DNA from: Cellulomonas uda
GTDB lineage: Bacteria; Actinomycetota; Actinomycetes; Actinomycetales; Cellulomonadaceae
Direction of reading: 5' to 3'
Assembly: GCF_006538705.1 (NCBI RefSeq)
Contig: NZ_BJLP01000005.1
Span: forward strand, 1-64,000
DNA: 64,000 bases
The translations under genes and the position numbers were made by a program. Shown piece by piece: positions 1-64,000 of this stretch. How positions within the stretch are numbered: position 1 is the first letter of the stretch; the number at the start of each line of letters is the position of its first letter. Under the pieces are notes generated by a model. The model did no database searches, was not told the origin of the DNA, and saw only the letters and a list, made by a program, of their open reading frames with translations.

Positions 1-255
1 CGGAGCGGGGGCGGCGGGTGCCGCAGCGGCCGGACGTGCCGGCGCGGCGGGTCGGGACGGCGCGGGGCGCGCCGCGGGCTGCGCGGCGCCACCGCCGGCA
101 GCGGGGTACGTGTCGCGCAGCTTGCGCACGACCGGCGGCTCGATCGTCGAGGACGCCGAGCGGACGAACTCACCCATCTCGGTGAGCTTCGTCATGATGG
201 TCTTGCTGTCGACCCCGAGCTCCTTCGCGAGCTCGTAGACGCGAAGCTTGGCCAC
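1..255 (-). CDS. infB: Translation initiation factor IF-2, N-terminal fragment
   Basis: Only the first 85 codons are in the window; the gene continues past the left edge. IF-2 is the GTPase that brings initiator tRNA to the ribosome. The first residues ([18 protein letters not shown]) are the typical IF2_N domain, followed by an Ala/Pro-rich linker, usual for actinobacterial IF-2. The GTG start at 255 has an AGGAGA Shine-Dalgarno (SD) a few bases upstream, at about 260-265. It is the last gene of the rimP-nusA-ylxR-infB operon, 92 bases after ylxR. The GTPase domain cannot be inspected here. Confidence 0.95.
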
Positions 256-347
256 TTCTCTCCTGTCTCGGTCCGCCCGAGACAGGGTCGGACCGTCGTT
301 AGTGCTGGGTGCGCGTGCGCATCTGCTGGGTGCTCATCGCGAGGCAC

Positions 348-827
348 TCATCGGTGCGTGCTCATCGGGTCGCCATCGGCTTCCAACCCGCTTCCTTCAT
401 CGACGGTCGACGTCGGTGCTCCCGACGCCGTGAGCTGGTGCTCGAGGTGCTCCCGCACCGCAGCCACGTCCGGCACGGCCTGCAGTCGCAGGGCCCTGCC
501 GAACGCGCGTCGGCGCGTCGCGAGCTCGAGGCATCCAGGATCGAGGTGCAGCCAGGCACCCCGGCCCGGCATCCGGCGGGCGACGTCCACGACGAGCGCG
601 GGTCGACCCGCGCCGTCCGGGACGGCGACCACCCTCAGCAGGGCGGACCTGAGGCCGGTGGCTCGGCACCCCACGCACGTGCGGACCGGCGCACCCGCGA
701 CCTTCCTCGTGAGACGGACGTCTCGGCGTGCTGAGGAGGCAACGGACTGCGTGCCGACGGTCGCGTCGGCGTGCGGGGACTGCCGGGCGTCCGGCCCAGC
801 CACGGTGAGTCTACCCCCGCGGGTCAC
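348..827 (-). CDS. ylxR: YlxR/DUF448 RNA-binding protein
   Basis: This is a 159-residue member of the YlxR (DUF448, also called RnpM) family, small nucleic-acid-binding proteins encoded between nusA and infB in many bacteria. The diagnostic motif PVRTCVGCR lies near residue 47, followed by the GRGAWLH element. The GTG start at 827 overlaps the nusA stop in a GTGA arrangement, pointing to translational coupling. The roughly 40 residues before the motif are longer than in many homologues, so a downstream start (GTG at 803) is possible. Its exact role in this organism cannot be told from sequence. Confidence 0.9.
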
Positions 828-1873
828 CCCGCGTCGTCCGGGTTGCGCGCGGCGGCGCGGTCCGCGGCCGGCGCGGCACCGGTCTCGTCACCCTCGGCGT
901 CCGAGCGGATGTCGATGCGCCAGCCGGTGAGCTTGGCGGCCAGACGCGCGTTCTGGCCCTCCTTGCCGATCGCGAGCGACAGCTGGTAGTCCGGCACGAC
1001 GACCCGTGCGGCCCGCGCGTCGGGGTCGACGACCGTGACCGAGATCACCCGCGCGGGCGACAGCGCGTGCGCGACCATCTCCGCCGGGTCGTCGCTGTGG
1101 TCGACGATGTCGATCTTCTCGCCGCGCAGCTCGGCCATCACCGCGCGCACGCGGCCGCCCATCGGACCGATGCACGCACCCTTGGCGTTGACGCCCGGCA
1201 CGGTGGCCCGGACCGCCATCTTGGTGCGGTGCCCGGCCTCGCGCGCGAGCGCCGTGATCTCGACCGTGCCGTCCGCGACCTCGGGGACCTCGAGCTCGAA
1301 CAGCTTGCGCACGAGGTTGGGGTGCGTGCGTGACAGCGTGACCTGCGGACCGCGCGTCCCGCGCGCGACCTCGAGCACGTAGCCGCGGATGCGCTCGCCG
1401 TGCACGTACGTCTCGGACGCGACCTGCTCGTGCGCGGGCAGGACGGCCTCGGTCCCGCCGACGTCCACGAGCACGACCCGCGGGTCGGGGCCCTGCTGGA
1501 TGACACCGCCGAGGACCTCGCCCTCCTTGCCGCGGAACGTCCCGAGCACCTGGTCGTCCTCGGCGTCGCGCAGGCGCTGCACGATGACCTGGCGCGCAGT
1601 GGCGGTCGCGATGCGGCCGAACCCCGAGGGCGTGTCGTCGAACTCCGGCATCTCGGCCAGGACGTGCCCGTCGTCGTCGACCTGCGCGGCCTCGCGCGCC
1701 CACACCGTGACGTGACCCGTGCGGCGGTCCACCTCGACGCGGGCGCGCTGGTGCGCGCCCGGCGTGCGGTGGTAGGCGGAGAGCAGCGCCTGCTCGATCG
1801 CGGCGACCAGCACGTCGAGGCTGATCTCCCGCTCCCGCTCGAGGCTGCGCAGGGCCTGCATGTCGATGTCCAT
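824..1873 (-). CDS. nusA: Transcription termination/antitermination factor NusA
   Basis: 349 residues. NusA binds RNA polymerase and nascent RNA to control pausing, termination and antitermination. The N-terminal domain ([17 protein letters not shown]) is followed by an S1 domain at about residues 130-200 and two KH domains; the last contains [20 protein letters not shown]. Length fits actinobacterial NusA, which lacks the C-terminal acidic repeats of the E. coli protein. The ATG at 1873 overlaps the rimP stop by one base (TGATG) and the stop overlaps ylxR (GTGA), so rimP-nusA-ylxR appear translationally coupled. Confidence 0.97.
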
Positions 1874-2433
1874 CAGCTCTCCCGTCCGGCGTCGTCCGCG
1901 CCGTCGTCGTCGGGGCCGAGCCCCGACAGGTCCACCTCGACGCGCGCGTCCGCGACGTCGTCGAGCGCGATCGTCAGCGGGGCGCCGATGCGCGGCGGCC
2001 GCCCCTTCAGCCCGGGGGTGACGGGGACGACGACGAGCGCGTCGTCGTCCTGGACGTCGGTGAGCCGACCCGTCAGGACCTCGCCGTCCCGGCGTCGCAC
2101 CCGGACCGAGCGGCCCACCGCGTGCACGAAGTGCCGGCGGGCGGTCAGCGGGCTGTCCGCGCCGCGCGAGCCGACCTCGAGCGTGTACTCGCCGGCGACC
2201 GGGTCGGACGCGTCGAGCGCGTCGGACACGGCGCGCGTCACCTCGGCGACACGGTCCAGGTCGACGTCCCGCTCGTCGTGCTCGTCCGGGCCCACGAGGA
2301 CCTCGACGACCTGCCGGCCGCCCGAGCGGCGCACGCGCACGTCCTCGAGCACGAGACCGGAGGCGGCGACCACGGGGTCGAGCACCTGCCTGACCCGCTG
2401 CGTGGATCCGGCTGCGGATGCGGCTGCGACCAT
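1873..2433 (-). CDS. rimP: Ribosome maturation factor RimP
   Basis: 186 residues. RimP assists 30S subunit maturation. The N-terminal domain carries the family pattern [16 protein letters not shown] and the later [14 protein letters not shown] segment, followed by a C-terminal Sm-like fold ([15 protein letters not shown]). The ATG at 2433 sits behind a strong GAAGGAGG SD. It is the first gene of the nusA operon, so the 124 bases between it and the divergent lipoprotein gene must hold the operon promoter. No clear -35/-10 pair stands out there. Confidence 0.95.
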
Positions 2434-2557
2434 GACCGCCTCCTTCGTGTGCACGGGGCCGGGGCCCTCGAGTTGTGGCACCCAGGGTAACGACTGTCGC
2501 GGGCACGCGACGGCCGGTACCCGGCCGCCGGGGGTCCGCGTGGCAGGATCGCCCGCG

Positions 2558-3613
2558 ATGAGCACCGCGATCCCGCCCGTCCCGTCCACCTCCCGCGTGG
2601 CGAGGATCACGCGCGTCCGGGCGCGCCGGCACCCGCTCGCCACCCTCGCCGTGCTCGCTGTGCTCGCGCTGAGCGGGTGCGGGATCCGGCTCGAGACGCC
2701 CCCGCCCGTCGAGCCGTCGCCGGACGCGGTCGAGCAGGTCCGCGGCCGCACGGTCGCCGACGCGCTCGCGCTCGAGGCCGCGGCGGACGGCGCGCTCGCC
2801 GTGACGACGGACCAGGCCGTCGCGCCCCTGCTCGCGCAGGTCGCGGACGTGAGCACGCGGCACGCGGCCGCCCTGGGCGGCAAGTACGAGTCCGGGATCG
2901 TCGACGCGGACAGCGGGCCGAGCCCCACGCCGAGCCCGACGACCGCCACGACGACCGCGCAGGACGTGCTCGCGCTCCTGGGCACGACGACCGCCACCGC
3001 CCGGACCGACGCGAGCACCTCCGACGACGGTCCGCTCGCGCGCGTCGTCGGGTCCGTCGCCGTCGCGCGCGGGGACCTCGCGCTGCGGCTCGCGATCGCG
3101 CTCGGCGAGGACTCCCCCGCCCCCGGGGTACCCGACGAGCTCGTCGTGCCCGCCGAGGTCCCGCCCGTCGTCGGCGGCCCGCTCGCCCGCGCGCACGACG
3201 AGGCGGGCTTCGCGCTCGAGGTCGTCGCCGCGCGCGGCGCGAAGGACGCCCGCCCGACGGTCCTCGCGCAGGCGCGCGCGCAGCGGACGCGCGCCGAGCA
3301 GTGGGCTGGCGCCGCCGGGATATCGGGCACGCCCGACGAGACACGGCTCGCGCAGTACGCCCTGCCCGCCGACCTGGACGAGCCCGCCGCGCTGGCCGCG
3401 CTCGTGCGGGGCGTGCACGCCGGGATCGGGCAGGCCGCCGCGGCCGCGCTCGCGCAGGTCCCCGCCGGCGCGCGGGAGCCCTACCTCGACGAGCTCCGGG
3501 TCGCCGTGGAGCGCGCACGCGCGGCCGGCGCGCCCGTGCAGGCGTTCCCCGGCCTCCCCGAGCAGACGGACCCGACACCCGCAGCGACCCCGGATCCCGC
3601 AGCGACGTCCTGA
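2558..3613 (+). CDS. DUF4439-type ferritin-like lipoprotein
   Basis: 351 residues, divergent from rimP. The N-terminus has a basic stretch, a hydrophobic segment and the lipobox LSGC with lipidation Cys at residue 41, so it should be exported and anchored to the membrane. The C-terminal ~150 residues are helical and Ala-rich, with [15 protein letters not shown] and QRTRAEQWA segments. This resembles the ferritin-like DUF4439 domain found next to rimP/proS in actinobacteria. A Thr/Ser/Pro-rich linker lies near residues 125-150. The function is unknown; I see no clear metal-binding set. The 3' end lies inside a 19-base tandem repeat. Confidence 0.8.
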
Positions 3614-3652
3614 GGCCGCAGCGATGTCCTGAGCCCGCAGCGACGTCCTGGG
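3596..3652. repeat. Three 19-base tandem repeats over a stop codon
   Basis: Three consecutive 19-base units (3596-3614, 3615-3633, 3634-3652), consensus CCGCAGCGACGTCCTGAG plus one leading base. They cover the last codons and TGA stop of the lipoprotein gene and the gap to the convergent proS. Units 1 and 3 differ only near the end; unit 2 differs at two positions. A partial fourth copy lies at about 3578. The pattern suggests recent slippage or duplication. Confidence 0.85.
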
Positions 3653-3666
3653 CCCCGGCGCTCGCG

Positions 3667-5460
3667 TCAGAGCAGAGCGGCGACCCGACCGGCGACGACC
3701 TCGACCGCGTCGGCGACCGGCACGTTCTCGCTGTCGCCCCCGGCGCGCGAGCGCACCTCGACGACACCGTCGGCCAGACCCCGGCCCACGACGACGACGA
3801 GCGGCACGCCGAACAGCTCGGCGTCGGCGAACTTCACGCCGGGCGAGACCTTCGGGCGGTCGTCGTACAGGACCTCGACGCCGCGCGCCTCGAGCTCGCG
3901 CGCGAGCTCGTCGGCGGCGTCGAACACGGCCTGGTCCTTGCCGGTCGCGACGAGGTGCACGTGCGCGGGCGCGACGTGCGCGGGCCACGCGAGGCCCTTG
4001 TCGTCGTGGTTGGCCTCGGCGAGCGCCGCGAGGACGCGCGTCACACCGATGCCGTAGGAGCCCATCGTGACGACCTGCGCCTTGCCGTTCTGGTCGAGCA
4101 CGGTCAGGCCGAGCGCGGCGGCGTACTTGCGGCCGAGCTGGAAGATGTGGCCGATCTCGATGCCGCGCGCGAGCTCGAGCGGGCCCGAGCCGTCGGGCGC
4201 GGGGTCGCCCGCGCGGACCTCGGCGGCCTCGACCGTGCCGTCGGCCGTGAAGTCGCGGCCCGCGACGAGGTCGAACACGTGCCGGCCGGGCTCGTTCGCG
4301 CCGGTGATCCAGCGCGTGCCGGCGACGACGCGCGGGTCGAGCAGGTAGCGCACCGCGGTGCGCTCGGGGTCGTCGGCCGCGCGACCGTCCGCGTTGGGCC
4401 CGAGCACGGCGGGGCCGATGTACCCGCGCACGAGCTCGGGGTGAGCCGCGAAGTCCGCGTCGCCCGCCGCCTCGACCTCGGCCGGGGCGACCGCCGCCTC
4501 GAGCCGCTTGAGGTCGACCTCCCGGTCGCCGGGCAGGCCCACGACGACGAGCTCCCGCGCACCGTCCGGGTGCACGAGCGCGAGCACCACGTTCTTGAGC
4601 GTGTCCGCGGCCGTCCAGGCCCGGTCGGGGCGCGCGAAGCGCTCGTTCGCGAGCGCGACGAGCGTGTCGATCGTCGGGGTGTCCGGCGTGTCCTCGACGT
4701 GCGCCGCGGGCGCGTCGTCGAACGGCAGCGCCTCGGGCACGACGGTGGTGACCGCCTCGACGTTCGCGGCGTACCCGCCGGGCGAGCGCACGAACGTGTC
4801 CTCGCCGATCGCCGTCGGCGTGAGGAACTCCTCGGAGCGCGAGCCGCCCATCGCGCCGGACGTCGCCGCGACGATCACGTACTCGAGCCCGAGCCGGTCG
4901 AAGATCCGCTGGTACGCCAGGCGCTGCGCCTCGTAGGACGCCTCGAGGCCCGCGTCGTCGACGTCGAACGAGTACGCGTCCTTCATGACGAACTCGCGGC
5001 CGCGGATGAGGCCCGCGCGCGGGCGCGCCTCGTCGCGGTACTTCGTCTGGATCTGGTAGATCGACAGCGGCAGGTCCTTGTACGACGAGTACAGGTCCTT
5101 GACCAGGAGCGTGAACATCTCCTCGTGCGTGGGCGCGAGCAGGTAGTCGTTGCCCTTGCGGTCCTTGAGCCGGAAGATGTTCGGCCCGTACTCCGTCCAG
5201 CGACCGGTCGCCTCGTACGGCTCTCGCGGCAGCAGCGCCGGGAAGTGCACCTCCTGCGCGCCGGCGGCCGACATCTCCTCGCGCACGACCGCCTCGACCT
5301 TGGCGAGCACGCGCAGGCCGAGCGGAAGCCAGGTGTAGATGCCGGGGGCGGCGCGGCGGATGTACCCCGCGCGCACGAGGAGCTTGTGGCTCGCGACCTC
5401 GGCGTCGGCCGGGTCCTCGCGCAGCGTGCGGACGAACAGCGTGGACAGACGCAGGAGCAT
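3667..5460 (-). CDS. proS: Prolyl-tRNA synthetase (bacterial type)
   Basis: 597 residues. It charges tRNA-Pro with proline. Class II motifs are visible: motif 1 in the first 80 residues ([17 protein letters not shown]), motif 2 around residues 140-160 ([19 protein letters not shown]), and motif 3 near the end ([16 protein letters not shown]). An editing-type insertion domain lies between motifs 2 and 3, giving the long bacterial form. A C-terminal anticodon-binding domain follows. The ATG at 5460 has no obvious SD, so a short-leader or leaderless mRNA is possible. It is divergent from the Fpg-like gene and convergent with the lipoprotein gene. Confidence 0.97.
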
Positions 5461-5530
5461 GAGCGGAAGCCTAGTTGCCCCGCGCGCGTTCCCCGGCACG
5501 CTCCGCCCCGACGTGGGCCACGATGGACCC

Positions 5531-6421
5531 GTGCCCGAGCTTCCCGAGGTCGAGGCGCTCGCCGCGTTCCTGCGCGAGCGCACCGTCGGCCGCACCGTGA
5601 CGCAGATCGGCGTCGGCGACATCGCCGCGCTCAAGACGTTCCGCCCGCCGCCCGACGCGCTCGTCGGCGGGACGGTCGTCGACGCGGGCCGGCACGGCAA
5701 GTGGCTGGACCTGCTCGTCGCGACCTCGACCGGCGAGCCGCTGCACCTGGTGTGGCACCTGTCGCGCGCGGGGTGGGTGCGCTGGTCGGAGAAGCTCGCG
5801 ACGACGCCCGTGCGGCCGGGGCGCTCGCCGCTCGCGCTGCGCGTGCGCCTCGACGACGGCTCGGGGTTCGACCTGACCGAGCAGGGCACGCGCAGGCGGC
5901 TCGCGGTGCACGTGGTCGAGGACCCCGCCGACGTGCCGCAGATCGCGTCGCTGGGCGTCGAGCCGCTCTCGCCGGAGTTCACGCGCGAACGGTTCGGCGC
6001 GCTGCTCGCCGCGCGCAACCAGCAGGTCAAGGGCCTCCTGCGCGACCAGGGCACGATCGCGGGCATCGGCAACGCGTACTCCGACGAGATCCTGCACGCG
6101 GCGCGCACGTCACCGTTCGCGCTCACCGGCAAGCTGTCCGACGAGCAGGCCGACGTGATCTACGCGGCCGTGCGGGAGGTGCTCGCGCAGGCCGTCGCCG
6201 AGGCCTCGGGCAAGCCCGCGGCCGAGCTCAAGGACGCCAAACGACGCGGCATGCGGGTGCACGGACGCACGGGCGAGGCGTGCCCGGGCTGGGACGGTGT
6301 GCCGTGCGGTGACACCGTGCACGAGGTGTCGTTCGCCGACTCGTCGCTGCAGTACTGCCCGACGTGCCAGACCGGCGGCAAGCCGCTGGCCGACCGGCGC
6401 CTGTCCCGGCTGCTGCGCTGA
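5531..6421 (+). CDS. Fpg/Nei family DNA glycosylase
   Basis: 296 residues. Base-excision repair glycosylase/AP lyase for oxidised bases. After Met removal the N-terminus is PELPEVEAL, supplying the catalytic Pro and Glu. The H2TH domain contains [22 protein letters not shown]-terminal zinc finger ends in [20 protein letters not shown]. The first Cys pair is widely spaced ([12 protein letters not shown]), whereas the usual Fpg pair is two residues apart. The GTG start at 5531 is the one that yields the required N-terminal Pro. Fpg (8-oxoguanine) and Nei-type (oxidised pyrimidine) activity cannot be separated from sequence alone. Confidence 0.93.
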
Positions 6422-6448
6422 GCCACGCGCGGCGCGGGCGGGGACCGG

Positions 6449-7348
6449 CTAGAACAGCACCGTCGCGTACGAGCCGACCTGGCGGAAGCCCACCGCCGTG
6501 TACGCCGCGATGGCGCGGGCGTTGTAGTCGTTGACGTACAACGAGACCACCGGGGCGACGTGGTCGCGCGTCGCCTCGACGACGGCCGCCATCCCGTGCT
6601 CCGAGAGCCGCACACCGCGCCGCTCGGGCTCCCCCCACACGCCCTGGACCTGGGCGACCCCGCCGGCGACGGCCCCGAGCTCGGCCTTGAACGTGACGCG
6701 CGGCGCCCCGTCCGACCCCGGCTCCATACGCACGAACGACCGTCCCTGGTCGATGAGCGTGCGCACGCGCGTCTCGTACGGTCCGCGCGGGCCGCTCGCG
6801 GGCGAGTACCCGACCTCCTCGGTGAACATCGCGATGCACGCCGGGAGCACGAGGTCGAACTCGTCGGGGCGGGACAGGCGGACCTGCGGGTCGGCCGACA
6901 CCGAGGGCGCGGTGTCGATCACCATGGACGGCTGGTCGGGCCGGACCTCGCGCACGCCGGGCCACACCGCGCGCAGGCGGTTCCACAGCCCCAGGACGGC
7001 GGGAGCGGGCCCGACGATCGACGAGCAGCGCCGACCCTGTCGGGCCGCGCTCGTCGCGAACGCGTCGAGTGCGTCGGACACGACCGCGGGGTCCTCGACG
7101 GGCACCACGGGCACCATGTTCGCGCCCGCCCAGCACACCGCGACCAGCGCGCCCCCGTGGTGGTAGCCCCACAGCGCGCCGCCGGCCCCGCCCAGCCGGG
7201 CGGACCGCGCCGCCTCGATCCGGGCCGTCGCCAGCACCGAGCCGACGGGGTCGAGCGCGCACACCTCGAGCGCCGCCCCGAGGTCGACGTCGTCCAGGAC
7301 TCGTGCCCCGGGCCGGCGGTCGAGCAACATCGCACGCCGCGGGCCCAT
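6449..7348 (-). CDS. DUF4081/GNAT N-acetyltransferase
   Basis: 299 residues. The N-terminal half matches the DUF4081 domain that precedes a GNAT acyltransferase fold in actinobacteria. The C-terminal half carries GNAT features, including an acetyl-CoA-loop-like QVQGVWGEPERRGVRLSEHG and VSLYVNDYNARAIAAYTAVG near the end. It follows ispG by 35 bases on the same strand; a GNAT gene also follows ispG in Mycobacterium (established context). The substrate is unknown. The ATG at 7348 is chosen; an in-frame ATG at 7330 is an alternative. Confidence 0.88.
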   Translation of the reverse strand: MGPRRAMLLDRRPGARVLDDVDLGAALEVCALDPVGSVLATARIEAARSARLGGAGGALWGYHHGGALVAVCWAGANMVPVVPVEDPAVVSDALDAFATSAARQGRRCSSIVGPAPAVLGLWNRLRAVWPGVREVRPDQPSMVIDTAPSVSADPQVRLSRPDEFDLVLPACIAMFTEEVGYSPASGPRGPYETRVRTLIDQGRSFVRMEPGSDGAPRVTFKAELGAVAGGVAQVQGVWGEPERRGVRLSEHGMAAVVEATRDHVAPVVSLYVNDYNARAIAAYTAVGFRQVGSYATVLF

Positions 7349-7383
7349 GAGCCGATTGTGCCTCACGCCCCCGGGATGCGCCG

Positions 7384-8541
7384 TCAGCCGACGGTGACGA
7401 CCGGGCTCGTGCCCTCCTCGCTCGGCTCCATCGTCTCGGCGATGCGCATGGCCTCCTCGATGAGGGTCTCGACGATCTGCGACTCGGGGACGGTCTTGAC
7501 GACCTCGCCCTTGACGAAGATCTGGCCCTTGCCGTTGCCCGACGCGACACCCAGGTCCGCCTCGCGCGCCTCGCCGGGCCCGTTGACGACGCACCCCATG
7601 ACGGCGACCCGCAGCGGCACCTCGAGACCTTCCAGGCCGGCGGTCACCCGCTCGGCGAGCGAGTACACGTCGACCTGCGCGCGCCCGCAGGACGGGCACG
7701 AGACGATCTCCAGCTTGCGGGGCCGCAGGTTGAGCGACTGCAGGATCTGGATCCCGACCTTGACCTCCTCGACCGGCGGCGCGGACAGCGAGACGCGGAT
7801 CGTGTCGCCGATGCCCTTGCTCAGCAGCGCGCCGAACGCGGTCGCGGACTTGATCGTCCCCTGGAACGCGGGGCCGGCCTCGGTGACGCCGAGGTGCAGC
7901 GGCCAGTCGCCCCGCTCCGAGAGCAGCTCGTAGGCGCGCACCATGACGACCGGGTCGTTGTGCTTGACCGAGATCTTGAAGTCGTGGAAGTCGTGCTCCT
8001 CGAACAGCGACGCCTCCCACACGGCGGACTCGACGAGCGCCTCGGGCGTCGCCTTGCCGTACTTCGCGAGCAGGCGCGGGTCGAGCGAGCCGGCGTTGAC
8101 GCCGATGCGCAGGCTCACGCCCGCGTCCGCGGCGGCACGTGCGATCGCGCCGACCTGGTCGTCGAACTTGCGGATGTTGCCCGGGTTCACGCGGACCGCG
8201 GCGCACCCGGCCTCGATCGCGGCGAACACGTACTTCGGCTGGAAGTGGATGTCCGCGATCACCGGGATCTGCGACTTGCGCGCGATCGCGGGCAGCGCGT
8301 CGGCGTCGTCCTGGCTCGGCACGGCGACGCGCACGATGTCGCACCCCGCGGCCGTCAGCTCGGCGATCTGCTGCAGCGTCGCGTTGACGTCGGTCGTCGG
8401 CGTGGTCGTCATCGACTGCACGCTCACCGGCGCGTCACCGCCGACCTCGACCTTGCCGACCCGGATCTTGCGGGTGGGACGTCGCGGCGCCAGCACGGGC
8501 GCGGGGGCCTCGGGCATGCCCAGGGAGATCGGTACGCTCAC
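7384..8541 (-). CDS. ispG: 4-hydroxy-3-methylbut-2-enyl diphosphate synthase (MEP pathway)
   Basis: 385 residues. IspG (GcpE) reductively converts methylerythritol cyclodiphosphate to HMBPP using a 4Fe-4S cluster. The TIM-barrel part holds [11 protein letters not shown] and [13 protein letters not shown]. The C-terminal cluster-binding part has CPSCGR and [11 protein letters not shown], giving the three Cys and one Glu ligands expected. The start is GTG at 8541, because the ATG just upstream is out of frame and quickly stopped. The substrate pathway is shared with dxr 3.9 kb upstream, and rseP lies between them, a conserved actinobacterial order. Confidence 0.97.
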
Positions 8542-8641
8542 GCGCCCATCATCCCACCTGCGCGGCGAGGTGTCGGCGTGCGGGCGCGCGTGCACCGGGT
8601 ACCCGCACGCGATCACCACACGACCGGCGGGTCGGTGCGGG

Positions 8642-8869
8642 TCAGCGGGACCGGATCTCCGCGACGCGGGCGCGCACGAGCCGGTCGAGGACGTCGTCCG
8701 GCACGGGCCGTTGCGCCGAGAAGCGCAACGTCCCCTTGGACGACGAGAAGCCCGCGAGGTCGTCCCGGACGGTGTCGAGCGCCGCCGGGCTGAACGGGTA
8801 GAGCCCGATGTGCGCCTTCGCCACCACCACCGCCAGCAGCGGCCTGCCGTCCAGCACGAGCGCGGGCAT
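8642..8869 (-). pseudogene. N-terminally truncated DUF1801 (YdhG/YjbR-like) remnant
   Basis: The 75 residues from the ATG at 8869 match the C-terminal two thirds of DUF1801 proteins, small helical/beta proteins of the iron-chaperone-like fold. The core segment [15 protein letters not shown] is followed by [12 protein letters not shown] and a proper C-terminal helix. In normal family members about 35-40 residues precede the YGMP motif. Here the frame stays open only to about 8905, where it runs into the rseP stop region and hits a TGA. The N-terminal helices are therefore missing. It could still be expressed as a short protein, but no SD is evident. Confidence 0.6.
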
Positions 8870-8894
8870 CCCGTACCCGACGCCGTCGCGCGCG

Positions 8895-10214
8895 TCAGGT
8901 GATCGTCACGGGGTCGACGATGTCCGCGTACACGAGCAGCAGCCCCATCGCCCCGAGCACCACGAACACCGAGTACGCGAGCGGGACGAGCTTCGCCGAG
9001 TCGAACGGCCCCGGCCGCGGCAACCTGCGCAGCCGCGCGACCTGGCGCTTGCCGCCCTCCCACAGCGCGGCCGCGACGTGCCCGCCGTCGAGCGGCGGCA
9101 ACGGGATGAGGTTGAACACGAACAGCGCGATGTTCAGCGCCGCGAGCATCTCGAGCAGCATCGCCAGCCGCAGCCCCCAGTCGATGCCCTCGCCCTGCAC
9201 GGAGGCCACCTCGCCCGCGAGCCGTCCCACGCCGACGATCCCGACGATCGAGTCGGAGCCGCGCTCGCCGTCGCCGAACGTCGTCTGCACCAGGTCGACC
9301 ACGCGCGCCGGCAGCGTCGCCACGACCGACACGGTCTGCCACGTGCGGTCCGCGACCTCGCCCGGGACCTCGCCGAGCGTCGCCGAGCGGTACTGCACGG
9401 TGGGTGACACGCCGACGAAGCCCACCGGCACCGTGACGAGCGTGCCGTCCTCGTCGTGCACGGGCGCACCGTCCTCGTCGTACGCCGGCCGCTGCGCGAC
9501 CACGGGCGTGACGCTGAGGTCGACCTGCGCACCGTCCCGCTCGACGACGACGTCCGTGGGCTCGGCACCGGTCGCGCGGATGAGCGTCGAGAGCTCGTCC
9601 CACGACGAGACCGGGGTGCCGCCCCAGCTCAGGACCGTGTCGCCCGGGCGCAGCCCCGCGGCCGCGCCCGGCGCCGCCTGGTCCGAGTCCGCGCACGCGC
9701 GGTCCGCGTCGTCGCCCGGCGGGATCACGCACTGCGACACCGAGTCGAGCGTCGTGGACGTCACCGGGACGCCGAAGCCCATGAGCACGATCGCGAGCAG
9801 GACGAACGCGATGAGCAGGTTCATCACGGGCCCGCCGAGCATCACCACGAGCTTCTTGGGCGTCGACAGGCGGTAGAACGCGCGGTGGTCCTCCCCCGGC
9901 AGGATCTCCGCGGCGCTCGCGTCGCGGGCGTCCGCCGCGAGCCGTCCCATCCACGTGCGAGCGGGCGGGTTGCCGACGGCGTCCGCGGGCGCGTACATCC
10001 CGACGAGCCGCACGAATCCGCCCAGCGGGATCGCCTTCACCCCGTACTCGGTCTCGCCGCGCGTGCGGGACCAGAGCGTGGGCCCGAACCCGACGAAGTA
10101 GTGGCTCACGCGCACACCGAAGCGCTTCGCGGGCACCATGTGCCCCACCTCGTGCAGCGCGATCGATCCGAGCAGCACGACGAGCGCGATCAGCACGCCC
10201 AACAGGTACGCCAC
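8895..10214 (-). CDS. rseP: Site-2 intramembrane metalloprotease (RseP/Rip1 family)
   Basis: 439 residues. This membrane zinc protease cleaves anti-sigma factors and other membrane substrates. The zinc motif HEVGH is at residues 21-25 in the first membrane segment. A PDZ domain lies mid-protein ([16 protein letters not shown]), and the C-terminal catalytic element [12 protein letters not shown] is followed by two more membrane segments. The GTG at 10214 has an AGGAGG SD; a second GTG just upstream is less well placed. It sits between dxr and ispG, as in Mycobacterium. The cognate anti-sigma factor is not in this window. Confidence 0.95.
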
Positions 10215-10349
10215 ACCAGCCTCCTCGACGCCCGGCACCGGGACGGGTGCGGGTCGCCCCATCATCCCCCGAGACGCTGTGCGCACGTGACGCCCTGCGC
10301 TCCTGCGTGGCGAGTTGTCCGCGCGCGGCCGCCGGGCGAGCATCAGCGG

Positions 10350-11525
10350 ATGGACCTGCGTGCCCTGCTGCGCCCGACCGACGCCGCCGACGACCCCGCG
10401 CCGTGGGTCGACGAGGCGGCCACGCCCCGGCCCGCGCTCGACGGCGACACCACGTGCGACGTGCTCGTCGTGGGCGCCGGCCTGACCGGTCTGTGGGCCG
10501 CGTACTACCTGCTCGAGGCCGACCCGGCGCTCGACGTGCTGCTCGTCGAGCGCGGGACGACCGGTCAGGACGAGCGCGGGATCGGCGCGTGCTCTGCGCG
10601 CGTCGGGCTCGACGCCGACGGCATCGCCCAGCGGTACGGCGACGCCGCCGCGCACGACGCCCGTGCCGTGCTGCGCGACGCGGTCGTCGAGGTCGGCGGG
10701 GTCGCGGCCGTCGAGGAGGTCGAGTGCGGCTTCCGGTTCGGGGGCGAGCTCGTCGTCGCCGGGGACGACGAGGCGCTCGCGCGGCTCGCGCGGCAGGCGA
10801 CCGCGGCGACACGCTGGGGCGACGAGACGCACGTCCTGGACGCCGCCGCGCTCGCCGACCACGTCGGCGTCGAGGGTGCCGTGGGTGGGACGTGGTCGCC
10901 CGAGGCCGCGCGGCTCGACCCCGGCGCGCTCGCGCGGGGGCTGCGCGACGCGCTGCTGGCGCGCGGGGCGCGCGTGGTCGACGCCACGGCCGTGGCGCGC
11001 GTGAGCGCCGGCGCGGCGGTCACGACCCACGGGACCGTCCGCGCCGCGAGGATCGTCGACACCCGCCCGTCCGGTGCGAGCCGGGGCGCCGCGACGCTCG
11101 CGACCGCTCCCCTGCCGGAGGCGACGTGGGCGGCGGTCGGTCTCGCGCGCGGCGAGGTGCTCGCGCACTGCGACGGGCTGCGCGTCGTGCGCGAGCCCGC
11201 GGGGCGGCTCGTCGCCGGGTGCGCCCCCGCCGCCCGGCGCGGCACCCGTGCGGTCGGCGCCGCGGCGCGGTCGGCGGACGCGCTGCACGCCGCGCTCGTC
11301 GCGCTGCTGCCCGTGCTCGCCGACGCCCCCGTCACGCACGCGTGGCAGCGTCCGCTCGCCGCGCCGGGCGCGCTGCCGTCGGTCGGGCTGCAGGCCGAGC
11401 ACGCGTGGGCGCGCAGCGGCGGCACCGGGCCGGCGGCGGCCAACGTCGCCGGCAGGACGCTCGCCGAGCTGGTCACCGGCACGCAGTCCGCGCTCACGCG
11501 CGCGCCGTGGGTGCGGCGCGGCTGA
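10350..11525 (+). CDS. FAD-dependent oxidoreductase (DAO family)
   Basis: 391 residues. A Rossmann FAD-binding motif, [17 protein letters not shown], begins near residue 45, preceded by an N-terminal extension. The overall layout matches the DAO superfamily (D-amino-acid oxidase/glycine oxidase-like), which oxidises amine or alcohol groups. The substrate-binding half ([36 protein letters not shown]) is typical of the fold but does not identify the substrate. It is divergent from rseP and convergent with dxr, so it is transcribed alone. The ATG at 10350 has no strong SD. Confidence 0.82.
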
Positions 11526-11532
11526 GGCCCGC

Positions 11533-11583
11533 ACCCACGGTGCTGCCGGTGGGTCAGGCTCGTGGGTCAGGCCCGTGGGTCAG
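11533..11583. repeat. Three 13-base tandem repeats with a weak bidirectional hairpin
   Basis: Three 13-base units ending in GTGGGTCAG run from 11545 to 11583 in the convergent gap between the oxidoreductase and dxr. The dxr stop codon lies inside the third unit. The first unit also pairs imperfectly with ACCCACGG at 11533-11540, giving a small terminator-like hairpin. The arrangement parallels the repeat at 3596-3652, which also covers a stop codon in a convergent gap. Confidence 0.75.
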
Positions 11584-12749
11584 ACCCGCGCGAGGATCTC
11601 GTCGGCGCGGGCGCGCGCCCAGCGCTCCGCCTCCAGCACGACGTCGAGCGTGAGGTCCGCCGCCCGCGTCCCGTCGTGCTCGTCGACCACGCGCTCCACC
11701 GTCGACACGATGTCGAGGAACCCGATGCGGCCCGCCAGGAACGCCGCCACGCACTGCTCGTTCGCCGCGTTGTAGACGGCCGGGTGCGTCGCGGACGCGG
11801 CCACGGCGTGCCGCGCGAGCCGGACCGCGCCGAACAGCTCCTCGTCGAGCGGCTCGAACGTCCACGCCGTGGGGCTCGTCCAGTCGCACGCCGCCGCCAC
11901 GTCGTCGAGCCGGTCCGGCCACGACAGCCCCAGCGCGATGGGCAGGCGCATGTCCGGCGGTGACGCCTGCGCGATCGTCGAGCCGTCGACGAACTGCACC
12001 ATCGAGTGCACGACGGACTGCGGGTGCACGACCACGTCGATCCGGTCGGCCGGGACGTCGAACAGCAGGTGCGCCTCGATGAGCTCGAGGCCCTTGTTCA
12101 TGAGGGTCGCGGAGTTGATCGTCACGACCGGGCCCATCGCCCACGTCGGGTGCGCGAGCGCCTGCTGCGGCGTCACGACCTTGACGTCGTCAGCCGTCCA
12201 GCCGCGGAACGGCCCGCCCGACGCCGTGAGCACCAGACGGGCCACCTCGACGCGCCGGCCGGAGCGCAGCGCCTGCGCGATCGCCGAGTGCTCCGAGTCC
12301 ACCGGCACGACCTGGTCGGGCCGCACGGTCGCGGCGTGCACGAGCGCGCCCCCCACCACCAGGGACTCCTTGTTGGCGAGCGCGAGCGTGCTCCCCGCGC
12401 GCAGCGCCGCGAGCGTCGGGCGCAACCCCACCGAGCCGGTGATGCCGTTGAGGACGACGTCCGCGCCGGCACCCGCGAGCTCCTCGGCCGCGGCGGAGCC
12501 CGCGAGGACCTCCACGCCGGGCACGCCCGCCCCCGCGAGCGCCTCGCGCACCGCCGGGACCCGCGCCTCGTCGGCGACCGCGACGACGCGGACGTCGAAC
12601 CGTGCCGCCTGCGCTGCGAGCGCCGCGGGATCGCCGCCGCCCGCGGCGAGGCCCACGACCTCGAACCGGTCCCGGTGACGGGCCACGACGTCCAGCGCCT
12701 GCGTCCCGATCGAGCCCGTCGACCCGAGCAGGCACACGGTCGTGGTCAT
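11580..12749 (-). CDS. dxr: 1-deoxy-D-xylulose 5-phosphate reductoisomerase
   Basis: 389 residues. Second step of the MEP isoprenoid pathway: NADPH-dependent rearrangement and reduction of DXP to MEP. The N-terminal Rossmann motif is [16 protein letters not shown]. Catalytic and metal-binding regions include [22 protein letters not shown], the flexible-loop region, and [11 protein letters not shown] near the C-terminus. Length is typical. The ATG at 12749 follows a GAGGAGG SD. Together with ispG it marks the non-mevalonate pathway. Fosmidomycin is the known inhibitor of the family. Confidence 0.97.
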
Positions 12750-12792
12750 GCGAGCCTCCTCGCGGTCCTGGCCGGCCGGCGTCCGTCGTGCG

Positions 12793-13347
12793 TCACTCGA
12801 CGCCGAGCAGGACCTCGACCGCACGCGCCATGAACGCGTCGACCGCCGGCTCGCCGTACGCGTCACGGCCCTTGCGGCGCCGGAACGTCGCCGAGCGCAC
12901 CTCGCCCGACGTCAGCGGGACCCCGCGGTCGAAGTACGCCACCAGGCGGTGGCACAGCTCGTCGACGTCCGCGGGCTCGTACCCCTGCTCGCGGCCCTCG
13001 GGCGGCGCGAACCGATCACCGTCCGGACGGCCGAGCCGGCCGTAGAGCGTGCGCGCCTGCTCACCGAGCTGGGCCATCCACGCCTGCTGACCGTGCTGCG
13101 CGACGTGCTCGGCGCGCGCGCGCGCGACGAACGCCGACTCCAACCGGTCGAGCGCCGCGTCGACCGCCGCGGTCGCGTACCCGCCGCGCACCATCTCGAA
13201 CCCGACGCGGCGCACGTCCTTCGCCGACAGCGCGGTGCCCGGACCCTGCTCGTACAGCTGCCGCGCGTGGTCGAAGAACTCGTCGACCGCGTCCGGGTCG
13301 TACCCCGAGCGCAGCCGCGACACGGTCCGGAACATCCCGTCGCTCAC
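12793..13347 (-). CDS. DivIVA-domain protein
   Basis: 184 residues. Two short DivIVA-like repeats are visible: one at the N-terminus ([20 protein letters not shown]) and one near residue 115 ([19 protein letters not shown]). Each is the hydrophobic, membrane-associating element of DivIVA/Wag31-type proteins, without the long coiled coil. A similar gene stands between rlmN and dxr in other Micrococcales (from memory). The GTG at 13347 overlaps the rlmN stop (GTGA) and has a GAGGAGGA SD. A cell-pole or envelope role is possible but unproven. Confidence 0.8.
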
Positions 13348-14471
13348 TCGTCCTCCTCCGCGGCGAGCTGGCCGCACGCACCGTCGATGTCGCTGCCTCG
13401 GGTGTCCCGGATGGTCGTCGGGATCCCGTGCGCACGCAAGCGTGCCACGAACTCCTGCTCCACCCGAGGATCGCTCGCCGTCCACCTCGAGTTCGGCACC
13501 GGGTTGAGCGGGATGGGGTTGCAGTGCACCCAGCCCTTGCCGCGCGCGTTGAGCTTCTCGCCGAGCAGGTCGGCACGCCACGCGTGGTCGTTCACGTCGC
13601 GGATCAGCGCGTACTCGATCGACACGCGGCGGCCCGTGACGTCGAAGTAGTGCCGCGCGGCGTCCAGCGCCTCGTCGACGTCCCAGCGCGTGTTGACCGG
13701 CACCAGCTCGCTGCGCAGCTCGTCGTCCGGAGCGTGCAGCGAGAGCGCGAGCGTCACCGGGATGCCCTCGTCCGCGAGCTTGCGCATCGCCGGGACCATG
13801 CCCACCGTCGAGACCGTCACGTTGCGCGCCGACAGGCCCAGGCCCTCGGGGGCGGGCGCGACCAACGTCCGGACGGTCGCCATGATCGCCTTGTAGTTCG
13901 CGAGGGGCTCCCCCATGCCCATGAACACCACGTTCGACAGCCGCGTCGGGCCGCCGGGGACCTCACCCGCCTGCAGCGAGCGCGCCGCCTCGCGGACCTG
14001 CTCGACGATCTCGGCGGTCGACAGGTTGCGCGTCAGGCCCATCTGGCCCGTCGCGCAGAACGCGCACGCCAGCCCGCAGCCCGCCTGGCTCGAGATGCAC
14101 AGGGTGGTGCGGTTCGAGTAGCGCATCAGCACCGACTCGACCTTCGCGTGGTCGAACAGGTGCCACAGCGTCTTGACCGTGGTGCCGCCGTCGGCCGTCT
14201 GCGTGCGCGCCTTCGTCAGGAGCGGCGGGAACAGGTCCTCGACCAGCTTCTCGCGGCTCGCCGCGGGCAGGTCCGTCATCGCGTCCGCGTCGGCCGTCAG
14301 GTGCGTGAAGTAGTGGGTCGCGAGCTGCTTGGCGCGGAACGGCTTCTCGCCGAGGGCCGTGACCGCTGCGACGCGCTCGTCGGGCGTCAGGTCGACGAAG
14401 TGGCGCGGCGGCTTGCCGCGCGGACCGCGCACGGGCGACGAGAGATCCAGACGGACGGGGGTGGCAGGCAC
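13344..14471 (-). CDS. rlmN: Dual-specificity rRNA/tRNA methyltransferase RlmN
   Basis: 375 residues. Radical SAM enzyme that methylates C2 of A2503 in 23S rRNA and A37 in some tRNAs. The cluster motif CGLACAFC follows SSQAG near residue 120. Other family landmarks are [13 protein letters not shown], the SAM-contact TVSTVGMVP, and a C-terminal Cys in [10 protein letters not shown] that acts in the ping-pong methyl transfer. The GTG at 14471 has a GGAG SD seven to eight bases upstream. It is 29 bases downstream of cdsA and coupled to the DivIVA-domain gene. Confidence 0.96.
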
Positions 14472-14500
14472 GGTGGTACTCCGGGACGAGAGGGCGGTGC

Positions 14501-15349
14501 TCAGAACAGCACGGGAGGCGGCTGGAGCAGCGTGAGGATGAGGTAGACGGCGGGCGCCGTCAGCAGGAGCGAGTCGAGGCGGTCGAGGACACCGCCGTGA
14601 CCCGGGACGAGGCGGCCCATGTCCTTGAGCTCGAGGTCGCGCTTGAGCATCGACTCGGCGAGGTCGCCGAGCGTCGCCGACACCACGGTCGACAGCCCCA
14701 GGAACACGCCGACCAGCGGCTCGCCCTCGAAGGCGACCTGGATGCTCACGACCCCCACGACGCACGCGAGGACGAGCGAGCCCGCGAGGCCCTCCCAGGA
14801 CTTCTTCGGGCTGACCGACGGTGCGAGCGGGTGCCGCCCGAGCAGCACGCCGACCGCGAACCCACCCGTGTCGCTCGCGACGACGAGCAGGATGAACACC
14901 ATGACGCGCGCGGGCCCGTCGCTCTCCGCGAGCATGAGCATCACGAAGCCCGCCAGGAACGGCAGGTACGCGGCCGCGAACGCGCCGCCGATGATGTCGC
15001 GCAGCGCGCGCGACCCGCTGCCGTCGAGCACGCGCCACACCATGACGCCGCCCACGGTCAGCATGAACGACACGAACAGCGCCTCGGAACCCGCCGTGTA
15101 CGCCGAGACGAGGATGCCGACCGAGCCGACGAGCAGCGGCAGCAGCGGCAGGTGGATCGCGCGCCGCGCGAACGCCTGCGCGAGCTCCCACAGCCCCGCG
15201 CAGACCACGAGCACCGCGAGGACGACGAACGCCTCCTTGCGGATGAACAAGGACGCGACGACGACGACGAGGAGGCCGACGCCCACCGTGATCGCGACCG
15301 GGAGGTCGCGACCCGGCTTCGTCGAGCGGGGGGCTGCGAGCTGCGTCAT
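14501..15349 (-). CDS. cdsA: Phosphatidate cytidylyltransferase
   Basis: 282 residues. This integral membrane enzyme makes CDP-diacylglycerol from phosphatidate and CTP, the precursor of phosphatidylglycerol, cardiolipin and PI. About eight hydrophobic segments are seen. The family signature runs from [16 protein letters not shown] to [12 protein letters not shown] near the C-terminus. The start overlaps the frr stop by one base (TGATG), so expression is coupled to frr. The frr-cdsA-rlmN order is conserved in actinobacteria. Confidence 0.96.
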
Positions 15350-15906
15350 CAGACCTCGAGGAGCTCGCTCTCCTTGGCGGCGAGCAGGTGGTCGATGAGC
15401 TCGACGTGCCGCTTGGTGAGCGCCTCGAGCTCCTTCTCCGCACGCGTGACCTCGTCCTCGCCGGCCTCGCCGTCCTTGACGATGCGGTCCAGCTCCTCCT
15501 TGGCGCGGCGGCGCACCGAGCGCACCGAGATGCGCGCGTCCTCGGCCTTGTGCTTCGCGAGCTTCACGAAGTCGCGGCGACGCTCCTCCGTGAGCGCGGG
15601 CAGGACCACCCGGATCACGTTGCCGTCGTTCGTCGGGTTCACGCCCAGGTCCGAGTCCCGCAGGGCCTTCTCGACCGCCGCCGTCGACGACTTGTCGAAC
15701 GGCGAGACGAGGATCGTGCGCGCCTCGGTCACGTTGAACGACGCGAGCTGCTGCAGCGGCGTGGGCGCGCCGTAGTAGTCGACGAAGATCTTCGAGAACA
15801 TCGCCGCGTTCGCACGACCGGTCCGGATGGTCGCGAAGTCGTCCTTGGCGACCTCGACGGCCTTGTCCATCTTCTCCTCGGCCTCGAAGAGAGTCTCGTC
15901 GATCAC
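15349..15906 (-). CDS. frr: Ribosome recycling factor
   Basis: 185 residues, the standard length. RRF splits post-termination ribosomes together with EF-G. It shows the family pattern of an N-terminal helix ([21 protein letters not shown]), the middle domain ([14 protein letters not shown]), and two long C-terminal helices ([20 protein letters not shown]). The GTG at 15906 is preceded by AGGAG. It lies 64 bases after pyrH, and the pair is a conserved module. Confidence 0.97.
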
Positions 15907-15970
15907 CGGTGCTCCTAGGTGTCGGTCGTGCTGGGCGTGGGTGGGACTGCGCTGTGGGAGGACCGTGGCC

Positions 15971-16714
15971 TCAGCCGACGGTCACCGTCGTGCCGATCTT
16001 CTCACCTCGCAGGACGCGGGTGACGTTGCCCGCGCCCTCCAGGCCGAAGACCTGCATCTGCATGTCGTTGTCGCGGGCCATCGACAGGGCGGTCTGGTCC
16101 ATGACCCCGAGGTCGCCCACGATCGCGTCGGTGTAGCTCAGGTGCTCGAGACGCCGGGCGTCCGGGTCCTTGCGCGGGTCCGCGGTGTAGACCGCGTCGA
16201 CGCCGTTCTTGCCCATGAGCACCTCCTGGCAGTGCGTCTCGAGGGCGCGCTGCACGCAGACGGTGTCGGTCGAGAAGTACGGCATGCCGGCGCCCGCGCC
16301 GAAGATCACGACGCGGCCCTTCTCGAGGTGCCGGATCGCGCGCAGCGGGATGTAGGGCTCGGCGACCTGGCCCATCGTGATGGCGGTCTGCACGCGGGTG
16401 CTGACGCCGGCCTGCTCGAGGAGGTCCTGGAGCGCCAGGCAGTTCATCACCGTGCCGAGCATGCCCATGTAGTCCGCACGCGCACGGTCCATGCCGTTCT
16501 GCGCGAGCTCGGCGCCGCGGAAGAAGTTGCCACCGCCGACGACGATCGCGACCTGCACGCCCGCCCGGACCGCAACCGCGATCTCCTCGGCGATGCGCCG
16601 GATCACGTCGACCGCGAGGCCGACCGCCCCGCCGCCGAACGTCTCGCCCGAGAGCTTGAGGAGCACCCGCCGCGGGGCGGCGCTCGTGTCGTCGGTGGTG
16701 GGGTCCGGGGTCAC
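15971..16714 (-). CDS. pyrH: Uridylate kinase
   Basis: 247 residues. It phosphorylates UMP to UDP in pyrimidine synthesis and belongs to the amino-acid kinase fold rather than the P-loop kinases. The N-terminal [19 protein letters not shown] and the C-terminal [12 protein letters not shown] are diagnostic. The GTG at 16714 is positioned behind a perfect AGGAGG. A terminator hairpin upstream separates it from tsf, so pyrH-frr-cdsA-rlmN likely has its own promoter in the 80-base gap. Confidence 0.97.
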
Positions 16715-16750
16715 TGCGCCTCCTGCGTGCGGTCGGGATGGTGCTATGAC

Positions 16751-16779
16751 GGTGGCCCCGGCCGTGGGCCGGGGCCACC
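16751..16779 (-). terminator. Hairpin terminator after tsf
   Basis: A perfect 13-base stem (GGTGGCCCCGGCC and its complement) with a GTG loop begins 16 bases beyond the tsf stop. No U-tract follows, as is common in very GC-rich actinobacteria. It should end the rpsB-tsf transcript before pyrH. Confidence 0.85.
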
Positions 16780-16794
16780 GATCAGGTGTGCAGG

Positions 16795-17640
16795 TCAGGC
16801 ACCCACGCGGTACCGCACGAACGCCGTCACCGAGCCGCCGGCCTCCGCCAGCACCTGGCCGACCGACTTCTTCGGGTCCTTGGCGAACGGCTGGTCGACC
16901 AGCACGGTCTCCTTGAAGTACCCGGTCAGACGGCCCTCGACGATCTTCGGCAGCGCGGCCTCGGGCTTGCCCTCGTTGCGCGCGGTCTCCTCGGCGATCT
17001 TGCGCTCGTTCTCGACCGTCTCGGCCGGGACCTCGTCACGCGTGAGGAAGGCCGGCGAGTACGCCGCGATGTGCGTCGCGATGTCGCGCGCCACCGAGGC
17101 GCCCGCCGCGTCGGTCGCCACGAGGACGCCGACCTGCGGGGGCAGGTCCTTGTTGACCTTGTGCAGGTACACCTCGACGTGCTCGCCGGCCACGTGGGCC
17201 AGGCGGCGCACGACGATCCGCTCGCCGAGGGTGGCGGCCGTCTCGTCGACGATGTTCTGCACCGTGGTGCCCTCGTACTCGGACGAGGTCAGCGCGTCCG
17301 CGTCACGAGCGCCCGTGGCCACCGCGGCCGCGAGCACGCGCTCGGCCAGCGAGATGAACGACTCGCTCTTCGCGACGAAGTCCGTCTCCGAGTTGACCTC
17401 GACGAGCACGCCGGACTGGCCCTCGCCGTCGGCCGTCGGGCCGACGTGCGCCGCGACGAGACCGTCCGACGCCGAGCGGCCCTCACGCTTGCCGACGCCC
17501 TTGAGGCCCTTCACGCGGATGATCTCGAGCGCCTTGGCGGAGTCGCCCTCGGCCTCCTCGAGCGCCTTCTTGACGTCGAGCATGCCGGCGCCGGTCTTCT
17601 CGCGCAGGTCCTTGATGTCCTGGAGCGAGTAGTTCGCCAT
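16795..17640 (-). CDS. tsf: Translation elongation factor Ts
   Basis: 281 residues. EF-Ts is the nucleotide exchange factor of EF-Tu. The N-terminal UBA-like region reads [20 protein letters not shown], followed by the exchange motif [12 protein letters not shown]. The C-terminal dimerisation/coiled region ([19 protein letters not shown]) is complete. It follows rpsB by 49 bases, the near-universal rpsB-tsf pair. Confidence 0.98.
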
Positions 17641-17689
17641 CAGTGGTGTCCGTTCTTGTCGATGGAGCGGGATGCGGACGAGCGGGTGC

Positions 17690-18628
17690 TCAGGCCTCGT
17701 CGGCCGGCGCGGCCGGCTCGTCGGCGGCGGGCGCCTCGGCAGCCGGGGCGTCGGCGGCGGGCGCCTCGGCGGCGGGGGCCTCGGCAGCGGGGGCCTCGGC
17801 GGCCGGAGCCTCCGCAGCGGCCTCGGCGGCCGGCGCGGCGGCGAGGTCGGCCTCGGCGCCCGCGAGCAGCTCGCGCTCCCACTCGGCGAGCGGCTCGGCC
17901 TCGGCCTCGGCGCCGCCCTCGGCGGACGCCTTGCCGGAGTGACGCTTCATGAGGCCGTCGGCGACCGCGTCCGCGATCACACGGGTGAGCAGCTGCACGG
18001 CGCGGATCGCGTCGTCGTTGCCCGGGATCGGGTAGTCGACGACGTCGGGGTCGCAGTTGGTGTCGAGGATCGCGACCACCGGGATGCCCAGCTTGCGCGC
18101 CTCGTCGACGGCGAGGTGCTCCTTGTTCGTGTCGACGATCCACACGGCCGACGGGACCTTGGCCATGTCGCGGATGCCGCCGAGCGTCTTCGCGAGCTTG
18201 TCCTTCTCGCGGCGCAGGACGAGCAGCTCCTTCTTCGTCAGGCCCGAGGCCGCGACGTCGTCGAAGTCGATCTGCTCGAGCTCCTTGAGGCGCTGCAGCC
18301 GCTTGTGGATGGTCGAGAAGTTGGTGAGCATGCCGCCCAGCCAGCGCTGGTTGACGTAGGGCATGCCGACGCGGGCGGCCTGCTCGGCGACCGGCTCCTG
18401 CGCCTGCTTCTTGGTGCCGACGAACAGGATCGACCCACCGTGCGCGACGGTCTGCGACACGAAGTCGTAGGCGCGGTCGATGTAGGTGAGCGACTGCTGC
18501 AGGTCGACGATGTAGATGCCGTTGCGCTCGGTGAAGATGAAGCGCTTCATCTTGGGGTTCCAGCGGCGGGTCTGGTGCCCGAAGTGGACACCGCTCTCGA
18601 GCAGCTGGCGCATGGTCACGACGGCCAT
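17690..18628 (-). CDS. rpsB: 30S ribosomal protein S2
   Basis: 312 residues. S2 binds the 30S head and is needed for S1 binding where S1 exists. The core ([46 protein letters not shown]) is fully conserved. From about residue 250 there is a long low-complexity tail, an Ala/Glu/Pro repeat (AEAPAAEAP units), which makes the protein longer than the usual ~250-270 residues. Such tails are common on actinobacterial S2. The ATG at 18628 has a GGAAGG SD. Confidence 0.97.
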
Positions 18629-18905
18629 GGCACTTCCTTCCGTGGCGGGCCGCAGCGGCGGCACGCACGTCGGGCGGGGCACACCTGGATGAGCCCCGCG
18701 TTGCGGTTTGTCGGCCCCGGCGGTCGCCGGTGCCCCTGGCGCCACGACGGCCCGCACCGCGACCACCGGCGAACCGGCGTCCACGGACCTGTGCGGGCAC
18801 GCCTCGCGGTGCGGGACCGGCTCGGCGGACGTACCGCCGGACGGTCGCGACCAGGATGATGGCGCGCGAAGTCGACCGGCTCTCACCGGTCGCGCGGCAA
18901 GTCTA
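18629..18905 (-). promoter_or_regulatory. Candidate rpsB promoter and long structured leader
   Basis: The 423 bases between rpsB and the divergent M23 gene hold no other gene. On the minus strand a TAGACT -10-like box lies at 18905-18900; no good -35 was found. If used, it gives an untranslated leader of about 260-270 bases. Inside the leader a perfect 7-base stem (GCGGGGC with its complement, 18674-18699, 12-base loop) lies 45-70 bases upstream of the start codon. Ribosomal protein leaders often carry autoregulatory structures, so control by S2 is possible but unproven. Confidence 0.4.
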
Positions 18906-19051
18906 GCCCACCGCGGGCCCGACCCCGACCGGACGGACCCGACCACCCGTGGTCACCACGACCCGACCCCAGCCCCGCGGCGAGAGCGCCTCCTCCCCAG
19001 CGCGCACCACGGTCGGCTCTGCGGCACCGGTCCGTGCAGCACGGTGTCCGC

Positions 19052-19642
19052 ATGAGCGACCAGTGCACGCCGACGACGACCGCCCCGAGGCGCGGGGTGC
19101 GCCGCGCGCGGGCGTCGCGAGCGGGTGCTGCCGTCCTCGTCCTCGCGGCGGTCACGCTGGCCGCGCCGTCCGCCGCGCTCGTCGTCGCGCCCGGGTCGGC
19201 GCAGGACGCGTCATCGCAGGACGAGGGCGCGGGGGGCTACGTGCTGCCCCTCCCCGGTGCCCGCGTGGTGCGCGGTCTCGAGGCGCCGCCGCAGCCGTGG
19301 GCGGCGGGGCACCGTGGCGTGGACCTCGCGACGGCGGTCGGGGCGGTCGTCGTCGCACCCCAGTCGGGCGTCGTCGCGTTCGCGGGCCGCGTCGCGGGCC
19401 GGCCCGTGGTCACGATCCGCCACGACGACGGCCTCACCACGAGCCTCGAGCCGGTCACGACGAGCACGGCCGTCGGCGCGCGCGTCGCACGCGGCTCCCC
19501 GGTCGGCACGGTCGACGCCGCGGCCGGTCACTGTGCGCCGACGACGTGCGTGCACTGGGGGGTGCGGTCGGCTCCCGACCGCTACCTCGACCCGCTCACG
19601 CTCGTGCGGGGCCTGGGCCCGGTCGTGCTGCTGCCCGGGTGA
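19052..19642 (+). CDS. Secreted M23-family (LytM-type) peptidase-like protein
   Basis: 196 residues with an N-terminal basic stretch and hydrophobic signal segment (GAAVLVLAAVTLAAPSAAL), so probably exported. The LytM domain has the first zinc-binding motif GHRGVDLA. The second motif, normally HxH, reads CVHWGV, with Cys in place of the first His. Such degenerate forms can be inactive scaffolds or activators. It is divergent from rpsB, where M23 proteins are often found in actinobacteria. The ATG at 19052 is preferred; an in-frame GTG at 19034 is possible. Confidence 0.85.
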   Translation: MSDQCTPTTTAPRRGVRRARASRAGAAVLVLAAVTLAAPSAALVVAPGSAQDASSQDEGAGGYVLPLPGARVVRGLEAPPQPWAAGHRGVDLATAVGAVVVAPQSGVVAFAGRVAGRPVVTIRHDDGLTTSLEPVTTSTAVGARVARGSPVGTVDAAAGHCAPTTCVHWGVRSAPDRYLDPLTLVRGLGPVVLLPG

Positions 19643-19677
19643 CCCGCCGTCCGCCAGTGCGGGACGCGGGCACCGCC

Positions 19678-20706
19678 TCAGCCGCGCTCGGCGTCCGTGA
19701 GCCGCGTACGCAGCCGCGTCATCGCGGCGGTGTGCATCTGGGAGATGCGCGACTCGGTCACGCCGAGCACCCGGCCGATCTCCGCGAGCGTCATGCCCTC
19801 GTAGTAGTACAGGACGACGACGATGCGCTCACGCTCCCCGAGCTGCTCGATCGAGCGCGCCAGCAGGTGAGCCGTCTCCGCGTCGGCGAGCGTGCCCGCC
19901 GGGTCGTCGATCCGGTCGTCGCACAGCGTGTCGCCGAGCGAGACGCCACCGGTGCGGTCCTCGCCGCCGAGCAGCTCGTCGAGGGCCGCGAGGTTCGACG
20001 TCGCGAGCTGGGAGCACACCTGACGCAGCTCGCCCACCGGCACCTGCAGGTGCGCCGCGAGCTCCGCCTCGGTGGGGGCGCGGTGCAGCGTGGCCTCGAG
20101 CTCGGCCTGGGCGCGGTCGATCGAGCGCGCCTTGGTCCGCACCGAGCGCGGGACCCAGTCCATCGCCCGCAGCTCGTCGATGATCGCGCCGCGGATGCGC
20201 GAGGACGCGTACGACTCGAACTTCACCGACCGGTCGAGCTGGTACTTCTCGATCGCGTCGATCAGGCCGAACATGCCGTAGGAGACCAGGTCCGCCTGCT
20301 CGACCGTCGCGGGCAGGCGCATCCCCACGCGACCCGCGACCGCGGACACGAGCGACGCGTAGTGCAGGATCAGGGCGTCGCGGTGCGCGCGCTCCCCCGT
20401 GCTCTTGTACGCGGTCCACACGTCCGTGACGTCCGCGGGCTGCACGCCACGCTGCGTCGGGACCTCGGGCAGCGCGATGACGTCGGCGAGGTCGACGAGC
20501 TCGGCGGTGACGACCTCGTCGGCGAGGTCCGCACCGGCCTGCTCGGCGTCGACGAGCGCGGCGTCGGGCACGAGCGTGTCGAGCTCGACGGCGTCGTCGA
20601 GCTCGACCGCGAACACCCCGCGCTGCTGCGGGATCGTCCCGACGGGGGCCGCGTCGTCACGAGCGACGGCACGCACCGCTGCGGGCGCGTCCAGGTGGAT
20701 CGTCAT
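19678..20706 (-). CDS. whiG: WhiG/FliA-family RNA polymerase sigma factor
   Basis: 342 residues. Sigma-70 group 3 factor. Region 2 (ILHYASLVSAVAGRVG, LVSYGMFGLIDAIEKY, FESYASSRIRGAIIDELR) and region 3 are followed by region 4 with the helix-turn-helix MTLAEIGRVLGVTESRISQM. The DWVPRSVR sequence is typical of WhiG/FliA. About 95 residues precede region 2, an acidic Ala/Asp/Glu/Val-rich extension longer than in FliA or WhiG. It follows xerC by 15 bases. In motile actinobacteria such factors drive flagellar genes; in Streptomyces, sporulation. Confidence 0.93.
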   Translation of the reverse strand: MTIHLDAPAAVRAVARDDAAPVGTIPQQRGVFAVELDDAVELDTLVPDAALVDAEQAGADLADEVVTAELVDLADVIALPEVPTQRGVQPADVTDVWTAYKSTGERAHRDALILHYASLVSAVAGRVGMRLPATVEQADLVSYGMFGLIDAIEKYQLDRSVKFESYASSRIRGAIIDELRAMDWVPRSVRTKARSIDRAQAELEATLHRAPTEAELAAHLQVPVGELRQVCSQLATSNLAALDELLGGEDRTGGVSLGDTLCDDRIDDPAGTLADAETAHLLARSIEQLGERERIVVVLYYYEGMTLAEIGRVLGVTESRISQMHTAAMTRLRTRLTDAERG

Positions 20707-20721
20707 GGTGGCTGTCCGTCC

Positions 20722-21642
20722 TCAGGCCCGGGGGTGTGCCTGCGCGTAGGCCGAGCGGAGGCGCTCGGCGGAGACGTGGGTGTAACGCTGGGTGGTCGAG
20801 AGGCTGGAGTGGCCGAGGATCTCCTGCACGCTGCGCAGGTCCGACCCTCCTTCCAGGAGGTGGGTCGCCGCGGAGTGGCGCATGCCGTGGGGGGCGAGGT
20901 CGACGCCCGTCACGCTCGTCGCGCGGTGCACGACGGTGCGGACCTGACGCTGGTCGACGCGACCGCCGCGCGCGCCGACGAACAGCGCGTCGCCGGTGGT
21001 GGCGACCTGTCCGCGCACTCGCAGCCACGCGTCGAGCGCGCGGGCCGCGGGGACGCCGAACGGCACGACGCGCTGCTTGTCACCCTTGCCCGTGACCCGC
21101 ACGGTGCGCTGCGCGAGGTCCACGTCGGCGACGTCCGCGCCGCACAGCTCAGCGACCCGCGCGCCGGTGGCGTACAGGAGCTCGAGCATCGCCCAGTCCC
21201 GCACGCTCAGGGGCTCGGTGTCGTCCGCCAGCGCCGCGAGCGCGTCGAGTGCCTCGCGGGCGCCGTCCTGCGTGAGCACCGCCGGCAGCGTGGCCGCGGT
21301 GCGCGGCGACGCGAGCCGCAGCGCCGGGTCGGCCGCGACGCGACCGGTGCGCGTGGCCCACGCGAAGAACGTGCGGGCGCTCGCGCCGCGACGGGCGAGC
21401 GTCGCACGGCTGCGCTGGTCGGCGGCCATCGAGGCGAGCCAGGCGCGCAGCGTCGCGAGGTCGACGTCGGTCAGCTCGGCCGCGCCGTGGCGGGCGGCGT
21501 AGCCGAGCAGCGCGTCGACGTCCCCGACGTAGGCGCGCACGGTGTGGGGGGACAACCCGCGCACCGTGCCCAGATAGGTCGAGAAGTCCGCGAGCAGGCG
21601 CGCACGAGCAGGCGCCTGGGCGGTGATCTCGGCCACGTTCAT
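20722..21642 (-). CDS. xerC: Tyrosine recombinase XerC
   Basis: 306 residues. It resolves chromosome dimers at dif together with XerD. The N-terminal SAM-like DNA-binding domain is followed by the catalytic domain: Arg in ATGARVAEL, Lys in TGKGDKQR, HGMRH, the LGHSS His, and Tyr in TTQRYTHV. All catalytic residues are present. Length and the dprA-xerC-whiG context favour housekeeping XerC over a phage integrase. It starts with ATG at 21642, after a 148-base gap from dprA. Confidence 0.93.
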   Translation of the reverse strand: MNVAEITAQAPARARLLADFSTYLGTVRGLSPHTVRAYVGDVDALLGYAARHGAAELTDVDLATLRAWLASMAADQRSRATLARRGASARTFFAWATRTGRVAADPALRLASPRTAATLPAVLTQDGAREALDALAALADDTEPLSVRDWAMLELLYATGARVAELCGADVADVDLAQRTVRVTGKGDKQRVVPFGVPAARALDAWLRVRGQVATTGDALFVGARGGRVDQRQVRTVVHRATSVTGVDLAPHGMRHSAATHLLEGGSDLRSVQEILGHSSLSTTQRYTHVSAERLRSAYAQAHPRA

Positions 21643-21790
21643 GCGAATACGGTGACGGCTTTACGACCCGGGAACAAGCCTCGAATTCACCCGTGCGGAC
21701 TAACGCCGCGTATTTGTTTCCCGATTGTCCGAATTGGACCGGACATTCTGCGCAGACCGGTGACGCGTTTCACCCGCTGCGTAACGCAGA
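21643..21790. other. AT-richer intergenic region with small palindromes
   Basis: This gap between dprA and xerC is visibly less GC-rich than its surroundings (for example GTATTTGTTTCCCGATTG). It carries three short dyads: GTCCGAATTGGAC (21727-21739), TCTGCGCAGA (21747-21756) and CTGCGTAACGCAG (21777-21789). The last is directly after the dprA stop. They could be operators or weak hairpins for a promoter serving xerC-whiG. No confident -10/-35 pair was found. Confidence 0.4.
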
Positions 21791-23005
21791 TCACACCGGA
21801 CTCGCCGTCCAGCCTCCGCCCTCGTTCCTCGCGAGGCCCGCGAGCTCGAGCAGACCGAGCGCCGCGATCGCATCGGCGGACGAGACGCCAGCCGCTCGGG
21901 CAACCGTCTCGGCGGGCCGGGGCGCGCGGGTCCCGAGCGCGTCGTGCACCCGTCGCGCGAGCGGATCGACACCGTCGAGCGCACGCGCCGGCCCCTCGCG
22001 CTCGGGGGCCGCGTCCGTGCCGATCGCGCCGGCGAGCTCGAGCACCTCGGCGGCGTCGGTGACGCAGACCGCCGCCCCGTCGCGCAGGAGCCGGTGGCAC
22101 CCGGCCGACGCCATCGAGGTGACCGGACCCGGCACGGCACCGACCGGGCGGCCGATGCGCAGCGCGTGGTGCGCGGTCGACAGCGCACCGGACCGCCACG
22201 CCGCCTCGACCACGACCGTGGCCGACCCGAGCGCCGCGATCAGGCGGTTGCGCTGCAGGAACCGGCTGCGGGTCGGCAGGCTGCCCGGCGGCACCTCGCC
22301 GACGACCGCGCCGCCGCTCGCCACGGCCTCCTCCACGAGGCGCGCGTTGCCCGCGGGGTACGCGCGGTCCACGCCGCCCGCGACGACGACGACCGTGCGA
22401 CCGCCGGCCGCGAGCGCGCCGCGGTGCGCGGCCGCGTCGATCCCGTACGCCCCGCCCGAGACGACCACGCGGCCGGCCCGCGCCAGCCCCACGGCGAGGT
22501 CGACCGCCACCCCCTCGCCGTACGCCGTGGCCGCGCGCGCACCGACGAGGGCGACGACTGCCGCCGCTCCCAGCTCACCGCGCACCCACAGGCAGCTCGG
22601 AGCGCCGGCCCCGAGCGCGTCGAGGCCGGACGGCCAGTCCGGGTCACCCGGCACCACGACCCGCGCGGCCGCTCGCGTCGGCGGCGGTCCACCAGGAGAC
22701 CAGCCCTCCACCCCCAGCCGCCGGGCCCGTGGGCCCCACCGCGCCACCGCGCGGCTCAGGCGGGCAGCGGCCCGCGGCGAGGCCGACTGCGGCAGCGCGG
22801 TGCGTCCGCCCGCGTTCGCGACGACCCAGCGCCACGCCTCCGCCGCGCCCAGCTGCGCGAGAAGCGCACCCGCGACCTCGTCGCCCGGCTCGGCCAGCGC
22901 GCTCCACGCCGCGCGCGCCCATCGCTCCTCGTCGCCGACGCCCCGACCGTCCGTGCCCACGGGGCCCGTCGTCGTCCGGCCCGTGAGGCCGCCCTCGGCG
23001 GTCAT
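21791..23005 (-). CDS. dprA: DNA-processing protein DprA
   Basis: 404 residues. DprA loads RecA onto incoming single-stranded DNA during transformation. The Rossmann-like core carries the family patterns VVSGGAYGIDAAAHRGAL and the FLQRNRLIAALG and SGALSTAHHALRIGRPVGAVPGP-type segments. A C-terminal winged-helix (RVHDALGTRAPRPAETVARA) is present. The ATG at 23005 overlaps the comM stop (ATGA). With comM and yraN next to it this is the standard comM-dprA block. No comEA/comEC genes are in the window. Confidence 0.95.
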   Translation of the reverse strand: MTAEGGLTGRTTTGPVGTDGRGVGDEERWARAAWSALAEPGDEVAGALLAQLGAAEAWRWVVANAGGRTALPQSASPRAAARLSRAVARWGPRARRLGVEGWSPGGPPPTRAAARVVVPGDPDWPSGLDALGAGAPSCLWVRGELGAAAVVALVGARAATAYGEGVAVDLAVGLARAGRVVVSGGAYGIDAAAHRGALAAGGRTVVVVAGGVDRAYPAGNARLVEEAVASGGAVVGEVPPGSLPTRSRFLQRNRLIAALGSATVVVEAAWRSGALSTAHHALRIGRPVGAVPGPVTSMASAGCHRLLRDGAAVCVTDAAEVLELAGAIGTDAAPEREGPARALDGVDPLARRVHDALGTRAPRPAETVARAAGVSSADAIAALGLLELAGLARNEGGGWTASPV

Positions 23006-24525
23006 GCGCCCCTCCCCCGGGTCCGCAGCGCGAGCGCGCGGCCCACGTCCGACCGGTCGGGCGCCGCGCGTCCCGCGAGGTCGGCGACGGTCCAGGCGAC
23101 CCGCAGCACGCGGTCGGCGCCGCGCCGGCTCAGCGTCCCGCGGTCGACCGCCCGGTCGAGGTCCGCGACGAGCGAGCGGTCCGGCCCGAGCCGCTCGCGC
23201 AGCCAGGAGCCGGGTGCCTGCGCGCACGTGCGCCACGGCAGCCCGGCGAACCGCTCGGCCTGCGCCGCGCGCGCCTCGGCCACGCGACGCGCGACGACAC
23301 GGGTCGGCTCGCCGGTCGCGTCCGTCGCACGTGACGGCTGCAGCTCGACCTGCAGGTCGACCCGGTCGAGGAGGGGTCCGGACAGCTTGGCGAGGTAGCG
23401 GCGGCGCTGCTCCGGGCGGCACGTGCACGCGAGACCCTTGCCGACCGCCATGCCGCACGGGCACGGGTTGGCCGCGAGGACCAGCTGGAACCGCGCGGGG
23501 TAGCGTGCCGCCCCCTGCGCACGGTGCAGCACGAGCTCACCGTGCTCGAGCGGCTGGCGCAGGGTCTGCAGCACGGCGGTCGTGAACTCCGGCGCCTCGT
23601 CCAGGAACAGCACGCCCAGGTGCGCGCGCGACGCCGCGCCGGGACGCGGGATGCCGGAGCCACCGCCGATCACGCTCGCGGGCGTCGCGGTGTGGTGCGG
23701 GTCCTCGTAGGGCGGGCGGCGCAGCAGCCCGTCGCCCGCGTCGAAGGTCCCCGCGACGGAGTGGATCGCGGTGACCTCGACAGCCTCGTCCTCGGTGAGG
23801 TCGGGCAGCAGGCCCGGCAGGCGAGCCGCGAGCATCGTCTTGCCCGTGCCCGGCGGGCCGACCATGAGCAGGTGGTGCCCGCCCGCGGCCGCGACCTCGA
23901 GGCACAGCCGTGCCTCGTCCTGCCCGACGACGTCCACGAGGTCCGGGACGACCACGCCCGGCGCGGCCACCACCGGCTCTGCCGCCGCCGGCGCGACCTC
24001 GGGCACCTCGACGGCCGCCCCGTGCGCGGCCAGCACGTGCGCGAGCGTGCGCGCCCCGCGCACCTGCGCACCGGGAACGAGCGCCGCCTCCGCGACGCTC
24101 GCCTCGGGCACGACGACGCGCGGACGCCCCGCCGCCACGGCTGCGACGACGGCGGGCAGCACGCCGCGCACGGGACGCAGCCGCCCGTCGAGGCCGAGCT
24201 CGCCCAGGTGCACGACGCCGCGCACGCGCTCCGGGTCCACGACCCCCGCCCCCGCGAGCGCCGCGACCGCGATCGCGAGGTCGAAGCCCGAGCCCGACTT
24301 CGGCAGGGTCGCGGGCGAGAGGTTCACGGTCACCCGCCGGTTGGGCCACGTGAGCCCGGTGGACGCGACTGCCGCGCGGACGCGGTCCCGCGACTCCGCG
24401 AGGGACGTGTCCGGCAGCCCGACGAGCGTGAACGCCGGCAGCGCCGCCGCGAGGTGCGCCTCGACCTCGACGACGTGCCCGACCATGCCGACGAGCGCGA
24501 CGCACAGCGTGCCGCCCAGCGCCAC
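23002..24525 (-). CDS. comM: YifB/ComM Mg-chelatase-like AAA ATPase
   Basis: 507 residues. ComM is an AAA+ helicase acting in branch migration during natural transformation. The N-terminal LonC-like domain (ALPAFTLVGLPDTSLAESRDRVRAA, shown only in part by its motif) is followed by Walker A GPPGTGKTM, Walker B VLFLDEAPEF, and a Cys-containing element NPCPCGMAVGKGLACTC. A C-terminal Mg_chelatase_C domain ends the protein. The GTG at 24525 lies one base after the yraN stop. Length is normal. Confidence 0.94.
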   Translation of the reverse strand: MALGGTLCVALVGMVGHVVEVEAHLAAALPAFTLVGLPDTSLAESRDRVRAAVASTGLTWPNRRVTVNLSPATLPKSGSGFDLAIAVAALAGAGVVDPERVRGVVHLGELGLDGRLRPVRGVLPAVVAAVAAGRPRVVVPEASVAEAALVPGAQVRGARTLAHVLAAHGAAVEVPEVAPAAAEPVVAAPGVVVPDLVDVVGQDEARLCLEVAAAGGHHLLMVGPPGTGKTMLAARLPGLLPDLTEDEAVEVTAIHSVAGTFDAGDGLLRRPPYEDPHHTATPASVIGGGSGIPRPGAASRAHLGVLFLDEAPEFTTAVLQTLRQPLEHGELVLHRAQGAARYPARFQLVLAANPCPCGMAVGKGLACTCRPEQRRRYLAKLSGPLLDRVDLQVELQPSRATDATGEPTRVVARRVAEARAAQAERFAGLPWRTCAQAPGSWLRERLGPDRSLVADLDRAVDRGTLSRRGADRVLRVAWTVADLAGRAAPDRSDVGRALALRTRGRGA

Positions 24526-24526
24526 G

Positions 24527-24883
24527 TCAGCACACCCCCCGCAGGTGCTCGACCTGCGCCGCGCCGGCGCGCGGCAGCAGCACGGCGATGACGTCCACCC
24601 GCACCGACGCGACCCGTCGGTCGTGCTCCGCGAGCCACTGCGCCGCGAGCCGCCGGATGCGCGCCAGCTTGCGCCAGGTCACCGCCTCGGCGGGCGTCCC
24701 GTAGGCGGTCGAGCGCCGCGTCTTGACCTCGACGACCACGAGCTCGTCGCCGTCCATCCCCACGAGGTCGAGCTCGCCGTACCGGCACCGCCAGTTGCGG
24801 TCCAGCACGCGCCAGCCGCTCGCCTCGACGTGAGCCGCAGCCACGTCCTCCCCGTACCGCCCGACGGCGTCCTTCGCGCGCAC
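24527..24883 (-). CDS. yraN: YraN/UPF0102 family nuclease-fold protein
   Basis: 118 residues from the chosen start. UPF0102 proteins have a restriction-endonuclease-like fold; the conserved motifs are GELDLV and VVVEVKTRRS, fitting the D-ExK pattern. The function is unresolved. The SD decides the start: a GGAGG at 24896-24892 is eight bases from the GTG at 24883, whereas the upstream GTGs at 24892 and 24889 overlap or touch the SD. A 7-base hairpin (24896-24915) sits at the same place. It is first in the yraN-comM-dprA run. Confidence 0.88.
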   Translation of the reverse strand: MRAKDAVGRYGEDVAAAHVEASGWRVLDRNWRCRYGELDLVGMDGDELVVVEVKTRRSTAYGTPAEAVTWRKLARIRRLAAQWLAEHDRRVASVRVDVIAVLLPRAGAAQVEHLRGVC

Positions 24884-25004
24884 GCGCACCACCTCCGCCG
24901 CCGATCGTGGCGGCGCGGGTACCCACGCCGGGCACGTGCCTGCGTGGTCTGTGGACGCGCGGCGCGGGACGCGGGGCTGGGGTCGGGTCGCGCCGGTGCA
25001 GGGG

Positions 25005-25328
25005 TCAGCGCGGGAAGCCCGCGCCCCCGCCCAGGTCGAGCTCCGCCTTCGCCAGCTCCTCGACGTTGACGTCCTTGAACGTCACGACGCGCACCGACTT
25101 CACGAAGCGTGCCGAGCGGTACACGTCCCACACCCAGGCGTCGGCGAGCGTCAGCTCGAAGTACACCTCACCGGCGGCCGAGCGGACCTGCAGGTCCACG
25201 TGGTTCGCCAGGTAGAACCGGCGCTCGGTCTCCACCACGTACGAGAACAGGTTCACGACGTCCCGGTACTCGCGGTAGAGCGCGAGCTCCATGTCGGTCT
25301 CGTAGTTCTCCAGGTCCTCGGCGCTCAC
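25005..25328 (-). CDS. DUF2469 conserved actinobacterial protein
   Basis: 107 residues, matching the DUF2469 family (Rv2901c-like) found after rnhB in actinobacteria. The N-terminus [24 protein letters not shown] is typical, and [19 protein letters not shown] is conserved. The function is unknown. The GTG at 25328 overlaps the rnhB stop (GTGA), so it is coupled to rnhB. No signal peptide or membrane segment is seen. Confidence 0.92.
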
Positions 25329-26122
25329 GTGCTCATCATCCCCCACGCGGCGGCGTCGTCGTCCAGCCGCGCCGCAGCGGTCGCGTCCGTCGGGAGGGCC
25401 GCCTCGCCCGACGAGCCCGTCAGGCGCCACGAGCGGCGGTGCAGCACGCACGGCCCGAGCTCGCGCAGCGCCGCCAGGTGGTCGGGACTCGCGTAGCCCT
25501 TGTTCTCGTCCCAGCGGAAGTGCGGGTGCTGCGCGGCGAGCTCGACCATGAGGGAGTCTCGCTCGCACTTCGCGAGCACGCTCGCGGCCGCGACGCTCGC
25601 GCACGTGCGGTCCGCCTTGACCCTCAGGTGCACGCGCGGAGCGGTGAGCACGGGCGCGTCGAGGGCGAACAGGTCCCCCTGCGCGGGAGGCGTGAGCCAG
25701 TCGTGCGAGCCGTCGAGCACGACGACGTCCACGGGGCCGGTCGTCGCGCACGCCGCCCCCAGGGCCCGGTGCCCGGCCAGCCGCAGTGCCGCGATGATCC
25801 CGAGCTCGTCGATCTCCGCGGCGCTCGCGTGGCCGACGGCCCGCGCGAGACCCCACCGCGCCAGCCGAGGCAGCAGCGCGGTGCGCGCGGCCGGCGACAG
25901 CAGCTTGGAGTCGGCGACGCCCTGCGGCGCGGACCTGGTACCCGCGTCGACCACGACGACACCGACCGACACCGGACCCGCCAGCGACCCCCGGCCCACC
26001 TCGTCCATCCCCGCGACGAGCCGTGCGCCGCCCCGCAGGAGCGTGCGCTCGAGGCGCAGGTGCGGGCCGGGACGCGGCGCGCGGACCCGCGTCGTCGTCG
26101 AACGGTCGTCCAGCGCGGTCAT
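25325..26122 (-). CDS. rnhB: Ribonuclease HII
   Basis: 265 residues. It cleaves RNA in RNA-DNA hybrids, especially single ribonucleotides in DNA. Catalytic motif I is [14 protein letters not shown] (Asp, Glu), [10 protein letters not shown] gives the third acid, and [21 protein letters not shown] is the conserved later block containing the last Asp region. The ATG at 26122 overlaps the lepB stop (ATGA). The lepB-rnhB-DUF2469 order matches Mycobacterium. Confidence 0.96.
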
Positions 26123-26955
26123 GACGGGTCGGGGACGTCCTTGAACGTCTCGCCGGGGTTGTGCAGCACCTCGGCGTGGTCGAGCGGCCAGACGAGCACG
26201 AACGCCTTGCCGACGACGTTCCCGAGCGGGATCGAGCCGCCCCCGGCGTCGCCGAGGTGCGCGCGCGAGTCCCGCGAGCTCTGCCGGTTGTCGCCCATCA
26301 CCCACAGGCTGTCCGGAGGCACGGTGACGTCGAACGCGAGCTGGCTCGGCATCGCGCCCGCCGCGAGGTACGGCTCGTCGATCGCGACCCCGTTGACCGT
26401 CAGCGGCTCGCCCGGACCGTCGCACGCCACGCGGTCGCCGGGCAGCCCGATGACGCGCTTGACCAGGTGCTCGCCCGCGTCCTGCGGGTAGAGGCCGATG
26501 AAGGTGAGGACGTCGTTGAGGGTGTGCCGCCAGCCCGTGGTGACCTCGGGCTCCTGCCCGTCGAGCCAGCCGCCCGGGTCCTTGAACACGACGATGTCGC
26601 CGCGCTCGAGGTCGAACGGACCGGGCGTCAGCTTGCTGACCATGATGCGGTCGTTCACGAGCAGCGTGTCGTACATCGACGAGCTCGGGATGAAGAACGC
26701 CTGCACCAGGAACGTCTTGATGAGCCAGGACAGCACGAGCGCCGAGACCAGGATGATGCCCGTCTCGCGCAGCAGCGACCCACCCGCGCTCGTCCTGCGC
26801 CGCGGGCCCTGGCCGCGCTCGGCGCGCCGCCGGTCCGCCCTGCCGATGGGCTCGACCGGCGTCGTCGCCTCGTCGGGACCGTTCGCGGGCTTCCCGTCGT
26901 TGCGGTCGGCGGGCGTCGCCGCGGCGTCCGCGGTCCACGTCTCCGGTTCGTGCAT
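26119..26955 (-). CDS. lepB: Type I signal peptidase
   Basis: 278 residues. It removes signal peptides from exported proteins. A charged cytoplasmic N-terminus of ~60 residues leads to one membrane segment ([20 protein letters not shown]). Next come the catalytic Ser in FFIPSSSM, the catalytic Lys in [11 protein letters not shown], and box [12 protein letters not shown]. The ATG at 26955 is chosen because GGAG lies upstream and the N-terminus resembles relatives; upstream in-frame starts exist. It serves the several secreted proteins in this window. Confidence 0.94.
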
Positions 26956-27157
26956 GCTCGTCTGCTCCGTCTCCCCGCGCCCCGGTGGCACCGCTGCCCC
27001 GGCCTGCCCCTGCTCGCTCCCCTGCGCGCTCACCTGCCGGCTCACCGGGCCGGGCGCCGACCGGCCGAGAGCGCCGTCGGGCGTCCGTTCGTCGTCGGGT
27101 CCCAGGGTCACCGGGACACTCTCGCACGCCTGGCCGTGTGCGCGGTGCACGGATCGC

Positions 27158-27211
27158 GACATGAGCGACGTGAACGACATGAGCGACGTGAACGACGTGA
27201 ACGACGTGGAC
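27158..27211. repeat. Six 9-base tandem repeats between rplS and lepB
   Basis: Six 9-base units of the form GAC-RTG-RRC run without gaps, alternating GACATGAGC and GACGTGAAC and ending in GACGTGGAC. They lie in the 340-base gap between lepB and rplS that otherwise holds only the rplS terminator. The repeat would encode a short Asp-rich peptide, but there is no supporting gene. It may be a slippage-prone spacer or an upstream element for lepB. Confidence 0.8.
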
Positions 27212-27236
27212 GCCGCGGGCGTCGTGGGCCGACACG

Positions 27237-27274
27237 CCGTGAGGGCGGCCACCCGGAGGTGGCCGCCCTCACGG
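27237..27274 (-). terminator. Hairpin terminator after rplS
   Basis: A perfect 17-base stem with a CGGA loop (left arm 27237-27253, right arm 27258-27274), starting 21 bases beyond the rplS stop. It is the strongest structural signal between rplS and lepB and should separate the two transcripts. Confidence 0.9.
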
Positions 27275-27295
27275 ACGGGAGTCGTGCGCGTCGAC

Positions 27296-27658
27296 TCAGG
27301 CCTGGGCGGCCGTGTTCTCGCGCTTCTCCTTGATCTTGGCCTTCTTGCCCCGCAGGCCGCGCAGGTAGTACAGCTTCGCGCGGCGGACGTCACCGCGGGT
27401 GACGACCTCGATGGACTCCAGCGAGGGCGCGTGCACGGGGAACGTGCGCTCGACGCCGACCTGGAAGCTGATCTTGCGGACGGTGAACGTCTCGCGGACG
27501 CCCGCACCCTGGCGGGCGATGACGACGCCCTGGAACGCCTGGACGCGCGAGCGGTTGCCCTCGACGACCTTGACGTTGACCTTGACGGTGTCGCCCGGGC
27601 GGAACTCCGGGATGTCGGACCGCAGCGCGGCGGCGTCGACCTGGTCCAGCGTGTGCAT
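27296..27658 (-). CDS. rplS: 50S ribosomal protein L19
   Basis: 120 residues, typical length. L19 lies at the 30S-50S interface. The sequence shows [44 protein letters not shown] and [19 protein letters not shown]-type segments expected of L19. The ATG at 27658 has AGGAGAT upstream. A 280-base gap separates it from trmD, so although the rimM-trmD-rplS order is conserved, rplS probably has its own promoter here. Confidence 0.97.
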
Positions 27659-27890
27659 GCTGATCTCCTCGTCCTGCGCACGGGTCAGGAGCGTGATGTC
27701 GGGGGCGGGCACGCGTCACGCGCGGGCTCGTCCCGGTGGTCTGGTCGTGGTGCGTCCGGACCGGCTCGGCCGGGACCGGTGGGTCGTCGGTCGTCTCCCC
27801 CGTGGCAGAGACGCGACCGCGCGCGCACCAGCGGACAAGTCTGCCACAGGGCCGGTGGCGCCGGGTAATCGGGCGCCGGGTCGGCGACCT

Positions 27891-27928
27891 GACGTGACGC
27901 GACGTGACGTGAGGCGATGCGACGTGAC
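27891..27928. repeat. Degenerate GACGTGAC repeats upstream of rplS
   Basis: In the 280-base gap between trmD and rplS, GACGTGAC occurs three times with GC-rich spacers, partly alternating with GAGGCGAT. No gene or clear promoter is seen in this stretch. The units resemble, without matching, the 9-base repeat at 27158-27211. Confidence 0.5.
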
Positions 27929-27938
27929 CGAGGGCGCC

Positions 27939-28718
27939 TCACCCGTCGCCGGGTCGCGACGCCGGAGGTGCCGCCGGCTCGTCGTGCTGCGCGAGCACCT
28001 CCCGGTCGTGCCGGTCGAGCGCACCCTCGTCGAGCGCCGCCAGCATGTCGGGACGGCGCTGCGCGGTGCGGTGCAGCGCCTCGTCGCGACGCCACCGCGC
28101 GATCCGGGCGTGGTGTCCCGAGAGCAGCACGTCGGGGACGTCGAGCCCACGCCACGACGGCGGCTTGGTGTACACGGGGTACTCGAGCAGCCCCGCCTCG
28201 CCGTGCGACTCCTCCACGAGCGAGTGCGGGTTGCCGACGACTCCAGGCAGCAGCCGCGCGACCGCCTCGACGAGCACGAGCGCGGCGACCTCACCGCCGT
28301 TGAGCACGTAGTCGCCGATCGAGTACTCCGTCACGCGCACGCCCGCGGCGCGGTAGTGCTCGGCGACCCGGGCGTCGATCCCCTCGTACCTCCCGCACGC
28401 GACGACGAGGTGCGCGTCCTGCGCGACCGCGTGCGCCGTGCGCTGCGTGAGGACCTCGCCCGACGGCGTCGGCAGCAGCAGGTGCGCCCCCGGCGTGAGG
28501 ACGTCGTCGAGCGCCGCGCCCCACACGTCCGGCCGCATCACCATGCCCGCGCCACCGCCGAACGGGGTGTCGTCGACCGTCCGGTGCCGGTCGGTGGTCC
28601 AGTCGCGCAGGTCGTGCACGCGCAGGTCGAGGATCCCCGCCTCGCGCGCCTTGCCGACGAGCGAGAGCCGCAGCGGCGCGAGGTAGTCCGGGAAGATCGT
28701 CAGGACGTCGACGCGCAC
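27939..28718 (-). CDS. trmD: tRNA (guanine37-N1)-methyltransferase
   Basis: 259 residues. SPOUT enzyme that methylates G37 next to the anticodon to prevent frameshifting. The N-terminus [16 protein letters not shown], the trefoil-knot motifs [14 protein letters not shown] and [15 protein letters not shown], and the C-terminal [17 protein letters not shown] are diagnostic. It begins with GTG at 28718, five bases after the rimM stop. The tail after about residue 235 is family-variable. Confidence 0.97.
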
Positions 28719-28723
28719 GGGGG

Positions 28724-29326
28724 TCAGCCGTCCCGACCGTCGGGGCCCGCGGCGTCCGGCGCCGAGTCCTCGTCGGGACCGTCCGGGCCGCCCGACGTCT
28801 CGTCGGACACCACGAGGTTCGCCGCGTCCGACGCGAGCAGGCCGCCCGGCGGGTCGAGCACGACCCGACCGCCCGGCACGTCCACGACCGGCACGATCGC
28901 CCGCACGAACGGCACGAGCGTGCGCGCGCCGTCCGGCTCACGCAGGACGAGCACGTCCTGCGCCGGCAGGTGCTCGAGCCCGACGACCTCGCCCAGCACA
29001 CGGCCGTCGACGTGCTCGACGCGCAGCCCGCGCAGCTCGTGCGGGTACCAGGCGTCCTCCTCGTCGGAGGCCTCGTCCTCCACCACCAGCGACACACCGC
29101 GCAGCGCCTCGGCCGCGCTGCGGTCGCTCACCTGCGCGAACGTCGCGTACCAGCGTCCCTGCTGGACGCGCGTGCGCACCACGGTCAGCGGCCCGACGCC
29201 CGCACGGTCGGTGCCGAGCACCGTCCCGTCGGCAAGGCGCTCGTCGGGGGTGTCGGTCCGCAGGTCGAGCGCGACCTCGCCGCGCAGCCCGTGCGCGCGT
29301 CCGACGCGTGCCACCGTCAGCAGCAT
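28724..29326 (-). CDS. rimM: 16S rRNA processing protein RimM
   Basis: 200 residues. RimM helps mature the 30S head and binds S19. The N-terminal RimM domain ([18 protein letters not shown]) and the C-terminal PRC-barrel ([22 protein letters not shown]) are both present, ending in an acidic tail. The ATG at 29326 has a GAGGAGGA SD. It follows the KH gene by 121 bases, with a strong hairpin in between, and is closely linked to trmD. Confidence 0.95.
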
Positions 29327-29357
29327 GTGGGGGTCCTCCTCAGGACGGGTTCGGGAC

Positions 29358-29399
29358 GACGAGAGGCCCGGCCCCAGGGTAGGGGCCGGGCCTCTCGTC
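29358..29399. terminator. Perfect 18-base hairpin between the KH gene and rimM
   Basis: Left arm 29358-29375, six-base loop AGGGTA, right arm 29382-29399; the stem is perfect. It lies 48 bases downstream of the KH-protein stop and 31 bases upstream of the rimM start. It would stop rpsP-KH transcripts, or reduce read-through into rimM-trmD. Confidence 0.85.
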
Positions 29400-29447
29400 A
29401 CGCGGCTCGGTGGCCGCGCGACGGCTCGTGCTCGTCGGCTCCGCGGG

Positions 29448-29687
29448 TCAGCGGCGGTCGACGTCGACCACGTCGACGCGCACCGGACCCTCGGTCGACA
29501 GCGCGCCGACGACCGTCCGCAGCGCCTTCGCGGTGCGGCCGCTGCGGCCGATCACGCGCCCGAGGTCGTCCGGGTGGACCCGGACCTCGAGCAGCTCACC
29601 ACGGCGCAGCGCCACCGCGCTCACCCGGACGTCGTCCGGGTGGTCGACGATGCCGCGCACCAGGTGCTCGAGCGCGTCGGCGAGCAT
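29448..29687 (-). CDS. KH-domain RNA-binding protein (YlqC family)
   Basis: 79 residues. A single KH domain with the GxxG-type loop GRVIGRSGRTAKALRT. YlqC/KhpA-type proteins sit between rpsP and rimM in many Gram-positives and bind RNA broadly. The ATG at 29687 overlaps the rpsP stop by one base (TGATG), so it is coupled to rpsP. KhpA in other species partners KhpB (Jag), which is not in this window. Confidence 0.93.
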   Translation of the reverse strand: MLADALEHLVRGIVDHPDDVRVSAVALRRGELLEVRVHPDDLGRVIGRSGRTAKALRTVVGALSTEGPVRVDVVDVDRR

Positions 29688-30127
29688 CAGGCCTGCTCGT
29701 CCTCGGCGGCGGCCTCGGCCGGCGCCCCGTCGGCCGGCGCCTCGTCGGCGACGACCTTCTTCTCGGACGCCGTCGCCTTGACCTTCTCGGCGTCGGCGGC
29801 GGCAGCCTCGACGGCGGCCTTCGGGTCGGCCTTGCCGGCCTTGACCTTCAGCGTGCCCTCGGCACCCGGCAGGCCCTTGAACTTCTGCCAGTCGCCGGTG
29901 ACCTTGAGGAGCGCGAGCACCTGCTCGGTCGGCTGCGCGCCGACGCCGAGCCAGTACTGCGCACGCTCCGAGGAGATGTCGATGAGCGACGGCTCCTCGG
30001 TCGGGTGGTACTTGCCGATCTCCTCGATGACGCGGCCGTCACGCTTGGTGCGCGAGTCCGCGACGACGACACGGTAATACGGCGCCCGGATCTTGCCGAG
30101 ACGCTTCAGACGGATCTTGGTGGCCAC
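29687..30127 (-). CDS. rpsP: 30S ribosomal protein S16
   Basis: 146 residues. The S16 core ([22 protein letters not shown]-type start, then [14 protein letters not shown]) fills the first ~85 residues. A C-terminal Ala/Glu/Lys extension of about 55 residues follows, common on actinobacterial S16. The GTG at 30127 is the first codon. It is the first gene of the rpsP-KH pair. Confidence 0.97.
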
Positions 30128-30254
30128 GTTGTGGTCTTCTCCTGGGATTCAGCAGGGTGCCCCGCCAGCCTGCCCGTGGGGTTGGGCGGCCGGAGGCGGC
30201 GAAGGACGCGACGAGAGCAGGTAGAGGGGCTGCACCCGACGTGTACAGCCGACC

Positions 30255-30284
30255 ATCATGCCAGACGTTCGGCGGCCTTCCCAA
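30255..30284 (-). promoter_or_regulatory. Candidate rpsP promoter
   Basis: On the minus strand, TTGGGA (30284-30279) and CATGAT (30260-30255) are separated by 18 bases. They lie about 130 bases upstream of rpsP, within the 3' end of the preceding membrane-protein gene. CATGAT is preceded by TGG, like an extended -10. The match is moderate only. Confidence 0.4.
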
Positions 30285-30852
30285 GCCGCGCGCGGTCGAC
30301 CACGTACCAGCCGATCGCGACGGCCGACGCGGCCAACGCTGCCAGCAGGAGCCACGGCGCGGCGTCGCCGAGTCGGGCCACCACCCACGAGTCGCCGAGC
30401 AGGATCGACAGTGTCGAGCGGGGCGGGTCCACGTCACCCCCGTCGTACATCGCGCCGTAGCCCACGAGCACGCCGAGGCCGATGCCCCACGCGAACCTGC
30501 GGTACCGCCGCGGCGCGTGACCGACCTGCTTGCGCACGGCGCCGAGGCCGACCAGCGGCAGCGTCACGATCCACGCGGCAGCGACGGGCAGCGCGATCGT
30601 CACGGGCGCCAGGGCGAGCACGACGAGCACGAACCAGCCGGCCGCGTAGAGCTTTGCGGCCACCCCGAGCACGACCCCGAGCCAGACGACCGCTGCGGCA
30701 ACGACGTCGGCGACCGTCGGGCGGTTGCGCGCTGGGGCTGTCACGACGGCCGGGGCGGGTGGCAGCGTGCCGCTCCCGGCACCGACGGTCGGCGCGGAGG
30801 AGGCAGGGTCTGCCTCGTCCGGTGCGGCACTGCTCGGCGTGGCGCTGCTCAC
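30256..30852 (-). CDS. Predicted four-helix membrane protein, function unknown
   Basis: 198 residues. After a Ser/Pro/Ala-rich N-terminal stretch of about 45 residues there are four hydrophobic segments, for example VVAAAVVWLGVVLGVAAKLY and PWLLLAALAASAVAIGWYVV. A short loop RKQVGHAPRRYRRF lies between the second and third segments. I do not recognise a family. The GTG at 30852 has AGGAG at the right distance. It lies between the amidohydrolase gene and rpsP; a hairpin sits directly upstream. Confidence 0.75.
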   Translation of the reverse strand: MSSATPSSAAPDEADPASSAPTVGAGSGTLPPAPAVVTAPARNRPTVADVVAAAVVWLGVVLGVAAKLYAAGWFVLVVLALAPVTIALPVAAAWIVTLPLVGLGAVRKQVGHAPRRYRRFAWGIGLGVLVGYGAMYDGGDVDPPRSTLSILLGDSWVVARLGDAAPWLLLAALAASAVAIGWYVVDRARLGKAAERLA

Positions 30853-30868
30853 GGAGAACTCCTGTCGA

Positions 30869-30895
30869 CGCGCGACCGCACGGTGCGGTCGCGCG
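30869..30895. terminator. Perfect 12-base hairpin before the membrane protein gene
   Basis: Left arm 30869-30880, CGG loop, right arm 30884-30895. It follows the amidohydrolase gene by about 115 bases and ends only 16 bases before the membrane-protein start, near its SD. It may terminate the upstream transcript or mask the translation start. Confidence 0.6.
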
Positions 30896-31009
30896 CAGCG
30901 AACCAGACGGAGTCCGGAAGATGCCAGTTCGACCTGCACATTCACCCGTCTGGGCTCGACGCATTTCCCCGTGCGGGCTGGACCGGGGACTCGACACCGG
31001 TCACGTCCG

Positions 31010-32110
31010 TCAGACGTGACGCGTGCCGCGCAGGACGACCGCGGCGGGCTCGTGCAGCGTGCTCACGTCCGTGCGCGGGTCGCGGTCGTACACGACGACG
31101 TCGGCGCTCGCGCCCTCGGCGATGGCGTCCACGCCGAGCCACGCGCGGGTGCGCCAGCTCGCCGCGGCGACGACGTCACGGGCCGGGATGCCCGCCGCCG
31201 CGAGCTCGGCCGCCTCGTCGGCGATCCGGCCGTGCCCGATCGTGCCGCCCGCGTCCGTCCCCACCAGGACCGGCACGCCCGCGTCGTGCAGGTCGCGCAC
31301 GTGGGCGTGGCGTCGCGCCCCCATGGCGCGCATGCGTGCCGCGAACCGGGGGAACCGCGCGGCACCCTGGTCGGCGATCGCGTCGAACTGCGCGACCTGG
31401 AGCAGCGTGGCGGTCACCGGGATGCCGAGCGTCGCGATCCGGTCGACGTGCGCGGGTGTCGCGCCCGTCGCGTGCTCGAGGCAGTCCACGCCGGCGTCCA
31501 GGAGCGCGTCGAGCGACTCGGTGGCGAACGTGTGGGCCGTCACGCGCGCACCGCTGTCGTGCGCCGCACCCACGGCGTCCGCGAGCACGTCGTCGGGCCA
31601 CAGCGGCGTCAGGTCGCCGCCGCCCGGCAGGTCCCGGTCGATCCAGTCGGCGACCAGCTTGACCCAGCCGTCGCCCCGCACCGCCTCGTGCCGCACCGCG
31701 CCGGGCAGGTCGCGCACGTCCTCGAGCTCGAGCCCGTAGTGCCGCAGGTACCGCTTGGGCCGCGCGAGGTGGTGGCCCGCGCGGATGAGTCGCGGCAGGT
31801 CCGGGCGCGCGTGCACCCAGGAGGTGTCCGCGGGCGAGCCCGCGTCGCGCACGAGCAGGACCCCCGAGTCGCGGTCGGCGACCGCCTGCCGCTCGGCGGT
31901 CACGGCGTCGACGGCGCCGTCCGCCGCGAGCCCGATGTGGCAGTGCACGTCGACCAGCCCGGGCAGCACCCAGCCCTCGAGCCTCGTCGTCGCGCCGCCC
32001 GCGGGGCGCTCGAACGTGAGCCGCCCGCCGACGACCCACACGTCGCCCACCTCGCGGTCGTCGTCGAGCACGACGGTGCCCGTCAGGTGCAGGACCTCGG
32101 GCGGACTCAT
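31010..32110 (-). CDS. Amidohydrolase-family metal-dependent hydrolase
   Basis: 366 residues. Metal-binding features of the amidohydrolase superfamily are visible: VDVHCHIG near residue 55, KLVADW (possible bridging Lys) near residue 150, the His motifs THTFATESLDA-like ARVTAHTF and CLEHATG, and the catalytic Asp in VGTDAGGTIGHG. The N- and C-terminal beta segments form the usual composite domain. The substrate is unknown. It starts 19 bases after ffh and is likely co-transcribed with it. A similar gene follows ffh in other Micrococcales (from memory). Confidence 0.87.
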   Translation of the reverse strand: MSPPEVLHLTGTVVLDDDREVGDVWVVGGRLTFERPAGGATTRLEGWVLPGLVDVHCHIGLAADGAVDAVTAERQAVADRDSGVLLVRDAGSPADTSWVHARPDLPRLIRAGHHLARPKRYLRHYGLELEDVRDLPGAVRHEAVRGDGWVKLVADWIDRDLPGGGDLTPLWPDDVLADAVGAAHDSGARVTAHTFATESLDALLDAGVDCLEHATGATPAHVDRIATLGIPVTATLLQVAQFDAIADQGAARFPRFAARMRAMGARRHAHVRDLHDAGVPVLVGTDAGGTIGHGRIADEAAELAAAGIPARDVVAAASWRTRAWLGVDAIAEGASADVVVYDRDPRTDVSTLHEPAAVVLRGTRHV

Positions 32111-32129
32111 GGGCGGGCGCGCCTCGCCG

Positions 32130-33722
32130 TCAGCGACCCAGGAACTTCTCGAGGCCCGCGGGCAGCTCGAGCGAGGCGGGGTCCGGCTCGGGTGCCTGGC
32201 GGCCGAGGCCGAACGCCGAGCCGGCGGGCGCGCTCGTCGCGGGGCGCCCCTCGAGCGCGGCCTTCTCCTGCGCGGCGCGCTTCGCCGGGTTGCCCGACTT
32301 GCCGCGCACCTTGCGCTGCGGCGCCGCCTTGCCACGCGCCTTCTTGCCCATGCCGGGCAGGTTCCCCATGCCGGGCATCGCGCCGGGCATGCCGCCCGAC
32401 TTGGCCATCTGCCGCATCATCTTCTGCGCGCCGTCGAACCGCTCGAGGAGCTGGTTGACGTCGGTGGGCGTGGTGCCCGAGCCGCGCGCGATCCGGGCGC
32501 GCCGGGAGCCGTTGATGATCTTCGGGTTGTCCCGCTCGGCGGGCGTCATCGAGTGGATGATCGCCTCGATGCGGTCCACCTCGCGCTCGTCGAAGTTGTC
32601 GAGCGCGTCGCGCATCTGCGCCATGCCCGGCAGCATCCCGAACATCTTCTTGAGCGAGCCCATCTTGCGCAGCTGCTGCATCTGCTGCAGGAAGTCCGCG
32701 AGCGTGAACCCCTCGCCGCTCGCGAGCTTGCCGGCCATCTCCTGGGCCTGCTGCTCGTCGAACGCCTTCTCGGCCTGCTCGATGAGCGTGAGGACGTCGC
32801 CCATGTCGAGGATGCGCGACGCCATGCGGTCCGGGTGGAAGACCTCGAAGTCCGTGAGCTTCTCGCCCGTGCTCGCGTACATGATCGGTCGGCCGGTGAC
32901 CGACGCGACCGACAGCGCGGCACCACCGCGCGCGTCGCCGTCGAGCTTGGACAGCACGACGCCCGTGAACCCGACGCCGTCGGCGAACGCCTGCGCCGTG
33001 GTCACGGCGTCCTGACCGATCATCGCGTCGATCACGAACAGGATCTCGTCGGGCTGCACGGCGTCGCGGATGTCCGCGGCCTGGGCCATCAGCTCGGCGT
33101 CGACGCCGAGCCGGCCGGCGGTGTCGACGATGAGCACGTCGTGCTGACGCGCCCGCGCCGTCTCGAGGCCCGCACGCGCGACCGCGACCGGGTCGGCCCC
33201 GGCGGGCAGCACGTCGTCGGCGCCCTGGTTGCCCGGGTGCGGCGCGAACACCGGCACGCCCGCGCGCTCACCCACGACCTGCAGCTGCGTCACCGCGTTC
33301 GGACGCTGCAGGTCCGCCGCGACGAGCAGCGGCGTGTGCCCCTCGCCCTTGAGCTGCAGCGCGAGCTTGCCCGCGAGCGTCGTCTTGCCCGCACCCTGCA
33401 GACCCGCGAGCAGGATGACGGTGGGCGGGTTCTTCGCGAAGCGCAGCGTGCGCGTCTCGCCGCCGAGGATCGCGACGAGCTCGTCGTTGACGATCTTGAC
33501 GACCTGCTGCGCCGGGTTCAGCGCCTGCGACACCTCGGCCGACAGCGCGCGCTCGCGCACCGCGCCCGTGAACTGGCGCACCACGGGCACCGCGACGTCC
33601 GCGTCGAGCAGCGCGCGACGGATCTCGCGCACCGTGGCGTCGACGTCCGCCTCGGACAGCCGGCCCTTGGTGCGCAGGTTCTTGAACGTCGACGTCAGAC
33701 GGTCGGACAGAGTGGCGAACAC
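32130..33722 (-). CDS. ffh: Signal recognition particle GTPase Ffh
   Basis: 530 residues. Ffh binds signal sequences and 4.5S RNA, delivering nascent membrane proteins to FtsY. The N domain, G domain (LAGLQGAGKTTLAGKLA; DTAGRLGVDAELM; SKLDGDARGGAAL) and Met-rich M domain (GMPGAMPGMGNLPGMGKK) are all present. The C-terminal tail is longer than in E. coli and basic. The GTG at 33722 is 22 bases after the glnD stop. Its receptor gene ftsY is 3.7 kb away, on the same strand. Confidence 0.97.
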   Translation of the reverse strand: MFATLSDRLTSTFKNLRTKGRLSEADVDATVREIRRALLDADVAVPVVRQFTGAVRERALSAEVSQALNPAQQVVKIVNDELVAILGGETRTLRFAKNPPTVILLAGLQGAGKTTLAGKLALQLKGEGHTPLLVAADLQRPNAVTQLQVVGERAGVPVFAPHPGNQGADDVLPAGADPVAVARAGLETARARQHDVLIVDTAGRLGVDAELMAQAADIRDAVQPDEILFVIDAMIGQDAVTTAQAFADGVGFTGVVLSKLDGDARGGAALSVASVTGRPIMYASTGEKLTDFEVFHPDRMASRILDMGDVLTLIEQAEKAFDEQQAQEMAGKLASGEGFTLADFLQQMQQLRKMGSLKKMFGMLPGMAQMRDALDNFDEREVDRIEAIIHSMTPAERDNPKIINGSRRARIARGSGTTPTDVNQLLERFDGAQKMMRQMAKSGGMPGAMPGMGNLPGMGKKARGKAAPQRKVRGKSGNPAKRAAQEKAALEGRPATSAPAGSAFGLGRQAPEPDPASLELPAGLEKFLGR

Positions 33723-33744
33723 GTGCGTCCTCGCGGGAGAGGGA

Positions 33745-35562
33745 TCAGGGTCGTCCCAGGGTACCCGGGGTGCCCGTCGCCCGGTCGCCCAGCCGCTCGC
33801 GCGCCCGCGCGACGAGGTCGTCGACGAGCCTCCCGCGCCACTGGCTCCACGCCGCGGTGCCCGCGGCCACCGCGTCCGCCTCGGTGAGCAGCCGCAGCGC
33901 GTGCAGCAGGTCCCCCCGGTGGTCGACCGCGTCGAGCAGCCGCGCGACGGTCGCGGGGTCGTCCGGGTCCGCGCTCGTCGCGAGCTCGACGAGCGTCAGG
34001 TGCTCCCGCACGAGCCGCGCGACGTCCGCCGCCACGTGCTCGCCGAAGCCCATGCGCTCGACGACCGGCCCCGCGAGGCGGGCGCCCTCGACCGAGTGGT
34101 CCCCCGCGCCCGCGCGCTTGCCGATGTCGTGCAGCAGCGCCGCGAGCAGCAGCGTGTCGCTCGGCGCACCCGACGCGAGCGCCGCGACGTTCGCCGCGGT
34201 CTCGACCATGTGCCGGTCCACCGTGTGCCGGTGCACGGGCGAGCGCTGCGGCCGGTTGCGCACGCCGGCCCACTCCGGGATCCAGGTGGTCACGACGCCC
34301 GCGAGGTCGAGCGCCTCCCAGATCGGCACCTGCGCGTGCCCCGCGCCGAGGACCTGCAGCAGGTAGGTGCGCGCCTGACGCGGCCACGGGGTCGACGGCG
34401 CCGGCGTCACGGTGAGGTGCTGCACCGACACCGGCGACAGCTGCAGGCCGGTGCGCGCCGCCGTCGCGGCCGCGCGCAACGCGAGCAGCGGGTCGTCCTC
34501 CGGCACCGCGTCGACGGCGAGCACGATCTCGTCGTTGTGCTGCACGAGGCCCTCGGCGATGGGCCGCAGCCGCGGGGGAAGCCGACGGCCGCGCACGAGC
34601 CGCGGCCCCCGCGCGGGCCGTTCGAGCGCTTGGCGCGCGTTGCGTGCCGTGGTGTCCAGCGCGTACGAGATGATCCGCGCGGCCTCCGCGACGCTCGCGA
34701 GCAGGTCGTCGCGGTCGTCGAACCCGACGAGCTCGGCGACCTCGTCCTGGTCGGCCAGCAGGAGGCGGTTGGTGTGGCGACGCGTCGCCACCTGGACGGC
34801 GTCACGCACGTCGAGCAGGTGCGCGTAGGCGTGGTCGACCGCGCCGTGCGGGCGGTCCGTGAGCCACGTCGCCGCGAGCGCCGAGAGCACCACGGCGTCC
34901 CGGATCCCGCCGCGCGCCTCCTTGAGCTCGGGCTCGATGAGGTACGCGAGCTCGCCGTGCCGCTCCGCGCGCTGGCGGGTCGAGGCGAGCAGCTCCGGCA
35001 GACGACGACGCGCCGCGGCGCGCCAGTCCTCGAGCAGCGCGGACGTCGCCCGTGCGATCACCACGGGGTCCCCCGCGACGTGCTGCAGGTCGAGCATCCC
35101 CACCGCCGCGGGCAGGTCCTTGGACGCGACCTGCCGGCACTGCGCCAGCGAGCGCACCGAGTGGTCGAGGTCGAGGCCCGCGTCCCAGATCGGGTACCAC
35201 AGCCGCTGCGCGAGCGACTGCAGGTCCTGCGCGGACCGCGAGCGCCCCTCGTGCACCAGCAGCAGGTCGAGGTCGGAGACCGGGCTCGCGTCGCCGCGGC
35301 CGACCGAGCCGACCACGCCGAGCGCGACGCCCGCCGCGTCCTCGCCCGCGGTGGCCTCGGCCCAGAGCTCCGCGAGCCGGTGACGCACCAGGCCGGAGAT
35401 CCGGCTGCGGCGTGCCACGCCGTCGCTCGTCGGGCCCGTCAGCGCGCTCGCGAGCTCGAGCCGCTCGACACGCAGGTCCCGCACCCCACGAGCGGGGTGC
35501 GGGACCTGCGTGTCGTTCGCGTCCCCGGCCGCGCCCCCCACAGGCGACCGTTCGTCGGACAT
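33745..35562 (-). CDS. glnD: Short [protein-PII] uridylyl/adenylyltransferase, apparently without ACT domains
   Basis: 605 residues in the longest reading. GlnD modifies and demodifies PII (GlnB/GlnK) according to nitrogen state. The nucleotidyltransferase motif is [18 protein letters not shown] near residue 85, and the HD phosphohydrolase motif is [15 protein letters not shown] near residue 480. The protein ends about 110 residues after the HD site, where family members usually continue with two ACT glutamine-sensing domains. Ffh starts 22 bases further, so no ACT region can follow. The start is uncertain: a perfect 22-base inverted repeat (35466-35515) lies inside the first 35 codons, and in-frame GTGs at 35484 and 35418 are alternatives. 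None has a clear SD. It is five bases downstream of glnB. Confidence 0.85.
35466..35515. terminator. Perfect 22-base inverted repeat in the 5' end of the glnD frame
   Basis: Left arm 35466-35487, six-base loop 35488-35493, right arm 35494-35515; no mismatches. It lies just after glnB on the transcribed strand and overlaps the first codons of the longest glnD frame, encoding DTQVPHP and GVRDLRV around the loop. It looks like a terminator/attenuator of amtB-glnB rather than protein-coding constraint. Confidence 0.75.
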
Positions 35563-35567
35563 CGTGG

Positions 35568-37213
<1,646 letters not shown>

Positions 37214-37296
37214 GAGTCGCTTCTCCCCTCGCCAGCCCGGGGTGGCTGGTCGCGGACAACATTCGAGGAGCGGCGTTTCGCCAGGCGGCTGCGGGC

Positions 37297-37343
37297 GTTA
37301 CCGGCAGGTGACAAGGGCCACCCCCGTGTAAACGTTCGGTTTC
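37297..37343 (-). promoter_or_regulatory. Candidate GlnR binding sites upstream of amtB
   Basis: Two elements match the actinobacterial GlnR pattern of two AC half-sites separated by six bases between pentamers. One is GTTAC-CGGCAG-GTGAC at 37297-37312 (plus reading). The other is GAAAC-CGAACG-TTTAC, read on the minus strand over 37328-37343. They lie 84-130 bases upstream of the amtB start, as for known GlnR-controlled amtB promoters. Confidence 0.45.
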
Positions 37344-37390
37344 GCGCCGCCGGGCTCGTCCAGGTTGACCGAAGCGTCCGGCGGCGTGCG

Positions 37391-38644
37391 CTACTGCAGG
37401 AGGCCGTCGACGAACGCCTCGGCGTCGAACGGCGCGAGGTCGTCGGGACCCTCGCCGAGGCCGACGAGCTTGACGGGCACCCCCAGCTCGCGCTGCACGG
37501 CCACGACGATGCCGCCCTTGGCCGTGCCGTCGAGCTTGGTGAGCACGATGCCGGTGACGCCGGCGACCTCGCCGAACACGCGCGCCTGCTGCAGGCCGTT
37601 CTGGCCGGTGGTCGCGTCGAGGACGAGCAGCACCTCGGTCAGCGGCGCCTCCTTGGTGATGACGCGCGTGATCTTGCCGAGCTCGTCCATGAGGCCGGAC
37701 TTGTTCTGCAGCCGGCCCGCGGTGTCGACGACGACGACGTCGACGTCCGCCTGCTTGCCCGTGCGCACGGCCTCGAACGCGACCGACGCGGGGTCGGCGC
37801 CCTCGCGCTCGGAGCGCACGGTCGGCACGCCGACGCGCGAGCCCCACGTCTCGAGCTGGTCCGCGGCGGCGGCGCGGAACGTGTCGGCGGCGCCGAGCAC
37901 GACGGACCGGTCCTCGGCGACGAGCAGGCGCGCGAGCTTGCCGATGGTCGTCGTCTTCCCGGTGCCGTTGACACCGACGACCAGCACGACGGCGGGCGTG
38001 CGAGTCCCGTCCGGCGCGACCGTGGGAGCGGTGCGCAGCTCGCGGTCGAGCGCCGGGTCGACGAGCTCGAGGAGCTGCGCGCGCAGCAGCGCGCGCACGT
38101 GCGCGGGGTCCTTGAGGCCCTCGACGCGCACCCGGGTGCGCAGCGCCTCGATGAGCTCGCCGGAGGGCCCGGCGCCGACGTCGGCGAGCAGGAGGGTCTC
38201 CTCGAGCTCGTCCCAGTCGTCCTCGGACAGGTGGTCGCGGGACAGGACGGCGAGCAGGCGCGTGCCGAGCGGCGAGCCCGAGCGGGACAGGCGGTCGCGG
38301 AGCCTGGCGAGCCGGCCCGCGGCGGGTGCGGGCACCTCGACGACGACCGCGTCCGCGAGCGCCGCGTCCTGCGGCGCCACGACGTCGAGCGCGTCGCCGG
38401 CCGGGACCGTGGCGGTGGCCTCGTCGGTGCCGAGCCCCGCGGTGGGCGGCACGTCGAGCGCGACGCCGGACGCGTCGCCGTCGGGTGCGCCGGCCTGCGT
38501 GGGGACGTGCTCGACCGTCGAGGTCGGCGAGGTGGTCTCGTCGTCGCGCGTGCGGCGGCGCGAGACGAACAGGGTCGCGACGACCGCGACGAGCGCGATC
38601 GGCACACCGGCGGCGATGAGTGTGGTCAGGGCATCGGGGCTCAC
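37391..38644 (-). CDS. ftsY: SRP receptor FtsY
   Basis: 417 residues. FtsY is the membrane-associated GTPase partner of Ffh. One hydrophobic N-terminal segment (DALTTLIAAGVPIALVAVVA) acts as an anchor, typical of actinobacterial FtsY. An acidic Ala/Pro linker follows, then the NG domain with VVGVNGTGKTTTIGKLA, DTFRAAAADQLE, DTAGRLQNKSGLM and TKLDGTAKGG. The GTG at 38644 lacks a clear SD; an in-frame GTG at 38650 is possible. The next gene is divergent, leaving 247 bases with promoters for both. Confidence 0.95.
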   Translation of the reverse strand: MSPDALTTLIAAGVPIALVAVVATLFVSRRRTRDDETTSPTSTVEHVPTQAGAPDGDASGVALDVPPTAGLGTDEATATVPAGDALDVVAPQDAALADAVVVEVPAPAAGRLARLRDRLSRSGSPLGTRLLAVLSRDHLSEDDWDELEETLLLADVGAGPSGELIEALRTRVRVEGLKDPAHVRALLRAQLLELVDPALDRELRTAPTVAPDGTRTPAVVLVVGVNGTGKTTTIGKLARLLVAEDRSVVLGAADTFRAAAADQLETWGSRVGVPTVRSEREGADPASVAFEAVRTGKQADVDVVVVDTAGRLQNKSGLMDELGKITRVITKEAPLTEVLLVLDATTGQNGLQQARVFGEVAGVTGIVLTKLDGTAKGGIVVAVQRELGVPVKLVGLGEGPDDLAPFDAEAFVDGLLQ

Positions 38645-38891
38645 GCCCACAGTCTGACGGCGCACGGGTGCGCGGCGCGAACCCTGCGCGGGACCGCAGC
38701 GCTCGACGCGCGTGACCGCAGCAGGGCACTCGCATCACCGCCCGCGGGGCGGACGCGCCCGGGACCGGGTCCGGGCAGGCGATTCGTTTCGCACCATCGC
38801 GGTGGCGCGGACGCGGTGGGTACGTTCACAGACCGATGCGCCCGACCCTCGGTCGTGTCCAGGAGAGCGTTGTCCACCTCGGAGGTACGCC

Positions 38892-40190
38892 ATGCACCGC
38901 ACACAAGCGCACCGGATGCCGCCCACGCTCAGACGCGTGCGCCTGACCATCGCCGCGATCGTCGTCGGCGCCCTCGCCGGCACGCTCGGCCTCGCGTCCG
39001 CCCTCAGTGCCACCGCGGCCACCGTCGACCCCGGCGCCTGGTACGTGCTCGTCAACCGCAAGAGCGACAAGGTCCTCGACGTGCAGGGGCACGCCACGAC
39101 CGACGGGTCACCCCTCGTCCAGGCGACGCGCACCGACTCGACCAGCCAGCAGTTCCGGCTCGTCGCGGCCGGCGACGGGTCGTACGAGCTGCTGCACCGC
39201 GCCTCGGGCAAGGTCGTCGACCTGTGGGAGTGGAGCACGGCCGACGGCGCCACCTTCCGGCTGTACCGCGACCTCGACGGCGCGAACCAGCGGTTCCGGC
39301 TCGTCGACCAGTCCGGCTACGTCCGCCTCGTCAACCAGCACTCCGGCAAGGTCGTGCAGGTCGCGGGCGCGTCCACCGCCGACGGAGCGGCCGTGGTGCA
39401 GGGCACGGACACCAAGTCCTACCACCAGCAGTGGGCCCTGGTGAAGGTCGGCAGCGGCACCGCACCCACGTCGAGCGCCCCGCCCACCACGACCCCGACG
39501 ACCCCGCCCGCCACGGGCAGCTGGCCGAGCGCGACCGGGCAGCAGAAGGTGTCCTCGACCATCGCCGTGAGCGGCACGTTCGACGGCCGGCTCGTGCGCT
39601 ACTACGGCATCTCGTCGGGCGGGCAGGACGAGTCCCAGCCGCCGATGTTCCAGCTCTCGGACGGCGCGGTGCTCAAGAACGTCATCCTCGGCTCGGGCGC
39701 CGGCGACGGCGTGCACTGCACGGGCACCTGCACGCTGCAGAACGTGTGGTGGGAGGACGTCGAGGAGGACGCCGCGACCCTCAAGGGCAGCTCACCGTCG
39801 CAGGTCATGACCGTCGACGGCGGCGGCGCGCGGTCGGCGTCCGACAAGGTGTTCCAGCACAACGGCCCGGGCACGTTCGTCATCAAGAACTTCCAGGCGA
39901 CGGACATCGGCAAGCTCTACCGCTCGTGCGGCAACTGCTCCAAGCAGTACGCGCGCACCGTCGTCGTGCAGGGCGTCACCGTCACGGTGCCCGCCAAGTC
40001 GCTCGTCGGGATCAACCCCAACCTCGGCGACCGCGCGACGCTGTCCGGCATCACGGTCGTCGGCGACACGTCCCGCAAGGTCGCGATCTGCGAGGAGTAC
40101 CGGGGCGTCACCTCGGGCGAGCCGACGAAGGTCGCCTCGGGTCCCAGCGCGGCGTGCGGGTACGACCCTGCCGCGGTCGTCTACCGCTGA
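38892..40190 (+). CDS. Secreted ricin-B lectin / family 3 pectate lyase protein
   Basis: 432 residues. An N-terminal signal peptide (LTIAAIVVGALAGTLGLASALSATAA) is followed by a ricin-type beta-trefoil lectin domain at about residues 45-180. It has repeated QxW-like ends such as QQFRLV, QRFRLV and HQQWALV. A Thr/Pro/Ser linker of about 25 residues leads to a right-handed beta-helix of the PL3 pectate lyase type (GVHCTGTCTLQNVWWEDVEEDAATLKG). PL3 enzymes cleave pectate with calcium. It has a strong GGAGG SD and its own terminator, so it is monocistronic. Confidence 0.9.
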   Translation: MHRTQAHRMPPTLRRVRLTIAAIVVGALAGTLGLASALSATAATVDPGAWYVLVNRKSDKVLDVQGHATTDGSPLVQATRTDSTSQQFRLVAAGDGSYELLHRASGKVVDLWEWSTADGATFRLYRDLDGANQRFRLVDQSGYVRLVNQHSGKVVQVAGASTADGAAVVQGTDTKSYHQQWALVKVGSGTAPTSSAPPTTTPTTPPATGSWPSATGQQKVSSTIAVSGTFDGRLVRYYGISSGGQDESQPPMFQLSDGAVLKNVILGSGAGDGVHCTGTCTLQNVWWEDVEEDAATLKGSSPSQVMTVDGGGARSASDKVFQHNGPGTFVIKNFQATDIGKLYRSCGNCSKQYARTVVVQGVTVTVPAKSLVGINPNLGDRATLSGITVVGDTSRKVAICEEYRGVTSGEPTKVASGPSAACGYDPAAVVYR

Positions 40191-40210
40191 CGACCGACCG
40201 CGTGGCGCGC

Positions 40211-40248
40211 GGCCCCGCGTCGTCCGGCTCCCGGACGGCGCGGGGTCC
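40211..40248 (+). terminator. Hairpin terminator after the pectate lyase gene
   Basis: A 17-base near-perfect stem (left 40211-40227, right 40231-40248, CTC loop) with one G-T type mismatch. It is 20 bases downstream of the lyase stop, in a convergent gap, and may act on both strands. Confidence 0.8.
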
Positions 40249-40267
40249 GCACGGGGTCAGCGCCAGG

Positions 40268-40603
40268 TCAGCCGTGCCGACGCAGCGGGATCGCGCGCGC
40301 GGCCTTCTCGCGGGCGCGGTGCAGGCCCGCCTGCAGGTCGTCGACGTGCAGGTAGCCCTCGCCCTGCTCGGCCGTCGCGCGCAGGAAGTCCGCGAGCGAC
40401 AGGTCGACCGGCTCGGCCTCGGCAGCACGGGCCGCGTCCACCTGGTCCGGGGCCGGGTTCTTGCGCGCCCGCCAGCCGCGGCGGAACGCCCTCAGGGGTG
40501 ACTCGTCGTCACGCCGCTCGTCGGCGTCGGACGTGCTGGCGACGAGCAGCACGAGACCCGCCACGACGAGGGCGACGAGGACTCCGATGATGACGGGAAG
40601 CAC
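40268..40603 (-). CDS. Small membrane-anchored protein, function unknown
   Basis: 111 residues. One N-terminal hydrophobic segment (LPVIIGVLVALVVAGLVLLVA) is followed by a charged cytoplasmic-type domain with RRGWRARKNPAPDQVDAA. I do not recognise a family. The start is GTG at 40603. It lies between the lyase terminator and smc; the 90-base gap to smc has no clear signal. It could be co-transcribed with smc. Confidence 0.65.
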   Translation of the reverse strand: MLPVIIGVLVALVVAGLVLLVASTSDADERRDDESPLRAFRRGWRARKNPAPDQVDAARAAEAEPVDLSLADFLRATAEQGEGYLHVDDLQAGLHRAREKAARAIPLRRHG

Positions 40604-40693
40604 GGGTCAAGTGTCGCCCCGGGCACCCGCGACCGCCCACCGAGGGGCGAGGTCCCACGACTTCCCACACACGATCTTCACGCCGCCCGGGCG

Positions 40694-43600
40694 TCAGGCG
40701 GAGTCGCGCATCCGCTGGCTCACGACGGTCGTCACGCCGTCCCCGCGCATGGTCACGCCGTAGAGCGCGTCCGCGATCTCCATCGTGCGCTTCTGGTGCG
40801 TCACGACGATGAGCTGCGAGTCCTCCTGCAGCTCACGGAAGATCTCCAGGAGCCGCCCGAGGTTGGCGTCGTCGAGCGCCGCCTCGACCTCGTCCATGAC
40901 GTAGAACGGGCTGGGCCGGGCCTTGAAGATCGCGACGAGGAGCGCGACCGCGGTGAGCGAGCGCTCACCGCCGGACAGCAGCGACAACCGCTTGACCTTC
41001 TTGCCCGCGGGACGCGCCTCGACCTCGATGCCCGTGGTGAGCATGTCGCCCGGGTCGGTCAGGACGAGCCTGCCCTCGCCGCCCGGGAACAGCCGCGGGA
41101 ACACGTCGTCGAACGCCGCCGCGGTGTCGCGGTACGCCTCGGCGAACACCTGCTCGACGCGCTCGTCGATCTCCTTGACGATCTCCAGCAGGTCCGCACG
41201 GGACTTCTTGAGGTCCGCGAGCTGGTCCACGAGGAACTTGTGCCGCTCCTCGAGCGCGGCGAACTCCTCGAGCGCGAGCGGGTTGACCCGGCCCAGGAGC
41301 GAGAGGGCGCGCTCCGCGGCGCGCAGCCGCTTCTCCTGCTGCTCGCGCACGTACGGCACGTGCGTGGGTGCCTCGGGGTCCGGCTCGGTGCCGGGTGCGA
41401 CGACGACCGGCACGTCGCGGTGCGGCCCGAACTCGTCCAGCAGCACCGCGGGATCCAGGCCGAGCTCCTCGACGGCGCGCGTCTCGAGCTGCTCGATGCG
41501 CAGCCGCTGCTGCGTGCGCGCCACCTCGTCCCGGTGCGCGACGTCCGTCAGCCGCCCGAGCTCCGCCGCCTGCTGCTCGACGGTGACGCGCGCCGCCCCG
41601 ATCGCCTCGTCGCGCCGCGCCCGCGCCGCCTCGGCGGACTCGCGCTCGTCGGACGCCCGCCGCAGGGACCCCTCCAGCAGCGAGAGCGTGCGCGTCGCAC
41701 CCGCACGCACCGCCTCGGCCACGGCGGCCTGCCGGGCCCGCTCCCGCTCGCGCTCCTGCGCGCGCTCGCGCGCGACCCGCTCGGCGCGCGCCGCGCGTTC
41801 GAGCGACTCGGCGCGTCCCGCGAGGGCGCGGGCGCGCTCCTCGGCCGTGCGCAGGGTCAGGCGGGCCTCGGTCTCGCGCTGCCGCGCGGCCGTCGCCGCC
41901 TCGAGCATCGCGTCACGACGGGCCGTGCCCTGCGTGATCTGCGCCTCGCTCTCCCCGGGCTCGACCTCGGCCGCGGCGAGCCGTGCCGTGAGCTCGGCGA
42001 GCTGCGCGGTGTCCTCCTCGAGCGTGCGCGACGCCGCGTCGAGCGACGCCTGAACGCGCTCCGCCTCCGCCCGCGCGGCACGTGCCGTGGACCCCAGGTT
42101 CCCGAGCTGCTCGGCCACCGCCGCGAGCTGCGCGTCGGACTCGTTGAGCCGTTCGAGCGTCTCGTCGTACCGCGTGCGTGCCTCGCCGCGCTCCTGCGTG
42201 GCGCGGGCGAGCGCGAACCGGAGCCGCTCGGCGTCGGCGGCCGCCGCCTGCGCGGCCTGACGGGCCTGGTCGAGCGCCGCCTGCAGGTGCAGCGCGCTCG
42301 GCGCGCTCGCCGACCCGCCGGACGCGCGGGTCGCGGACAGCACGTCACCGGTCCGGGTCGCGACGACGAGCCCGGGCGCCTGCGCGAGCACCGCGCGCGC
42401 CCCCGCGAGGTCGTCCACGACGACGACGTCGGCCAGGAGCGCGTGGACCGTCCCGCGCACGTTCTCGGGCGCCCGCACGAGGTCGACCGCGGGCACCGCA
42501 CCCGCGGGCAGGTCCGCCGGGAGGTCACGCGGCGCGGCCGTCCCGCCCCCCACGAGCAGGCTCGCGCGGCCCGCGTCCTGTGTGCGCAGCCAGCGGATCG
42601 CGTCGACCGCCGCACCGAGCGACTCGACGGCGACCGCGTCCGCGGTGGCGCCGAGCGCGGCGACGACCGCTTCCTCGTCGGCCGGGTCCACCGCGAGCAG
42701 CGCCGCGACCGAGCCGATCGTCCCCGGCAGCGAGTCCGCCGCGAGCAGCGCCCCCGCGCCGTCCTTGCGCGTGAGGCTCAGCTCGAGCGTCTCGGCGCGC
42801 GACTCCTGGTTGGCGCGCTCGCGCTCCGCGGCGGCCAGCGCCTCGGTCAGCTCGGCGACGCGGGCGGTGGCGGTCTCGAGCGCCTCGGCGGCCGACTCGT
42901 GCGCGGCGTCGAGGTCCTCCTCGCCCTCCTCGGCGCCCGCGACCTGCGACTCCAGCGCCGCGAACCGCGCGGTCGCCTCCGCGCCGCGACGCTCGGCGGC
43001 GACGAGGGTCTCCTGGAGCCGGCCCAGCTCGGCCTGCGTCGCCTCGACGCGGCTGCGGCGCGCCGCGACCTGACCCGCGAGGCGGGCCACGCCCTCACGC
43101 CGGTCCGCGGCACCGCGCAGCGCGGTCGCGAGCTCCTTCTCCGCGTCCGCGGCCTGCTGCTCGACCTCCTGCCGCGCGGCGACCGCCGCGTCGAGCGCCG
43201 CGCGCGCGAGGTCCACCTCCGCGGCGAGCTCCGCCTCGGCCTGCCGCACGCGTCCCGCCTGCGCGGCCAGGTCGTCGGGGTCGCGCCCGTCCGTGCGCTC
43301 GGGCACCGCGGCGCCCAGCAGCCGCACCCGGTCCGCCGCGAGCGACGCGGTGCCGCGCAGCCGCTCGCGCAGCGACGAGAGCCGGTACCAGACCTCGCTG
43401 ACCTGGGAGAGCTCCGGGGCGGCCTCGGCGGCCTCGCGCTCGAGGGTCGCGAGGTGGGCCCGCGTGCGGGCGAGCGCCGACTCGACCTCCTCGCGCTGGC
43501 GCGCGACCGCGGTCTCGTCGGCGATCTCCTGCTCGAGCTGGGCGGTCAGCTGCGCGAGGTCGTCCGCGAGCAGCCGGGCCCGCGCGTCCCGCAGGTCGGC

Positions 43601-44257
43601 CTGCACCACGGCGGCCTTGCGCGCGACCTCGGCCTGACGGCCCAGCGGGCCGAGCTGACGGCGGATCTCGGCGGTGAGGTCGCCCAGGCGCGTGAGGTTG
43701 GCCTGCATCGCGTCGAGCTTGCGCAGCGCCTTCTCCTTGCGCTTGCGGTGCTTGAGGACGCCGGCGGCCTCCTCGATGAACCCGCGCCGCTCCTCGGGCG
43801 TCGCGCGCAGCACCGCGTCGAGCTGGCCCTGCCCGACGATCACGTGCATCTCGCGGCCCAGCCCGGAGTCCGAGAGCAGGTCCTGGATGTCGAGCAGACG
43901 GCAGCCCTGACCGTTGATCGCGTACTCCGAGCCGCCGTTGCGGAACAGCGTCCGGCTGATGGTGACCTCGGTGTACTCGATCGGCAGCGCGCCGTCGGTG
44001 TTGTCGATGGTCAGCGCGACCTCGGCGCGGCCCAGCGGCGGACGCCCCGCGGTGCCCGCGAAGATGACGTCCTCCATCTTGCCGCCGCGCAGGGACTTGG
44101 CGCCCTGCTCCCCCATGACCCACGCGAGCGCGTCGACGACGTTCGACTTGCCGGAGCCGTTCGGGCCGACCACGCACGTGACGCCCGGCTCGAAGCTCAA
44201 CGTCGTCGCCGAGGCGAACGACTTGAACCCGCGCAGGGTCAACGTCTTGAGGTGCAC
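40694..44257 (-). CDS. smc: Chromosome segregation ATPase SMC
   Basis: 1187 residues. SMC proteins compact and segregate chromosomes with ScpA/ScpB. Walker A GPNGSGKSNVVDALAW is near residue 32, and the C-terminal signature LSGGERSLTAVALL precedes Walker B FYVMDEVEAALDD. Two long coiled-coil arms surround a Gly-rich hinge near residues 500-640 (DSLPGTIGSVAALL). The fold is complete. The GTG at 44257 is the start. ndk lies upstream on the same strand. ScpA/B genes are not in this window. Confidence 0.97.
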   Translation of the reverse strand: MHLKTLTLRGFKSFASATTLSFEPGVTCVVGPNGSGKSNVVDALAWVMGEQGAKSLRGGKMEDVIFAGTAGRPPLGRAEVALTIDNTDGALPIEYTEVTISRTLFRNGGSEYAINGQGCRLLDIQDLLSDSGLGREMHVIVGQGQLDAVLRATPEERRGFIEEAAGVLKHRKRKEKALRKLDAMQANLTRLGDLTAEIRRQLGPLGRQAEVARKAAVVQADLRDARARLLADDLAQLTAQLEQEIADETAVARQREEVESALARTRAHLATLEREAAEAAPELSQVSEVWYRLSSLRERLRGTASLAADRVRLLGAAVPERTDGRDPDDLAAQAGRVRQAEAELAAEVDLARAALDAAVAARQEVEQQAADAEKELATALRGAADRREGVARLAGQVAARRSRVEATQAELGRLQETLVAAERRGAEATARFAALESQVAGAEEGEEDLDAAHESAAEALETATARVAELTEALAAAERERANQESRAETLELSLTRKDGAGALLAADSLPGTIGSVAALLAVDPADEEAVVAALGATADAVAVESLGAAVDAIRWLRTQDAGRASLLVGGGTAAPRDLPADLPAGAVPAVDLVRAPENVRGTVHALLADVVVVDDLAGARAVLAQAPGLVVATRTGDVLSATRASGGSASAPSALHLQAALDQARQAAQAAAADAERLRFALARATQERGEARTRYDETLERLNESDAQLAAVAEQLGNLGSTARAARAEAERVQASLDAASRTLEEDTAQLAELTARLAAAEVEPGESEAQITQGTARRDAMLEAATAARQRETEARLTLRTAEERARALAGRAESLERAARAERVARERAQERERERARQAAVAEAVRAGATRTLSLLEGSLRRASDERESAEAARARRDEAIGAARVTVEQQAAELGRLTDVAHRDEVARTQQRLRIEQLETRAVEELGLDPAVLLDEFGPHRDVPVVVAPGTEPDPEAPTHVPYVREQQEKRLRAAERALSLLGRVNPLALEEFAALEERHKFLVDQLADLKKSRADLLEIVKEIDERVEQVFAEAYRDTAAAFDDVFPRLFPGGEGRLVLTDPGDMLTTGIEVEARPAGKKVKRLSLLSGGERSLTAVALLVAIFKARPSPFYVMDEVEAALDDANLGRLLEIFRELQEDSQLIVVTHQKRTMEIADALYGVTMRGDGVTTVVSQRMRDSA

Positions 44258-44354
44258 GTCCGCGAGTGTAGGTGGACCGCGGTCCCGAGCCGGGGACGTG
44301 CGCGACGAACCGGCCGCACCGGGGCGCTCGCCCCTGCCCGACCCGTCCGGGATG

Positions 44355-44780
44355 TCACAGGCCGGGGAACCACAGCCCGATCTCGCGCTCGGCCGACTCC
44401 GGGGAGTCCGAGCCGTGCACGATGTTCTCGATGACCTTCCGGCCCCAGTCGCGCGCGAGGTCGCCGCGGATCGTGCCGGGGGCCGCGACCGTCGGGTCGG
44501 TCGCGCCCGCGAGCGAGCGGAAGCCCTCGACGACCCGCTGGCCCTCGACCACGGCCGCGACCACCGGGCCGGAGAGCATGAAGTCGACGAGCGGCTGCAG
44601 GAACGGCTTGCCCGCGTGCTCGGCGTAGTGCTCCGCGAGCAGCTCGGGCGTCGCCCGGCGCAGCTCGAGCGCGACGAGCGTGTAGCCCTTCGCCTCGACC
44701 CGGCGCAGGACCTCCCCCACGAGGCCGCGCGCGACGCCGTCGGGCTTGACGAGGACGAGGGTGCGCTGCGAGTCGGTCAT
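44355..44780 (-). CDS. ndk: Nucleoside diphosphate kinase
   Basis: 141 residues. It transfers gamma-phosphate between nucleoside triphosphates and diphosphates. It shows TLVLVKPDGVARGLVGE near the start and the active-site His in NIVHGSDSPESAERE. Length is standard. The ATG at 44780 is preceded by AGGGTGA; an upstream in-frame GTG is an alternative. A 7-base hairpin (44809-44825) separates it from DUF4233, so it can be transcribed independently. Confidence 0.97.
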   Translation of the reverse strand: MTDSQRTLVLVKPDGVARGLVGEVLRRVEAKGYTLVALELRRATPELLAEHYAEHAGKPFLQPLVDFMLSGPVVAAVVEGQRVVEGFRSLAGATDPTVAAPGTIRGDLARDWGRKVIENIVHGSDSPESAEREIGLWFPGL

Positions 44781-44808
44781 GGCGCTCACCCTAGTGTCGG
44801 CTCCCGTG

Positions 44809-44825
44809 GGCGGGCCCGGCCCGCC
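44809..44825 (-). terminator. Short hairpin between DUF4233 gene and ndk
   Basis: GGCGGGC and its complement with a CCG loop, 66 bases after the DUF4233 stop and 28 bases before the ndk start. It may end or weaken the upstream transcript. Confidence 0.5.
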
Positions 44826-44890
44826 GGACGTCGTGTTCGTCACGTCTCGTCCGGTCCGCGGGCGTCGGGCCGCCCGGTCAGGCCGCCGGG

Positions 44891-47749
<2,859 letters not shown>

Positions 47750-47759
47750 GCGTCAAGGT

Positions 47760-47789
47760 TACATCGACTGCAACTTTGCACCCGATGTA
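47760..47789. promoter_or_regulatory. Compound palindromic operator upstream of tetR
   Basis: Two nested inverted repeats share one centre: TACATCG (47760-47766) with CGATGTA (47783-47789), and TGCAA (47769-47773) with TTGCA (47776-47780). The 30-base element is AT-richer than its surroundings, ends 11 bases upstream of the tetR start, and lies in the gap after dhaM. It fits a TetR dimer, or two dimers. Confidence 0.75.
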
Positions 47790-47813
47790 TTTTCTGCGAC
47801 GTGCGTCACGCGG

Positions 47814-48578
47814 TCAGATCTCGCCGAACCCCGCGTCGATCGCCTCGGTGAGCGCCGTGACCGCGTCCTGCGCCTGCGGCCCGGTCGCCTCGACGTGCAG
47901 CTCGGCACCCTGCGTCGCACCGAGCTTCATGAGCTCCAGGACGCTCGCCGCGTTCACCCCGTTGACCGACACGGTCGCGTCGTAGCCCGCGAGCATCCGG
48001 GCGACGACCGCGGCGGGCCGCGCGTGCAGGCCGAGCGGGTTGAGCAACGTCCGCGTCGCGCGCACGACGCCGGGATCGACCTGCGGTGAGGCGTCGACGG
48101 TCTCGGGCACGGGTCCTCCTGGGGTGTCGGGTGCGGCCCGCACGGGGCCGAAGATCGATCCGGCGTGCGCGACGGACGCGAGCACGCCGGCCAGGTCGGC
48201 GCCGCCGTGCGCCGTGACGGCCGCCGCGACGGCGCCCTCGACGAACGGGCCGTCGGCCACCTGCACGCGCGCCGCGAGGTCCGGGTCCGCGAGCTCGAGC
48301 ACCGCCTCGGTGGTCAGCACCGCCGAGCCGAGGTCCGCGAGCACGACGACCGACCGACCGTCCTGCGCGGCGCGCACGAGCGCGGCCTCCACGCGCGCGA
48401 AGTCCGTGCCCAGGCCGCCGTCCTCGAGCCCACCCGCGGGCACGACGAGCACGCCCGGCGCCATCTGGCGCGCGAGTTCGGCGGCGCCCGCCGCGAGCGG
48501 CTCGGAGTGCGAGACCAGGACGAGGGCGACCGCCGCGGGCGTGCGCTCGTCGCCGGACCCGTCGGGCACCGTCGTCAC
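47814..48578 (-). CDS. dhaM: Dihydroxyacetone kinase phosphotransfer subunit DhaM fused to HPr
   Basis: 254 residues. The first ~130 residues are a DhaM (EIIA-man-like) domain, with the phosphorylatable His in LVLVSHSEPLAAG. A linker leads to an HPr domain at about residues 170-250, with its active His in GLHARPAAVVAR. In the PTS-dependent system phosphate passes from EI via HPr and DhaM to ADP on DhaL. The HPr fusion makes it partly self-contained; EI is not in the window. The GTG at 48578 overlaps the dhaL stop (GTGA). Confidence 0.92.
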   Translation of the reverse strand: MTTVPDGSGDERTPAAVALVLVSHSEPLAAGAAELARQMAPGVLVVPAGGLEDGGLGTDFARVEAALVRAAQDGRSVVVLADLGSAVLTTEAVLELADPDLAARVQVADGPFVEGAVAAAVTAHGGADLAGVLASVAHAGSIFGPVRAAPDTPGGPVPETVDASPQVDPGVVRATRTLLNPLGLHARPAAVVARMLAGYDATVSVNGVNAASVLELMKLGATQGAELHVEATGPQAQDAVTALTEAIDAGFGEI

Positions 48579-49216
48579 GACGCACCACCCGCCGCCACGA
48601 CCGCGGCCTCGAGCAGGAGCTGCGTCGAGCGTGCGCCGGGGTCGAGGTGTCCGGCCGAGCGCTCGCCCAGGTAGCTCGCGCGGCCCTTGGTCGCCACGAG
48701 CGGCACGGTGGACTGCGCGCCCGCGGCAGCGGCGCGCGCCGCGGCGGTGAGCACCGCGACCGGGTCGTCGCCCTCGGCGGCGGCCGCCGCGGCCGCCTCG
48801 GCAGCGGGCGACCACGCGTCCACCATCGTCTTCTCCCCCGTCGTGGCCTTGCCGCGCGCGACCACGCCGTCGAGGGCGGCCTCGACGAGCGCGACCACGC
48901 CCGCCGCGTCGAGCGCGGCGACGCCGGTGGCCTTGGCGGCGCGCAGGTAGGCGGTCCCGTACAGCGGGCCCGCGGCGCCACCGACGGTCGACATGAGCGT
49001 GGTCGCCACGAGCTTGAGCACGTCCCCCACGGTGGCGGGCGGCTCGCCGAGCGCGTCGAGCTTGCCCACCACGGCCGTGAACCCGCGCTTCAGGTTCTCG
49101 CCGTGGTCACCGTCGCCGATCTGCCGGTCGAGCTCGACCAGCTCGTCACGATGCTCGACGACCGTCCGAGCGCTCTCGCGCGCCCAGTCCACGGCCCACG
49201 CCACGTCCAGCGCCAT
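48575..49216 (-). CDS. dhaL: Dihydroxyacetone kinase ADP-binding subunit DhaL
   Basis: 213 residues. DhaL holds ADP/ATP and phosphorylates dihydroxyacetone bound to DhaK. The nucleotide/Mg motif IGDGDHGENLKRG is near residue 35, followed by LMSTVGGAAGPLYGTAYL and KGRASYLGERSAGHLDPGA, all typical. The ATG at 49216 has GGAGGAGG upstream. It is 55 bases after dhaK and overlaps dhaM. Confidence 0.96.
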   Translation of the reverse strand: MALDVAWAVDWARESARTVVEHRDELVELDRQIGDGDHGENLKRGFTAVVGKLDALGEPPATVGDVLKLVATTLMSTVGGAAGPLYGTAYLRAAKATGVAALDAAGVVALVEAALDGVVARGKATTGEKTMVDAWSPAAEAAAAAAAEGDDPVAVLTAAARAAAAGAQSTVPLVATKGRASYLGERSAGHLDPGARSTQLLLEAAVVAAGGAS

Positions 49217-49271
49217 GCCACCTCCTCCGGGTCGGACCCTGCCCCGTGCCATCCTCGCGCATGTCGCGCGG

Positions 49272-50267
<996 letters not shown>

Positions 50268-50372
50268 TCGCGCTCTCCTCCTGTCCTGGGCACCGCGTCA
50301 GGCACCGGTACCGGCCACGCCCCTGCTCGTCCCTCACCCTCGCGTCGCGCCCGCACCGCGGCAAGTGGCGGG

Positions 50373-50391
50373 CGTGCACGAGCCGTGCACG
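50373..50391. promoter_or_regulatory. Perfect inverted repeat upstream of dhaK
   Basis: CGTGCACG-AGC-CGTGCACG: two 8-base arms, each self-palindromic, with a three-base spacer. It lies between the folC stop and dhaK, about 106 bases upstream of the dhaK start. It is a plausible operator for the dha operon. The regulator is unknown. Confidence 0.5.
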
Positions 50392-50455
50392 TTTGTGCAG
50401 CGACGTGCGGGCCGACCTCCGGCCGACCTCCCGGGTGCGGGCGGCGGGCGGCCGG

Positions 50456-51850
50456 TCAGTCGCGGCCGAGCAGGATGCGCGCCTCGGCCACGAGCAGGAT
50501 CGACCCCGTCACGAGCACCGCGGCGCCGCGCTCGACCTCCGACTCGGCGCGCTCGACCGCGAGCGCCACCGCGTCGTCGAGGCGTTCGACCACGTGGACA
50601 CGGTCCTCGCCGAACACGTCGACCGCGATCTCGGCGAGCTCGTCCGCGGGCATCGCGCGCGACGTGCCGGCCTGCGTGACCACCACCTCGGCGAGCTCCG
50701 GCTCGAGCACCGACAGGATGGCCTCGGGGTCCTTGTCGGCCATGACACCGACGACTCCGACCACCCGCTGGAACGCGAACGCCTCGTCGAGCGAGGAGAC
50801 GAGCGCCAGGGCGCCCGCCGGGTTGTGCGCGCCGTCGACCAGCACCGTGGGGCTGGACCGGACCACCTCGAGGCGCCCGGGCGACGTCGCGTCCGCGAAC
50901 GCGGCGCCGACGACGTCCCCGTCGAGCGCTCCCCCGCCGGTCAGCAGCGCCTCCGTCGCGACGAGCGCGAGGAGCGCGTTGTGCGCCTGGAACTCGCCGT
51001 GCAGCGGCAGGAACACGTCGGCGTACACCCCGCCCAACCCGCGCAGCGTGAGCATCTGCCCGCCCACGGCGACCTGCCGCTCGACGACCGCGATGTCGAC
51101 GCCCTCGCGCACGACGCGCGCGCCCCGCTCCGCCGCCACCGCGAGCACGACGCCCTCGACCTGTTCGTCCTGCTCCGCGAGCACGAGGGTGGCGCCGTCC
51201 TTGACGATGCCCGCCTTGACCTCGGCGATCTCGACGAGCGTGTCGCCGAGCCACCGCTCGTGGTCCATCCCGACGGGAGTGATGACCGCGACCTCGCCGT
51301 CCGCGACGTTCGTCGCGTCCCACGAGCCGCCCATGCCGACCTCGACGACCGCGACGTCGACCGGGGCGTCCGCGAAGGCCGCGAACGCCATGACCACGAA
51401 CACCTCGAAGAACGACAGCTGCGGCTCGCCGCGCTCGGCCGAGCGCGCGTCGACCATCTCGACGTACGGGAGCACGTCGCGGTACGTCGCGACGAACGTC
51501 TCGTCGTCGATCGGCTCGCCGTCCACGGCGATGCGCTCGTTGACGCGCGTGAGGTGCGGGCTCGTGAACCGCCCGGTGCGCAGCCCGTGCTCGCGCAGCA
51601 GCCGCTCGACCATGCGGCTCGTCGACGTCTTGCCGTTGGTCCCCGTGAGGTGCACGACGCGGTAGGCGCGCTGCGGGTCGCCCAGCAGCTCGCACACCTC
51701 CTGCACGCGGCGGAACGACGGGTCGAGCTCGTGCTCGGGCGTGCGGCGCAGGATCTCGCGGTAGACCGCGTCGGCCTCCTCGCGCGCGGCGCGCGCCCGC
51801 TCGGCGGCGCGGCCGTCGGCCTCGCGACGAGCGCGGTCGGCGGCGCTCAT
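50456..51850 (-). CDS. folC: Folylpolyglutamate synthase / dihydrofolate synthase
   Basis: 464 residues. It adds glutamate to folates and/or makes dihydrofolate from dihydropteroate. Mur-ligase-like motifs are clear: the ATP-loop VHLTGTNGKTSTSRMVERLL near residue 67, RFTSPHLTRVNERI, VVEVGMGGSWDATN and VLVDGAHNPAGA. A charged N-terminal extension of about 45 residues precedes the core. The ATG at 51850 is used. It is followed by the dha block, not by DUF4233. Confidence 0.95.
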   Translation of the reverse strand: MSAADRARREADGRAAERARAAREEADAVYREILRRTPEHELDPSFRRVQEVCELLGDPQRAYRVVHLTGTNGKTSTSRMVERLLREHGLRTGRFTSPHLTRVNERIAVDGEPIDDETFVATYRDVLPYVEMVDARSAERGEPQLSFFEVFVVMAFAAFADAPVDVAVVEVGMGGSWDATNVADGEVAVITPVGMDHERWLGDTLVEIAEVKAGIVKDGATLVLAEQDEQVEGVVLAVAAERGARVVREGVDIAVVERQVAVGGQMLTLRGLGGVYADVFLPLHGEFQAHNALLALVATEALLTGGGALDGDVVGAAFADATSPGRLEVVRSSPTVLVDGAHNPAGALALVSSLDEAFAFQRVVGVVGVMADKDPEAILSVLEPELAEVVVTQAGTSRAMPADELAEIAVDVFGEDRVHVVERLDDAVALAVERAESEVERGAAVLVTGSILLVAEARILLGRD

Positions 51851-51980
51851 CGGACCGCCCCGGGGACGTGGCGGACGACGAGGGCGGCGCGAGAGGTCAT
51901 GCGGCCATTGTGCCGTGCGGGCCGCCGCCGTCGTCCGTCCGGCCGTTCCGGGCGCGGCACGCAGCGGCTACGGTCGGCGG

Positions 51981-53072
51981 ATGACCTTCGACCCCCGCGC
52001 GTCGGCCCACCGCGTGCGCCGCGCCCGCGCCGCCGCGCTCGTCGGCGCCCCCGCGCTCGTCGTCGCCACCGCGCTCGTCGGCGCCGCGGGGCTCGCCGCG
52101 CCCGCGTCCGCCGCGACCCCCGGTACGTCCGGCGTGGTGAAGGTGGTCGGCACCGGCACGCCCGCGTCGTGCACGCCCGCCGCGCTCGCGTACGCCGTGA
52201 AGTCGGGTGGGACCGTGCGGTTCGACTGTGGGCCGAAGAACGTCACGATCGCCCTGGACCGCACGCTGTTCGTGTGCAACACCACGACGTGCCGGCACCC
52301 CTGGCAGGACCCGAAGGCGAAGGTCGTCCAGCAGCTCGTGCTCGACGGGGGCGGCAAGGTCACGCTGTCCGGGCAGGGCGCGCGCGGGATCCTGTACGCC
52401 AACACGTGCGAGGAGTCGTTCGGCTGGATCGACAGCCGCTGCGACACGCAGACCACGCCGTACGTGCTGGTCAAGGACATCACGTTCACGCGCGGCGACG
52501 CGAGCCGCACGCCCGCGGGCAAGGCGTCCGTGGGAGGCGGGGGTGGCGGCGGCGCGATCGCGATGCGCGGTGGGCGGCTCACCGTGCAGCGCGCGACGTT
52601 CCGCGAGAACCGCTGCGTGCAGCAGCACCCCGACGCGGGTGGTGGCGCGATCCGCGTCGTCGGCCAGAAGGAGTCCGCGCGGGTCCTCGAGTCGACGTTC
52701 ACGGACAACGCGTGCGCGAACGGCGGCGCCGTGTCGTCGCTGCAGGCCCCGCTCCTGATCCGCGACTCGACGTTCACGGGCAACACCGCGACCGGCTCGG
52801 GCGCGTCCAGCGGGCAGGGCGGCAACGGCGGCGCGGTGTACTTCGACGGCACGCGGCAGTCGGTGACGATCGAGCGCTCCACGATCCAGCGGAACGTCGC
52901 GCCCGAGGGCGGTCCCGGCGTGTTCTACGTGAGCAACGACCGCACGGGCACGCTCACGATCACCGACTCGACCGTCACCAAGAACACCGGCGCCCGGTTC
53001 TGGACGCACAAGTTCCGCAGCATCTTCTACCTGGGCAAGGCGTTCGTCCGCTCGGGCTCGACGATCGACTGA
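51981..53072 (+). CDS. Secreted right-handed beta-helix protein
   Basis: 363 residues. A signal peptide (AALVGAPALVVATALVGAAGLAAPASA) precedes a parallel beta-helix made of repeats such as RATFRENRCV, ESTFTDNACANGGAVSS, DSTFTGNTATGSG and DSTVTKNTGAR. Gly-rich turns (VGGGGGGGAIAMRGG) occur near residue 190. The layout resembles polysaccharide-lyase or adhesin beta-helices, but no catalytic set is evident. It is on the opposite strand to its neighbours ileS and folC. The ATG at 51981 is used. Confidence 0.87.
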   Translation: MTFDPRASAHRVRRARAAALVGAPALVVATALVGAAGLAAPASAATPGTSGVVKVVGTGTPASCTPAALAYAVKSGGTVRFDCGPKNVTIALDRTLFVCNTTTCRHPWQDPKAKVVQQLVLDGGGKVTLSGQGARGILYANTCEESFGWIDSRCDTQTTPYVLVKDITFTRGDASRTPAGKASVGGGGGGGAIAMRGGRLTVQRATFRENRCVQQHPDAGGGAIRVVGQKESARVLESTFTDNACANGGAVSSLQAPLLIRDSTFTGNTATGSGASSGQGGNGGAVYFDGTRQSVTIERSTIQRNVAPEGGPGVFYVSNDRTGTLTITDSTVTKNTGARFWTHKFRSIFYLGKAFVRSGSTID

Positions 53073-53076
53073 GACG

Positions 53077-53116
53077 CGACGACGGCGCGGGCCTCGTGGG
53101 CACCGCGCCGTCGTCG
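53077..53116. terminator. Bidirectional hairpin between the beta-helix gene and ileS
   Basis: A perfect 14-base stem (left 53077-53090, right 53103-53116) with a 12-base loop, in the convergent gap. It can terminate both transcripts; on the minus strand it starts a few bases after the ileS stop. Confidence 0.85.
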
Positions 53117-53120
53117 GGTG

Positions 53121-56100
53121 TCAGACCGGGCGCTTCGCGACCGCGACGTCGAGCGCCGCCCCGGCCGTCACCGTCAGCTCGACCGCGAGCGTCTCGTCCG
53201 CCACGAAGTCGCGGTGCGCCTCGACGTCCGCGACGTGCTCCGCCGGGACCGTGAGCGACAGCGCGATCCGGTCCGCGACGTGCAGCCCGGCCGCCTTGCG
53301 GGCGTCCTGCACGGCACGCACCACGTCGCGCGCGTAGCCCTCGGCGCGCAGCGCGTCGTCGAGCGCGATGTCGAGCACGACGAACCCGCGCTCGGGCAGC
53401 ACGGCGGCCGCGACCTCGTCGCCCTCCTCGTCCCGCACCGCGGCGACGAGCTTGTACTCCGTCTCGAGCAGCGGCACGTCCCCCTCGGGCGTCCGCACGA
53501 CGACACCGTCGGCCGTCTGCTCCCAGTCCCCCGCCTTCGCCGCGCGGATGACGCCCTGCACGGCCTTGCCGAGGCGCGGGCCGGCCGCGCGCGCGTTGAC
53601 GTCGAGCCGCGTCCAGACACCGAACTCGGAGGCCGCCGCGTCGTCGACCGAGTGCACGGCGACGCTCTTGACGTTCACCTCGGACGCGATGAGGTCGGTG
53701 AACGGCAGCGCGAGGCGCGGGAACGGGATCGCGACGCGCAGCTCGCGCAGCGGCTGACGCACGCGCAGGCCGCTCGCCTTGCGCAGCCCGAGCGTGGTCG
53801 ACACGATCTCGCGCACCCGGTCCATGGCGGCGACGAGCTCCGCGTCCGTGAACTCCGCGCCGGTCGCGGCCGAGTCGTCCGTGACGGTCGACGCGCCGGG
53901 GCCCGGGTTCGTGACGATCGCGGCGGGCGTCGGCCAGTCGGTCAGGTGCACGCTGCGCCCACCCGTCAGACCGCGCCAGATCTCCTCCGTGACCAGCGGC
54001 GCGAGCGGGGCCATGACGCGCGTGAGCGTCTCGAGCGCGGTGTACAGCGTGTCGAACGCCGCGACGTCCTCGTCCCAGAACCGCTGCCGCTGCGTGCGCA
54101 CGTACCAGTTGGTCAGCACGTCGAGGTGCTGGCGCACCGCCTCGCACGCCCCCGGCGGGTCGTACGCGTCGAGCCGCTCGGTGACCGTCACGACGAGCTC
54201 GCGCGTGCGCGCCAGCAGGTCACGGTCCGCGGTGCTCAGCGACGCGGTGCTCTGCGCGTCGACGAGCCGCGCCGTCAGCCCGGCGCCGCCGTTCGCGGCG
54301 CCCGCGTACAGCGTGAAGAAGTAGTACGTGCTCCACAGCGGCAGCAGCACCTGGCGCACGCCGTCGCGGATGCCCTCCTCCGCGACGATGAGGTTCCCGC
54401 CGCGCAGGATCGTGCTCGACATGAGCGACCAGCGCACCGCGTCGGAGCCGTAGACGTCCCACATCTCGACCGGGTCCGGGAAGTTGCGCAGCGACTTCGA
54501 CGCCTTGCGGCCGTCGTCGCCGAGCACGATCCCGTGGCACATGACGTTGCGGAACGACGGCCGGTCGAAGATCGCCGTGGCGAGCACGTGCAGCGTGTAG
54601 AACCAGCCGCGGGTCTGCCCGATGTACTCGACGATGAAGTCGCCCGGGTAGTGGTGCTCGAACCACTCGCGGTTCTCGAACGGGTAGTGCACCTGCGCGA
54701 ACGGCATCGAGCCCGAGTCGAACCACACGTCCAGCACGTCGGGGATGCGACGCATGGTCGAGGCGCCCGTCGGGTCGTCCGGGTTCGGGCGCGTCAGCTC
54801 GTCGATGTACGGGCGGTGCAGGTCGGGCTCGCCCTGCTCGTTGGTGGGCACGCGGCCGAAGTCGCGCTCGAGCTCCGCGAGCGAGCCGTACGCGTCCACG
54901 CGCGGGTACGTCGGGTCGTCCGAGACCCACACCGGGATCGGCGTCCCCCAGTACCGGTTGCGGCTGATCGACCAGTCGCGCGCACCCGCGAGCCACTTGC
55001 CGAACTGGCCGTCCTTGATGTGCTCGGGGGTCCAGGAGATCTCCTGGTTGAGCTCGACCATCCGGTCACGGAAGTCCGTGACCCGCACGAACCACGACGA
55101 GACCGCCTTGTAGATCAGCGGGTTCCGGCAGCGCCAGCAGTGCGGGTAGGAGTGCTCGTACGTCTCGTGCCGCACGACGAGCGCGCGCTGCTGCTCCGCG
55201 ACGCGCGCGAGGGGACCCGTGCCCGCCTTGAGGTCCGCGATGATCGGCTTGTTCGCGTCGAACACCTGCTGACCCGCGTAGTCGCCGACCAGCGCGGTGA
55301 ACCGGCCGCCGTCGTCGACCGGCACGACCGCGGCGATGCCCGCCGCGTCGCACGCCGCCATGTCGTCCTCGCCGAACGCGGGCGCGAGGTGCACCAGGCC
55401 CGAGCCGTCCTCGGTCGTCACGAAGTCCGCGACCAGCACCTGGTGCGCGTTCTCGTGGCCGACGAAGTAGTCGAACGGCGGCGTGTAGCGCCGGCCCGCG
55501 AGGTCGCGGCCCAGGGTCGTGGCGACCACGGTGGCCTCGCCGAGCTCGCGCGCGTACGCGGCGAGGCGGGGGGCCGCGAGCAGCACGCGCTCGCCGGGGT
55601 GCGCCTGGCCGAACGGCGAGTCCGGCGCGGGCTCGACCGTCACGTACTCCACGTCCGGACCGACCGCGACCGCCAGGTTGCTCGGCAGCGTCCACGGCGT
55701 CGTCGTCCAGATCAGCGCGAGCTCACCGGTCTCGAGCCGCACGCCCACGGTGAGCGCCGGGTCCTGCCGGCTCGCGTACACGTCGTCGTCCATGCGCAGC
55801 TCGTGGTTCGACAGCGGCGTCTCGTCGACCCAGCAGTACGGCAGGACGCGGTAGCCCTCGTACGCCAGCCCCTTGTCGAACAGCTGCTTGAAGCCCCAGA
55901 TCACGGACTCCATGAACGACACGTCGAGCGTCTTGTAGTCGTTGTCGAAGTCCACCCACCGGGCCTGCCGCGTCACGTACTCGCGCCACTCCTGGGTGTA
56001 CTTCAGCACCGACTCACGGCACGCCGCGTTGAACGCCGCGATGCCCATCTCCTCGATCTGGGCCTTGTCCTTGATGCCCAGGAGGCGCTGCGCCTCGAGC

Positions 56101-56417
56101 TCCGCAGGCAGCCCGTGCGTGTCCCAGCCGAACCGGCGCTCCACGCGGCGGCCCCGCATGGTCTGGTAGCGCGGCACGACGTCCTTCGCGTACCCCGTCA
56201 GCAGGTGCCCGTAGTGCGGCAGGCCGTTGGCGAACGGCGGACCGTCGTAGAAGACGAACTCGTTGCTGCCGTCCTCGCCCGCGTCCCGCTGGTCGATCGA
56301 GGCCTGGAACGTGCCGTCGGCCGCCCAGTGCGCGAGCACCTCGCGCTCGAGCGCGGGCAGGTCGGGCGAGGGCGCGACGGGCTCGTCGCGGTGCAACGGG
56401 TAGTGACGATCGGTCAC
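53121..56417 (-). CDS. ileS: Isoleucyl-tRNA synthetase
   Basis: 1098 residues. It charges tRNA-Ile. The HIGH-type motif is HYGH at residues 68-71. The KMSKS-type loop reads [12 protein letters not shown]. The editing domain ([14 protein letters not shown]) and a long C-terminal domain are present. The long length and SLRN context resemble the eukaryote-like type 2 IleRS, a group often tolerant to mupirocin (family knowledge, not shown here). The GTG at 56417 has AGGAGA, the SD expected to be controlled by the T-box leader upstream. Confidence 0.97.
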
Positions 56418-56499
56418 CGGGGCGTCTCCTGTGGTCGGCACGTGCTGGTTCGGCAGGTGCGTGCGTCGCGTCGGCTGCGAGGACGATCGCCCGGACCGG

Positions 56500-56700
56500 C
56501 CGGACCACCGCGGTACCACCTCACTTGCCGGCTCGTCGTCCTCGCCGGCCTGAGCCCGGCGGCGACGGCGCGTCGACCACTCGTGACGGCTGTGACGGGC
56601 CTACCCGTCCGGTTCTAGTGAGGCCGCCGCGCGAGCGTGGCGACCCGTTCTTCCGGAGGCTCCCCGGTGATGGCCGGATCGGTGCCTGTCCGCCCAGGGT
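56500..56700 (-). ncRNA. ileS T-box leader (translational type)
   Basis: On the minus strand the T-box core TGGTACCGCG lies at 56518-56509, about 90 bases upstream of ileS. Upstream, CCGGCCATCACCGG (56677-56664) forms a short specifier stem whose loop holds ATC, an isoleucine codon (56671-56669). It is followed by GGAGCC and GGAAGAACGG, as in known actinobacterial ileS T-boxes with an ultrashort stem I. After the core, a TCCT segment (in GATCGTCCTCG) could pair with the ileS AGGAGA SD, implying control of translation by uncharged tRNA-Ile. Outer limits are approximate. Confidence 0.9.
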
Positions 56701-56740
56701 AGCCCAGGGCCGCACACGGCCGTACGGCATAGTCCTGCGC

Positions 56741-57496
56741 GTGACCATGCACGTGACCACGCACGCGACCCTGCCGACCACCCTGCCGACCACCCTGCCG
56801 ACCACGACGCCGACCGCGACGCCGACCACGACCGACCCGTCGGCCGCGCCCGTGGTGCTGCTCGACCTCGACGGGACGCTCAGCGAGTCGGCGCCCGGCA
56901 TCACCGGGAGCGTCGCCGCCGCGTACGGCTCGCTCGGGCTGCCGGTGCCCTCGGCGGCGGCGCTGCGCTCGTTCGTCGGACCGCCCCTGCAGGACAGCCT
57001 GCGCGCGCACGGCGTGCCCGAGGACCTGGTCCCGGCCGCGCTCGCCGCGTACCGCGCGCACTACGACGCGGGCGCGCTGCGCGAGACGCGCGCGTACCCG
57101 GGTGTGCTCGACGCGCTGCGGGCGCTGCGCGCGGCGGGCTGCACGCTCCTGGTGGCCACGTCCAAGCCGCAGGTCCGGGCGGACCCGGTGTGCGCGTACC
57201 TCGGGATCGACGCGCTGGTCGACGGTGTGTTCGGCGCCCCGCCGGACGACGTGCCGAGCAGCAAGGCGCTCGTCGTCGCCGCCGCGCTCGCGAGCGTGCC
57301 GGGCCACGGGCCCACGGTCATGGTCGGCGACCGCAGCCACGACGTCGTCGGCGCGCACGCGAACGGCGTGCGGTGCCTCGGCGTCACCTGGGGCTACGCC
57401 GAGCCGGGCGAGCTCGCCGAGGCGGACGCGCTCGTCGACGACACCGACGACCTGCCGCGCGCCGCGCTGGAGCTGCTCGCCCGCACACCGGCCTGA
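56741..57496 (+). CDS. HAD-family hydrolase (phosphoglycolate phosphatase-like)
   Basis: 251 residues from GTG 56741. The HAD motifs are VVLLDLDGTLSES (nucleophile Asp), VATSKP (motif II), the Lys in SSKALVV and MVGDRSHDVVGA (motif IV). The first 30 residues are Thr/Pro-rich, coming from three 12-base repeats (56771-56806), and are unlike normal HAD proteins. The real start may be further downstream. A CATAGT box eight bases before the GTG suggests a possible leaderless start. It is divergent from the ileS leader. It resembles the HAD protein at 58636-59295. Confidence 0.87.
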   Translation: MTMHVTTHATLPTTLPTTLPTTTPTATPTTTDPSAAPVVLLDLDGTLSESAPGITGSVAAAYGSLGLPVPSAAALRSFVGPPLQDSLRAHGVPEDLVPAALAAYRAHYDAGALRETRAYPGVLDALRALRAAGCTLLVATSKPQVRADPVCAYLGIDALVDGVFGAPPDDVPSSKALVVAAALASVPGHGPTVMVGDRSHDVVGAHANGVRCLGVTWGYAEPGELAEADALVDDTDDLPRAALELLARTPA

Positions 57497-57503
57497 CCCG
57501 GCG

Positions 57504-58505
57504 TCACTCGAGCGCGGCGGCGAGACCGCCGTCGGGCCCCACGTGCGCACCGAAGTCCGCGAGCGCCGCGACGCGCCGCGCGCGGGGCGCGTCGCGGTCG
57601 AGCGCGGTCGCGGCGGTCGCCGTGAGGTCCTGCAGCGCGCGGACGCACCGCGCGTACGCGAGCCGGTCCTCGTCGATGTCCACGCGCCCGTAGCCCGTCA
57701 GGAACGCGGCCGACTGCTCGACCGTCACGCGCAGCCCCGGCAGCACGCCCCCGAGCACGAACATCAGGTCCTGCTCGGCGGGTGCCACGCACGCGTGCTC
57801 CCAGTCCAGCAGCGCGACGTCCCGCGGCCCCGTCGCGACCACGTGCCCCACGTGGGCGTCCGCGTGGCAGACGACGAGCGGGACGTCGCGGCCCTGGTCG
57901 CGCAGCCGGTGGCCCGTCCGCACCGCGCGGGCGCGCACGGCGGCGATGCGCGGACCCGCCGCACGCCACGTCTCGGCGGCGGCCCGGGCGGCGGCGTCCC
58001 GCTCGCCCCGCAGCGTGCGCGCGACCTCGTCGTCGATCTCGGCGGTGCGCGCGAGCCGCTCCGTCGGGTCGAACGACTCGCGCGTCAGCCCGGGCACGCT
58101 CGTCGGCGCGAGCGCGTGCACCCGCGCGACGAGCCGACCGAACGCGGTCCACTGCGGCGGCGTCAGCGGCACGTCCCGGCCGGTCGGGCCGTCGAGCCAC
58201 GGCGTGACGGACAGCCGCCCGCCGTCGTGGTCGGCCGCGGGCGCCCCGCGCCGGGTGAGCAGCGGCGGCGCGAACGTCGCCGGTGCCGGCAGGAGCTCCT
58301 GCGGGCGCTGCGGGAGCGTGCGCGCCAGCGCGAGCGCGACCTGCGCGGCCGCGCTCGTCGTCGACGTCCACCGCACGGCGTACCGGCTCGGCCCGACCGT
58401 CGCACGCCACAGCCGGGCGGTGGCGTGCGTGGTCACCGGTTCGAGGGTCTCGACCTCGAGCCCGAAGTCGTCACGCACGCGGTCGCGGACGGCGGTGGTC
58501 GTCAC
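57504..58505 (-). CDS. Aminoglycoside phosphotransferase-like kinase
   Basis: 333 residues of the APH/choline-kinase fold. The catalytic loop is VVCHADAHVGHV and the metal Asp is in LLDWEHACVAPAEQDLMFV. The Asn expected at the end of the HxDxxxxN motif is replaced by His, so activity may be altered. The substrate is unknown; resistance function is not implied. It starts with GTG 58505, without a clear SD. It is convergent with the HAD gene at 56741 (7 bases apart) and divergent from the second HAD gene. Confidence 0.85.
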   Translation of the reverse strand: MTTTAVRDRVRDDFGLEVETLEPVTTHATARLWRATVGPSRYAVRWTSTTSAAAQVALALARTLPQRPQELLPAPATFAPPLLTRRGAPAADHDGGRLSVTPWLDGPTGRDVPLTPPQWTAFGRLVARVHALAPTSVPGLTRESFDPTERLARTAEIDDEVARTLRGERDAAARAAAETWRAAGPRIAAVRARAVRTGHRLRDQGRDVPLVVCHADAHVGHVVATGPRDVALLDWEHACVAPAEQDLMFVLGGVLPGLRVTVEQSAAFLTGYGRVDIDEDRLAYARCVRALQDLTATAATALDRDAPRARRVAALADFGAHVGPDGGLAAALE

Positions 58506-58635
58506 GTGCTGCACGCTAGGCAGCGGGTGTTGCGCCGAGGTTGCCGCCACGTGCCCATCGCGACACATCAGCCTCACGGCGGGCGGACGGGCCACGGCGG
58601 ACAGGGCGCCCGCCGAGCGGTGGCAGGATCTGCGG

Positions 58636-59295
58636 GTGACTGCTGCCGTGCTGCTGGACCTCGACGGGACGCTCATCGACTCCGGTGACGGGGTGGTCGA
58701 CTCCCTGCGCGCGGGGTTCCGCGGCGCCGGCCTGGTCCCGCCCGACGACGCGGTGCTGCGCTCGTTCATCGGCCCGCCCATCCACGACTCCGCGCGGCGC
58801 GTGGGCGTCCCGCCCGAGCTGCACGACGCGGTCGTCGCCGGTTACCAGCGCGCGTTCGCCGAGCGCGGGAACCTCATGGCCCACGTGTTCGACGGGGTGC
58901 CGCGGGCGCTGGCCGGGCTGCGGGCCGCCGGGGCGCGGCTCGTCGTCGCGACCGCCAAGCCGCACACGTTCGCGGTCCCGGTCCTGGAGCACCTGGGCCT
59001 GGCTCCCCTGCTGGACGGCGTGTTCGGCGCACCCGACGACGAGAGCGACACCAAGGGCCAGATCATCGCGCGGGCCGTGGCGTCGCTCGGGCCGGACGTG
59101 CGCGCCGTGATGGTGGGCGACCGCGAGCACGACGTCGAGGGCGCCCGGGAGAACAGGCTGCCCTGCGTCGGCGTGCTGTGGGGCTTCGGCGACCGCGCGG
59201 AGCTCGAGGGCGCGGGCGCGCGGGCCGTCGTGGACTCCCCCGCCGCGCTCGTCGCCGCGGCGCTCGGGCTCGTGGGGCTCAGGCCGACGGCGTGA
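58636..59295 (+). CDS. HAD-family hydrolase (phosphoglycolate phosphatase-like), second copy
   Basis: 219 residues. Motifs: AVLLDLDGTLIDS, VATAKP, TKGQII and MVGDREHDVEGA. It starts directly at the core (GTG 58636), with CAGGAT upstream. The sequence parallels the first HAD protein (FIGPPIHDSAR versus FVGPPLQDSLR), suggesting an old gene duplication around the kinase. Members dephosphorylate small sugar or glycolate phosphates; the substrate is unknown. Confidence 0.9.
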   Translation: MTAAVLLDLDGTLIDSGDGVVDSLRAGFRGAGLVPPDDAVLRSFIGPPIHDSARRVGVPPELHDAVVAGYQRAFAERGNLMAHVFDGVPRALAGLRAAGARLVVATAKPHTFAVPVLEHLGLAPLLDGVFGAPDDESDTKGQIIARAVASLGPDVRAVMVGDREHDVEGARENRLPCVGVLWGFGDRAELEGAGARAVVDSPAALVAAALGLVGLRPTA

Positions 59296-59344
59296 CGGGG
59301 TCGAGCGCCGGGCGAACCGCTCGGACGCACCTCGACCTCCTCGC

Positions 59345-59375
59345 TTGATCTTGACGCGGCGTCAACTCCTACCGT
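59345..59375 (+). promoter_or_regulatory. MerR-type promoter of the TipA-like regulator
   Basis: A -35-like TTGATC (59345-59350) and a -10-like TACCGT (59370-59375) are separated by 19 bases, the over-long spacer typical of MerR-controlled promoters. Within the spacer lies the perfect dyad TTGACG-CGG-CGTCAA (59351-59365). The regulator gene begins 46 bases after the -10. Confidence 0.7.
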
Positions 59376-59421
59376 GGATCTCGTCCGCACGACAGCACGA
59401 CGACCGCACGAAGGAGGAGCG

Positions 59422-60174
59422 ATGGAGGCGTCGATCCAGGAGGTCGCGCGCCTGACGGGCACGACGAGCCGCACGCTGCGGCACTACGACGCGGTCGGCC
59501 TGCTGCCGCCGAGCCGGGTCGCCGCAGGTGGCCACCGCTGGTACGACGACGCCGCGCTCGTCCGGCTGCAACGCATCCTGCTCCTGCGCGAGCTCGGCCT
59601 GGGGCTCAGCGAGATCGGTCGGGTCCTGGACCGCGAGCAGGACGAGGTCGTCGCGCTGCGGCGCCACCTCGCCTGGCTGCGCGACGAGCAGCGCCGGCTG
59701 GAGCGGCTCGTCGCCTCGGTCGAGCGGACGATCACCGCACGAGAGGAAGGAGGGCCTGTGATGGCCGAGGAGATGTTCGACGGGTTCGACCACACGCAGT
59801 ACAAGGACGAGGTCGAGCAGCGCTGGGGCGCCGACGCGTACGCGACCTCGGACGCGTGGTGGCGAGGGATGCCCGACGACGAGAAGAAGGGGTGGCAGGC
59901 GCGCACCGCGCGGCTCGCCGCCGACTGGGCCGCGGCCGCCGCCACGGGCACCGACCCCGCGTCCGACGAGGCGCAGGCGCTCGCCGCCCGCCACGTCGCG
60001 TGGCTCACGTCCATCCCCGGCACCCCGGGCCACGGCACGGGCGCCCCGGTCGAGTACGTGCTGGGCCTGGCCGAGCTCTACGTGGCCGACGAGCGGTTCG
60101 GCGCGACCTACGGCGGCCCGCAGGGCGCCGCGTTCGTGCGCGAGGCCCTGCACGCCTGGGCCGCGTCACGCTGA
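59422..60174 (+). CDS. TipA-like MerR-family regulator
   Basis: 250 residues. The N-terminal MerR DNA-binding domain (IQEVARLTGTTSRTLRHYDAVGLLPPSRV) and a dimerisation helix (about residues 76-108) are followed by a TipAS drug-binding domain (MFDGFDHTQYKDEVEQRWG onward). In Streptomyces, TipAL activates its own promoter when thiopeptides bind; a similar role is inferred. A strong SD lies at 59422. A second SD and ATG at 59761 could give a separate TipAS form. It is convergent with the ABC genes. Confidence 0.92.
   Translation: MEASIQEVARLTGTTSRTLRHYDAVGLLPPSRVAAGGHRWYDDAALVRLQRILLLRELGLGLSEIGRVLDREQDEVVALRRHLAWLRDEQRRLERLVASVERTITAREEGGPVMAEEMFDGFDHTQYKDEVEQRWGADAYATSDAWWRGMPDDEKKGWQARTARLAADWAAAAATGTDPASDEAQALAARHVAWLTSIPGTPGHGTGAPVEYVLGLAELYVADERFGATYGGPQGAAFVREALHAWAASR
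59748..59763 (+). promoter_or_regulatory. Internal ribosome binding site and in-frame start in the TipA-like gene
   Basis: AGGAGG at 59748-59753 is seven bases before ATG 59761, which is in frame (codon 114) and at the start of the TipAS domain. An adjacent GTG at 59758 also fits. The spacing is ideal. It predicts a short ligand-binding protein of 137 residues made from the same mRNA, as for Streptomyces tipA. Confidence 0.7.
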
Positions 60175-60199
60175 ACGCCCCGCCGCGCGCGCTCGGGTG

Positions 60200-62053
60200 C
60201 TACGGCGTGCGCAGCGTGGCCTGCCAGTCGTCGTACAGCTCGGCGAACCGGCCGCCCGCCGTCGCGAGGTCGGCCGGGGCACCGTCCTCGACGACGCGCC
60301 CGCCGTCGACGACGAGCACGCGGTCCGAGCCCATGACGGTCGACAGCCGGTGCGCGATCACCACGGCCGTGCGACCCGCGAGCAGCGTGCGCAGGCCGCG
60401 CTGCACGAGCGCCTCACCGGGGACGTCGAGCGAGCTGGTCGCCTCGTCGAGGATCAGCACGGCCGGGTCGGCCAGGAACGCGCGCGCGAACGCGACGAGC
60501 TGGCGCTGCCCCGCCGACAGCCGCCCGCCGCGCTTGTCGACGAGCGTGTCGTACCCGTCCGGGAGCGACGCCACGAGCTCGTGCACGCCGACGGCACGCG
60601 CCGCCGCCTCGACCTGAGCGCGCGACGCGCCCGGACGGCCGAGCGCGATGTTCGCGGCGACCGACCCGGAGAACAGGTACGACTCCTGCGTCACCATGAC
60701 GACCGCTCGGCGCAGGTCGCCGGGCGCGACGTCGCGCACGTCGACCCCGTCGAGCAGCACCGCTCCCGCCCGCACGTCGTAGAACCGCGCGAGCAGCTTC
60801 GCGACCGTGGACTTGCCCGCGCCCGTCTCGCCGACGAGCGCGAGCGACTGCCCCGCCGGCACGTGCAGGTCGAGCGCGGGCAGCACGCCCGGCCCGTCGC
60901 CGTAGCCGAACTCGACACCCCTGAACCGCACGTCGCCGCGCACCTCACGCAGCGCGACGGGGTGCTGCGGGTCGGGCACCGACGGCTCCTGCGCGAGGAG
61001 CGCCGAGAGCTTCTCGAGCGCCGCGGTCGCCGACTGGAACGAGTTGTAGAACATCCCGATCTGCTGCAGCGGCTGGAAGAACCGCCGCGCGTACAGCACC
61101 GCGGCCACCAGCACCCCCACGTCCAGCCCGTCGTCGAGCACACGCAGGCCGCCGACCAGCAGCACCCCCGCGACCGTGACGTTCCCGATCAGCGTCAGCC
61201 CCGTGTCGAACACGCCGTTGACGCGGATCGCGTCGGCCGTCGTGCGGCGGTAGACCTCGGCCTCCGCGCCGTACACGTGCCCGGCCGCCTCCTCACGACG
61301 GAACGCCTGCACCGCGCGGATGCCCGTCATGGTCTCCACGAACCGCACGATCACGCGCGCGGCGGCGGTCCGGTTGAGGCGGTACTGGCGCTGCGAGCGC
61401 AGCTGGAACCACCGCGTGAGCACCACGCCCGGGACCACCGCGACCAGCAGCACCAGGCCGCTGCGCCAGTCGAGCAGCGCGAGCGACGTCGCGGTGAGCA
61501 CCATCGCGAGCCCGGACGACGCGAGCGTGGTGACACCGCCGTCGAGGAGCTCGCGCAGCGCGTCCGTGTCCGACGTCTGCCGGGAGATGATCCGGCCCGA
61601 GGTGTAGCGCTCGTGGAACTCCAGGCTCAGGCGCTGCGTGTGCCGGAACAGCCGGCCGCGCAGGTCCAGCAGCACCGCCTGGCTCACGCGCGCGGACGCG
61701 CGCACCACCTGCGCGGAGAGCAGGCCTCCCCCGACCGCGAGCACCAGGTACACGCCCGCCGCGACGACGAGCGGACGCGCGTCACCGTCGTCCGCGAGGG
61801 CAGGCAGCGCCGAGTCGATGCCGTAGGCGACGAGCGCGGGCCCGGCGACCGCCGCGAGCTGCGCGAGGACGACGAGCGCGACCGTCCACCACGCGGGTCG
61901 CGCCACCGGGCGCAGCAGCGAGCCGAGCAGCCCGAGCGAGCGGCGGCGGACGACGCGCGGGTCCTCGAGCGCCTCGTCGGACGCCGCGTCCGCGGGCGGC
62001 GGGCCCGCGGACGGCGGGCTCGCGGGCGCCCCGTGGGTCGTGGGTGCCGTCAT
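60200..62053 (-). CDS. ABC exporter half-transporter, canonical nucleotide site
   Basis: 617 residues. An N-terminal charged stretch is followed by six membrane segments and a nucleotide-binding domain: Walker A GETGAGKST, the Q-loop (MVTQESYLFSGSV), signature LSAGQ, Walker B AVLILDEATSSLD (catalytic Glu present) and the His in VIAHRLST. The ATG at 62053 overlaps the stop of the partner gene (ATGA). Together they form a heterodimeric exporter similar to Rv1272c/Rv1273c or TM287/288 (family knowledge). The substrate is unknown. Confidence 0.93.
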   Translation of the reverse strand: MTAPTTHGAPASPPSAGPPPADAASDEALEDPRVVRRRSLGLLGSLLRPVARPAWWTVALVVLAQLAAVAGPALVAYGIDSALPALADDGDARPLVVAAGVYLVLAVGGGLLSAQVVRASARVSQAVLLDLRGRLFRHTQRLSLEFHERYTSGRIISRQTSDTDALRELLDGGVTTLASSGLAMVLTATSLALLDWRSGLVLLVAVVPGVVLTRWFQLRSQRQYRLNRTAAARVIVRFVETMTGIRAVQAFRREEAAGHVYGAEAEVYRRTTADAIRVNGVFDTGLTLIGNVTVAGVLLVGGLRVLDDGLDVGVLVAAVLYARRFFQPLQQIGMFYNSFQSATAALEKLSALLAQEPSVPDPQHPVALREVRGDVRFRGVEFGYGDGPGVLPALDLHVPAGQSLALVGETGAGKSTVAKLLARFYDVRAGAVLLDGVDVRDVAPGDLRRAVVMVTQESYLFSGSVAANIALGRPGASRAQVEAAARAVGVHELVASLPDGYDTLVDKRGGRLSAGQRQLVAFARAFLADPAVLILDEATSSLDVPGEALVQRGLRTLLAGRTAVVIAHRLSTVMGSDRVLVVDGGRVVEDGAPADLATAGGRFAELYDDWQATLRTP

Positions 62054-63951
62054 CGCGCGGTCTCGACCCACTCGTCAGCGGCCTCGTCGGCGGCCTCGTC
62101 GGCCGTGCGCTCCTCGTCCTCGCGCACGTCCGTGTCCTGCGCCCTGCGGTCCGCCGCGCGCGCCGCGTCGTCCACCGCCTCCTGGGCCGTGAGCACGTAC
62201 CGGTAGTGCGCGTGCGTCGCGAGCAGCTCGGCGTGCGTGCCCACGCCCGTGATCCGGCCGTCCTCGAGCACGGCGACGCGGTCCGCGAGCGCGACCGTCG
62301 ACGGACGGTGCGCGACGACGAGCGTCGTCGTGCCCGCGAGCACCTCCCGCAGGCGCGCGGTGACCTGCGCCTCCGTGCTCACGTCGAGCGCGGACAGCGG
62401 GTCGTCGAGCAGCAGCACGCGGGGGCGCACGGCGATCGCGCGAGCGAGCGCCACGCGCTGACGCTGCCCGCCGGACAGGCTCAGGCCCTCCTCGCCGATG
62501 ACCGTGGCGAGCCCGTCGGGAAGGTCGCGGGCGAAGCCCGCGCGCGCGACGTCGAGCGAGCCCTGCAGCAGGTCCTCCGCCTCCTCGGCGGGCAGGTCGG
62601 CGGGCGTGCCGAGCAGCACGTTCTCGCGCACCGACGCGGAGAACAGGATCGGGTCCTCGAACGCGACGGACACCGCCGCGCGCAGCTGGGCGCGGGTGAG
62701 GTCCCGCACGTCGACGCCGTCGACGCGCACCGCGCCGGCCGTCACGTCGTACAGCCGTGGGACGAGCTGCAGCAGCGTCGTCTTGCCGCTGCCGGTGAGC
62801 CCGACCAGTGCGGTCGTCGTCCCGGGCTCGAGGCGCAGGTCGACGCCCGCGAGGACCTCCCCGACCGGCCCCGACCCGCGCGCCGGGTGCGCGAAGTGCA
62901 CGCCGTCGAGCTCCACGAGCGAGCCGCCGGCCGGGCGGGGCGGCAGCGCGACCGGGGCCTGCGGGTCACGCACCGTCGGGACGGTGTCGACCACCTGCAC
63001 GAACCGCTCGGTCGCGGCACGCGCGTCGAGCGTCATCGCGAGCAGGTTGCCGAGCCGCTCGACGGGCGCGTTGACGATCGCCGCTGTCGCGAAGAACGCG
63101 ACGAGCGCACCGACCGACACGCGGCCCGCCGCGGCGAGGGGCACACCGACCGCGAGGGACACCGCGAGCACCGCCTCCGGGATCGCACCCAGCGCGAACG
63201 TCACGCGTGACTGCGTGCGGGCCTTGGCGACCTCGGTCGCGCGCAGCTCGTCGGCCTGCCGCACGAAGTCACCGAGCGCGTCCTCGCCGCGGCCGAACGC
63301 CTTGAGCACCCGGATGCCGTGCACCGACTCCTCGACCGTCGTCGCGAGGTCACCCGCCTGGTCGCGCGCGCGGCGCGCGACCACCTTGTAGTCCTGCCGG
63401 AACCGGAACCCGAGCCAGACGACCGGCACCGCACCCGCGAGGTAGACCAGGCCCAGCACGGGCGCCGTCGCGATCATGAGACCGACGCCGACCACCACGG
63501 TCGTCGCGCTCACGCACAGCATGACGAGGCCGAACACCATCCAGCGTCGGATGACCGACAGGTCGCTCATCGAGCGCGACAGCAGCTGCCCGCCCGACCA
63601 GCGGTCGTGGAACTCGACCGGCAGGTCGAGCAGGTGGCGGAACAGGTCGCGCCGCATCGTGAGCTCGACGCCCGTGCCCGGTGTGAGGATCAGCGTCCGC
63701 CGGCACCACACCAGGAACGCCTCGAGCACGCCCAGCGCGAGCACCAGCCCGGCGGCCTCGACGACCGCCGTCCGCGACCCGTCCGTGAGCAGCGGCCCGT
63801 TGACCACCGAGCGCAGCACCTGCGGCACCGCGAGCGCGAGGAGGCTCGCACCGAGCGCCGTGAGCCCGCCCACGACGATGCGCGGGACCGCCGGCCGACC
63901 CCAGTGCACGAGGCGCAGGAGCACGCTGCGCGAGGGACGTCCGGGGGGCAT
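62050..63951 (-). CDS. ABC exporter half-transporter, degenerate Walker B
   Basis: 633 residues with the same layout of six membrane segments then an ATPase domain. Walker A is GLTGSGKTT, the signature is the canonical LSGGQ, and the His switch is VVAHRPST. Walker B reads VLLLDDPLSALD, with Asp in place of the catalytic Glu, as in the degenerate site of heterodimeric exporters. A long acidic Ala/Asp/Glu tail follows. The ATG at 63951 is the first codon; the promoter lies mostly off the right edge. Confidence 0.93.
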   Translation of the reverse strand: MPPGRPSRSVLLRLVHWGRPAVPRIVVGGLTALGASLLALAVPQVLRSVVNGPLLTDGSRTAVVEAAGLVLALGVLEAFLVWCRRTLILTPGTGVELTMRRDLFRHLLDLPVEFHDRWSGGQLLSRSMSDLSVIRRWMVFGLVMLCVSATTVVVGVGLMIATAPVLGLVYLAGAVPVVWLGFRFRQDYKVVARRARDQAGDLATTVEESVHGIRVLKAFGRGEDALGDFVRQADELRATEVAKARTQSRVTFALGAIPEAVLAVSLAVGVPLAAAGRVSVGALVAFFATAAIVNAPVERLGNLLAMTLDARAATERFVQVVDTVPTVRDPQAPVALPPRPAGGSLVELDGVHFAHPARGSGPVGEVLAGVDLRLEPGTTTALVGLTGSGKTTLLQLVPRLYDVTAGAVRVDGVDVRDLTRAQLRAAVSVAFEDPILFSASVRENVLLGTPADLPAEEAEDLLQGSLDVARAGFARDLPDGLATVIGEEGLSLSGGQRQRVALARAIAVRPRVLLLDDPLSALDVSTEAQVTARLREVLAGTTTLVVAHRPSTVALADRVAVLEDGRITGVGTHAELLATHAHYRYVLTAQEAVDDAARAADRRAQDTDVREDEERTADEAADEAADEWVETAR

Positions 63952-64000
63952 CCCGTCACACTACGTCCGCCCGCCGACGAGCCCACCCGGGGGCGTCGTC

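Follow-up and report, generated by a model that had tools for sequence, protein, structure and literature searches.

Codon-level conservation of an internal start in a tipA-like gene of Cellulomonas uda suggests a second, TipAS-like product

Does the tipA-like gene at 59422–60174 of the window (the whole 64,000-nucleotide stretch of Cellulomonas uda DNA analysed here) encode one protein or two? The gene belongs to the TipA class: the MerR and TipAS domains and a 19-nt-spacer promoter with a palindrome are all present. Its protein matches PF13411 (MerR) at the N-terminus with 65.4 bits (cut-off 21.6) and PF07739 (TipAS) at the C-terminus with 99.6 bits (cut-off 23.8), and this gene alone accounts for the PF07739 matches in its genome. 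The nearest solved full-length structures are 3qao and 7cla (SkgA). In Streptomyces lividans, TipAL and TipAS are described as two in-frame products (PMC7762955, PMC2893106). A sequence-only reading of the present gene had proposed a built-in second translation start, and we consider it likely that this is an autoregulated switch of the tipA class making two proteins, a 250-residue activator and an independently started 137-residue TipAS protein (Table 1).

Table 1. Features of the tipA-like locus, in window coordinates
Feature	Position	Strand	Basis
−35 element TTGATC	59345..59350	+	TTGnnn adjoining palindrome in 126/129 orthologues
15-bp palindrome TTGACGCGGCGTCAA, presumed MerR operator, within 19-nt spacer 59351–59369	59351..59365	+	
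−10 element TACCGT, 19 nt past −35	59370..59375	+	
Long-form SD AAGGAGG, 4 nt before ATG 59422	59411..59417	+	
Long form, TipAL-like, 250 aa, MerR DNA-binding and TipAS domains	59422..60174	+	Pfam PF13411, PF07739
MerR_1 DNA-binding domain, residues 4–71	59431..59634	+	Pfam PF13411
Internal SD AAGGAGG	59747..59753	+	Sequence; conserved in orthologues
In-frame GTG just 5′ of internal ATG; possible alternative start, poorly conserved	59758..59760	+	
Internal start ATG, residue 114 of long form	59761..59763	+	ATG/GTG in 129/129 orthologues
Predicted short form, TipAS-like, 137 aa	59761..60174	+	In-frame ORF from internal ATG, Pfam
TipAS domain PF07739, residues 127–246	59800..60159	+	Pfam match

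The AGGAGG at 59748–59753 ends 7 nt upstream of ATG 59761, a codon in the reading frame of ATG 59422, so that the Shine–Dalgarno (SD) motif, its spacing and the 137-residue product of the sequence-only reading are borne out. That reading also placed the ATG exactly where TipAS begins. By alignment the codon does lie at the TipAN/TipAS border of TipAL, in which TipAN is given as residues 1–109 (PMC7762955), but the Pfam match begins only at residue 127, 13 residues past Met114. The pattern AAGGAGG-N4–9-ATG is found three times in the window, where 0.04 occurrences would be expected, and none of 100 shuffles reached three; one occurrence is the main start of the tipA-like gene and another is the internal start. 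The third lies at 2431–2445 on the minus strand. Within the window gene the two SDs are equally long, and the internal site is not the less folded one (−11.2, against −10.9 at the main start). The GTG at 59758 was rejected as the main internal start: a GTG is found there only in the window gene and in the orthologue L003, and the column conserved in relatives is that of ATG 59761.

Conservation was assessed in 129 orthologues fetched from the same taxonomic family, out of at least 149 other matches and with the window copy excluded. The internal codon is ATG in 105 of them and GTG in 21, and the remaining three have an ATG one codon earlier. Valine at this position is encoded by GTG in 21 of 21 cases, though GTG makes up 769 of the 2158 Val codons in these genes, and a quick tree built without the linker implies that ATG and GTG have replaced one another at least 14 times (the three shifted rows not counted). 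At the comparison column Met150 the replacements are CTC (38), CTG (27), CGG (3), TTG (2) and AAG (1), never GTG; the Met118 column is mostly fixed, with ATG in 122 of the 129, GTG and CTG in two each, and ATC, ATT and GCC in one each.

The SD was compared with a null in which synonymous codons were resampled by local codon usage with the peptide kept (200 draws). An energy cut-off of −6 discriminated poorly (129 observed, 115.6 expected) and exact SD matches were used as the measure instead; the mean SD energy does discriminate, at −12.36 observed against −9.65 in the null (s.d. 0.18). An internal SD of at least 5 nt is present in 102 of 129 orthologues, compared with 41.8 in the null (s.d. 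3.8, maximum 51), whereas the best position away from the internal site, in a scan along the rest of the gene, reaches 10 of 129. The sequence-only reading had staked its claim on the SD being conserved in orthologues, and an SD of at least 4 nt is found in 129 of 129 (85.1 in the null). After redundancy reduction at 70% identity 37 genes remain, with an SD z of 8.7; at 60% there are nine genes with a z of 3.6, and at 50% a single gene with a z of 0.3. The mRNA around the internal site (−30 to +21) is more open than in synonymous versions, with a mean folding energy of −9.5 against −14.1 kcal/mol (z 11.6); at seven control positions z ranges from −3.1 to −0.4. Compared with the main start in the 105 orthologues in which the latter was found (it was not in the other 24), the internal site has the longer mean SD (5.50 against 4.56) and is the less folded of the two in 79.

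Alternatively, the SD-like stretch could simply encode a linker peptide, E-G-G, required by the protein, with the second start unused. In the own family, however, the peptide varies (EEGGPV, ENGGPL, EAKEDI, TERRPI, KEALV and others) and the SD stays; it is built from differing codons between genera (GAA-GGA-GGG, GCG-AAG-GAG-GAC, ACC-GAG-AGG-AGG), codon choice strongly favours it over the synonymous null, and the methionine is replaced by GTG only. For this family the linker-peptide explanation was therefore rejected. Since the SD is kept while both codons and peptide vary, selection acting on the internal start is the best reading of these alignments. The second start is, on this codon, SD and folding evidence, very probably real, as the sequence-only reading had proposed, and both products would then be synthesized.

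To see how far the signal reaches we used wider sets, of which those from Actinomycetota and Bacillota are biased to high-scoring matches; reading frames were chosen by HMM. The Actinomycetota set has 92 rows including six genes without a MerR part, and the counts were repeated on the 86 MerR–TipAS genes: 66 have an SD of at least 5 nt, against 40.4 in the null (s.d. 3.5, maximum 50). The motif is not the same throughout. In the window gene AAGGAGG is formed in Glu-Gly-Gly codons at a spacing of 7 nt, whereas in 35 of the 86, which are of the S. lividans-like tipA type, GGAGG is formed in Met-Glu-Ala codons 8 nt before the ATG. The other 51 show an SD of at least 5 nt in 32 cases, against 14.9 in the null (s.d. 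2.5). Twelve of the 92 rows lack the start or have a poor SD; the SD frequency of 66/80 in rows with a start versus 3/12 in those without is partly circular and is not counted as evidence. The genus also contains a second subfamily, 39–45% identical to the window protein, which has ATG in 12 of 12 genes and a weaker SD in nine of them (GAAGGGGG).

In Bacillota (58 genes) the internal Met column has ATG in 55 and GTG in one. It is here that the linker explanation fares best, as the peptide EG(G/R)xxM is so constant that the null almost equals the observed number of SDs of at least 5 nt (28.6 against 30 of 58), with no excess. SDs of at least 6 nt do exceed the null, at 22 against 12.6 (s.d. 2.6), and with the evidence from the own family this leaves the linker explanation only a small probability for the window gene. 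Four plasmid genes from Pseudomonadota have ATG in two cases and TTG or CTG in the two from sphingomonads. Throughout Actinomycetota the sequence signal for an internal start is thus clear; in Bacillota it is weaker, and two of the four Pseudomonadota genes lack it. Two TipAS genes without a MerR part, L183 and L208, start at the homologous Met; in L208 AGGAGG and an ATG lie close behind an upstream frame. TipAS is also found fused to HTH_3 and Zn_ribbon_2 in L215 and L219 (L218 looks alike) and to YjbR in L206.

The 19-base-spacer promoter named in the sequence-only reading is present, and the −35/19 nt/−10 layout lies upstream in 126 of 129 orthologues. The ptipA promoter has the same 19-nt-spacer layout, and an autoregulatory promoter of this type is one likeness to the S. 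lividans system. MerR promoters are described as having 19–20 bp spacers (PMC9909328). A palindrome with at least six of seven pairs is found upstream in 122 of the 129, compared with none of the 129 in each of two intragenic control stretches. The genome to which the window belongs contains one match to TTGACGYNRCGTCAA, upstream of the tipA-like gene. Across the genus 57 of 81 genomes contain the palindrome, 55 of them in a single copy. Grouped by their match to the gene, the genomes that contain it number 44 of the 51 that have an orthologue (E-value under 1e-60; the other seven lack the exact palindrome), 12 of the 17 whose match is intermediate and one of the 13 with neither. All 44 genomes with both palindrome and orthologue have the former upstream of the latter, 43 of them within 150 nt by coordinates; in the 44th (G040) the match begins at residue 105, which inflates the distance by 312 nt. 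In three loci (L301, L302 and L303) the palindrome occurs without a TipAS gene within ∼1.2 kb. As the palindrome is found once in nearly every genome that has it and lies upstream of the orthologue where one is present, the simplest circuit would be a switch that targets only itself, and these patterns support an autoregulatory MerR-type promoter on the gene's own 5′ side, in line with the self-activation that had been proposed.

The short protein could alternatively be made from its own mRNA, started within the gene. Such an internal promoter would need the SD and ATG too, and our scan covered promoters of the σ70 type only. That scan (16–18 nt spacers; 59250–60250, both strands) gave no promoter, which is a weak test in GC-rich DNA; it misses the promoter upstream of the gene because the spacer there is 19 nt. 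For S. lividans the literature describes both forms as being translated in frame from tipA (PMC2893106, PMC7762955), and we regard a separate transcript as very unlikely. Least probable is that the SD-like stretch, which does lie at a domain border, slows the elongating ribosome between the domains for folding without any initiation: a start codon 4–11 nt downstream and open mRNA are both conserved, and pausing requires neither.

The preferred reading remains internal translation initiation on the tipA-like mRNA. A 250-residue MerR–TipAS activator would be started at 59422, and ribosomes would bind the internal SD and independently start the 137-residue TipAS protein at ATG 59761. The TipAS part would bind a small hydrophobic ligand, which may be an antibiotic; the ligand-bound long form would activate its own promoter only, and surplus short form would soak up ligand without contacting DNA. 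By analogy with S. lividans TipAS, the short protein may act as an antibiotic sponge that sequesters the drug.

What the ligand might be can be approached through the binding site. Residues were numbered as in TipAL by anchoring on Met110 of the tipA-like gene L138. Phe123, Tyr131, Val135 and Trp139 are called conserved thiopeptide-contact residues of TipAL (PMC7762955). Among the 129 orthologues Phe123, Val135 and Trp139 are each kept in 129, and position 131 holds Tyr in 85 and His in the remaining 44. All four are present in the window protein; Phe126, a further contact residue, is deleted. No orthologue has a cysteine at the columns of TipAL residues 207 or 214, both of which are also replaced in the window protein, and any cysteine at all in the C-domain is found in eight of 129 and not in the window C-domain. 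One of Cys207 and Cys214 of TipA is presumably the cysteine that reacts with the thiopeptide, and neither is present here. Their absence makes covalent thiopeptide capture as in TipAS unlikely, and suggests non-covalent binding of a ligand that is other than thiostrepton or is held more loosely. A thiostrepton-like ligand, as expected in the sequence-only reading, thus finds no support.

The window gene fits an autoregulated sensor-plus-sponge like TipAL/TipAS, with which it shares the MerR and TipAS architecture and a second, in-frame start located at the corresponding border between domains. It differs from S. lividans TipA in the missing Cys207 and Cys214 and the deletion of Phe126, and the operator appears to be on its own promoter only, whereas TipAL activates multiple genes (PMC7762955). 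AlbA (AlbAL/AlbAS) of Klebsiella oxytoca is likewise an autoregulated MerR sponge with two products, but its TipAS-like domain is doubled and its ligand is albicidin, whereas the window gene has a single TipAS domain. The two albA products were first assumed by analogy with TipA, according to the text of the first structural paper (PMC6078987), and are treated as given in later ones (PMC10189885, PMC12531866). Among TipA-class proteins, SkgA (Caulobacter), Lmo0526 (Listeria) and Mta (Bacillus) have solved full-length structures (7cla, 3qao); the parts of the reports available to us mention no short form. Function and ligands of the class outside S. lividans are stated to be mostly unreported (PMC7762955). 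In the open-access literature we found no paper testing whether the internal start is conserved throughout the class, which is no proof of absence.

What is new here is evidence, drawn from alignments, of a dual start that is widespread and under selection. With codon-level conservation, the assumption of dual products becomes a claim that can be tested for an entire class of regulators. Gene annotation misses what is likely to be a drug-binding protein, and the cysteine-free clade would represent the same circuit with another ligand. A broader account, to which we give about an even chance, would make the internal start an old selected trait of the MerR–TipAS class in Actinomycetota and Bacillota. 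The Glu-Gly-Gly linker would be largely an SD in codons, rebuilt by lineages at other positions and with other codons. Many genes annotated as one ‘MerR regulator’ would specify both a sensor and a sponge as distinct proteins. The reactive cysteines, like the other targets, would have been lost in the present clade, which would now be a one-gene, self-inducing, non-covalent sponge.

The surroundings of the gene were also inspected. Rfam and ARAGORN scans of the window gave no matches. Upstream of the tipA-like gene lies a HAD-type phosphatase gene (58636–59295), and the segment 56840–59295 holds a divergent APH-family phosphotransferase gene (57507–58694, minus strand) between two HAD phosphatase genes. 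In the 29 genus orthologues for which loci of ∼1.5 kb on each side were compared (L003–L031), a similar HAD-type phosphatase gene adjoins 25, a downstream ABC exporter gene 14 and an APH-type gene three.
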